33,088 nucleotides of DNA, taken from the IMG/VR virus record IMGVR_UViG_3300010413_002165, positions 1-33,088 of that record, one strand, 5' to 3'. The DNA comes from a virus. A model generated the notes under the pieces. The model did no database searches. It worked only from the letters and a program-made list of their open reading frames with translations, and had not been told where the DNA came from. Both the position numbers and the translations under genes were made by a program. Below are positions 1-33,088 of the stretch, in pieces. The stretch's first letter is position 1. Every line of letters starts with the position of its first letter.

Positions 1-645
1 TCTAGCAGCTCTTCTTCTGCTACTCCCCTATCTAGCAGTAGTTCCTCTGAGAGCAGCTCCTCTAGCAGTTCTAGCTCTAGTTCTAGTGAGTCTAGTTCCA
101 GCAGCAGCTCTAGCAAATCTAGTAGTAGTTCTAGCTCCAGTATATCTAGCTCCAGTAGCAGTAGCTCAGAATCCTCTAGCAGTTCTAGTTCTAGCAGGTC
201 GTCCAGCAGTTCTAGCTCTAGCGAATCCAGCAGCTCTTCTAGCAGTTCGCTATCTAGTAGCTCTAGTAGCTCCTCAGAGTCTAGCAGTAGCAGCAGCTCC
301 TCAGAGTCTAGCAGTAGCAGCAGCTCCTCAGAGTCTAGCAGCTCTTCTAGTAGCTCACTATCTAGTAGCTCCTCTAGTAGTAGTGAATCCAGTAGTAGCT
401 CTAGCAGTTCACTATCTAGCAGTAGTAGCAGCTCTGAATCTTCCAGCAGCTCAAAATCCAGCAGCTCCAGCTCAGAGTCCTCAAGCTCTTCTTCCTTGAG
501 CAGTTCTAGCTCTGTGGGTGCTGCTGTGCCTATAATAGTATTTTTTACTAAGAGTGTCACATTCAACTTTGTTACTAAGAGCAGACCATGTGGGTTAATT
601 ACTGAAGAAACAGATTTGAGTTTTACCACTAAGACTCCAGGGTAG
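1..645 (+). CDS. Serine-rich Ser8-X repeat protein, C-terminal part (5' end outside window)
   Basis: The frame starting at base 1 is open to TAG at 643-645 and gives 214 residues with no start in the window. Codons 1-171 are almost pure serine. Between codons 31 and 138 the pattern is eight serines then one other residue (K, I, E, R, E, L, E, E, E, L, E, L), twelve times in a row, with looser spacing on both sides. Serine codons TCN and AGY are mixed freely, so selection acts on the protein. The 43-residue tail from codon 172 holds three related motifs, FFTKS, FVTKS and FTTKT, and a single Cys. No enzyme domain is visible. By position before the head genes it is probably a virion stalk, fibre or appendage. 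Dense Ser tracts are typical O-glycosylation targets, and a glycosyltransferase cassette lies 8 kb downstream, but that link is inference. Confidence 0.8.
   Translation, partial: SSSSSSATPLSSSSSSESSSSSSSSSSSSESSSSSSSSKSSSSSSSSISSSSSSSSESSSSSSSSRSSSSSSSSESSSSSSSSLSSSSSSSSESSSSSSSSESSSSSSSSESSSSSSSSLSSSSSSSSESSSSSSSSLSSSSSSSESSSSSKSSSSSSESSSSSSLSSSSSVGAAVPIIVFFTKSVTFNFVTKSRPCGLITEETDLSFTTKTPG
91..414 (+). repeat. Ser8-X nonapeptide-coding repeat, 12 units of 27 nt
   Basis: Twelve consecutive 27-nt units each encode eight Ser and one variable residue, at codons 39, 48, 57, 66, 75, 84, 93, 102, 111, 120, 129 and 138. The DNA of most units differs by synonymous TCN/AGY changes while the nine-residue period is exact. 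Confidence 0.9.
271..341 (+). repeat. 27-bp near-identical tandem repeat inside the Ser-rich gene
   Basis: The unit beginning TCCTCAGAGTCTAGCAG starts at 271, 298 and 325. The first two copies are identical over 27 nt and the third matches over 17 nt. This contrasts with the scrambled codons of the other Ser8-X units and suggests a recent in-frame expansion. Confidence 0.8.
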
Positions 646-656
646 GAGAGTGAGAG

Positions 657-1010
657 ATGCCGAATATTCAGGGAAACAAGAAAATAGAGATCCAGCCCAA
701 TGATGACAAGAAGGCATATGGATTCACCGTAACTGTTTGTAGTGCCATTGGAGCCGATGATGGATTTCTTCCATACGGGAGGACTATATCAAGCTATACA
801 CTCAAAGCATACAAATACGATGAGACTGGAACTGATGCTTCTGCTGATCTTATTGATTCCAGTAGCAGATCAAATTTCGTTATAACAGTGAGTCTTCAAT
901 GGCCCACCACTAATGGGGCTGGTAGGTACAGGTTGACTTTCGTTTTGACGTTAGATGATGGATCTAAGCATGAATTTGACTATGGGCGTGTTTATTGCAG
1001 AGATCGCTAA
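657..1010 (+). CDS. Small beta-rich protein of unknown function, probable virion component
   Basis: 117 residues from ATG 657, preceded by a purine-rich GGAGAGTGAGAG stretch, with the TAA overlapping the next start as TAATG. The sequence is rich in alternating hydrophobic and polar residues (GFTVTVCSAIG, FVITVSLQW, YRLTFVLTLDDG), which fits a single immunoglobulin-like or other beta-sandwich domain. There is no signal peptide and no membrane segment. I do not recognise a family. It follows the Ser-rich repeat protein with a 12-nt gap, so the two were probably co-transcribed and may belong to the same appendage, for example as a cap or attachment domain. That role is inference from position only. 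Confidence 0.6.
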   Translation: MPNIQGNKKIEIQPNDDKKAYGFTVTVCSAIGADDGFLPYGRTISSYTLKAYKYDETGTDASADLIDSSSRSNFVITVSLQWPTTNGAGRYRLTFVLTLDDGSKHEFDYGRVYCRDR

Positions 1011-1723
1011 TGGTTTCTATAGTTATAGCAAAATGGTGTGGTAGTTGTGGGCAAATGAAGTCTTTCCAGGATTTCTACCTCTCTAAGAATAGGAAAGATG
1101 GGTTGCATACGTGGTGTAAAGAATGTCATAAAGCCTATGGTAGGGAGTACCACTTAACTAGGACGTATACGGAGGCGCAGAGAGAAGCTAGAAGAGCTAA
1201 AGATAAGGAGAGGTATTACAGGATTAAGGGTACTCCTGAATATGTAGATTATAAGAGAGATTACCAGAGAAGATATATAAAGACTGATAGGGCTAAAGTC
1301 GTTAGGAAGAGAGTCAATAAGAGGTGGAGAGAGGCCAATAGAGAATTATGCCTTAAGAGGGGTAGGAAATACTATAGAGATAACATTGAAGTCCGTAGGC
1401 AAGCTAGGAGGGATTACTATTATAGCAACAAGGGAATTTGTCTTGAAGGGGTGAGGAGGAGGAAGAGTAGAAAACTAGCCGCTGAAGGTTCATTCACGGA
1501 AAGGGAATTTGTGAGGATATACAATTTGTACGGATGCAAGTGTTTGGCGTGTGATGATACTGTCTCTTATGGAGAAATAACCAGGGACCATATTGTTCCT
1601 CTTGTGCATGGAGGTCCTGATTTTATAGATAATATACAACCGCTGTGTCTGAGTTGTAATCTTAGTAAAGGAACCCAAAGTGTTGACTATAGACCTTTTA
1701 TTTTGACGTTCAATACCAAGTAG
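1010..1723 (+). CDS. HNH homing endonuclease with N-terminal zinc ribbon
   Basis: 237 residues from ATG 1010, which overlaps the previous stop as TAATG; an upstream TTG at 995 is possible but not needed. The N-terminus has a CGSC...WCKEC zinc ribbon of the kind common in phage HNH proteins (CxxC, about 20 residues, CxxC). The middle is a long Arg/Lys/Tyr-rich region that probably contacts DNA. The C-terminus holds the HNH core: CLAC, then RDHIVPLVHGG with the catalytic His, then DNIQPLCLSCN completing the zinc site. Proteins of this type are free-standing homing endonucleases that nick or cut DNA to spread their own gene. It sits between two structural genes and is not inside a recognisable intron. 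Its target is unknown. Confidence 0.9.
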   Translation: MVSIVIAKWCGSCGQMKSFQDFYLSKNRKDGLHTWCKECHKAYGREYHLTRTYTEAQREARRAKDKERYYRIKGTPEYVDYKRDYQRRYIKTDRAKVVRKRVNKRWREANRELCLKRGRKYYRDNIEVRRQARRDYYYSNKGICLEGVRRRKSRKLAAEGSFTEREFVRIYNLYGCKCLACDDTVSYGEITRDHIVPLVHGGPDFIDNIQPLCLSCNLSKGTQSVDYRPFILTFNTK

Positions 1724-1788
1724 AGAGCTATTCTTAGAGGTTTTTTAGGTAGTAGTTTTGGACATTGGCAACATTGTAGAAATTATTC

Positions 1789-1817
1789 TTGACAGTAGTG
1801 AGCGAGGTAACTAGAAT
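1789..1817 (+). promoter_or_regulatory. Candidate sigma70-type promoter upstream of the head gene block
   Basis: A perfect TTGACA at 1789-1794 is followed after exactly 17 nt by TAGAAT at 1812-1817. It lies in the 111-nt gap between the HNH gene and the head operon. The predicted start near 1824 would fall at the GAGGAGG ribosome site (1824-1830), leaving almost no leader, which counts against it. The rest of the gap shows nothing else I recognise. Confidence 0.4.
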
Positions 1818-1834
1818 TCCTACGAGGAGGATTT

Positions 1835-2161
1835 ATGCGAGATCAGAACGCTAGAGTGGAAATAGAAGTCTTGAAGACAGAGATTCGTGAACTGAAGAGA
1901 AGACTGGAGATAGTAGAAAGCCACAGGATTTCAGACAATGGGTCAGTCTATAACCTCAAAGATTTGGAAGCTCGCTTTAGAACCCTAGTGAAAGAGCTAG
2001 GGTTTTCTTTTGATGACGGGGTTTTTGATAGAGATATAAAAGACCCTAATAGCTCTCTATTTAGAATTCAACTTCAAGTTGCTGCATTGGTTACTGCATT
2101 GGGACTAGAAGAAGCGTATAAAGAAGGCAAACTTGTCTATAGAGAGTCTAGGAGTAAATAG
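1835..2161 (+). CDS. Small coiled-coil protein of unknown function
   Basis: 108 residues from ATG 1835 behind a strong GAGGAGG (1824-1830). Residues 6-30 (VEIEVLKTEIRELKRRLEIV) have clear heptad spacing of Val, Leu and Ile and should form a parallel coiled coil. The rest is a mixed helical domain with no recognisable motif. It is followed after 2 nt by the portal gene, so it belongs to the head operon. Small coiled-coil proteins in this place can be scaffold-like or terminase-associated, but the sequence does not decide this. Confidence 0.65.
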   Translation: MRDQNARVEIEVLKTEIRELKRRLEIVESHRISDNGSVYNLKDLEARFRTLVKELGFSFDDGVFDRDIKDPNSSLFRIQLQVAALVTALGLEEAYKEGKLVYRESRSK

Positions 2162-2163
2162 AG

Positions 2164-3810
2164 ATGTCTACAATAAGAGGATCTTCTATATCTTTAGCTG
2201 ATACTAGTTTGATGACTGCTCCACCATCTTCTATCTCTGGGAAGTCATGGGCAGAGTTGGAGACCTTTTTTGCAAGGGAGCGGCAGGATACTGGAAGGGA
2301 CTACAAGAAGGATGTTAGAAAGCAGATAAAGGAGTATAGAAGTTGGGTGTTTAGCGCAGTGGATTGTATCTCTGATCGCTTCTCTTCAGTCGATTTCAAC
2401 TTCTATCGTACAGATAATAAGCAGGAGTTACTCCCTAGCAGTCCCTACTACAAAGCCATAACTAAGCCTATCCTTTATCCAAATAACTACATGACGTTCA
2501 GTTTTATCAAAGCTTGGTGCCAAGTTCAGTTGGACCTATGTGGCAAAGCAGCCATTTTGAAAGTAAGAAATAAGCTGGGGAAAGTGTGGGAACTATGGCC
2601 TTTGGATATGAACCAGTATCATGGTATAAATGGCCCTGAAAATAACCCTCTAAAACCCCCCAACGGGTTTAAATTCAGAATTGAGGACGAGTTATACATT
2701 TTTCCTATAGAGAATATAATTTGGTTGCGATATCCCCACCCAGAGAGTTTATGGGATGGGTTTTCACCCATTCAATCCCAGGCGTATGCTACTGATATAG
2801 ATTACTACCTAGAAGTGTACGAGAGAGGATTCTTCAAGAATTCTGCTAGGGTGGACTTTATTTTGGAACATGAGGGAAACCTTGACGAGGAAGGTGCTAC
2901 CAGGCTTAAAGACCAATGGGTTAAAGCGTATGGTGGATACGACAGATCGTATCAACCAGTGGTGGCATCTGGTGGGCTGAAGGTAGTTCCTATAACTATG
3001 AGCAACAAAGACTTCCAGTTCATAGAGACTGCCAAATGGACTAAGGAGAAGATCCTATCTGCCTATAGAGTACCTGAAGGTAAACTAGGTTTGTTTGAAG
3101 ATATCAATAGGGCCAACCAAAAAGGTATAGATATTGCGTTCAACGAGGAAGCTATTGCCCCCAGGTGTAAGCTGTGGGATGTGGAGATTACTAAGCAGCT
3201 CATATGGGAATTTACCAACTTAGTTGAGATGAAGCACGATAACCCAGTTCCTAGAGATAGGGAGATGGATCTAAAAGAGCTAGAGCTAAGGGGCAACGGA
3301 GTTCCTATAAATACTCCCAACGAATTGCGTGTTTGGTGGGATGGTAGGAAGCCTGTAGAAGGAGGAGATGTGATCCTCATTGACAACAAGCTGATCCCTC
3401 TAGGGATGGCTGGCGAGATAGAAGATCCAGAAGGTGGTGGAGATCGGCCTGGGTCTGGTTCGGATGATCCTGAGTATGATCCTGAGAATGATCCTGGTGG
3501 GGATGAGTCAGACAAGGCAGTTACTGTAGTTATGGAGAGGGCTATACGCCAGATTGTGGTTGACTACGATAAGGCTCTAGCTAATACAAACGGGTGGTCC
3601 TACGATAAAGCTGAGGAATATGCCCAGAAGAGACTAGAACGTACATCGTTGGGTAAGGAAGTAAAAAGTCTGTATGTAGATAGTATCAAGGATGGTTTGA
3701 GTAGGAATAGTTTTAGGGACAGGTTGCTGAAATTTTTGGCTGGAAAAGTGTATAGGCGAGTTCGGAAATCAGAAAACAATACGGTAAAGGTTCCTACAGA
3801 TAAGGAGTAG
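2164..3810 (+). CDS. Portal protein, HK97 family
   Basis: 548 residues from ATG 2164. The core follows the HK97-type portal pattern: an N-terminal stretch with SWVFSAVDCISDRFSSVDF, a central segment with LWPLDMNQYHG and IIWLRYPHPESLWDGFSPIQ, then the clip and stem region including DFQFIETAKWTKEKILSAYRVP. Portals form the dodecameric ring at one capsid vertex through which DNA is packaged and to which the connector binds. From about residue 418 an acidic Gly/Asp/Pro linker (EDPEGGGDRPGSGSDDPEYD and onward) leads to an extra helical C-terminal domain of about 95 residues that ordinary HK97 portals lack. The gene is followed at once by the protease and capsid genes, the standard order. Confidence 0.92.
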   Translation: MSTIRGSSISLADTSLMTAPPSSISGKSWAELETFFARERQDTGRDYKKDVRKQIKEYRSWVFSAVDCISDRFSSVDFNFYRTDNKQELLPSSPYYKAITKPILYPNNYMTFSFIKAWCQVQLDLCGKAAILKVRNKLGKVWELWPLDMNQYHGINGPENNPLKPPNGFKFRIEDELYIFPIENIIWLRYPHPESLWDGFSPIQSQAYATDIDYYLEVYERGFFKNSARVDFILEHEGNLDEEGATRLKDQWVKAYGGYDRSYQPVVASGGLKVVPITMSNKDFQFIETAKWTKEKILSAYRVPEGKLGLFEDINRANQKGIDIAFNEEAIAPRCKLWDVEITKQLIWEFTNLVEMKHDNPVPRDREMDLKELELRGNGVPINTPNELRVWWDGRKPVEGGDVILIDNKLIPLGMAGEIEDPEGGGDRPGSGSDDPEYDPENDPGGDESDKAVTVVMERAIRQIVVDYDKALANTNGWSYDKAEEYAQKRLERTSLGKEVKSLYVDSIKDGLSRNSFRDRLLKFLAGKVYRRVRKSENNTVKVPTDKE

Positions 3811-3814
3811 GCAA

Positions 3815-5371
3815 ATGGCTTATAAAATTATGCAGAAGGGGAGGGATGGGGTTCTTAAGGAAGTTGTCCTTCGTGGCGAAACTGTTATGGGTTCTGATTT
3901 TGATCCAGGGGATGTGGAGCTAAAGCAGTTTGATGATGAGGAGAGGTCATTTACTGCCATAGGCAGTACGGGGAACCCTGACAGGATGGAGGATATTGTA
4001 GACCACAAAGGGTGGGTCTTAGACAACTTCATCAAGAATCCAGTGGGTATGTGGGCGCATGATTACAAGCAGCTACCTATCTTCAGAGTTCCTGAGATAG
4101 AAGTGAAGCCCAGGACAAAGAAGATGATCTTTCGTGCTGTCTTCGATGATCATGAGTTTGCGGATACTGTGTACCAGAGCTACAAGAAAAAGTTTATGAA
4201 AGGTTTTTCTGTAGGATTTCTACCGTTGGAATACGAGATGCGTAGTAGAGATGAGATGACAGATGAAGAAAAAGCCAGGGCTGGTTTTTGGGGCGGTATG
4301 CATTTCAAGAAGCAGGAGCTTCTAGAGATGAGCGCTGCTCCTATTCCCATGCATCCAGAAGCCTTGGCTGACATTAAGGCTATGGGCATCCCTACTGATG
4401 TAGAAGCCAAATGCCTGTTCCCTGCTATTAAAACCACCATGCCTGATGGGGGTCAGTGGTTCCCCATAGAAGATCCAAGCAAGTTTATGGATTTTGTCTC
4501 TTATAAACTTGGGGATGGGGTGAGAACAATAAATGGCAGGGAAATGGCTAGAGAAGACGGGGCTTCAGTTTCCTCCATAGCCAAAGTCGTTGGATATATT
4601 TTTCCAGCAGATTTTGAAGAGGAGAGGATAGCAGTATGGCTATCCAAGAGTGGGTTGTCCGACAATAGGATAAACACTTTGGTAGGAACCTCTACTGGCA
4701 ATTCCGTAGGACTAGAAATAGGAGAAGATGGGGAGTTTAAATTAAATCTAGATGGCGCTAGTATAACCTCAGCATCAACAGATGCTGAACCTTCTGGGGA
4801 TTTTAATACACCCAGTACAGACGTAGAGGTTCCTACCACTACTGCTAGCACAGATGATACTGAGGACAATGTAGAAGAAGTTGTTGACAATGTGGAAGAT
4901 GTATTGGTAAAGATAAGGGAACCTGAGAGTATAGTCCTAGAGGAGGGTGCTCTTATAATCAACACTGAGCTAGGACAGATTACTTTCGATGTGGAAAAGT
5001 TGAAAGAGTTCGGTATAGAAATAGGCAAAGAGGTACTTCTTAACGTGGCTGATAGAGACAGATTTGAAAAGGCTATATACACTATAGCCACACTGCTAGA
5101 GAAGAACTATAAGCTAGAACCCGTTCCTGAACTAGATGTTCAGCCTGACGAGGAAGAGACAGTTCTTGCTGATGTTGGATTGGTGCTTGAATCTATTCGT
5201 GATGAAGCTGCTACTGCTACTGAAATTGTGTTAGATGACGGAGTTATCGTGGATGCTGACAGTGACGAATTTTCAGATATAATATCTGAAGTCCTTACGG
5301 AGCAACTGGGGGCTGCTGTAGGAGATGTAGTTAAACGCAAGATGCGAGAAGCCTCTGGTAATCTGGAGTAA
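3815..5371 (+). CDS. Prohead maturation protease (peptidase S78/HK97 gp4-like) with long acidic C-terminal extension
   Basis: 518 residues from ATG 3815 with GGAG upstream. The N-terminal 200 residues match the HK97-type prohead protease: GSTGNPDRMEDIVDHKGW, then MWAHD with candidate catalytic His82, and MKGFSVGF with candidate nucleophile Ser132. This enzyme cleaves the capsid delta domain inside the procapsid and then itself. Typical family members are about 200 residues, so the remaining 320 are unusual. They include an acidic Thr/Ser/Glu/Asp-rich linker around residues 320-365 and Glu/Val-rich helices to the end. Since the capsid delta domain here looks short, the extension may supply scaffolding function, as protease-scaffold fusions do in other phages; that is inference. 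Confidence 0.88.
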   Translation: MAYKIMQKGRDGVLKEVVLRGETVMGSDFDPGDVELKQFDDEERSFTAIGSTGNPDRMEDIVDHKGWVLDNFIKNPVGMWAHDYKQLPIFRVPEIEVKPRTKKMIFRAVFDDHEFADTVYQSYKKKFMKGFSVGFLPLEYEMRSRDEMTDEEKARAGFWGGMHFKKQELLEMSAAPIPMHPEALADIKAMGIPTDVEAKCLFPAIKTTMPDGGQWFPIEDPSKFMDFVSYKLGDGVRTINGREMAREDGASVSSIAKVVGYIFPADFEEERIAVWLSKSGLSDNRINTLVGTSTGNSVGLEIGEDGEFKLNLDGASITSASTDAEPSGDFNTPSTDVEVPTTTASTDDTEDNVEEVVDNVEDVLVKIREPESIVLEEGALIINTELGQITFDVEKLKEFGIEIGKEVLLNVADRDRFEKAIYTIATLLEKNYKLEPVPELDVQPDEEETVLADVGLVLESIRDEAATATEIVLDDGVIVDADSDEFSDIISEVLTEQLGAAVGDVVKRKMREASGNLE

Positions 5372-5385
5372 AGGAGGGGTTCTGT

Positions 5386-5794
5386 ATGGATCGTGAAAAA
5401 ATTAAGACTATCCTCAATGAGCTTATTGGGGGACAGTTGGGAGCTATGGTAGCTGCTGATGATTCTCCACTCAGGAAGGTCATAGACAGTGCTATTGCAA
5501 ATGCGGTAAGTGAGCTTCAGGAGACGTTAGCTGCTACCCCTACTCTTGGTCAGCCGAGTGGCACTACAAGCGACCAGATGGTTCGGGAAATGCTACCCAT
5601 GTCAAGGAGTATGGGCGGTCAGATGATTGCCACTCCTCAGGGGTCTATCCTGGATCTCAGTAGGAAACACGCTCCCTGGATACGGTGCTCTGAGGAAGTG
5701 GCTGCATGGGCTAGAGACTTTAGCCAGCTCCTGGCTAGCAAGGGTACTAAGGTAGGGAAGACTCTTCAGGAGTCAACTGATCCCCAAGGCGGGT
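5386..5794 (+). CDS. Major capsid protein (HK97 fold), exon 1
   Basis: Exon 1 starts at ATG 5386 behind AAGGAGGGG and encodes residues 1-136 plus the first base of codon 137. It holds a helical N-terminal region of about 100 residues (the delta or scaffold domain in this family) and the approach to the N-arm, ending QESTDPQGG. Without splicing the frame runs on to a stop at 5839-5841 and gives a useless 151-residue product. Joining base 5794 to 6587 restores GGYLVPEEF, the conserved start of the HK97-type capsid domain. The joined protein is 428 residues, normal for the family. Confidence 0.9.
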
Positions 5795-6586
5795 ATGAAC
5801 TAGATATGGCTGATGGCTATGAGATAGCCAAGGCAGCTTAAAGGGACACTAGATGCCCACCATAAACCATACTTCGTTGCTGGAAACTCCTAAAGACCTT
5901 GCTACTACTAAGGTGACAATGCAAGGTATGAGTCCCAAGGAGGACAAAATGGACAATCAGCAGGCGACTCTAGCCGAGATAGCGTGGTTGGCAGGATTCA
6001 TTGACGGTGATGGATATATAGGGATAGTGAAAAACAATAATTATAAGACCCAAAGGATTGATAATGGAGCTACTGCAATGATGCATATCTCAAATTGTGA
6101 TGAGAAGATAATTCTCAAAGCTAGAGATATCATGCGGAAGCTGGGTCTCAATCCATATATCCGTTCATATAATGCTAAGAAGAGAGGTAACAGAGATCAT
6201 TACAGAGTGCAGGTAAAGCACATGAGAAAGATGATCAAATTGCTCACTCCTCTTCTTCCTTATCTATCTGGTGATAAGCAGAAGAGGGCTGAGTTAGTGC
6301 TAGAGTTCTGTGAGTCTAGGTTGAATCAAGAACCTAGTCCTATGCCCAAGATAGATGGTGCTGGCAGATTAAACTCTGGTACTTGTAAACCTCTCACATA
6401 CCGTCAATTGGAGATCCTGGATGAGTGTGGAAGGCTATCTGCTAGAGGGGCTTCATCGACTGCACGTATGGCAGCTCGTAAGAAAAGCGAAATCCGTTTG
6501 GAGAGAGCAGTACATCATTATCTCAACGGACAGCCTAGTAGAGCTGAAGATACAGTCAGGCTTTAGGCGAAAGCTTAGAGGTTATG
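5795..6586 (+). ncRNA. Group I self-splicing intron interrupting the major capsid gene
   Basis: The exon end GGCGGGT (5788-5794) pairs with GCCCACC (5855-5861), including the required U-G wobble at the splice site, to form P1. CTAGAT (5849-5854), directly 5' of that guide, pairs with the 3' exon start ATTTAG (6587-6592) to form P10. The intron ends in G (6586). Core elements are visible: TGCTGGAAACTCCTAAAGAC at 5878-5897 (P4/P5 region), GACTG (6458-6462) pairing with CAGTC (6553-6557) as P7, and AAGATA (6547-6552) just before the latter as J8/7. The P1 loop is enlarged by a hairpin, GGCTAT/ATAGCC (5815-5829). Splicing restores the capsid frame exactly. Length is 792 nt, including the endonuclease gene. 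Confidence 0.9.
5949..6566 (+). CDS. Intron-encoded LAGLIDADG homing endonuclease
   Basis: 205 residues from ATG 5949, chosen because AAGGAGG (5937-5943) lies 5 nt upstream; an in-frame ATG at 5853 has no such site and falls in P1. One LAGLIDADG motif is present, LAGFIDGDG at residues 14-22 with the catalytic acid, so the enzyme probably acts as a homodimer. The body (HISNCDEKIILKARDIMRKL, then KLLTPLLPYLSGDKQKRAEL) fits a single-motif family member. It would cut intron-free capsid genes and so spread the intron. The C-terminal part, from about residue 150, is encoded by the ribozyme 3' core itself, and the stop lies 20 nt before the 3' splice site. Confidence 0.9.
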   Translation: MDNQQATLAEIAWLAGFIDGDGYIGIVKNNNYKTQRIDNGATAMMHISNCDEKIILKARDIMRKLGLNPYIRSYNAKKRGNRDHYRVQVKHMRKMIKLLTPLLPYLSGDKQKRAELVLEFCESRLNQEPSPMPKIDGAGRLNSGTCKPLTYRQLEILDECGRLSARGASSTARMAARKKSEIRLERAVHHYLNGQPSRAEDTVRL

Positions 6587-7464
6587 ATTTAGTCCCTGAG
6601 GAATTTCGTGCCACCCTATTGATGTACGATGCCGAGCCAGCAGTAGTGTGGCCCAGAGCTACCATTTGGCCTATGACTACAGATAAGCTGGGAATGCCCA
6701 AGTTGGCCCAGCGCCCCGATGGTATAGCTGGTGATGACTATGACCACCACGCAGGGGTAATTTTCACCTGGACAGAGGAAGGTGGCACCAAGACTGAGAC
6801 GGAACCCACTTTTGAGTTCATTGAACTGATTGCTCATGAATTGAGTGGCTACACTGCTCTCACCAACATCCTTATCTCTGACAGTGTTATCAACATTATG
6901 AACTTCCTTACTGCTCTTTTCCGCTCAGCGTGGATTTGGCAGACCGATAAGGAATTCATCAGAGGTGATGGTGCCAACAAGCCTCTAGGTATCGTAAGTG
7001 ATCCCCTTGTTCTTACCGTGAATCGGCAGACTGCTGGTACAGTTACCTTCACCGATGTCAATGCTATGAGAACTATGCTTCCTAGCGTTTTTGATGCTGG
7101 GGCAGTGTGGTTGCTCAACAAGCAGGTCGAGGGCGCTCTCAGGAATGAGAGAGATACTGGTAATGCTCTCCTCCTGCAGGAGTTCTATAGCAATCTGGCT
7201 GATGGGTACGTCCCGCAGATGCTTGGCTATCCTGTCATTAGAGCTGATGGGAAGACTTACCCGATGGGAACCAAGGGTGATGTCATTTTGGCTAATCTGC
7301 GTTACTACTATGTCGGTGATCGGCAGAACTTTACCATGGATAGCAGCACTCACTATCTCTTCCGCAGCAACAAGACTGCGGTGCGGGTGAGTGGTCGTTT
7401 GGATGGGCAGTGCTCTATTCCTGAAGCCTTCGTTGTCCTAGACGATGTTGCTACCGCTAGCTAA
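6587..7464 (+). CDS. Major capsid protein (HK97 fold), exon 2
   Basis: Exon 2 supplies the last two bases of codon 137 and residues 138-428. It begins LVPEEFRATLLMYDAE after the Tyr made at the junction and carries the usual order of HK97-type capsid domains. There is a strand around ATIWPMTTDKLGMPKL, an extended acidic stretch (TWTEEGGTKTETEPTFEFIE), the spine-helix region (SVINIMNFLTALFRSAWIW), then GDGANKPLGIV, a typical capsid motif, and a C-terminal beta-rich A-domain ending FVVLDDVATAS. It forms the shell hexamers and pentamers. Codon use is slightly richer in GC and C-ending codons than the glycan genes, as expected for a highly expressed product. Confidence 0.92.
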
Positions 7465-7482
7465 TAAGGGGGGTGAATAACC

Positions 7483-7908
7483 ATGAGTATGAAGCGTGAT
7501 AGGGTAAATAACGAAAAGATTATCCCCTTCGTGGTCCCAGCTACCTATACCACTAACACTGGTATTATTACAGCCAACTGGGATACGATGCACGGGAGAT
7601 CAAACCCCACCAACATGCTCCTCACCCTCATTATGGGTACTTGGGGAGCAGGTGGTGTAGTAACGGTAAGGGTTCAGCATTGTGCCACCAGTAACGGTGT
7701 GTATACTACCCACAAGACGCTGGCGAATGCCACCCAAGCGTCTGGTATTGCCTGTTGGATTGCCCAGGTGAGTGACTTCCAGAGATTTGTCAGATTGAAT
7801 TTCGATGTGACAGTCGCTTCCTGTGTGCTCTGCATCATAGGTAATCTGGCTAGGGGTCGTAGAGAGCCTGTTACTCAAGAGAATGTGGCTACTCTGGCTG
7901 TCACCTAA
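7483..7908 (+). CDS. Probable capsid decoration or stabilising protein
   Basis: 141 residues from ATG 7483 (a second ATG is at 7489), with GGGGGGTGAATAACC upstream, 18 nt after the capsid stop. The sequence is Thr/Val/Ala-rich and predicted all-beta: TLIMGTWGAGGVVTVRVQHC, then FQRFVRLNFDVTVASCVLC. There is no signal peptide. It has no motif that I recognise, but its position directly after the capsid and just before a strong terminator matches capsid cement or decoration proteins. The C-rich, highly biased codons resemble the capsid gene and fit an abundant structural product. If the glycan cassette decorates the head, this protein is one possible acceptor, which is inference. Confidence 0.65.
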   Translation: MSMKRDRVNNEKIIPFVVPATYTTNTGIITANWDTMHGRSNPTNMLLTLIMGTWGAGGVVTVRVQHCATSNGVYTTHKTLANATQASGIACWIAQVSDFQRFVRLNFDVTVASCVLCIIGNLARGRREPVTQENVATLAVT

Positions 7909-7927
7909 TAACTGTCACCTAATTTTC

Positions 7928-7976
7928 CCTCTGCCTAGTAGCTTTTTTAGTGCTAGGCAGAGGTTTATATATTTTT
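7928..7976 (+). terminator. Strong intrinsic terminator after the capsid module
   Basis: CCTCTGCCTAG (7928-7938) and CTAGGCAGAGG (7953-7963) form a perfect 11-bp stem with a 14-nt loop. It is followed by a T-rich tract, TTTATATATTTTT (7964-7976). It separates the abundantly expressed head genes from the glycan cassette and should lower transcription of the latter. Confidence 0.9.
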
Positions 7977-7998
7977 GGAGTTCCTAGCGGAGGTGGTT

Positions 7999-8304
7999 AT
8001 GTCTACAGTAGAAATAGAACTTATGGATAGATCTCTAATCAGGAGATACGGGAAAAGAACGATAACCGTATCTATGTCGGACGCAGCGAGATTAATAAAG
8101 CAGAATAAAGCAAGGGCTAGAGCCACAGGATTTGATGGACCTCCGGTTGATAAGATGATAGGCAGTCCTCCTGCTGCTAAGGGGGCGGCACTACCAGACC
8201 CTTTGTCCGTAGTGGAGGAAGAACCCAAGAAAAAGAAGAAAAAGAAAGCTTCCTCCCCAGACCCCAATGGTACGGACAAAGTGAGTATTGCTATAGAAAA
8301 GTAG
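7999..8304 (+). CDS. Small Lys/Pro-rich protein at the cassette boundary
   Basis: 101 residues from ATG 7999, chosen because GCGGAGG (7987-7993) lies just upstream. The N-terminal half is a small folded unit with ITVSMSDAARLIKQNKARA, a pattern seen in small proteins between capsid and connector genes of many tailed phages. The C-terminal half is low-complexity: EEEP followed by seven Lys, then SSPDPNG. It ends VSIAIEK at TAG 8302-8304. The downstream glycosyltransferase is open in the -1 frame through this whole tail and has no start codon of its own near its conserved beginning, so this gene may also serve as the entry point for a frameshift product. Function unknown. Confidence 0.7.
   Translation: MSTVEIELMDRSLIRRYGKRTITVSMSDAARLIKQNKARARATGFDGPPVDKMIGSPPAAKGAALPDPLSVVEEEPKKKKKKKASSPDPNGTDKVSIAIEK
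8296..8304 (+). promoter_or_regulatory. Candidate -1 frameshift site at a stop codon (GAA AAG TAG)
   Basis: The small upstream gene ends GAA AAG TAG. A one-base slip back of the Lys tRNA from AAG to AAA at the A-AAG tetramer, helped by the slow stop codon, leads straight into GTA GCT TGG, the conserved start of the glycosyltransferase. A short CTTG/CAAG hairpin follows. A missing A in the A4 run would have the same effect, so a mutation or a sequencing error is also possible. Confidence 0.35.
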
Positions 8305-9224
8305 CTTGGGTTCAAGATGCAGAAATATTAGGGGGAGCCGAATTATCCAACCTCCAGGTTATCCGTAGGGGAATAGAGCTTGGATTCTCCGTAAAGGTAA
8401 TTACTCCGCAATCATTTGATAGGGATTGGGTAGCATCTTCTGACTTTATCATATTCAACAATTTTTACTGCTTTGATACACAACTATTCCACTTCTTGCT
8501 TAAAGTTGTATGGGAATGCGGTAAGCCATACGCAATCTATTCCCATGACCACAGAGATATTATAGGGGAAGATACAGCTAGGCCGAGGTTTGCCAGAACA
8601 TGGTTCAACCGTTCATTTTTAAATGTATTCATTTCTCCTATGCACAGGAACAACTTCTTGGAGCATCTGGGAGAGGTGATTAATCCGACTCACATATTGA
8701 CCCCACCTATTGACACTGATTTCTTTTATCCTAGAGATGTGCCACGTAGAATAAATTCTGTAGTAAATCTTACTGGTAGGTTGGTTTCCAGTAAGGGAAT
8801 GCTAAATATCTACAAGTGGGCTGTAGCCAATCCTACTCATACAATAGATGTGTACACTAAGTATGCTGACGGCACTAGTGGCAAGCTGCTGTCCGCTAGA
8901 CCGAATATAAGTATACATGGTCCTGTGCCTTACAAGATGCTGCCGCAGATCTACTCTGAGAGCGCTCATGTTATTCACTTACCTGTAGCTCTAGAAGCTG
9001 CTGGTAGGACTATTGTAGAAGGTGCTCTATGTGGATGTGGGACTATTATGAACGATAGAGTAGGGATAGCCTCTTTTAGTGAAGAGGAGTTGCCTATAGG
9101 CAGTATTCAAAGGCTGAGGAAGGTATTAAGAGAAGGTCCGTATAGATTCTGGCGTTTTGTGGCTCATCATTTTAGCAAGCTGAGGCGGTATCCAGAGATA
9201 GCAGGTAGATGGTATGAGGCGTAG
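8298..9224 (+). CDS. GT4-like glycosyltransferase lacking a normal start codon
   Basis: About 308 residues in the frame ending TAG 9222-9224. The N-terminus KVAWVQDAEILGGAELSNLQ carries the Gly-Gly-Ala-Glu loop typical of GT-B enzymes, and the C-terminal domain has ALEAAGRTIVEGALCGCG, the EX7E nucleotide-sugar site. A substrate sugar cannot be predicted. From 8181 to 8495 this frame has no ATG, GTG or TTG. The TTG at 8496 would delete about 65 conserved N-terminal residues. The protein is therefore probably reached by -1 frameshifting from the small gene before it, or a base is missing near 8298-8301, in which case GTG 8281 would be the start. It opens the glycan cassette. Confidence 0.75.
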   Translation, partial: KVAWVQDAEILGGAELSNLQVIRRGIELGFSVKVITPQSFDRDWVASSDFIIFNNFYCFDTQLFHFLLKVVWECGKPYAIYSHDHRDIIGEDTARPRFARTWFNRSFLNVFISPMHRNNFLEHLGEVINPTHILTPPIDTDFFYPRDVPRRINSVVNLTGRLVSSKGMLNIYKWAVANPTHTIDVYTKYADGTSGKLLSARPNISIHGPVPYKMLPQIYSESAHVIHLPVALEAAGRTIVEGALCGCGTIMNDRVGIASFSEEELPIGSIQRLRKVLREGPYRFWRFVAHHFSKLRRYPEIAGRWYEA

Positions 9225-10443
9225 AAACGAAAAAGGAATATTCGTAAAAACACATGGAGAAAGTAATACTCCATTTTATTACTGTTGGCGAGATATGAAG
9301 CAGAAGTGCAGTAATCCTAATAGTAGCCTTTACTACCTATATGGAGAGAAAGGAATTAAGGTTTGTAGTAGATGGAATAAATATAAGAACTTCAGAGATG
9401 ATATGAGGCTAAGCTATTTAATAGCTGCATATATGTTTGGGGCTAAAAATATATCGTTAAACATGGTTGATAAGAATAAAGGATTCAGCCCAGATAATTG
9501 TGAGTGGGTGCTTAGTGCTAGAAGGCCGTATAGAGAAATAAATCCAGATAAATTAGTATTGAAACATAGGCAAAGTAGTTCTCTGGAAGAGAAAATAAAA
9601 TGGAGTAAAGACAGAATAAGGGATTGGTATGAGATATGGGGTGGTGGTGTATCTGTATCTTTCTCTGGAGGAAAAGATTCAACTGCTCTATTGCATTTGG
9701 TGCGGTCTATATATCCTGATGTTCCTGCCGCTTTTATAGATAGTGGATTGGAATATCCTGAAATAAGGGCTTTTGTTAAGACGATAGATAATGTTACTTG
9801 GCTGAAACCAAAAAAGCCTTTTATTAGAGTAATAAAGGAATATGGGTATCCTGTAGTAAGTAAGAAGGTGGCTAGGCAAATTGCTCGTTTGAGGATGCGA
9901 AATGAGAAGAATAAGGCTAGTTGTAATTTGTATCTGGAAGGGATCACTAAGAAAGGGTATTATGCTCCTAGATGGAAGCTGCCTAAAAGATGGCACAGTT
10001 TAATAGATGCTCCCTTTAATACTTCTGCTAAATGCTGCTACTTTATAAAGCAGCAACCTCTTCGCAAATACGCTTACGAAACTGGCAGAAAAGCTATGGT
10101 GGCAGTTAAGGCTGAGGACTCTATGGCTAGAACTAATTTATTCCTCTCTATAAAGTGTAGCAACAACTTTAGTGGAATAGAGCCTACTTCCTACCCACTT
10201 AGTTATTGGACTAATAAGGATATCTGGAGGTACTTGAGAGACTACTCTGTCCCTTATTGTAAGATATATGATGAAGGAATAGAAACAACAGGCTGCATGT
10301 TTTGTTGTTTTGGAATCCATTTGGAGAAAGAACCAAATAGATTTCAATCTATGAGACATACTCACCCTAAAATATATGACTATTGCATACATAAGCTTGG
10401 TATAGGGGATATACTAGATTACATAGGTGTTCCATATGAGTGA
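9214..10443 (+). CDS. Homing-type N-terminal domain fused to a PAPS-reductase-family ATP pyrophosphatase
   Basis: 409 residues from ATG 9214, overlapping the glycosyltransferase by 11 nt. Residues 10-105 (FYYCWRDMKQKCSNPNSS, YGEKGIKVCSRW, then FSPDNCEWV) match a small domain usually found alone in phages and resembling homing-endonuclease accessory modules. From about residue 125 it is a PAPS-reductase-family protein: SLEEKIKWSKDRIRDWY, the P-loop SGGKDS at residues 151-156, DSGLEYPEI, and a Cys-rich C-terminus with GCMFCCFG. Family members bind ATP or adenylyl-sulfate compounds; phage versions have no settled role. Two sulfotransferase-like genes downstream make sulfur metabolism for glycan sulfation plausible, but this is inference. 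The fusion is unusual. Confidence 0.82.
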   Translation: MRRRNEKGIFVKTHGESNTPFYYCWRDMKQKCSNPNSSLYYLYGEKGIKVCSRWNKYKNFRDDMRLSYLIAAYMFGAKNISLNMVDKNKGFSPDNCEWVLSARRPYREINPDKLVLKHRQSSSLEEKIKWSKDRIRDWYEIWGGGVSVSFSGGKDSTALLHLVRSIYPDVPAAFIDSGLEYPEIRAFVKTIDNVTWLKPKKPFIRVIKEYGYPVVSKKVARQIARLRMRNEKNKASCNLYLEGITKKGYYAPRWKLPKRWHSLIDAPFNTSAKCCYFIKQQPLRKYAYETGRKAMVAVKAEDSMARTNLFLSIKCSNNFSGIEPTSYPLSYWTNKDIWRYLRDYSVPYCKIYDEGIETTGCMFCCFGIHLEKEPNRFQSMRHTHPKIYDYCIHKLGIGDILDYIGVPYE

Positions 10444-11452
10444 AAACGGCACTATTTTTTTAGGAGTGGCTGAACTGGGCTGGGAGTACTTGAGATGGTC
10501 TGGTTATTGTCGGAAAATAGCTAGGCAAAATGAGCGCTCAGCGCCCTATTTTGTCTGCACCCATGATGGGCGTGATATCCTGTACAGCGACTTCTGTGAC
10601 GGCTATATCCACCATAATTTCTGGTTTGTGTTGAAAAGGGATGCTGGTGTGGACTTTGGAAATTTCCATGGTTATGGACTTACCAAGTTTAAAGATAGTG
10701 ATTTCGATGAGTTAGGTAGATGGGCGCAGAGAGTTGTCTATCAGAAGTACGGTGTCTCCTGCGATGTAATAAGGCATCCTATAGGAATTAAGCGGAAGTA
10801 CGAGTACAAAGAGCAGCATATGGCTACTCTGAGGCCAGGAAGGGAAGCTGTATATATATGGGAAAGCCTAAAGAAGCAAAAGATGGGTGGGGTAGAAGCT
10901 ATAGTAGCAGTATTCCCTAGGAGAAAAGGAGATATAAGAGATTGGGGAGAGGATAGATATGTAAGGCTAATAGACATGCTAATAAACGCCAACTACGGAG
11001 TAGTTATAGGAGGCGACCCCAGTATGAGTTTTTGTACTGGAGTGTGTACTAAGAACAGTGACAATATAGTGAACATAATGAATATGTCTAGGGATAATCT
11101 ACTGAACGTTCTAGTAGCAGCTTTGAGGGATTGCAAACTTGCTGTGGGTAGCCAGAGTGTTCTCCCACTAATAGCTTTGGGGCAAGGTGTTACTACCTAC
11201 ATGTGGGGATGTGAGCCTGTACGCCACAGTAAATACTACAATTGGTCTGGTGCTGACTGCTATTTTAGTGAGACTCAGGATTACTCTATATCCCCAGAGG
11301 AAGTATTTAAGAAGATTGAGGATATAATACCCTTTGCCGAGAATAAGTGGCCTCATATAGAGCGTAAGAGTTGGAAGATGCTGAAGCGTGGAGAGAGATT
11401 GCCTGACGAGAAAGATAAGGCTATTGCAAAGGCTTATAATGCGGAATCATAG
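10436..11452 (+). CDS. GT-B glycosyltransferase, heptosyltransferase (GT9)-like
   Basis: 338 residues from ATG 10436, overlapping the previous stop by 8 nt; a GTG at 10427 is less likely. The C-terminal half has the GT9-type layout: VAVFPRRKGDIRDWGEDRYV, YGVVIGGDP, and LAVGSQSVLPLIALGQGVTT, where a Ser-Gln-Ser replaces the usual Asp-Thr-Gly loop that contacts the donor. The N-terminal domain is divergent. Donor and acceptor are unknown. It is translationally coupled to both neighbours within the glycan operon. I am confident it has a GT-B fold but less so of the family. Confidence 0.55.
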   Translation: MSENGTIFLGVAELGWEYLRWSGYCRKIARQNERSAPYFVCTHDGRDILYSDFCDGYIHHNFWFVLKRDAGVDFGNFHGYGLTKFKDSDFDELGRWAQRVVYQKYGVSCDVIRHPIGIKRKYEYKEQHMATLRPGREAVYIWESLKKQKMGGVEAIVAVFPRRKGDIRDWGEDRYVRLIDMLINANYGVVIGGDPSMSFCTGVCTKNSDNIVNIMNMSRDNLLNVLVAALRDCKLAVGSQSVLPLIALGQGVTTYMWGCEPVRHSKYYNWSGADCYFSETQDYSISPEEVFKKIEDIIPFAENKWPHIERKSWKMLKRGERLPDEKDKAIAKAYNAES

Positions 11453-11957
11453 AGTTGTGCTAGTTGATATAGTGATGAACGAGGGGGGAGGGAAGTTTAT
11501 TGAGATAGGTGTTCTAAAGGGAAAGACTTGCAAAGCCATCTTACACTATTGCGATGAGGTAATTACAGAGTACTGGGCTATAGATCCCTGGACTACTGTA
11601 GAGAGAACCAAGCGGAGAAGCTGGTCCCAGGAGAACTGGGATAAGTATTACCTCTATACTGCTAGGCTAATGCTCTACTATAGGAAGTTGAGAGTAGTTA
11701 GAGCTACGTCTATGGAGTTTTTCAGTATAGCTAAGGGTTTTGGAGAATACTTTGATATTGGATTTATTGATGGCGACCATACGCATAAAGCGGTAAGAGA
11801 AGATATAATATGCTGGAAGAGCTTGATAAGAAAAGGTGGGCTTTTGACTGGACATGATTACTCAAAAAGGTTTCCTGGTGTAGTGCAAGCTGTGGATGAG
11901 ATATTTGGATCTGCTGTAGAGATATTTCCTGGCAGTATTTGGGCGGTGAGGATATGA
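11439..11957 (+). CDS. SAM-dependent methyltransferase (Methyltransf_24-like)
   Basis: 172 residues from ATG 11439, which overlaps the previous gene by 14 nt; a GTG at 11388 would need a 65-nt overlap. Motif I is GGKFIEIGVLKGKT, motif II is around EYWAIDPW, and the family signature FIDGDHTHKAVREDI is followed by GGLLTGHDY. These proteins are class I methyltransferases acting on sugars, peptides or small molecules, often in glycan clusters as O-methyltransferases. The size is at the short end for the family. It overlaps the next glycosyltransferase by 4 nt, so it is part of the cassette and may cap or modify a sugar. Confidence 0.75.
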   Translation: MRNHRVVLVDIVMNEGGGKFIEIGVLKGKTCKAILHYCDEVITEYWAIDPWTTVERTKRRSWSQENWDKYYLYTARLMLYYRKLRVVRATSMEFFSIAKGFGEYFDIGFIDGDHTHKAVREDIICWKSLIRKGGLLTGHDYSKRFPGVVQAVDEIFGSAVEIFPGSIWAVRI

Positions 11958-12529
11958 GCAAAGCAAGAGTGTTGCTGATTGCAGACGTTAAGGGCTGGGC
12001 CTGGGACTTCAAGTGCCAACAGATAGTAAAGCATCTCAGTGATGAGTTCGATTTTGTTGTCGTGTATAGGTTTCAGGAAGGGAAGATAGATATAAAGAAG
12101 TTAGGTGATTTCGACATTTATTTTACTTTTGCTCCTAGGTTCCTTGGGATGCTGGAGAAGGTTCCTATACGTAAGAGGGTGAGTGGTATAACTGCCCACT
12201 TTCTTGGTATGGATGAGGAGATGAATAAGTATAGGCAGGAAGTGATGTGGTTCCATGCCAATAGCCAATTGCTAGTGAAAGCAGCCCAAAGATATTATCC
12301 TAAGACATTTTATATACCGAATGGTGTAGATGAGACAGTATACAAGAGAGACCCCAACTACAAGAGAGTATTCAAGGATTATTTCACTATAGGACATGTC
12401 GGGAAGAACACTCCTAGGAAAGGGTACTGGGATATAATACATCCTGCCTTTTGTGATGCTTATAGATCTGGTCCAATGCGATACATCCTGCCTTTTGTGA
12501 TGCTTATAGATCTGGTCCAATGCGGATAG
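11954..12529 (+). CDS. GT4 glycosyltransferase, N-terminal part of a frameshifted gene
   Basis: 192 residues from ATG 11954 with GTGAGGAT upstream. The N-terminal GT-B domain (KARVLLIADVKGWAWDFKCQ), the linker FYIPNGVDETVY and the start of the second domain (IGHVGKNTPRKGYWD) are intact. At 12481 the frame is broken by a 44-bp tandem duplication, after which it reads RYILPFVMLIDLVQCG and stops at 12529. Removing one repeat copy restores a continuous frame into the next open frame (12520-12909) to give a normal enzyme of about 303 residues. As read, the product lacks the donor-binding half and should be inactive. Confidence 0.85.
   Translation: MSKARVLLIADVKGWAWDFKCQQIVKHLSDEFDFVVVYRFQEGKIDIKKLGDFDIYFTFAPRFLGMLEKVPIRKRVSGITAHFLGMDEEMNKYRQEVMWFHANSQLLVKAAQRYYPKTFYIPNGVDETVYKRDPNYKRVFKDYFTIGHVGKNTPRKGYWDIIHPAFCDAYRSGPMRYILPFVMLIDLVQCG
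12437..12524 (+). repeat. 44-bp perfect tandem duplication that frameshifts a glycosyltransferase
   Basis: Bases 12437-12480 and 12481-12524 are identical (beginning ATACATCCTGCC and ending GTCCAATGCG). Since 44 is not a multiple of three, two copies shift the frame and one copy gives an intact gene. Such repeats can be lost or gained by replication slippage, so this could be an on/off switch, a fresh mutation or an assembly error. Confidence 0.95.
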
Positions 12530-12909
12530 TTTCCAATCTCAGGCGCTATAAAAGCGCTTTGCCACAGCATAAGATGGTGGAGTGGTATCAGGAAATAGAT
12601 ATCATGGTATTTGCAAGTAAGCTTGATGGTACTCCTAACCCCATGCTAGAGGCTGCAGCCTGTGGTATCCCCAGCGTTATTAATCCTATAGGCAATGCTC
12701 CTGAATTCATAACCGAAGAGAACGGAGTGTTGGTACATGAAGTTGGAGTTTCTAACTATTGTAAGATCATGGAATGGGCTAGGGATAATCCTGACAAAGT
12801 AAAAGAGATGGGAAGGAAAGCTAGAGAAACAGTTCTAGCTGGGTGGACTTGGAAGGGACAAAGCGCCCACTATAGGCATATGTTTAGAACTATACTTGGG
12901 AGAGTGTAG
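12520..12909 (+). CDS. GT4 glycosyltransferase, C-terminal part of the frameshifted gene
   Basis: This frame is open from ATG 12520 in the second repeat copy to TAG 12909 and encodes 129 residues. It carries the donor-binding end of a GT4 enzyme: WYQEIDIMVFASKLDGTPNP, MLEAAACGIPSV (the acidic EX7E-like site), then NGVLVHEVG. It is the natural continuation of the gene starting at 11954 once one 44-bp copy is removed. The ATG is internal to the ancestral gene and has no convincing ribosome site, so independent translation is doubtful. Confidence 0.8.
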   Translation: MRIVSNLRRYKSALPQHKMVEWYQEIDIMVFASKLDGTPNPMLEAAACGIPSVINPIGNAPEFITEENGVLVHEVGVSNYCKIMEWARDNPDKVKEMGRKARETVLAGWTWKGQSAHYRHMFRTILGRV

Positions 12910-13901
12910 TGGATAGATTCTCCATAGTAATAACAGTATATGAGGAGTATGAGCTTTTTAGACAGGCATATGAATCTATCTTACACCACGTAGATCCAAA
13001 TTCCTATAGAGAGATTATTGTAGTAGATGACCATTCTAACCCCAGAGGAAAACTGAGAGAATACCTAAATTATCTGGATACTATGGAGAATACTAAAATT
13101 ATTGCCTTTGATGAATATAGAGTTGGATTTCACTGCAATGACAATGACCTATCTAGGATAGACATGTCTAAGTACTCCTCTAGAGAGAAAGGCTTTGGGC
13201 ATGGGTATTCATTGCAGTGTGGGATCAATGAAGTTACTACTGATTACGTACTGTGCTTCGATGCAGATTCTGTTATGCTGAAAGCTTCTAGAAATATGCT
13301 ACATGAGATAGCCAAACTGTTTGATCAGCACGATAGAGTTATGGCAATAGGCCAGTTAGCGGGGCTAATGACTAATGAGCTGGTTACTGTGGATAAAGAA
13401 TTCTCCTATCACTTTGGAGGGAGATCTACTGGGAGTGGTGGTACTCCAGGAAGCCCAGCTTTTGCTTGTAGAATGAGTGGCTGGAAAGAGCATGGAATAG
13501 AACCTATAGCAGAAAAACCAAAGACGATGAGTTGGGCAGCGGGTAGGTACGCCAGGTATATCACCAACAGAGGATTCTGCTTATTAAATTTCCCAGTGTT
13601 TAGCAAGAAATACGTGTTCCATGTGGGGGGAGCTATTTTTAAATTTACTAGACCAGGACGAATGCCAAAGTCTTTTGGATTTTGCTCTGACTTTACTGCT
13701 CCTTATGGGCCAAGAAGAAGTCCAACTAAACTATACGACTGGTATGCTGGCAGATATGTTTTGAAATGGTCTACCGACACGTATGTGAAGAAACTTAGAA
13801 GTAAGTATAGTAATCCGTTTGATCAACTACAACCACCCTTGGATGAGGATTTGCTGTACACACTGGATGAGAATGAAGGGCCGATTAAGGAGAAGAAGTG
13901 A
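12909..13901 (+). CDS. GT2 family glycosyltransferase
   Basis: 330 residues from GTG 12909, which overlaps the previous TAG as TAGTG. It is a GT-A enzyme: FSIVITVYEEYELFRQAYES at the N-terminus, EIIVVDDHS with the first Asp pair, and YVLCFDADSVML with the DxD metal site around residue 120. The C-terminal 150 residues (GGRSTGSGGTPGSPAFACRM, then YHFGG and FHVGG patches) are family-specific acceptor elements. It should invert a nucleotide-sugar onto a growing glycan at the cytoplasmic side. There is no membrane segment. Coupled to the next gene by a GTGA overlap. Confidence 0.85.
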   Translation: MDRFSIVITVYEEYELFRQAYESILHHVDPNSYREIIVVDDHSNPRGKLREYLNYLDTMENTKIIAFDEYRVGFHCNDNDLSRIDMSKYSSREKGFGHGYSLQCGINEVTTDYVLCFDADSVMLKASRNMLHEIAKLFDQHDRVMAIGQLAGLMTNELVTVDKEFSYHFGGRSTGSGGTPGSPAFACRMSGWKEHGIEPIAEKPKTMSWAAGRYARYITNRGFCLLNFPVFSKKYVFHVGGAIFKFTRPGRMPKSFGFCSDFTAPYGPRRSPTKLYDWYAGRYVLKWSTDTYVKKLRSKYSNPFDQLQPPLDEDLLYTLDENEGPIKEKK

Positions 13902-14623
13902 AGATATCTCTATTGTGTCCTACTAGGGGTAGGCCAAAAGGAATGGGCAGACTGGTACAATCTCTTAAGGATACTATCTTTGATAAAAGTGGAGTAGAAC
14001 TGATATTCTACATAGACAGCGATGATGCGGGAAGTATAAAAAAATTCGATAAGTTGTGTAGCTACGGAGGGTTTTCTATAAGGTGCATCGTGGGACATAG
14101 GATTATTAGGAGCATGATGTGGAATGAATGCTATGAGATCTCTAGTAGAGAGATCTGCATGGTATGCGCTGATGATTTAGTATTTGAGACTAACAAGTGG
14201 GACAAGATGGTAAGAGCTGAGTTTGAGGCTGTTCCTGATAGGATACTTCTCCTGCATGGATGGGACGGAATTAAAAATGAAAATAGAGCTACCCACGGGT
14301 TTATTCATAGAAACTGGGTGGAGACAGTAGGATGTTTTGTAGCACCTTATTTTAGTTTTTGGTACAACGATACTTGGTTGACGGAGGTGGCTGACAGAAT
14401 AGAGAGAAGGAAGTACAATCCAAAGCTCCGCATTAGGCATAAGCACTGTTGTCTTACAGCAGAGGGGCTTGACAATACGTATAAAGAGGCCAAAGCCAGG
14501 GGTTTAAAAGAGAGAGTTCATGAAATATGGCGGGATACTGCTAAAGAGAGAGTAGAAGATGCGAGAAAGCTCCAGGAATTTATCAATGCTTGGAAAGAAG
14601 GTAGTATTAATTCACCCACCTAA
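13898..14623 (+). CDS. GT-A type glycosyltransferase (GT2-like)
   Basis: 241 residues from GTG 13898, overlapping the previous stop as GTGA. The N-terminus KISLLCPTRGRPKGMGRLVQ and FYIDSDDAGS are typical of small GT-A enzymes, and ICMVCADDLVFETNKWDKMV supplies a second acidic pair in the place of the DxD motif. The central THGFIHRNWVETVG and YFSFWYNDTWLTEVADR match proteins often annotated only as glycosyltransferase in large phages. The C-terminus is a charged helix. Substrates unknown. Confidence 0.7.
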   Translation: MKISLLCPTRGRPKGMGRLVQSLKDTIFDKSGVELIFYIDSDDAGSIKKFDKLCSYGGFSIRCIVGHRIIRSMMWNECYEISSREICMVCADDLVFETNKWDKMVRAEFEAVPDRILLLHGWDGIKNENRATHGFIHRNWVETVGCFVAPYFSFWYNDTWLTEVADRIERRKYNPKLRIRHKHCCLTAEGLDNTYKEAKARGLKERVHEIWRDTAKERVEDARKLQEFINAWKEGSINSPT

Positions 14624-15875
14624 TCCTTTCCTTGAGGAACCTGCAATGAATCCCCAGCTAGGACTTTGCTATATAGCAGGGGTGCTAAAAGGTAAGGTGG
14701 AGCTAAAAGGAATTGATTTTTGTGTAGAAGAATTTTCTCTTGATGCAATTCCTCTGGATGCTGATTTTTATGGGGTTTACTGCAGCACCTCGCAGTTTAA
14801 GTGGGCTGTTCAGATCATTAAATTCCTAAAGAGAGAAACTGAAGCTATTGTTATAGTTGGTGGACCACATGCTACTACTATTCCTAGTGATTTTTTAGAC
14901 TGCAGAGTTGATACTATAGTGAGAGGGGAAGCTGAATCTATTATAGGAACGATTATAGCCAGTAAGTTTGTTGGTTATACAGACCTTAGGAGAGAATCAC
15001 ATTTGGATGATCTCCCTCTCCCCTATAGAGAGCTGTTTGGCTTAGATAACTACAGGCGCACTATCCATGGAGAGAATGCTATCCATATAATTACTGCTAG
15101 GGGGTGTCCCTACGAGTGTCATTTTTGTGATAAAGTGACTACTGGAAATAACGTGAGGATGAGATCTGTAGAAGGAGTCTTTAGAGAGGTAGACTACATA
15201 AGGGATAAGCACGGGATAAATTCCTTTGTGGTTTATGATGACACCTTTACTCTGGTGCGGTCTAGGGTGAGGAGGTTTTGCAAAGGTTTTGCTAAGAGGG
15301 AATCAAAATGGAGAGTGTGGGCTAGGGCTGACACAGTTACTGTTGGAATGTTGAGAGAAATGAAGGATAGTGGTCTTACCAATATCACTTACGGTATAGA
15401 ATCTGGTGATGATGATATCTTACGGAAAATAAATAAAAGGTGTACAAGAGAAGATAACAAAAGCGCTATTCTGTGGGCTAAGGAAGTAGGTATCCCAGTG
15501 AGAGCCAATCTTATGTATGGTAATCCTGGAGAGACAAAGCAGTCTGTAGATAATACTATAAAGCTTATAGAGGAAACTCAACCTGAGGAGTGGAATTTAG
15601 CTGTTCTTTCTCCTGTACCAGGATCTGATTTCTGGAATCATCCTGGACGCTACGGGCTGAGATTCGATGCCGACTGGCTGAGGGACCAAGAATATGAACC
15701 CTGCAATAGGTTTGGCACTAGTGGGGTGGGGGACATATGGATAGAAATAGACTCTATGAGTAGAGAAGAATTTGTGGATAATTTAAAGTATATGCTGAAT
15801 AGACTAGAGGAAGTCTGTCCTAGGAAGAAGGTGCAGGATACTATACAGACTATAGACCAGGGGAAGATCCAATGA
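14586..15875 (+). CDS. Radical SAM enzyme with N-terminal cobalamin-binding-like domain
   Basis: 429 residues from ATG 14586, chosen because AGGA lies 8 nt upstream and the conserved N-terminus KKVVLIHPPNPFLEEPAMNP follows at once; an in-frame ATG at 14559 is possible. Residues 1-150 look like the Rossmann domain of B12-binding radical SAM enzymes (IVIVGGPHATTIPSDFL, DTIVRGEAE), but I see no DxHxxG cobalamin motif. The radical SAM barrel starts with CPYECHFC, giving Cys174, Cys178 and Cys181 for the 4Fe-4S cluster, and continues with YGIESGDDDILRKINK. Such proteins often perform methylations or rearrangements. It overlaps the upstream glycosyltransferase by 38 nt and the epimerase by 4 nt, so it is part of the cassette. 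Substrate unknown. Confidence 0.85.
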   Translation: MLGKKVVLIHPPNPFLEEPAMNPQLGLCYIAGVLKGKVELKGIDFCVEEFSLDAIPLDADFYGVYCSTSQFKWAVQIIKFLKRETEAIVIVGGPHATTIPSDFLDCRVDTIVRGEAESIIGTIIASKFVGYTDLRRESHLDDLPLPYRELFGLDNYRRTIHGENAIHIITARGCPYECHFCDKVTTGNNVRMRSVEGVFREVDYIRDKHGINSFVVYDDTFTLVRSRVRRFCKGFAKRESKWRVWARADTVTVGMLREMKDSGLTNITYGIESGDDDILRKINKRCTREDNKSAILWAKEVGIPVRANLMYGNPGETKQSVDNTIKLIEETQPEEWNLAVLSPVPGSDFWNHPGRYGLRFDADWLRDQEYEPCNRFGTSGVGDIWIEIDSMSREEFVDNLKYMLNRLEEVCPRKKVQDTIQTIDQGKIQ

Positions 15876-16798
15876 AGCGCTTATTTATAACAGGGATATC
15901 TGGATTTATAGGACAAGCCCTATGGGAGAGATTGAGGAATAGGTACGACATTGTTGGATTATATCACTCTGTAGATAGGTGCGTTATTCCTTCTTGTTAC
16001 GGTGTAGATCTGTTAGATTTCTCTGCGGTTCGTGGTTTGCTAGAAGATGCAAAGCCAGATATTGTAATACATTTAGCTGCTAGAACAGAAGTAGAGAAGT
16101 CCTTCTACGAGCCTGTGGAGTTTAGCAGCATAAACTATATAGGAACTGTTAATTTGATAGAGCAGTCTAGACAGGTATTACCAGACTTAGAGCTGTTCTT
16201 ATTTAGCAGCACCATGGAAACATATGGCTATCAGGAAGTTTGGGAGCCGTTTAATGAGGAAACTCTCCAGAATCCCAATGCTCCATATGCTGTAGCTAAG
16301 ATGGCTTGTGAGAAATACCTAGAATACGCTGGCAGAGCCTATAATTTTCCCTACTGTATACTAAGGCAGACTAACACCTATGGGAGGATCGACAATGATT
16401 TTTTTGTAGTGGAGCAGATAATAACTCAGATGTTGAAGAATCCTAACGAGATCAATCTTGGCTATGCTGAACCCTACAGGAACTTTCTATTTATAGATGA
16501 TCTCCTCTCTCTATATGAGACAGTTCTAGACAGTGTGGATAAAAGCTCTAGACAAGTATTCTGTACTGGTCCTCCCAATGCTATAAAGATAGCTGATCTA
16601 GTTGATAAAATAGCTGATATGATAGGATGGAAGGGAAAAGTAAACTGGAATACTAAACCTGAGAGGGTGGGAGAAATATACTACCTGAATAGCGTCTACG
16701 ATAAAGCTTATAGTATCCTAGGATGGAAGCCTATAGTGGATCTAGATAAAGGACTGGAGTGGACTATCGCCCATTGGAGGGGTCAGTTGTATGCTTGA
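15872..16798 (+). CDS. NAD-dependent epimerase/dehydratase (extended SDR)
   Basis: 308 residues from ATG 15872 (ATGA overlap). The Rossmann motif TGISGFIG has Gly8, Gly11 and Gly14. HLAARTEVEKSFYEP marks the cofactor site, LFSSTMETYG gives the catalytic Ser/Thr region, and YAVAK gives Tyr139 and Lys143. The C-terminal half has RNFLFIDDLL and KPERVGEIYYLN as in UDP-glucose 4-epimerase and GDP-mannose 4,6-dehydratase relatives. The enzyme should convert one nucleotide-sugar into another and is the only visible donor-making step in the cassette, so other donors must come from the host or from other phage genes. The exact reaction cannot be read from the sequence. Confidence 0.9.
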   Translation: MKRLFITGISGFIGQALWERLRNRYDIVGLYHSVDRCVIPSCYGVDLLDFSAVRGLLEDAKPDIVIHLAARTEVEKSFYEPVEFSSINYIGTVNLIEQSRQVLPDLELFLFSSTMETYGYQEVWEPFNEETLQNPNAPYAVAKMACEKYLEYAGRAYNFPYCILRQTNTYGRIDNDFFVVEQIITQMLKNPNEINLGYAEPYRNFLFIDDLLSLYETVLDSVDKSSRQVFCTGPPNAIKIADLVDKIADMIGWKGKVNWNTKPERVGEIYYLNSVYDKAYSILGWKPIVDLDKGLEWTIAHWRGQLYA

Positions 16799-17519
16799 TG
16801 TCTTTATAACCAGTGCCAGCAGACCATTATTGCTAAGAAGAACATTGGAGTCATTTCTTGACAAGGTGATATTTTCAGGCACATTTAGATTTTTTGTCAA
16901 TGAGGATTATGTTGCTCCTAATGAATCCACTGTATGTGTGGGATTGTTAGGAGAATTTTTGGATAATTACCATTTGAAATGTAATAATCCACCCATAGGA
17001 TTGTCAGGAGCGTTTTCGTATTTCTCCAAATATTTTAGTAGTCCCTATATGTTTTATCTGCAGGATGATTGGGAATTAATTAGGCCACTTAACTTAGACA
17101 GCGTTCTATCTATGATCCATAGTTGGTCTGATATTATGTCAATAGCTCAATTGCGATTCAACAAAAGAAGGACTATGGAATATAAAGGTGAGGGAGAGAA
17201 TATTTGGCATAAGGAGGAAGTGCGGTTAGGTGAGGAAAGGCTAACTACATCAGATTCTGTGTACCTCAATCCTGCACTATGGGACATGGAATTTTTTAGA
17301 CCTTTTCTAGCTATAGATTTTACTGGGAAGCCTCACCAAAGACCCTTCATTTGGAAACTCAATGAACATATAAGGGCAGCATTTAGTATTAAGAAAGGCA
17401 ATAAGACTGAGTTCTCTAGGACTGTCGGCACCTATATATATGGAGGTGTTGGTGAAGAGCCGTACTTCAAGCATTTAGGGAAAGATGATAGGATGCAAGT
17501 CAAGAGCGGGGTGTGGTAA
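16791..17519 (+). CDS. Probable GT-A glycosyltransferase
   Basis: 242 residues from ATG 16791, overlapping the epimerase by 8 nt. The start LDVFITSASRPLLLRRTLES is a GT-A N-terminus, and MFYLQDDWELIRPLN supplies the acidic metal-binding pair after about 90 residues. The middle (DSVYLNPALWDMEFFRPFLA) and GTYIYGGVGEEPYFKHLGK near the end match glycosyltransferases of the same general type found in environmental phages. No membrane segment. It ends TAA overlapping the next ATG as TAATG. Confidence 0.65.
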   Translation: MLDVFITSASRPLLLRRTLESFLDKVIFSGTFRFFVNEDYVAPNESTVCVGLLGEFLDNYHLKCNNPPIGLSGAFSYFSKYFSSPYMFYLQDDWELIRPLNLDSVLSMIHSWSDIMSIAQLRFNKRRTMEYKGEGENIWHKEEVRLGEERLTTSDSVYLNPALWDMEFFRPFLAIDFTGKPHQRPFIWKLNEHIRAAFSIKKGNKTEFSRTVGTYIYGGVGEEPYFKHLGKDDRMQVKSGVW

Positions 17520-18520
17520 TGCACTATAGAGTTATGGTACTTGGTAAGTTCAGAAAGTGGATATCTTTTTTTCTTCACGGTGTTATAGAAGGTACTATAC
17601 GCAATGGATGGCAGGTGGATAGAATAGGACTTGATAATCCTTGTGGGGACGAGTCTGCAAAGTCGCATGTGAAGAGCATTAGGGAGAGATTGTTTAGGAT
17701 GAAGCCGCATATCCTGTTTTGTCATTCTATATTCGGGGAGGAGAGCGAATATCATGAAGGACTATTAGAAGTTCTAGTAGAACTCAAGACTAAATTCGCC
17801 ACTAGAGTAGCCTTGCATATTGGTGATCCTAGGCCAACCCTCAGGTTCCCTTTTGATCTCAGGACGGTTGTGGATATTTGTCTGGTCAATACTGATATTA
17901 AAGAGTATCTGAATCTCTGCGAGAAGACATATAAAGTAAAAAGCTACTTCTGGCCTTTTGCTTGTTGGCAGAGTAATGAGCTATCAAAGGAGAACTTGAT
18001 CTACCATATGAGCTTCCTTGGGTATATGTCTGAGCACAAGAGGTACATAAAAAGGACAGAGTTTGTAAGGAAATGCCAAGGTAGTAATGTTTTGCAGCTA
18101 GAGGTCCTGAACGAGAAATTGGGACGGACCCATTTCTACAATAGAGATATAGCTTTGACTTCCAAAGGGATACTGGCTGTCCCTTCCCCCAAGTACGCTG
18201 AGTACAGCTTGGATGCTAGACCATTCATATTTGGTGGGTACGGTGGAGTAGTATTTGCCAAGAGGACTGCCATAGCTGAGAAGATTTTTACTCATGGAAA
18301 GCATGTAGTGTTCTTTGATGATATAGATGATCCCAGGGAATTGGAGAAACTATTTCTTAGGTATGGTAATGATAAAGATATTCGCTATAGAGCCTTCAAT
18401 TATATGCAAAAGTACCACAACTACAGGAATAGGGTAAAGGATGTGATTGATATCTTTGAGGGACGTTTGGATAGACCACGGGTATATATTGAGGATTTCT
18501 ATAGGGATTTTGGAGTGTGA
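17519..18520 (+). CDS. CgeB-like GT-B glycosyltransferase, first paralogue
   Basis: 333 residues from ATG 17519, in a TAATG overlap. The N-terminal domain (YRVMVLGKFRKWISFFLHG, KPHILFCHSIFGEE) and the C-terminal block (SLDARPFIFGGYGGVVFAKR, then HKHVVFF-type and YRNRVKDVIDIFEGR segments) align by eye with the gene at 19794-20774 over the whole length. The ARPF/GG pattern is that of CgeB-like glycosyltransferases. The two genes are therefore paralogues from a local duplication that have diverged. Donor and acceptor unknown. Confidence 0.7.
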   Translation: MHYRVMVLGKFRKWISFFLHGVIEGTIRNGWQVDRIGLDNPCGDESAKSHVKSIRERLFRMKPHILFCHSIFGEESEYHEGLLEVLVELKTKFATRVALHIGDPRPTLRFPFDLRTVVDICLVNTDIKEYLNLCEKTYKVKSYFWPFACWQSNELSKENLIYHMSFLGYMSEHKRYIKRTEFVRKCQGSNVLQLEVLNEKLGRTHFYNRDIALTSKGILAVPSPKYAEYSLDARPFIFGGYGGVVFAKRTAIAEKIFTHGKHVVFFDDIDDPRELEKLFLRYGNDKDIRYRAFNYMQKYHNYRNRVKDVIDIFEGRLDRPRVYIEDFYRDFGV

Positions 18521-19089
18521 TTGTTATTGTGGGACATGGGCCTAGTATGAGAGGCTCTAATCTGGGGAAAGTTATAGATTCGTATGACTGCCCTATTGTG
18601 AGATTCAATGGCTTTATGCATGGATGTGAGGTGGAAGATAGAGGGGAGAGGGTGGATTACTTATGCACTACTACCCTTCAATTTAGCAGGTTCGTCCATG
18701 ATGGCGTTATTCCTAATATAGAGGTGTGGGTCTTTAACTCCAACAACTACTTCAAGTACGTGGACAGGTACGATGGGCCGTTATATAGAGCTGATCTAGA
18801 GAAATGGTTAGAGATGTATAGGGGGATGAGAGCCAGGAAGACCTTCAAGAAATTCTGTAGAGGCATGGCAGCAATAATAATAGCTGTAGAGCGGCTAAAT
18901 GTTAAGAAAATACGACTATTTGGGTTTGATAATTTGTGGTTGGGGCAGAGCGAAAATTTTCAGACTTTGGGATCTTCTAGGTTTAAGGGAGTGTACACTA
19001 CTAAGCATGACTATGCAGCATCTAGGAAGATTATTGATGCTATAATTAGGGATTACAATGTTGATATCTCACATATGGAGTGTCGATGA
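18517..19089 (+). CDS. Sialyltransferase-like glycosyltransferase (GT29/GT42-like)
   Basis: 190 residues from GTG 18517 (GTGA overlap). The N-terminus IVIVGHGPSMRGSNLGKVID followed by PIVRFNGF is the donor-binding signature of sialyltransferases: Gly-x-Gly-Pro-Ser, then Arg-Phe-Asn. A later IRLFGFDNLWLG, with a His in KHDYAASRK near the end where these enzymes have a catalytic His, supports the call. The enzyme would transfer sialic acid or a similar nonulosonate from its CMP form, but no CMP-sugar synthesis gene is visible. It is the shortest transferase here. Its end overlaps the ATG of a truncated glycosyltransferase stump as ATGA. Confidence 0.7.
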   Translation: MIVIVGHGPSMRGSNLGKVIDSYDCPIVRFNGFMHGCEVEDRGERVDYLCTTTLQFSRFVHDGVIPNIEVWVFNSNNYFKYVDRYDGPLYRADLEKWLEMYRGMRARKTFKKFCRGMAAIIIAVERLNVKKIRLFGFDNLWLGQSENFQTLGSSRFKGVYTTKHDYAASRKIIDAIIRDYNVDISHMECR

Positions 19090-19172
19090 AGCCTAAGAGA
19101 CCGATTAGAGTATGCTGCCTAGGGGATTGGGATTACTACTTTAGCTACTTCTTAAATGGAGTACAAACGTGA
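19086..19172 (+). pseudogene. 28-codon stump of a CgeB-like glycosyltransferase cut off by an HNH gene
   Basis: ATG 19086 has GGAG five bases upstream and the ATGA overlap typical of the cassette. It encodes KPKRPIRVCCLGDWDYYFSY and eight more residues, then TGA at 19170-19172 inside the start of the HNH gene. About 20 of 27 residues match the N-terminus of the gene at 19794 (KPKRPIRVVTLGDWDHYFSY), while only about 56 of 81 bases match. The stump is therefore either the original 5' end of that gene, replaced when the HNH gene entered, or the rest of a lost paralogue. Confidence 0.8.
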
Positions 19173-19807
19173 AGATATGTTGGGATAATATAGAAGGATT
19201 AGTATTAGATAGTTGCAAGGGAGTATGGTTCAAGAATACTCATACTTATAGATATGAGGATAGCTGTATGGAGTGTAATGAGCCATTTCTTACACAGGTA
19301 CTAAATAAGGGAAAGTATTGTAGTATGTCATGTGCTAGGAAGAACCGTCCAAAACCAACCAAAGATCACATAAAAGCTTTGGTAGAGAGGAATAAGCAAA
19401 GAGTATGGACACCAGAGATGAGAGATAAGATGAGTAGAAAAAAGAAAGGCATATGTTATTTTGATGAGGAGCAGCGGCTAGCTATCAGTTTAAGGACTAG
19501 TGGAGCTAACAATCCAAATTGGCAAGGAGGAAAGAAGAAAGAGCCCTACTGTCAGGATTGGGATAGATGCCTTAAAGATTATATACTAGATAGGGATGGA
19601 TATAGTTGCATGAACAAGGACTGTTGGGGTACATCTAGTAATCTCTATGTACACCACATAGACTATGACAAGAAGAATTGTACTCCGTATAATCTGGTAA
19701 CGTTATGTTGCTCATGTAATAGTAGGGCTAACTATGATAGAGAATATTGGAAAGGGTACTATAGGCTAGAATTATTAGTTAAGGAGATACGGAGTGCTAA
19801 AACCTAA
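19169..19807 (+). CDS. HNH homing endonuclease inserted in a glycosyltransferase gene
   Basis: 212 residues from GTG 19169. The N-terminus has a zinc finger (CMEC...YCSMSC), the middle a NPNWQGG motif common in phage HNH homing enzymes, and the C-terminus the HNH fold: CMNKDCWG, LYVHHIDYDKKN with the catalytic His pair, and TLCCSCNSRAN. It lies between a 28-codon glycosyltransferase stump and a complete gene of the same family, whose ribosome site (AAGGAGAT) and start codon lie within the last codons of this gene. That arrangement suggests that it entered the transferase gene and brought a new, differently coded 5' end. The endonuclease would cut uninterrupted copies of the transferase. Confidence 0.9.
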   Translation: MKICWDNIEGLVLDSCKGVWFKNTHTYRYEDSCMECNEPFLTQVLNKGKYCSMSCARKNRPKPTKDHIKALVERNKQRVWTPEMRDKMSRKKKGICYFDEEQRLAISLRTSGANNPNWQGGKKKEPYCQDWDRCLKDYILDRDGYSCMNKDCWGTSSNLYVHHIDYDKKNCTPYNLVTLCCSCNSRANYDREYWKGYYRLELLVKEIRSAKT

Positions 19808-20774
19808 AAGGCCAATTAGAGTAGTAACTCTAGGAGATTGGGATCACTATTTTAGTTATTATCTAGCTGGTACACAAGAGGGTTCAATCCTTAATGGGTG
19901 CTGGTTTAGGCCAATAAATATTAGGCAGAATTGGAAAGGGATACGTAAAAATCTGGATGAGTTTAAGCCAGATATCCTTTTCTGCCATATGATTTTTGGC
20001 AAAGACGAGGAGAAAGTTTCAAAGAATCTCAAGGAACTGCGTGGGTTGAGAAAGCGTATAGGCACAAAGGTCTATTACCATTTGGGGGATGCTAGAACCG
20101 AGCCGAGATATCCTCACGATATATCTGATAGTGTGAATGCCTGTCTGGTGAATCAAACTGCCAACCTGCAATACTTTAGTAATCTATGGAAAGTCCCTAC
20201 GTACTACTGGCCCTATGGCTGTTTCTACCAGAAAGAAATAGCTGCTCCTGTTGAGAAATTCAAACATGGTTTAGTATTTACTGGTAGATTAAACGAGAAA
20301 GGGATACATGCCCACAGAACTAAATTTATAAACGATCTGCAAAAGTATATAGGAGTTACTGTTTACCCTAGCAACGAGTATCCAGATACCAAGTTACTTA
20401 CTGCAGAAATAGCAGCTTCAGCTAAAGCTATTCTGGGTGTGTGTGCTGGATACGATATACGAGGATACATGGATGTGCGTCCGTTTCAGTATCTAGGAGC
20501 GGGGGCATTTTTGCTACAGCGCTACTATAGTGAGATGGAGAGGGTGTTCATACTTGATAAGCATATGGTGGTGTTTAAGAAGGATGATCCAGAGCTAGTT
20601 TATCATTTGTACAAAGAGTATATGGATAGGCCAGAAAGAGTATGGAGGATAAGAGAAGCTGGGTTTAATTTCTGTCAAGCCAATCACAGTATGTATCATC
20701 GAGTTAAAGATGTTATAGATATTACTTATGGTGGAGCTGCTAGTACTAGAGTTTTTCTGGAGGACATTTCATGA
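19794..20774 (+). CDS. CgeB-like GT-B glycosyltransferase, second paralogue
   Basis: 326 residues from GTG 19794, supported by AAGGAGAT about 6-8 nt upstream, all inside the 3' end of the HNH gene. The sequence opens LKPKRPIRVVTLGDWDHYFS, then KPDILFCHMIFGKDEEK, LVFTGRLNEKGIHAHRTKFI and YMDVRPFQYLGAGAFLLQRY, the CgeB-like donor-side block. It ends HRVKDVIDITYGG as in its paralogue at 17519. It is intact despite the insertion beside it. Donor unknown. Confidence 0.75.
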   Translation: MLKPKRPIRVVTLGDWDHYFSYYLAGTQEGSILNGCWFRPINIRQNWKGIRKNLDEFKPDILFCHMIFGKDEEKVSKNLKELRGLRKRIGTKVYYHLGDARTEPRYPHDISDSVNACLVNQTANLQYFSNLWKVPTYYWPYGCFYQKEIAAPVEKFKHGLVFTGRLNEKGIHAHRTKFINDLQKYIGVTVYPSNEYPDTKLLTAEIAASAKAILGVCAGYDIRGYMDVRPFQYLGAGAFLLQRYYSEMERVFILDKHMVVFKKDDPELVYHLYKEYMDRPERVWRIREAGFNFCQANHSMYHRVKDVIDITYGGAASTRVFLEDIS

Positions 20775-22054
20775 AGGTTACTAGAACGTATGAGTATGCC
20801 AGAATAAACGATGATCTAGGCATCATAGATGTAGATGGGCAGATACATAGCGCTGAGATAGGAAAGCACAGCATTTGGATTCCTACTATGGAAGCCAAAT
20901 TTCCCTTTCAGTACAACGGTCACTTTGTTGAGTATAGAGATTGGGAGTTGGGGCAACATGCTGAAAGTATAAGAAATCACACCTTTGGCACTGAAGACAC
21001 CTACTCCTACGATTCTCTGCTAAATATTGTAGAGGAGTACATAATATTTGACTCTCTATGGAGGAAAGGATTTGCTCCTAAGGTGAATGGGTTTTTCTAT
21101 ATTAAGAACCTCATTAGTGATTTTCCCTACGGAGCTTTCCATTGTGATCCAAAGGGAGCCTATGGATTCTATTTCCAGAACGCTAATACTATAGAACCAA
21201 CGGAATTCGATGTGGATAAGTTTAAGAAGGAATTTATCGAATCTGGTTTTCTCACATGCTCAGATGCTGCCCTCAGTGATATTTTGCTAGAAGGTAGGTG
21301 TAATCACATAAACGGCTATGTAGTAGATATTCGTAGGAGTGTCCATGACGCTGTGCATTTGGCTGGCATGGATATCTTTAGAGAGAGATTGAGGGAATAT
21401 GCTGTTAAGCTTTGTTTCAAAGACGAGTTGACCAATATAAAGAGAAAAGTCCAGGAGCTGGGCCAATTTCCTTATAAGGAACGATCTCAGCCTTACCAGA
21501 GCTATTGGCTTGGAGATAAGTACATAAAAGGATCTAGGGATGTGCGGTATAGATTTGATAAAATGCTCCTCCCAGAGAATATGAGAGGCACTACTATATT
21601 AGATCTTGGCTGCAATATAGGTAGCGTGTGCCAAGAGAGCTACAGACGGGGAGCTAGAAAGATAGTAGGGATGGATTCTGAGAAAGCCTACATTGATTGT
21701 GCTAGAGATATAGCTAGATATAATGGGCATCAAATAAATTTTGTAGTTACTGATTTAGCTGTAGATCCTGAGAAATTGGTCGATTACGTTAATACTTATT
21801 TCAAAGAGCCTATTGGAGCTGTATTTGCGTTGGCACTTTATAAGCATATTGGTGACAATTTATGGGAGATTCTAGACAATATTAGGTTCAAAACTCTTTA
21901 TGTTGAGAGTTCAAGTTGTAAGGATGAGACAACTCCACATGTAGTTGAAGTAGATCAGCAATTAAAAAGGAGGTACAGTACTGACTTTTTGGGGTTCACC
22001 GAAGACAGAAGCAAACGAGCTATATGGAGGTGTGTAAATGCCCACAATGTTTGA
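20771..22054 (+). CDS. Two-domain protein with C-terminal SAM-dependent methyltransferase
   Basis: 427 residues from ATG 20771 (ATGA overlap). The N-terminal 250 residues show no motif that I recognise; they contain FHCDPKGAYGFYFQN and CNHINGYVVDIRRS, which is somewhat reminiscent of kinase-like folds, but the evidence is weak. From about residue 273, TTILDLGCNIGSVCQE is a clear methyltransferase motif I, followed by KIVGMDSEKAYIDCARDIA (acidic loop) and FVVTDL. It could methylate a sugar or a phosphate-linked intermediate, with the N-terminal part binding the substrate. It overlaps the sulfotransferase-like gene by 17 nt. Confidence 0.7.
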   Translation: MKVTRTYEYARINDDLGIIDVDGQIHSAEIGKHSIWIPTMEAKFPFQYNGHFVEYRDWELGQHAESIRNHTFGTEDTYSYDSLLNIVEEYIIFDSLWRKGFAPKVNGFFYIKNLISDFPYGAFHCDPKGAYGFYFQNANTIEPTEFDVDKFKKEFIESGFLTCSDAALSDILLEGRCNHINGYVVDIRRSVHDAVHLAGMDIFRERLREYAVKLCFKDELTNIKRKVQELGQFPYKERSQPYQSYWLGDKYIKGSRDVRYRFDKMLLPENMRGTTILDLGCNIGSVCQESYRRGARKIVGMDSEKAYIDCARDIARYNGHQINFVVTDLAVDPEKLVDYVNTYFKEPIGAVFALALYKHIGDNLWEILDNIRFKTLYVESSSCKDETTPHVVEVDQQLKRRYSTDFLGFTEDRSKRAIWRCVNAHNV

Positions 22055-22625
22055 GTATTTGAGGGAATTCAAGCGGATATTCGTTACTGGGCCTCAAAGA
22101 TCTGGCACTACCATATGCGCTATTATGATAGCTAAAGATCTTGGGTACAAATGGTATAAGGAGCATATCCTCAAAGATATGTACCCAGAACAATTGAAGA
22201 AGTTCGCTCAGGCAAACAAGAATTTTGTACTCCAGTGTCCTACTATGTGTGCGTATATCCATGAGATAGCTAGTCATAAGGATGCTGTAGTATTCATGAG
22301 AAGACCACTAAGAGAAATCCTGGAGTCACAGAAGAGGATAGGGTGGGATAAGAACGATGCTGAATTGAAACGCTACGGACTGGATGAGGGAATAATAGCT
22401 AAGGTTAAGTATGACAGATGGCAATTCCACCAAAAGGCTCTGATAGTTAATCCCTTTGAGGTACACTACCGTAGTTTATCTAAGCATCCACTATGGGTTC
22501 CAAAGAAGCTCAGGCAGGGTTGGAAAGCGAGGCAAACCAGCCCGTATTCTAAGTTTACTTGGGATGATTCTGAGCAGCACAAGAAAATTATGCAGGAGCG
22601 GAAGAAGAGAGGAAGGGCTGTATGA
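22038..22625 (+). CDS. Sulfotransferase-like P-loop protein
   Basis: 195 residues from ATG 22038, overlapping the methyltransferase. The motif FVTGPQRSGTT (residues 15-25) is the 5'-phosphosulfate-binding loop of PAPS-dependent sulfotransferases. AVVFMRRPLREILESQKRIG, about 80 residues on, sits where the 3'-phosphate-binding Arg and Ser are found. The protein is shorter than typical (250-300 residues), ending in a basic RKKRGRAV tail, so other P-loop phosphotransfer activity is possible. Together with a second such gene at 25455 it suggests sulfation of the glycan. Confidence 0.7.
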   Translation: MPTMFEYLREFKRIFVTGPQRSGTTICAIMIAKDLGYKWYKEHILKDMYPEQLKKFAQANKNFVLQCPTMCAYIHEIASHKDAVVFMRRPLREILESQKRIGWDKNDAELKRYGLDEGIIAKVKYDRWQFHQKALIVNPFEVHYRSLSKHPLWVPKKLRQGWKARQTSPYSKFTWDDSEQHKKIMQERKKRGRAV

Positions 22626-23467
22626 AGAAAGGGCTATCTGTAGTCATCCCCTACAGGAATAGAAGATCCTGCATAGATGCCTGTTTTGATGGACTATTCA
22701 AGCAGGAAACCCCGTTTCCTCTAGAGATAGTATTTGTGGATCATCACAGTACTGATGAGAGTATTCCTTACATATATGGGCAGTGGTCTAAGATAGACGG
22801 ATTGACTGTCTATAGATACCTACCGAAAGTAAATTTCAATCTGGCTAGAGCTAGAAATATAGGGATCTTCCTGGCTAAATATGACTTGGTATTCACTTTT
22901 GATATTGATAGTATTTTACTACGGCCTGATACTCTAGCTTACATATACGATAGATGGCACTTATATGACTTTCAAGCTAAGATAGGGGGTGTTAGTTGTC
23001 TAGAACAATTAGCTGCACCTCATTTGACTAAATCTGAAAAAGTAGATTATGGCTCACTCAAATACAAGAAGAATGGATTGGTGCTTAGAACTGTAGGATG
23101 GGGCAACTGCGTGTTCCATAGGGATCTCTTCTACCAAGTAGGGGGATTGGAACACAACAAATTCAAAGGCAAGGGCTATGAAGATATGGCGTTCTTCTTG
23201 CTAGCTTTTAGACAGGGATATTATCCAGTACAGATGTGGGATATTAGGAAAAGGAAGGACAACGACTGGCTAGTTAACTGCAAGGATCACGACTTGCCCA
23301 AGCATCTTAGGGTAGAGATGAATGATATATGGGAAGGAGGTAGTGACACACACGCTAAGAATAAGAGCTATAAGAAATTTAGGCAGTTGGTAGAAAAGCG
23401 GCCTATGGTTATGCGTAACCATATTGATCTTGATGAGCTAATAGCGAATACAGAGAAAATACTATGA
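22622..23467 (+). CDS. GT2 glycosyltransferase
   Basis: 281 residues from ATG 22622 (ATGA overlap). A textbook GT-A domain: LSVVIPYRNRRSCIDACFDG, LEIVFVDHHSTDESI, FNLARARNIGI, FTFDIDSILL with the DxD site, and GKGYEDMAFFLLA, the catalytic-base region (ED) found in GT2 enzymes such as chondroitin synthase-like ones. The last 70 residues are charged and helical. It is translationally coupled to both neighbours. The sugar cannot be told from the sequence. Confidence 0.88.
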   Translation: MKKGLSVVIPYRNRRSCIDACFDGLFKQETPFPLEIVFVDHHSTDESIPYIYGQWSKIDGLTVYRYLPKVNFNLARARNIGIFLAKYDLVFTFDIDSILLRPDTLAYIYDRWHLYDFQAKIGGVSCLEQLAAPHLTKSEKVDYGSLKYKKNGLVLRTVGWGNCVFHRDLFYQVGGLEHNKFKGKGYEDMAFFLLAFRQGYYPVQMWDIRKRKDNDWLVNCKDHDLPKHLRVEMNDIWEGGSDTHAKNKSYKKFRQLVEKRPMVMRNHIDLDELIANTEKIL

Positions 23468-24459
23468 AGATTACTATAAATGCGATAGACACTGGGTTTA
23501 GTAACAATGGTGGGACAAAGACTCTCTTCCATAGTGCCAATATCCTTACTGATATGGGGCATGAAGTAAAGTGTGTTTCTAATCATCCCAATAAGTTTAC
23601 ATGGTTTCCCTTAAAAGCAGAATTTATTCAGACTAGGCATCCTCTCGCATACCCAGATGCAGATGCCAATATAGCTACTGGATTTCAAAGTGTTAAGAAT
23701 GTAGTGGCTGCGCCCCCTCAGAAGGGGAAGGCGTTCCACTGGATAAGGGCGCATGAAACTTGGATAACTAAAAGCTTGGGAAAAATCTATAATGCTCCCA
23801 CTGTAAAGTGGGTAAATAGTGAAGGATTGAAGTTCTTCATAAAGAGAGAGTATAACGTAGACACTGAATTACTATACCCAGGAGTGGATTTGGATATATT
23901 CTTTAACACTAACCTGAGGAGGTATGATCTGGAGTATTTTACAGTAGGCGCACTCAATAACAAGAAACCAAGGAAGAGACAGGATTGGTTGGTACGAGCA
24001 TTCGATCATTTAAACAGATCTTATGGGGCTAGAGCTGCCTTTCTTATGTTTGGTAACGATGGGAAGCCCCTAGATATACGTCTACTCAATGCTTATATAC
24101 AACAGCCTAGTCCAGCCATCTTGAGGACTGTGTACAACAAAGTGAAAGTGTGGTTAGCCCCCACCTACTCTGAAGGTTTGCATATATGCCCTATGGAAGC
24201 AGCGCTATGTGGGTGTCTTGTTGTGGGGACTACTGCTGAATTGGCGGGGATGAGGGATTGGCTGGTGGATGGGCATAGTGGCTTTATGTCTGAAAATGAT
24301 TTTGGCTCTTTCTATGCCAAAATAGTGGAAGCTGTTAAGTGTACAAGTCATAAAGCTATGATTATTGCCGACACTGCAAGGAATACTATAGAGAATGTTA
24401 TAGGCAGTAGAGAGAGAAACATGAAGCGAATGGTTGAGTTGATAGAGGGGGCATTATGA
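23464..24459 (+). CDS. GT4 glycosyltransferase
   Basis: 331 residues from ATG 23464 (ATGA overlap). The N-terminal domain has NAIDTGFSNNGGTKTLFHSA with the Gly-Gly donor loop, then ELLYPGVDLDIFF at the hinge, FTVGALNNKKPRKRQDWLVR, and the C-terminal EGLHICPMEAALCGCLVV, where Glu237 and Glu245 make the EX7E site. All parts of a retaining GT4 enzyme are present. It is coupled to the following transferase by another ATGA. Confidence 0.88.
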   Translation: MKITINAIDTGFSNNGGTKTLFHSANILTDMGHEVKCVSNHPNKFTWFPLKAEFIQTRHPLAYPDADANIATGFQSVKNVVAAPPQKGKAFHWIRAHETWITKSLGKIYNAPTVKWVNSEGLKFFIKREYNVDTELLYPGVDLDIFFNTNLRRYDLEYFTVGALNNKKPRKRQDWLVRAFDHLNRSYGARAAFLMFGNDGKPLDIRLLNAYIQQPSPAILRTVYNKVKVWLAPTYSEGLHICPMEAALCGCLVVGTTAELAGMRDWLVDGHSGFMSENDFGSFYAKIVEAVKCTSHKAMIIADTARNTIENVIGSRERNMKRMVELIEGAL

Positions 24460-25442
24460 AGAAGGCCATTCTTTTAAGACAGCAGGTTCCTAAGGATGTG
24501 GAGAGGATCACCTTCAATTCCTTTGAGGAAATTGATGATATGTGGATGGTCCTCTTCTACCATACGTGTAACAATCTAGGTGTAGAACTAAAAGAATCCT
24601 GGAATTGGGGCGGTCATAGGTATCACTATCTGAAAGATGATTTTGTGGAACGGTGGATGCCTTCTTTTGGTGAATGTGGGAATGTAGAACCTCCAGATCT
24701 CATCTTTGCAAGGGGGGGATTTAAGGAATACGTACAGGTAATGCGGAGATTTCCTAATGCTATAAAAATCTATTATGGAGCTGGTAAAAGATATGATCCT
24801 GGTATGGCTGACGATTTTACTCCATACGATCTAGTTCTAGTAGATACTGAAGAGCAAAAAGCAGCCCTGGCAGAGAAAAGGTATAGAGTAGAACTACTTA
24901 TAAAACCAGCCTGTGAGCATGTTTTCTATGCTGCAAGTGTGGCTAAAAGGCACGACATAGTGTTTATAGCCAATGCTCCTCAGAAGAAATTGAAGGGCCA
25001 CAAGTGGCTGTTCGATAAGCTGGCTGGGACAGGGCTAAAAATAATCCAGATTGGGCATAGAGATGAGGAAGTGGTGAGATGGGCAGAGGAAAGAGAACTG
25101 CGTATTTCTTCCATCGGTTGGGTTCCTAGGAAGAACATTCCTCTATGGGCTTGTGGAGCTAAAGTGGGGGTAGTGGCGTCTACTGACTACGAGAGCTGTC
25201 CTAGGGTTATCCCTGAGTATCTAGCTATGAACCTACCCATAGTAGTAAGAGATACTACTAGAGTATCTGAGATGTATGTAAATAAGAATACTGGAAGGTT
25301 CGCTAGTGATGATAACTTTGTGGACGTACTGAAAGATGTTGTAACTAATTATTCTAACTACAGCCCTTTCTGGTACTACTGGAACTTTCTCAGTACTTCT
25401 ATAGCTTCTATAAAATTGGCTGAGATTATTATAAAATTATAG
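24456..25442 (+). CDS. GT4-like glycosyltransferase
   Basis: 328 residues from ATG 24456 (ATGA overlap). The N-terminal domain is divergent (FARGGFKEYVQVMRRFPNAI, DLVLVDTEEQKAAL). The C-terminal domain is clear: HDIVFIANAPQKKLKGHKWL, SSIGWVPRKNIPLWACGAKV, then YESCPRVIPEYLAMNLPIVV with the EX7E pair, and SEMYVNKNTGRFA. It is followed by a 12-nt gap containing AGAGG, one of the few non-overlapping junctions in the cassette, so a sub-block may begin there. Confidence 0.82.
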   Translation: MKKAILLRQQVPKDVERITFNSFEEIDDMWMVLFYHTCNNLGVELKESWNWGGHRYHYLKDDFVERWMPSFGECGNVEPPDLIFARGGFKEYVQVMRRFPNAIKIYYGAGKRYDPGMADDFTPYDLVLVDTEEQKAALAEKRYRVELLIKPACEHVFYAASVAKRHDIVFIANAPQKKLKGHKWLFDKLAGTGLKIIQIGHRDEEVVRWAEERELRISSIGWVPRKNIPLWACGAKVGVVASTDYESCPRVIPEYLAMNLPIVVRDTTRVSEMYVNKNTGRFASDDNFVDVLKDVVTNYSNYSPFWYYWNFLSTSIASIKLAEIIIKL

Positions 25443-25454
25443 AGGTTAACTGAA

Positions 25455-26162
25455 TTGTCTATGAAATTATTAGTGATAGGTTTTCAAAATAGTGGAACTA
25501 CTATGCTTAGGAGATTGTTATGCTGCCATCCTGATATTAGATGGATTTTTCATGAAACATTCTATTTGAATGATACTAGTACTAAAGAACATATCAGAGC
25601 CAAGATAAGAGATAGGCATGGCTTTAATATAGATAAGCATATATGGGGTGAAAAAATTCCATTTATATATCCTAAAATGTCTAAATCTAATGTTGGACCC
25701 AGGAATAGTATAATAGATTATGCTAGACAATGGAAAGTTTATTTTGCTCCAGATTATAAGATAATCCATATAGTACGTCATCCAGTAGATGTCATTTTAG
25801 GGAATAGGACTAGAAAAGCTATAAAAGAAGCTAGGACACTTAAGTGGTACGAGGACACTGTGTTTCTTGCTATAAAAAAATTTGAGGAAAGTATTTTGGT
25901 AAAGTATGAGGACATCCTATTGAATTTCGATGTGGCTATGAAATCTTTGCTTGAGGCTATAGGAATATCATCAGATAGAGGTACGATAGAACTGGTAGAA
26001 AATGCGTTTTGCGAGAAATTTAAAAGATTAAATCAGAGTAGAGCATTTGGGTATAGTGGCAATAAGCGCCATGATGTTTTAGATAAAAAATATCAGAACT
26101 TAAGGAAGATTATAAAGGAAATTAATGCTTTTGCTGGAGGAATAAACAAATACAATTCATAG
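25455..26162 (+). CDS. Sulfotransferase
   Basis: 235 residues from TTG 25455, chosen because AGAGG (25441-25445) lies 9 nt upstream; ATG 25461 gives nearly the same protein. The 5'-phosphosulfate loop is VIGFQNSGTTMLRRLLC (residues 7-23). The 3'-phosphate site is IIHIVRHPVDVILGNRTR, with the conserved Arg and a downstream helix. EESILVKYEDILLNFDVAM is the later conserved segment of bacterial sulfotransferases. It transfers sulfate from PAPS to a hydroxyl of a glycan or other acceptor. PAPS would come from the host or with help from the PAPS-reductase-family gene at 9214; that is inference. This and the next two genes look more AT-rich than their neighbours. Confidence 0.88.
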   Translation: MSMKLLVIGFQNSGTTMLRRLLCCHPDIRWIFHETFYLNDTSTKEHIRAKIRDRHGFNIDKHIWGEKIPFIYPKMSKSNVGPRNSIIDYARQWKVYFAPDYKIIHIVRHPVDVILGNRTRKAIKEARTLKWYEDTVFLAIKKFEESILVKYEDILLNFDVAMKSLLEAIGISSDRGTIELVENAFCEKFKRLNQSRAFGYSGNKRHDVLDKKYQNLRKIIKEINAFAGGINKYNS

Positions 26163-26803
26163 TAGTAAAAGCTGATGATTTTTCTCTTTACAAGAAAGAT
26201 TTATTTGTTGGTGATAGATGGGATAGATTTGTGTACGAGGCTTTAGCTAGAGACATAAAGGTAAGTATCGGAATTTCAGGGAAGGATTTGAATAAAGAGG
26301 CTAATATTAAGTGGATAGTTGCTATCCATTCTTCTAGCATGGTTGAATTTTGGCATCATGGACAGGCACACGGTATAAGTGAATATAGGGGGGCTAATTT
26401 TACTAGTCAGGAGAAGTCATTCTATAGATGTTTCAATGATTTTTTTAATAAGACTGGTATTAAGTTTAGTACTTTCGGTGCTCCATATAACAGAGATGAC
26501 GATGCAACTGCGAAACTCTTAGAGGGGTGTGGTGACATAAAAGCTTGGTTTTCTACTAGATCTAGGAAGAAAACCACTAAGGTTCTTTTGAAAAAGAGGA
26601 TGCACATAGAGAAACACACTGGAGAAGTGGATAAGCACTATTTTCATAAGCACTATGAAGATATAAAAAATAAGGAGGGGGTTTATTCTTTGCAAATACA
26701 TCCTAAGGATTGGAAGGAGCAGCATTTTGAATATTTCTCTGGCATCCTTGATTTTTTAATTGGGAAAGGGTGGGTATTTAAACTGCCTAGAGAATTAGTA
26801 TGA
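26150..26803 (+). CDS. Polysaccharide deacetylase-like protein, probable AUA start
   Basis: About 217 residues in the frame ending TGA at 26801-26803. The conserved N-terminus FIVVKADDFSLYKKDLFVGD, with the metal-binding Asp pair, begins at 26156, and IHSSSMVEFWHHGQAHG supplies the His motif. FSTFGAPYNRDDDAT is the next conserved block, and SLQIHPKDW supplies the C-terminal His. The family removes acetyl groups from N-acetyl sugars. The frame opens at 26126 and has no ATG, GTG or TTG before GTG 26231, which would remove the Asp pair. An AUA at 26150 lies 9 nt after GGAGG (26136-26140) and is my preferred start. It overlaps the sulfotransferase by 13 nt. Confidence 0.75.
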   Translation: MQFIVVKADDFSLYKKDLFVGDRWDRFVYEALARDIKVSIGISGKDLNKEANIKWIVAIHSSSMVEFWHHGQAHGISEYRGANFTSQEKSFYRCFNDFFNKTGIKFSTFGAPYNRDDDATAKLLEGCGDIKAWFSTRSRKKTTKVLLKKRMHIEKHTGEVDKHYFHKHYEDIKNKEGVYSLQIHPKDWKEQHFEYFSGILDFLIGKGWVFKLPRELV

Positions 26804-27723
26804 AGTTTAATAGACTTAGCATAATTACTGTTGATTACGAGAATCGCTACAACGTAGGGAACTACCATCTCAATGAGGCTCTAGCCAAGAGGTTTAAGGA
26901 ATGTAAATACTTTTTTCTAGAGAAGGGGTTTAAGCAAAAGAAGAGTGAAGACTACTTTAAATCGTCTGATCTCATATTTATCAATAGACCACTGCGAAAA
27001 ACAAAACAACTCAGCGTTGAAGGTGATACTTATCGTGGTCTTAATTACAGAAATTACACTACTCCTATTGTTTTGTTTGATACGGATAGCAGCACTTTGA
27101 AGATGAAGGAGCGGGTAAAGCATCTACGAAACATAGGAGTGAACTTTCTGGCTCTAGGGAATAATGACTACAGAGTTGAAGAGCATAGAAAAGAAGTTCC
27201 TGAGGTAGATACTTTCTACTTCCACTTTGGAATAAACATTGAGCACTTTAGGAATTTCAACAATAGAGTCAGGGAGATACAGTCAGGGTTTATAGGTGCT
27301 TATAGGAATTACCACTACCCCAACAGGATGGAGATGGTCGAGCGGTTCCGTCATAGGGTAGGTGATAGATTCTTCTGGAAACGGATGATCAAAGAAGAAT
27401 ACGTCTATTACTTGAACAATATGAGGATTTTTGTTACGGCTAATGATAGACACAAGGGTTTCTTTATGAAGCACCTGGAGAGTATGGCTTGCGGTTGTAT
27501 GTTGCTGGCTGAGCACACTCCTCTATTTGAAAAGCTAGGATTTGTTGATGGCGAGGATCTAGTGACATGGAATACCTTGGATGACTGTGAACAGAAACTG
27601 CTGTACTACATGACTTACAGCAATGTTAGAGAAGCTATAGCTAAAAGTGGAGAGAAGAAAGCCAGGACCTTCACCTGGGATAGTAGAGTAGACTACCTTT
27701 TGAGTAGGATTAAAAATGGCTAA
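26800..27723 (+). CDS. CgeB-like GT-B glycosyltransferase
   Basis: 307 residues from ATG 26800 (ATGA overlap). The N-terminal half (LSIITVDYENRYNVGNYHLN, LIFINRPLRKTKQ) is divergent. The C-terminal half has GFIGAYRNYHYPNRMEMVER, YYLNNMRIFVTANDRHKGFF, and KHLESMACGCMLLAEHTPLF, the donor-binding block of CgeB-like transferases. It is a third member of that broad type in the cassette but is not a close copy of the pair at 17519 and 19794. It overlaps the next gene by 8 nt. Confidence 0.75.
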   Translation: MKFNRLSIITVDYENRYNVGNYHLNEALAKRFKECKYFFLEKGFKQKKSEDYFKSSDLIFINRPLRKTKQLSVEGDTYRGLNYRNYTTPIVLFDTDSSTLKMKERVKHLRNIGVNFLALGNNDYRVEEHRKEVPEVDTFYFHFGINIEHFRNFNNRVREIQSGFIGAYRNYHYPNRMEMVERFRHRVGDRFFWKRMIKEEYVYYLNNMRIFVTANDRHKGFFMKHLESMACGCMLLAEHTPLFEKLGFVDGEDLVTWNTLDDCEQKLLYYMTYSNVREAIAKSGEKKARTFTWDSRVDYLLSRIKNG

Positions 27724-28765
27724 ATTAGTAGCAACCTGTTTCCACAATGGCCTGGGAAATTTCATAATGTTTATTCCCGCTCTTAGAGCACTGCATAAAA
27801 TGACAGGTGCTAAGATAGATCTGTACCTGGATAAAAAATGGACTGATAGTAGAAGACCTCCAGTAGAGTTTCTATTCAATTCTCTGGAGTTCAGTAATAA
27901 AATAGTGGAGTTTGACATTAATACTTTCCGTAAAGATAAGTATGAGGAGATATTTTGGGTATCTCATGGAGAAAGATTCGATTGTTGGCATTACTTTAGA
28001 GATATTGCTACTATAAAATCAGAGTTTGAGGACGAAGATGATAGTTGGTTGCAGACTAAAGAGCATGAAATTGAGTTCTATATGAGTGGGTTATACAATA
28101 ATGGGTATAGAGGTAAGATACCAAAGCAGATTATTGGAGTCAGGTATCAGTTTGGTCGTCACCATAGAGATGGTGAGACTTATACTATATCCTGCAAAAA
28201 CATGCTCACTAGGCTTAAAGTTGGTTTCTGCAATGGCTATTTTGTAGAATCAACCTGGGATTGGAGTAGGAAGGCGTGGCCCCACTTCCAGCACCTAGCT
28301 ATTATGTTGTATAACACTTTTGGCACAGATGCTGAGATATCCCTACTGGGTAAGGGCAAGGAAGAAAAGAAATGGGCCAAGAGCGTGAAAGGCTCACTGG
28401 CTTTCCAAGACTACAATGTTAAGAATTTTGTTGACAAGCTAGACATACTTGCTACAATCCGCAAAATAACTGTATTAGATGTGCTAGTTACTACTGACAC
28501 TGGTCTGATGCATATTGCTGATGCGCTGAACGTACCCCTGATAGTGTTATTTGGCTCTACTCTAGCCAGTAAGAATGGTCCGTACATGAATAAGAAAGCT
28601 AGGTTAGTGCAGAGTCTCCTCAATTGCGCTCCCTGCCAGAACACTCCCAATTTTCATATTTGTGAAACTTACAGATGTATGCAGGAGATAACCCCAGCGG
28701 ATGTCATGGGTGAGCTGTTGAAGCTCCTTGATGATCTGGGGTACAAATATCCTGAGCAGGTTTAG
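27716..28765 (+). CDS. GT9 heptosyltransferase-like glycosyltransferase
   Basis: 349 residues from ATG 27716. It begins KLVATCFHNGLGNFIMFIPA, the GT9 N-terminal pattern with the Gly-Leu-Gly loop, and has WDWSRKAWPHFQHLAIMLYN, VLVTTDTGLMHIADALNVPL with the Asp-Thr-Gly donor loop, and VLFGSTLASKNGP. A Cys-rich end (CAPCQ...CETYRCMQEI) is typical of ADP-heptose transferases. It closes the glycan cassette: AGGAGG follows and the connector genes begin 8 nt later. Confidence 0.88.
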   Translation: MAKLVATCFHNGLGNFIMFIPALRALHKMTGAKIDLYLDKKWTDSRRPPVEFLFNSLEFSNKIVEFDINTFRKDKYEEIFWVSHGERFDCWHYFRDIATIKSEFEDEDDSWLQTKEHEIEFYMSGLYNNGYRGKIPKQIIGVRYQFGRHHRDGETYTISCKNMLTRLKVGFCNGYFVESTWDWSRKAWPHFQHLAIMLYNTFGTDAEISLLGKGKEEKKWAKSVKGSLAFQDYNVKNFVDKLDILATIRKITVLDVLVTTDTGLMHIADALNVPLIVLFGSTLASKNGPYMNKKARLVQSLLNCAPCQNTPNFHICETYRCMQEITPADVMGELLKLLDDLGYKYPEQV

Positions 28766-28773
28766 GAGGAACT

Positions 28774-29385
28774 ATGGCTGTAACAGCACCAAAATGGACT
28801 CTAGCTGATGTGGATGATCTGGAGATGTGGGTTGGGGCTGCGATCAATACATATGTGGATCAATTTCAGCAGCTCATCAACTACATCTCTGCCTTTATGG
28901 AGAGATACACAGATAGGAAGCTGAAAGCTAGGGATTACGATTACACTGTAGCTGCCGATGAAGTGGACGCTATTGGCGATGGTGACGGCACAGCTACCTT
29001 CTTCACTAAACAATATCCAGTAAACTCTATTACTACTCTAAAAATTGGTGATACTACTATAACAGAAAACACTGCTTGGAATGCAGATGATGGGTATATT
29101 TTGTATCCAGAGCAGGGAAAGATCTATTATTCTAGTGGTTTTGATGCCTACAAGAAGAATATCCTGCTGAAATACAATGCTGGCTATGCAATTACTACAA
29201 ACGATTTTGCTGAATTGAAGATGATTTGCTGCCATCTGGTTAAATATGTGTGGGACAATAAGGGACGAGTGGGGCTGAAGCAGGAGTTCTTGGGCAGATA
29301 CAGATACACTAGGGATGACTTTCAGAACACAGACAAATGGCTATTTAGATCACTTGATTCCTACAAGAGATCAGTATTTAAGTGA
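28774..29385 (+). CDS. Head-tail connector, HK97 gp6-like
   Basis: 203 residues from ATG 28774 behind AGGAGG. The helical N-terminus and the beta insert (YPVNSITTLKIGDTTI) with the C-terminal helix (FAELKMICCHLVKYVWDNKG) follow the gp6-type adaptor that binds the portal as a ring. Family members are usually 100-200 residues. The end overlaps nothing if the next start is GTG 29393. This gene marks the return from the glycan cassette to virion assembly. Confidence 0.82.
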   Translation: MAVTAPKWTLADVDDLEMWVGAAINTYVDQFQQLINYISAFMERYTDRKLKARDYDYTVAADEVDAIGDGDGTATFFTKQYPVNSITTLKIGDTTITENTAWNADDGYILYPEQGKIYYSSGFDAYKKNILLKYNAGYAITTNDFAELKMICCHLVKYVWDNKGRVGLKQEFLGRYRYTRDDFQNTDKWLFRSLDSYKRSVFK

Positions 29386-29392
29386 GGTTGCT

Positions 29393-29737
29393 GTGGCTGT
29401 AGAAGACCTGCTAGTACAGACATGCACTATAAAGAGGGAGACTACTACTGTTGGCACACGGGGGCAGACAGATGTGGCATGGACTACTATTGCCACTGAC
29501 GTTAGATGTAATGTCCAGCTAGCTACTATAGTTAGGGAGGAATACCAGGCTCTGCAGTTTGGAAGGACTACACTGACTACTTTCCTGGGGTTCTTTGAGT
29601 TTGGCACAGATGTACTAGAGGGAGATAAGGTTTTCCTGGACAGCCCCAGCGCTATATTCCAGGTTGACCGCACTCATCCAGACTCTGTAGGGAGAAGCTC
29701 TCATATAGAGGCAGATCTGGAGAAGGTGGACTACTAA
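29393..29737 (+). CDS. Head closure protein (phage head-tail joining, SPP1 gp16-like)
   Basis: 114 residues from GTG 29393, chosen because GTGAGG lies 5 nt upstream; the frame is open back to 29315 but that would overlap the connector by 71 nt. The pattern TCTIKRETTTVGTRGQTDVA, a central beta barrel, GTDVLEGDKVFL and FQVDRTHPDS is that of small head-closure proteins which plug the connector until tail attachment. It ends TAA overlapping the next ATG as TAATG. Confidence 0.78.
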   Translation: MAVEDLLVQTCTIKRETTTVGTRGQTDVAWTTIATDVRCNVQLATIVREEYQALQFGRTTLTTFLGFFEFGTDVLEGDKVFLDSPSAIFQVDRTHPDSVGRSSHIEADLEKVDY

Positions 29738-30363
29738 TGCCTTATGACGATGTTGATATTTCCCCATGGGAACATACTGGCAGTAGCCAATATGGTGAGC
29801 CAGTACAGTTTGTAATAAATATCAAGGAATGGATGAAACACATGGTTGGCGTTAAGCGCCACATTAGAGATAAAGCGTTTGAGGGCGTAGAGAACGCCAT
29901 GCAGTATGCTGTAGACTCTATGAGGTTTAGATTTGAACTTAACGATGAGGGGACAGGTAAGGAATGGACTCTCTACCATGGAAGTGCAGGAGATTATGAG
30001 CCAAGAGATCCGTCCAGGCCAAAGGTTACATGGGTTGCCAGTGCATGGGGGAGTATATACGACCCTGAACCTATAGTGCATTTCCACGATGTTGCTGCTG
30101 ACCAAAGCTACCCTTTGGGTTATCCTAGTATAGCAGACAGTTTTGATGCTGGAGCTGAGTTTCTTCCTGGTCACATATGGATATCTGGATGGGTTAGGAA
30201 TGATGCCCCTCATGCTGGTATTATAGAGTTTGGTGGGAAGGCAGGATGGGGAGTTATAATGCCTAGATATTTTATGCGCTATGTGATGACTGCTCCACAC
30301 CACGTAGAATTCATGATACGCAGAATAGCTCAGGCGATAAGTGAATACGGATTAATGAGGTAG
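29737..30363 (+). CDS. Neck/tail completion protein, HK97 gp10-like
   Basis: 208 residues from ATG 29737. The family-like features are an N-terminal helix (KRHIRDKAFEGVENAMQYAV) and the late APHAGIIEFGGKAGWG segment near residue 175. Its size is larger than the usual 120-150 residues owing to an inserted central loop (HGSAGDYEPRDPSRPKVTW). Proteins of this family sit at the head-tail neck or assist tail completion. Position between head closure and tail terminator supports this. Confidence 0.7.
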   Translation: MPYDDVDISPWEHTGSSQYGEPVQFVINIKEWMKHMVGVKRHIRDKAFEGVENAMQYAVDSMRFRFELNDEGTGKEWTLYHGSAGDYEPRDPSRPKVTWVASAWGSIYDPEPIVHFHDVAADQSYPLGYPSIADSFDAGAEFLPGHIWISGWVRNDAPHAGIIEFGGKAGWGVIMPRYFMRYVMTAPHHVEFMIRRIAQAISEYGLMR

Positions 30364-30367
30364 GCTG

Positions 30368-30835
30368 GTGGATGAGATTAAAGAGTACGTTATAGGGACG
30401 TTAATAATACCAGATGTAACTCTACAAGGGCTGACTGGATATACCGCTAGTGATCCTAGAGTGTATGAGTGGTATCCTGCCTTGAACGTCACCCTTAGTG
30501 CCACCCTCCCTGCTTATATTATATACCACTATAGAAACTATGGAGCTGGTTCCCGTTCAGTGGATAGAGCTGAGCTAGGGGATACCTATTTTCATTTCGA
30601 TATATATTCCTATGATTCAGATGCTAAAGGGGATGTAGCCAAAAGGCTTAGGAATATATTAGATTTATACGGAGCATTCAATACTACCAACTATAGAATA
30701 CTGCAGATGAAGATAACTGAGGACATGGAGTTGCCTATAGAGGGAGAATCTGCTAGTGAAAGGCGCTACAGACATCATATAACCGTGCGATTGATTGGAG
30801 TGCTTAGTAGAACGATTATTGGAAACACGCTATGA
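30368..30835 (+). CDS. Probable tail terminator protein
   Basis: 155 residues from GTG 30368, four bases after the previous stop. LPAYIIYHYRNYGAGSRS, then DTYFHFDIYSYDSDAKGDVA with a following helix, and YRHHITVRLIGV at the end give the alpha/beta pattern of tail terminators, which cap the tail tube and join it to the head. Position before the tail tube gene is the usual one. No sequence motif is decisive. Confidence 0.68.
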   Translation: MDEIKEYVIGTLIIPDVTLQGLTGYTASDPRVYEWYPALNVTLSATLPAYIIYHYRNYGAGSRSVDRAELGDTYFHFDIYSYDSDAKGDVAKRLRNILDLYGAFNTTNYRILQMKITEDMELPIEGESASERRYRHHITVRLIGVLSRTIIGNTL

Positions 30836-31059
30836 CTAGGGGTTCTGTTCGGGCGAATTGCAAAGGAAAAATAGTTGGCTGTAACGATTGCAAGGACCAT
30901 ACGGCTGAAGAGGGCTACTGTTCCGTTTGTGGGAGACCCCTCAGCAAAGCTGTAGGTGAGGAATGCGGTGTTGTCTATGCTTATGTAGAACGTGGCTATG
31001 TCTGGAAGGGTAAGATAAAAATCAAATGTCGTTATTGTAAGACTGTTAACAAGATCTAG
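30832..31059 (+). CDS. Small zinc-ribbon protein with Com-like C-terminus
   Basis: 75 residues from ATG 30832 (ATGA overlap). It has four CxxC-like pairs: CNDC at residues 17-20, CSVC further on, a single Cys in EECGVV, and CRYC near the end in IKIKCRYCKTVNKI. That last segment resembles the zinc knuckle of phage Mu Com, which binds RNA and controls translation of a downstream gene. Here it lies directly upstream of the tail tube gene, so an RNA-binding role is possible, but this is inference. It may also be a structural zinc protein. Confidence 0.6.
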   Translation: MTRGSVRANCKGKIVGCNDCKDHTAEEGYCSVCGRPLSKAVGEECGVVYAYVERGYVWKGKIKIKCRYCKTVNKI

Positions 31060-31070
31060 GAGGTAAGAGG

Positions 31071-31577
31071 ATGGAAACTAATTATGACATCACTAACGTT
31101 CGGCTAGGAGTATGTGAGATTTTCTATGACGATGAGCACGTTGGGCATACTCTGGGCGGTGCCACTGTCAGGATTGGTACTCTGGCTGCTGAAAAGAAAG
31201 TGGACAGGTACGGTGACGCAGTGGTTGGCTACCACGATATGGGTACTACTATTGAGATAGTAGCCAACATAGCTGAGGAAACCCTGGCTAAGATAGCCAA
31301 GTACTTTCCTACTGGGGATAACACTTCCATAACCGATAGGGTTAGTTTCGGTAGGATTGTTGGCGCTGAGCTTACTGCTAGAAGGCTGGTGCTAGATCCT
31401 ACTGATGGTGGTGAGCCTATCGTTGTCTACAGGGCCGTTCCCAATGCTGGTGAAGTGCAGGAAATCAGCTACACCGTTGGTGACCAGCGTGTGTGGGCTG
31501 TGACCTTCAAGGGTGTCCCTGTGGATGGTAGGACTGATGGCGACAACCTGTTCCGCATCGGTGGGGCGGCAAGTTAG
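31071..31577 (+). CDS. Probable major tail tube protein
   Basis: 168 residues from ATG 31071 behind AGGAGG (spacing about 7). The all-beta sequence (DITNVRLGVCEIFYDDEHVG, GATVRIGTLAAEKKV, TTIEIVANIAEETLAKIAKY, VWAVTFKGVPVDG) and its size match siphovirus tail tube subunits that stack as hexamers. C-rich codons as in the capsid suggest strong expression. It lies between the terminator/Com-like genes and the chaperones, the normal place for this gene. Confidence 0.78.
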   Translation: METNYDITNVRLGVCEIFYDDEHVGHTLGGATVRIGTLAAEKKVDRYGDAVVGYHDMGTTIEIVANIAEETLAKIAKYFPTGDNTSITDRVSFGRIVGAELTARRLVLDPTDGGEPIVVYRAVPNAGEVQEISYTVGDQRVWAVTFKGVPVDGRTDGDNLFRIGGAAS

Positions 31578-31601
31578 CGATATCATTATACTTTTTTCAG
31601 C

Positions 31602-31630
31602 TTTACTCTGGACCGCCACCATGATACAAT
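31602..31630 (+). promoter_or_regulatory. Candidate promoter for the HNH gene
   Basis: TTTACT (31602-31607) and TACAAT (31625-31630) are separated by exactly 17 nt, a four-of-six and five-of-six match to the sigma70 consensus. The implied start near 31637 leaves a short leader with AAGGAGG (31643-31649) before ATG 31656. The match is moderate and unproven. Confidence 0.35.
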
Positions 31631-31655
31631 CTCCAAAACTATAAGGAGGTGTATT

Positions 31656-32291
31656 ATGGAACTAGAATTTGTGTTCAGGGAGGAGAAGGAACAAGTAAAT
31701 GATTATCCAGTATTCGGAAGGGAATTGCCAAGACCACCTAAAGGGAGGAGGTTATACAAGCAGACTAGGGGAAGGGATAGAGAAAAAGATTCTGCCTATT
31801 GGGTGTTTAGATTAGAAGGAAAGAGGGTAAAATATAGCCACTATGTTTGGAATACCTTCTACAAAGATGATCCTGTCGTTCCTGGTAAGGGATATGTCAT
31901 ACATCACAAAAACCATAATTCATTGGATGACAGAATATCCAATCTTGAGAAGGTTAAATTTACTAAGCATATTGGCGAACACCATAAGGGAAAGAAAGTA
32001 TCAGCAGAAACTCGTAGGAAGATATCTGAGGCTGGTAAAGGCAGAAAGCTATCTCCAGAACACAGACAGGCTATACTTGATGCCAACATCGGTAGGAAAT
32101 GTAGTACTAGTACCAAAAAGAAGATCTCGAAAAGCAATACTGGAAAGAAGAGATCTAAGGCAGTGCGTGAAGCTAAGTCCAGGGCTATGAAGGAGTATTA
32201 TAGGAGAAATCCTGATGCTAGGGAACGATCTAGACAGGCTGCTAAGAAGGCATGGAAAGATGGTGTATATGCGAATCGCACTGCCAGTTAA
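31656..32291 (+). CDS. HNH homing endonuclease with NUMOD3-like repeats
   Basis: 211 residues from ATG 31656 with AAGGAGG upstream. The N-terminal half holds the HNH core: YWVFRLEGKRVKYSHYVWNT, GYVIHHKNHNSLDDRISNLE with the catalytic His pair. The C-terminal half has three to four short DNA-binding repeats of the NUMOD3 type (ETRRKISEAGKGRKLSPEHR, then NIGRK, NTGKKRS). It is a free-standing homing enzyme set between the tail tube and chaperone genes. No flanking ribozyme signature is visible and both neighbours look complete. A separate promoter may serve it. Confidence 0.9.
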   Translation: MELEFVFREEKEQVNDYPVFGRELPRPPKGRRLYKQTRGRDREKDSAYWVFRLEGKRVKYSHYVWNTFYKDDPVVPGKGYVIHHKNHNSLDDRISNLEKVKFTKHIGEHHKGKKVSAETRRKISEAGKGRKLSPEHRQAILDANIGRKCSTSTKKKISKSNTGKKRSKAVREAKSRAMKEYYRRNPDARERSRQAAKKAWKDGVYANRTAS

Positions 32292-32351
32292 ATCAACAAC
32301 TTACGGAGTTTGGGTGCAGGATTTCTAATCCAGAACTAAGGAGGTAATTTT

Positions 32352-32705
32352 ATGGCTAGAGATTTTACTAATCTCGGTGGGGGGGAGGAGTTTACCTTTA
32401 AAGGTAAGACTTATGAAATTCCTGCTATTTCGCAGGATACATCGGAGAAATTGGCTGAGCTGTCTTCTCAAATGAATGAATTTGTGAAAGCGGAAAACTA
32501 TACAGAAGCTAATAGAATCCCCCTTACTTATGTGCTAGAGGCTATGGCAGCTAACCTGGCGGCTAAGGAACGGAAAGACCTGGAGAAAGAGCTAAGGGCT
32601 ATGCCCAAGCGGGTTCTATCCGCTATTATGACTCTAGTAGCGGGTGAGATGCAGGGTGTGGCTGAGATCCCTGAGGGTGAGGAGAAGAAGAAGGCAAAAA
32701 AATAA
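32352..32705 (+). CDS. Tail assembly chaperone, gpG-like (unshifted product)
   Basis: 117 residues from ATG 32352 behind AAGGAGG. Short beta start (LGGGEEFTFKGKTYEIP) and helical body ending EGEEKKKAKK. It ends at TAA 32703-32705 on a seven-A slippery run, so a fraction of ribosomes shift -1 into the next frame and make a longer G-T fusion. Such pairs guide tail tube polymerisation on the tape measure protein and are not in the finished virion. The probable tape measure gene follows, as expected. Confidence 0.85.
   Translation: MARDFTNLGGGEEFTFKGKTYEIPAISQDTSEKLAELSSQMNEFVKAENYTEANRIPLTYVLEAMAANLAAKERKDLEKELRAMPKRVLSAIMTLVAGEMQGVAEIPEGEEKKKAKK
32696..32702 (+). promoter_or_regulatory. Programmed -1 frameshift slippery site A AAA AAA
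   Basis: Seven A residues lie in the frame GCA AAA AAA TAA, the ideal X XXY YYZ form. After a -1 slip reading continues ATA ATA GAC CGC ATG and runs to 33014-33016, through the second chaperone frame. A double stop (TAATAG) follows the run in the unshifted frames. Confidence 0.9.
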
Positions 32706-32713
32706 TAGACCGC

Positions 32714-33016
32714 ATGACCCTGTATTTTTCCATTATGGAAGCGTCATGCGGTGGGGTCTCATACGAACTACTAGAGGGGATGCCATACGACAAATTGTCA
32801 TACCTCTCTAGAGCGGCTAGGGCCTACAACATTAGGCGGCAACTGGAGTCTATCTACAACATGTCTTTTGGATTCCATGGCGAGAAGAAAGGAGAGAACA
32901 AGCTGTGGAAGCTCCAGGAGCAGATGAGGCTTCTTCTGTTGGAGGATGCTAGGACTGACACAGAAACCCTGAAGGCAGTAAAGAAGAAGATGGCTATTAA
33001 AGCGAAGGGTAAATAA
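32714..33016 (+). CDS. Tail assembly chaperone, gpT-like extension made by -1 frameshift
   Basis: This frame joins the upstream chaperone at the slippery A run; counted from the shift it begins at 32702 and adds about 104 residues, of which those from ATG 32714 (100 residues) could also be made alone. No ribosome site precedes that ATG. The body SYELLEGMPYDKLSYLSRAA and the basic C-terminus (LKAVKKKMAIKAKGK) fit the T-part of lambda-type G-T chaperones, which binds tail tube subunits. The fused product would be about 221 residues. Confidence 0.82.
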   Translation: MTLYFSIMEASCGGVSYELLEGMPYDKLSYLSRAARAYNIRRQLESIYNMSFGFHGEKKGENKLWKLQEQMRLLLLEDARTDTETLKAVKKKMAIKAKGK

Positions 33017-33019
33017 ACT

Positions 33020-33088
33020 ATGCCTAGTGCAGGTACTATAGAAGCTAGATTAACCCTTAATGCCCAGCAGTTCGTGAAAGCTATGGAG
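33020..33088 (+). CDS. Start of probable tape measure protein (cut by window end)
   Basis: 23 codons from ATG 33020 are visible, three bases after the chaperone stop. The residues PSAGTIEARLTLNAQQFVKA are a usual tape measure N-terminus, and the position right after frameshifted chaperones is diagnostic. No ribosome site better than the GAAGGGTAAATAA context is seen, so translation may be coupled. The rest lies beyond the window. Confidence 0.75.
   Translation, partial: MPSAGTIEARLTLNAQQFVKAME

Follow-up and report, generated by a model that had tools for sequence, protein, structure and literature searches.

The break in the major capsid gene of this viral contig is almost certainly a mobile, self-splicing group I intron belonging to a capsid-targeting endonuclease lineage, with splicing, cleavage, and homing predicted from sequence. 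We analyzed a whole IMG/VR record of 33,088 bases, a single metagenomic contig classed as a linear fragment (here called the window). In the list of open reading frames (ORFs), the capsid frame runs from 5386 to 5841 and stops at a TAA (5839-5841), giving an unspliced product of 151 amino acids. After 6586, the PF05065 capsid domain picks up in a different frame and ends at 7464, and this second part also matches phrog_10 (Table 1). Genes for a portal (2164-3810) and a protease (3815-5371) lie upstream, so that the Pfam order PF04860, PF04586, PF05065 reads portal, protease, capsid. By its content and gene order, the interrupted gene is an HK97-type major capsid gene. When 5795-6586 was removed in silico, the result was a 428-amino-acid protein with QGGYLVPEEF at the junction (junction region of the predicted spliced peptide, ...DPQGGYLVPEEF...). 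Because the unspliced frame ends after 151 amino acids, it is a fair inference that shell production would depend on splicing.

Using the latter half of the capsid as the query against viral contigs, we found three relatives (L002, L003, and L004) in which this gene is uninterrupted. L002, also an IMG/VR contig, is 99.4% identical to window positions 1-5796 and 99.9% identical to 6592-9218 and lacks the insert; its capsid gene is a single unbroken ORF of the predicted spliced length (428 amino acids), with one residue different. DNA identity is 85 to 91% for L003 and about 74% for L004. The L002 junction reads CAAGGCGGGTATCTCGTCCCTGAGG, and that of the window with 5795-6586 taken out reads CAAGGCGGGTATTTAGTCCCTGAGG, with the same length and the same protein there. 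Since L002 reads through with equal length, the net insert is 792 bases, the length and the GGYLVPEEF product that the first-pass annotation had given. This natural empty site is the best proof of the predicted intron insertion.

The same annotation had placed the splice sites to the base. The sites are supported, but the DNA alone leaves three equivalent junctions (after 5794, 5795, or 5796) that yield an identical product. We chose 5794/5795 and 6586/6587 because of the group I rule of a U before the 5' splice site and a terminal G, which here is G6586. In exon 2, the window and L002 differ by a silent change, TTA in the former and CTC in the latter, by which P10 is built; the position of the exon 2 strand of P10 reads ATCTCG in L002. 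No co-conversion tract is seen on the 5' side, where the closest position that differs from L002 is 5533. The guide GCCCACC could pair perfectly with GGTGGGT, the exon sequence of L003 and L004, while the window exon reads GGCGGGT. Both the guide mismatch and the silent TTA are compatible with an intron that came from a relative along with a short conversion tract, or with adaptation once it was in place. Because almost the same phage exists in forms with and without the intron, homing has a natural control here, and the case is clean and testable.

Two other differences from L002 were seen. At 4777-4822, in the protease/scaffold gene, the otherwise near-identical contigs differ by many closely spaced substitutions and in length, by 9 bases in frame. 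At the left end, window 1-645 has several matches to adjoining positions 3-726 of L002, in overlapping registers and at 64 to 74% identity, which suggests a tandem array of related segments. Elsewhere in the window, upstream of the portal gene, an HNH/endonuclease VII-like gene (995-1723; PF01844, phrog_1035) is possibly another free-standing homing endonuclease, and one protein (9214-10443) joins an N-terminal HNH/restriction-like stretch (phrog_8790, phrog_374) to a PAPS-reductase domain (PF01507, phrog_424). From 8496 on (8496-32705), six of the seven window ORFs scanned against PHROGs had no match, and 20771-22054 has a weak match to tRNA methyltransferase-like PHROGs, leaving the larger part of the tail-side half apparently unassigned.

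TABLE 1 Capsid exons, intron elements, and endonuclease gene in the window
Feature	Position	Strand	Evidence
Capsid exon 1	5386-5794	+	ORF list; continuous with L002; spliced translation
P1 exon strand GGCGGGU, U5794 at splice site	5788-5794	+	Exon-guide covariation over 38 introns
Group I intron, 792 nt	5795-6586	+	Absent from near-identical L002; held-out covariance models R1 and R2
Hairpin GGCUAU-GAG-AUAGCC in long P1 loop	5815-5829	+	Sequence
P10 intron strand CUAGAU, directly 5' of guide	5849-5854	+	Sequence
P1 internal guide sequence GCCCACC	5855-5861	+	U.G at splice site, one C.A mismatch with window exon
P3 5' strand CCAUAC	5867-5872	+	6/6 pairs with 6466-6471; covariation across 16 introns
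P4-P5 domain	5878-5962	+	R1, 75.7 bits, E 1.2e-18; RF00028, 15.8 bits
P4 UGCUGG/UCAGCA; J4/5 AAA; P5 between	5878-5883/5957-5962	+	
Shine-Dalgarno AAGGAGG of endonuclease gene	5937-5943	+	Sequence
LAGLIDADG homing endonuclease gene, single motif, 205 aa (MDNQQ...WLAGFIDGDG...)	5949-6566	+	PF14528, 8.6e-6; PF00961, 4.5e-5; AlphaFold model vs I-MsoI
P6 5' strand CUCUAGC, endonuclease gene in L6	5968-5974	+	P6 covariation over 28 introns
P6 3' strand GCUAGAG	6441-6447	+	P6 covariation
P7 5' strand GACUG	6458-6462	+	R2, 49.0 bits, E 2.4e-13
P3 3' strand GUAUGG	6466-6471	+	Pairs with 5867-5872
P8 5' strand CAGCUC	6472-6477	+	P8, 6 bp
P8 3' strand GAGCUG	6541-6546	+	P8, 6 bp
J8/7 AAGAUA	6547-6552	+	Invariant among relatives
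P7 3' strand CAGUC	6553-6557	+	R2 match; P7, 5/5 pairs
P9 CUUUAGGC-GAAA-GCUUAGAG	6561-6580	+	R2 match
P10 exon 2 strand AUUUAG	6587-6592	+	Sequence
Capsid exon 2	6587-7464	+	PF05065, 6.6e-38; phrog_10, 3.1e-42; joined to exon 1 in L002

The elements of the intron are listed in Table 1. P10 and the terminal G are both present as first described, and so is P1 with its U-G pair, although the C.A mismatch in this helix had gone unmentioned. P7 is GACUG/CAGUC in the window, with a G-C pair where most relatives have A-U (GACUA/UAGUC), a compensatory change.

We left the window out and used relatives to build two covariance models, R1 for the 5' half of the core and R2 for the 3' half. R1 matched window positions 5867-5964 (75.7 bits, E 1.2e-18) and R2 matched 6450-6581 (49.0 bits, E 2.4e-13); elsewhere in the window neither gave anything below E 0.19, and neither matched the intron-less alleles of L002, L003, and L004. 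The models do match two capsid introns known as such, those of Lactococcus phage Tuc2009 and mycobacteriophage LittleE. The Rfam model RF00028 scored 19.7 and 15.8 bits on the window, one match per core half, below its gathering cut-off of 50, which is a database threshold and not a biological criterion; the scores are weak because a 470-base gene separates the core halves. No Rfam family reached its gathering score in the window, a miss that is uninformative because the same threshold also fails the canonical introns in L008 to L016 and the LittleE capsid intron, which is proven by RT-PCR and scores 30.7 bits with RF00028. The covariance-model check of the core that the first-pass annotation had proposed is thus positive with R1 and R2 and falls short with RF00028 at a cut-off that is unfair to such introns.

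Pairing in the predicted helices tracks across relatives. For P1, the mean score over 38 introns was 13.64, compared to 9.17 when guides and exons were randomly re-paired (maximum 10.80 of 5,000). For P3, 89 of 96 positions were paired across 16 introns, compared to a shuffled mean of 61 and a maximum of 79 of 2,000, and P6 scored 15.07 over 28 introns, compared to 12.32 (maximum 14.18 of 5,000). Relatedness among the introns is left out of such partner-shuffle nulls, and the P7 anchor for the P3 count was the one with the best P3 match, which slightly favors the observed P3 value, so all these figures, P6 included, are supportive rather than exact. With the exon position left free, 6.5% of shuffled exon regions attain the score of the window P1, and this helix is therefore not decisive by itself. 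The claim of a group I intron in the major capsid gene is borne out by the empty allele, the held-out models, and the covariation in relatives.

The endonuclease gene within the intron has one LAGLIDADG motif with DGDG intact. It likely starts at 5949, because AAGGAGG lies just upstream and relatives have the same start on the P5'/P4' strand. An AlphaFold model of the product (mean pLDDT 77.1) matched I-MsoI with a Z score of 16.0 and a root mean square deviation of 2.7 over 156 residues, and it also matched I-CvuI and I-CreI (Z 14 to 16 across the three). On this model, the product is an I-MsoI/I-CreI-type LAGLIDADG endonuclease. The start of the gene overlaps P5'/P4', and its 3' end spans P7, P3', P8, and J8/7. 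In L011, L014, L008, and the window, whose endonucleases are of unrelated families, the start codon falls within the same ATGGACAATCAGCAG stretch (P5'/P4'). Since start codon and P5'/P4' share a strand, translation start and ribozyme folding would compete for it.

As a single query, the window endonuclease found no relative in viral contigs, genome contigs, phages, or plasmids, and blastn of the locus against phages gave no match. Only a two-sequence profile of the window and L013, both capsid-borne, opened the family, with 107 relatives in viral contigs, of which the best 80 were fetched and the longest ORF in place was taken as the adjacent one. Among these best 80 of 107, 43 of the 50 ORFs adjoining lineage endonucleases match a major head protein (all by PHROGs except L037, by Pfam), although the 43 cases are not independent, since closely related members inherit their target. 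The matched head proteins fall into seven PHROG families (10, 267, 1357, 9953, 334, 371, and 1328), and these families together with the deep branches argue against a single inheritance. Seven adjacent ORFs had no capsid match (L028, L033, L066, L061, L072, L079, and L089); on inspection by eye, L033 and L028 (56 amino acids, at a contig end) look similar to the L031 and L037 capsids, and L066 adjoins a terminase. Most capsid-associated relatives are introns that share the core of the window, and at least five (L048, L052, L070, L075, and L082) are without it and stand free just upstream of intact phrog_267 capsid genes. The first-pass remark that introns in phage capsid genes are uncommon fails for this lineage, whose members are mostly in such genes.

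In HK97-type genes, the insertion falls at GG[T/C/A]GGGT in the window, L017, L018, L020, L021, L023, L024, L026, L027, and L032, and in L025 four nucleotides earlier. The L018 site was read by eye, the automatic P1 search having preferred another place, and its junctions in L026 and L032 lie one nucleotide further on. These 11 members are inserted at the same Gly-Gly codons, and their endonucleases group together (support 94/89); this HK97-site group needs one change in 94% of bootstrap trees. Over the whole endonuclease tree, the capsid labels need 12 changes, compared to 28.7 when shuffled.

We considered the association with capsid genes as a property of the ribozyme core and rejected it. 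Control introns found by the P4-P5 motif, not by the endonuclease, lie in genes for terL (L010), tape measure (L011), DNA polymerase (L016), a crAss-like major head protein (L014), another capsid (L015), and a Sak4-like protein (L009), and same-core introns with a different LAGLIDADG family, that of L008, interrupt DNA polymerase in all three tested (L098 to L100). As the same core with other endonucleases is mostly found in other genes, it is the endonuclease family, not the ribozyme, that goes with the capsid. For comparison, a published survey of free-standing T5orf172 endonucleases put capsid genes in 31% of their neighborhoods (PMC10448857).

Some more distant relatives in bacterial genomes sit outside capsids. 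In Acidobacteria (L104, L105, L107, and L108), the endonuclease follows sequence resembling the 5' half of a tRNA gene, which suggests tRNA introns with LAGLIDADG genes; ARAGORN called no split tRNA at these four loci. In a deltaproteobacterial metagenome-assembled genome (L101, 696-2330), a lineage member with 42% identity interrupts a capsid-like gene whose 3' exon looks, by eye, like that of L031 and of L034. The 3' core model has several matches in or just after one capsid region in L079 (3463, 4520, and 4880) and L062 (1242 and 2234), and some of these capsid genes may hold two or three introns. Searches with four family members found no instance of the lineage in 50,697 phage records, and in open-access papers we found no description of a capsid-specialized LAGLIDADG group I lineage in phages.

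Thus, the window intron is ordinary in kind, while its lineage looks capsid specialized. We think it probable that group I introns with I-MsoI-like endonucleases specialize in the major capsid genes of tailed phages and have crossed several capsid families without clear sequence similarity, one sub-lineage being fixed on the HK97-type Gly-Gly-[Tyr/Phe/Leu] codons with its guide re-evolved for each site.

Could the intron be real yet dead, defective in splicing, or the contig an assembly chimera with no true allele behind it? This exact intron is a single metagenomic copy, its P1 has one C.A mismatch, and L002 has the gene without the insert, all of which such an account would accommodate. Set against these are the intact core helices, J8/7, U.G pair, terminal G, and P10, an intact endonuclease ORF with a ribosome-binding site, and, in other contigs, independent introns at these codons with endonucleases of the same group; moreover, the breakpoints of a chimera would not lie where excision gives back the exact length. 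We therefore regard a dead or chimeric copy as very unlikely.

Two accounts without a group I intron are far less probable still. Ribosomes might bridge the gap by bypassing or frameshifting in the style of T4 gene 60, with the endonuclease gene as a mobile insert; short bypass elements are associated with homing genes, and the gap does hold an endonuclease gene. However, 792 nt far exceeds, to our knowledge, the length of known bypasses, and neither the complete, covarying group I core nor a guide that tracks the exon across relatives agrees with bridging, which we give almost no credence. The insert might equally be an intein or a group II intron, given its LAGLIDADG domain, since LAGLIDADG proteins occur in both. 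Yet exon 1 runs into a stop codon and the endonuclease lies in another frame, which speaks against an intein, and Rfam searches of the window returned no group II family where a group I core is present; the chance of either is just as slight.

For the mobile group I intron that we favor, the following course is proposed. In capsid pre-mRNA, the P3-P9 ribozyme would hold the end of exon 1 by its guide GCCCACC and the start of exon 2 by CUAGAU beside the guide, and two transesterifications would excise 5795-6586 and restore QGGYLVPEEF. Translation of the endonuclease would begin from a ribosome-binding site of its own inside the core, and the I-MsoI/I-CreI-type homodimer would most likely cut intron-less capsid alleles at the conserved Gly-Gly-Tyr codons; cleavage at the insertion site is suggested by the empty allele and the shared site. 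The intron would then be copied into the cut allele during mixed infection.

A single endonuclease lineage has repeatedly ended up in major capsid genes, and these belong to several capsid families. This raises the question of whether an intron gains from residence in the late gene with the highest conservation and expression or whether capsid DNA has a common target feature that one endonuclease scaffold recognizes. In practice, a capsid gene split in this way can easily pass for a truncated or missing capsid in metagenomes.

Enzymes of the I-MsoI, I-CreI, and I-CvuI type act as homodimers and come from organellar rRNA introns. The window enzyme shares with them the fold, the DGDG motif, and a group I intron as host; it differs in sequence, with about 20% identity, and in its target, a phage capsid gene. 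Introns L009 to L016 of phages (in terL, tape measure, DNA polymerase, and others) share the TGCTGGAAACTCC...GGACAATCAGCA core motif, and in several the endonuclease start overlaps P5'/P4', but their endonucleases are of other families and their target genes mostly different. The intron in the major structural protein gene of Tuc2009 likewise belongs to group I and interrupts a head gene; it is annotated as excised and both models match it, but it has an HNH endonuclease and a different capsid gene and site.

The mirusvirus "shintrons" also carry homing endonucleases specialized on HK97-type major capsid protein genes (PMC12768974). They are spliceosomal, with HNH enzymes, in viruses of eukaryotes (PMC12768974), whereas the window has a group I intron with a LAGLIDADG enzyme in a phage. 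The closest studied case is LittleE (JF937101), a group I intron with a LAGLIDADG gene at the Gly-Gly-Tyr motif of an HK97-type capsid gene, matched by R2 with E 8.7e-8. Its 819-bp capsid-gene insert has the LAGLIDADG gene on the other strand, and RT-PCR together with N-terminal sequencing of the capsid across GGYAVP demonstrated its splicing (PMC3706429). tblastn with the window protein did not find the LittleE endonuclease. We rejected insertion at the exact LittleE position: by the rule of U and terminal G, the LittleE splice site follows GGT GGT and lies one nucleotide upstream of its counterpart in the window.
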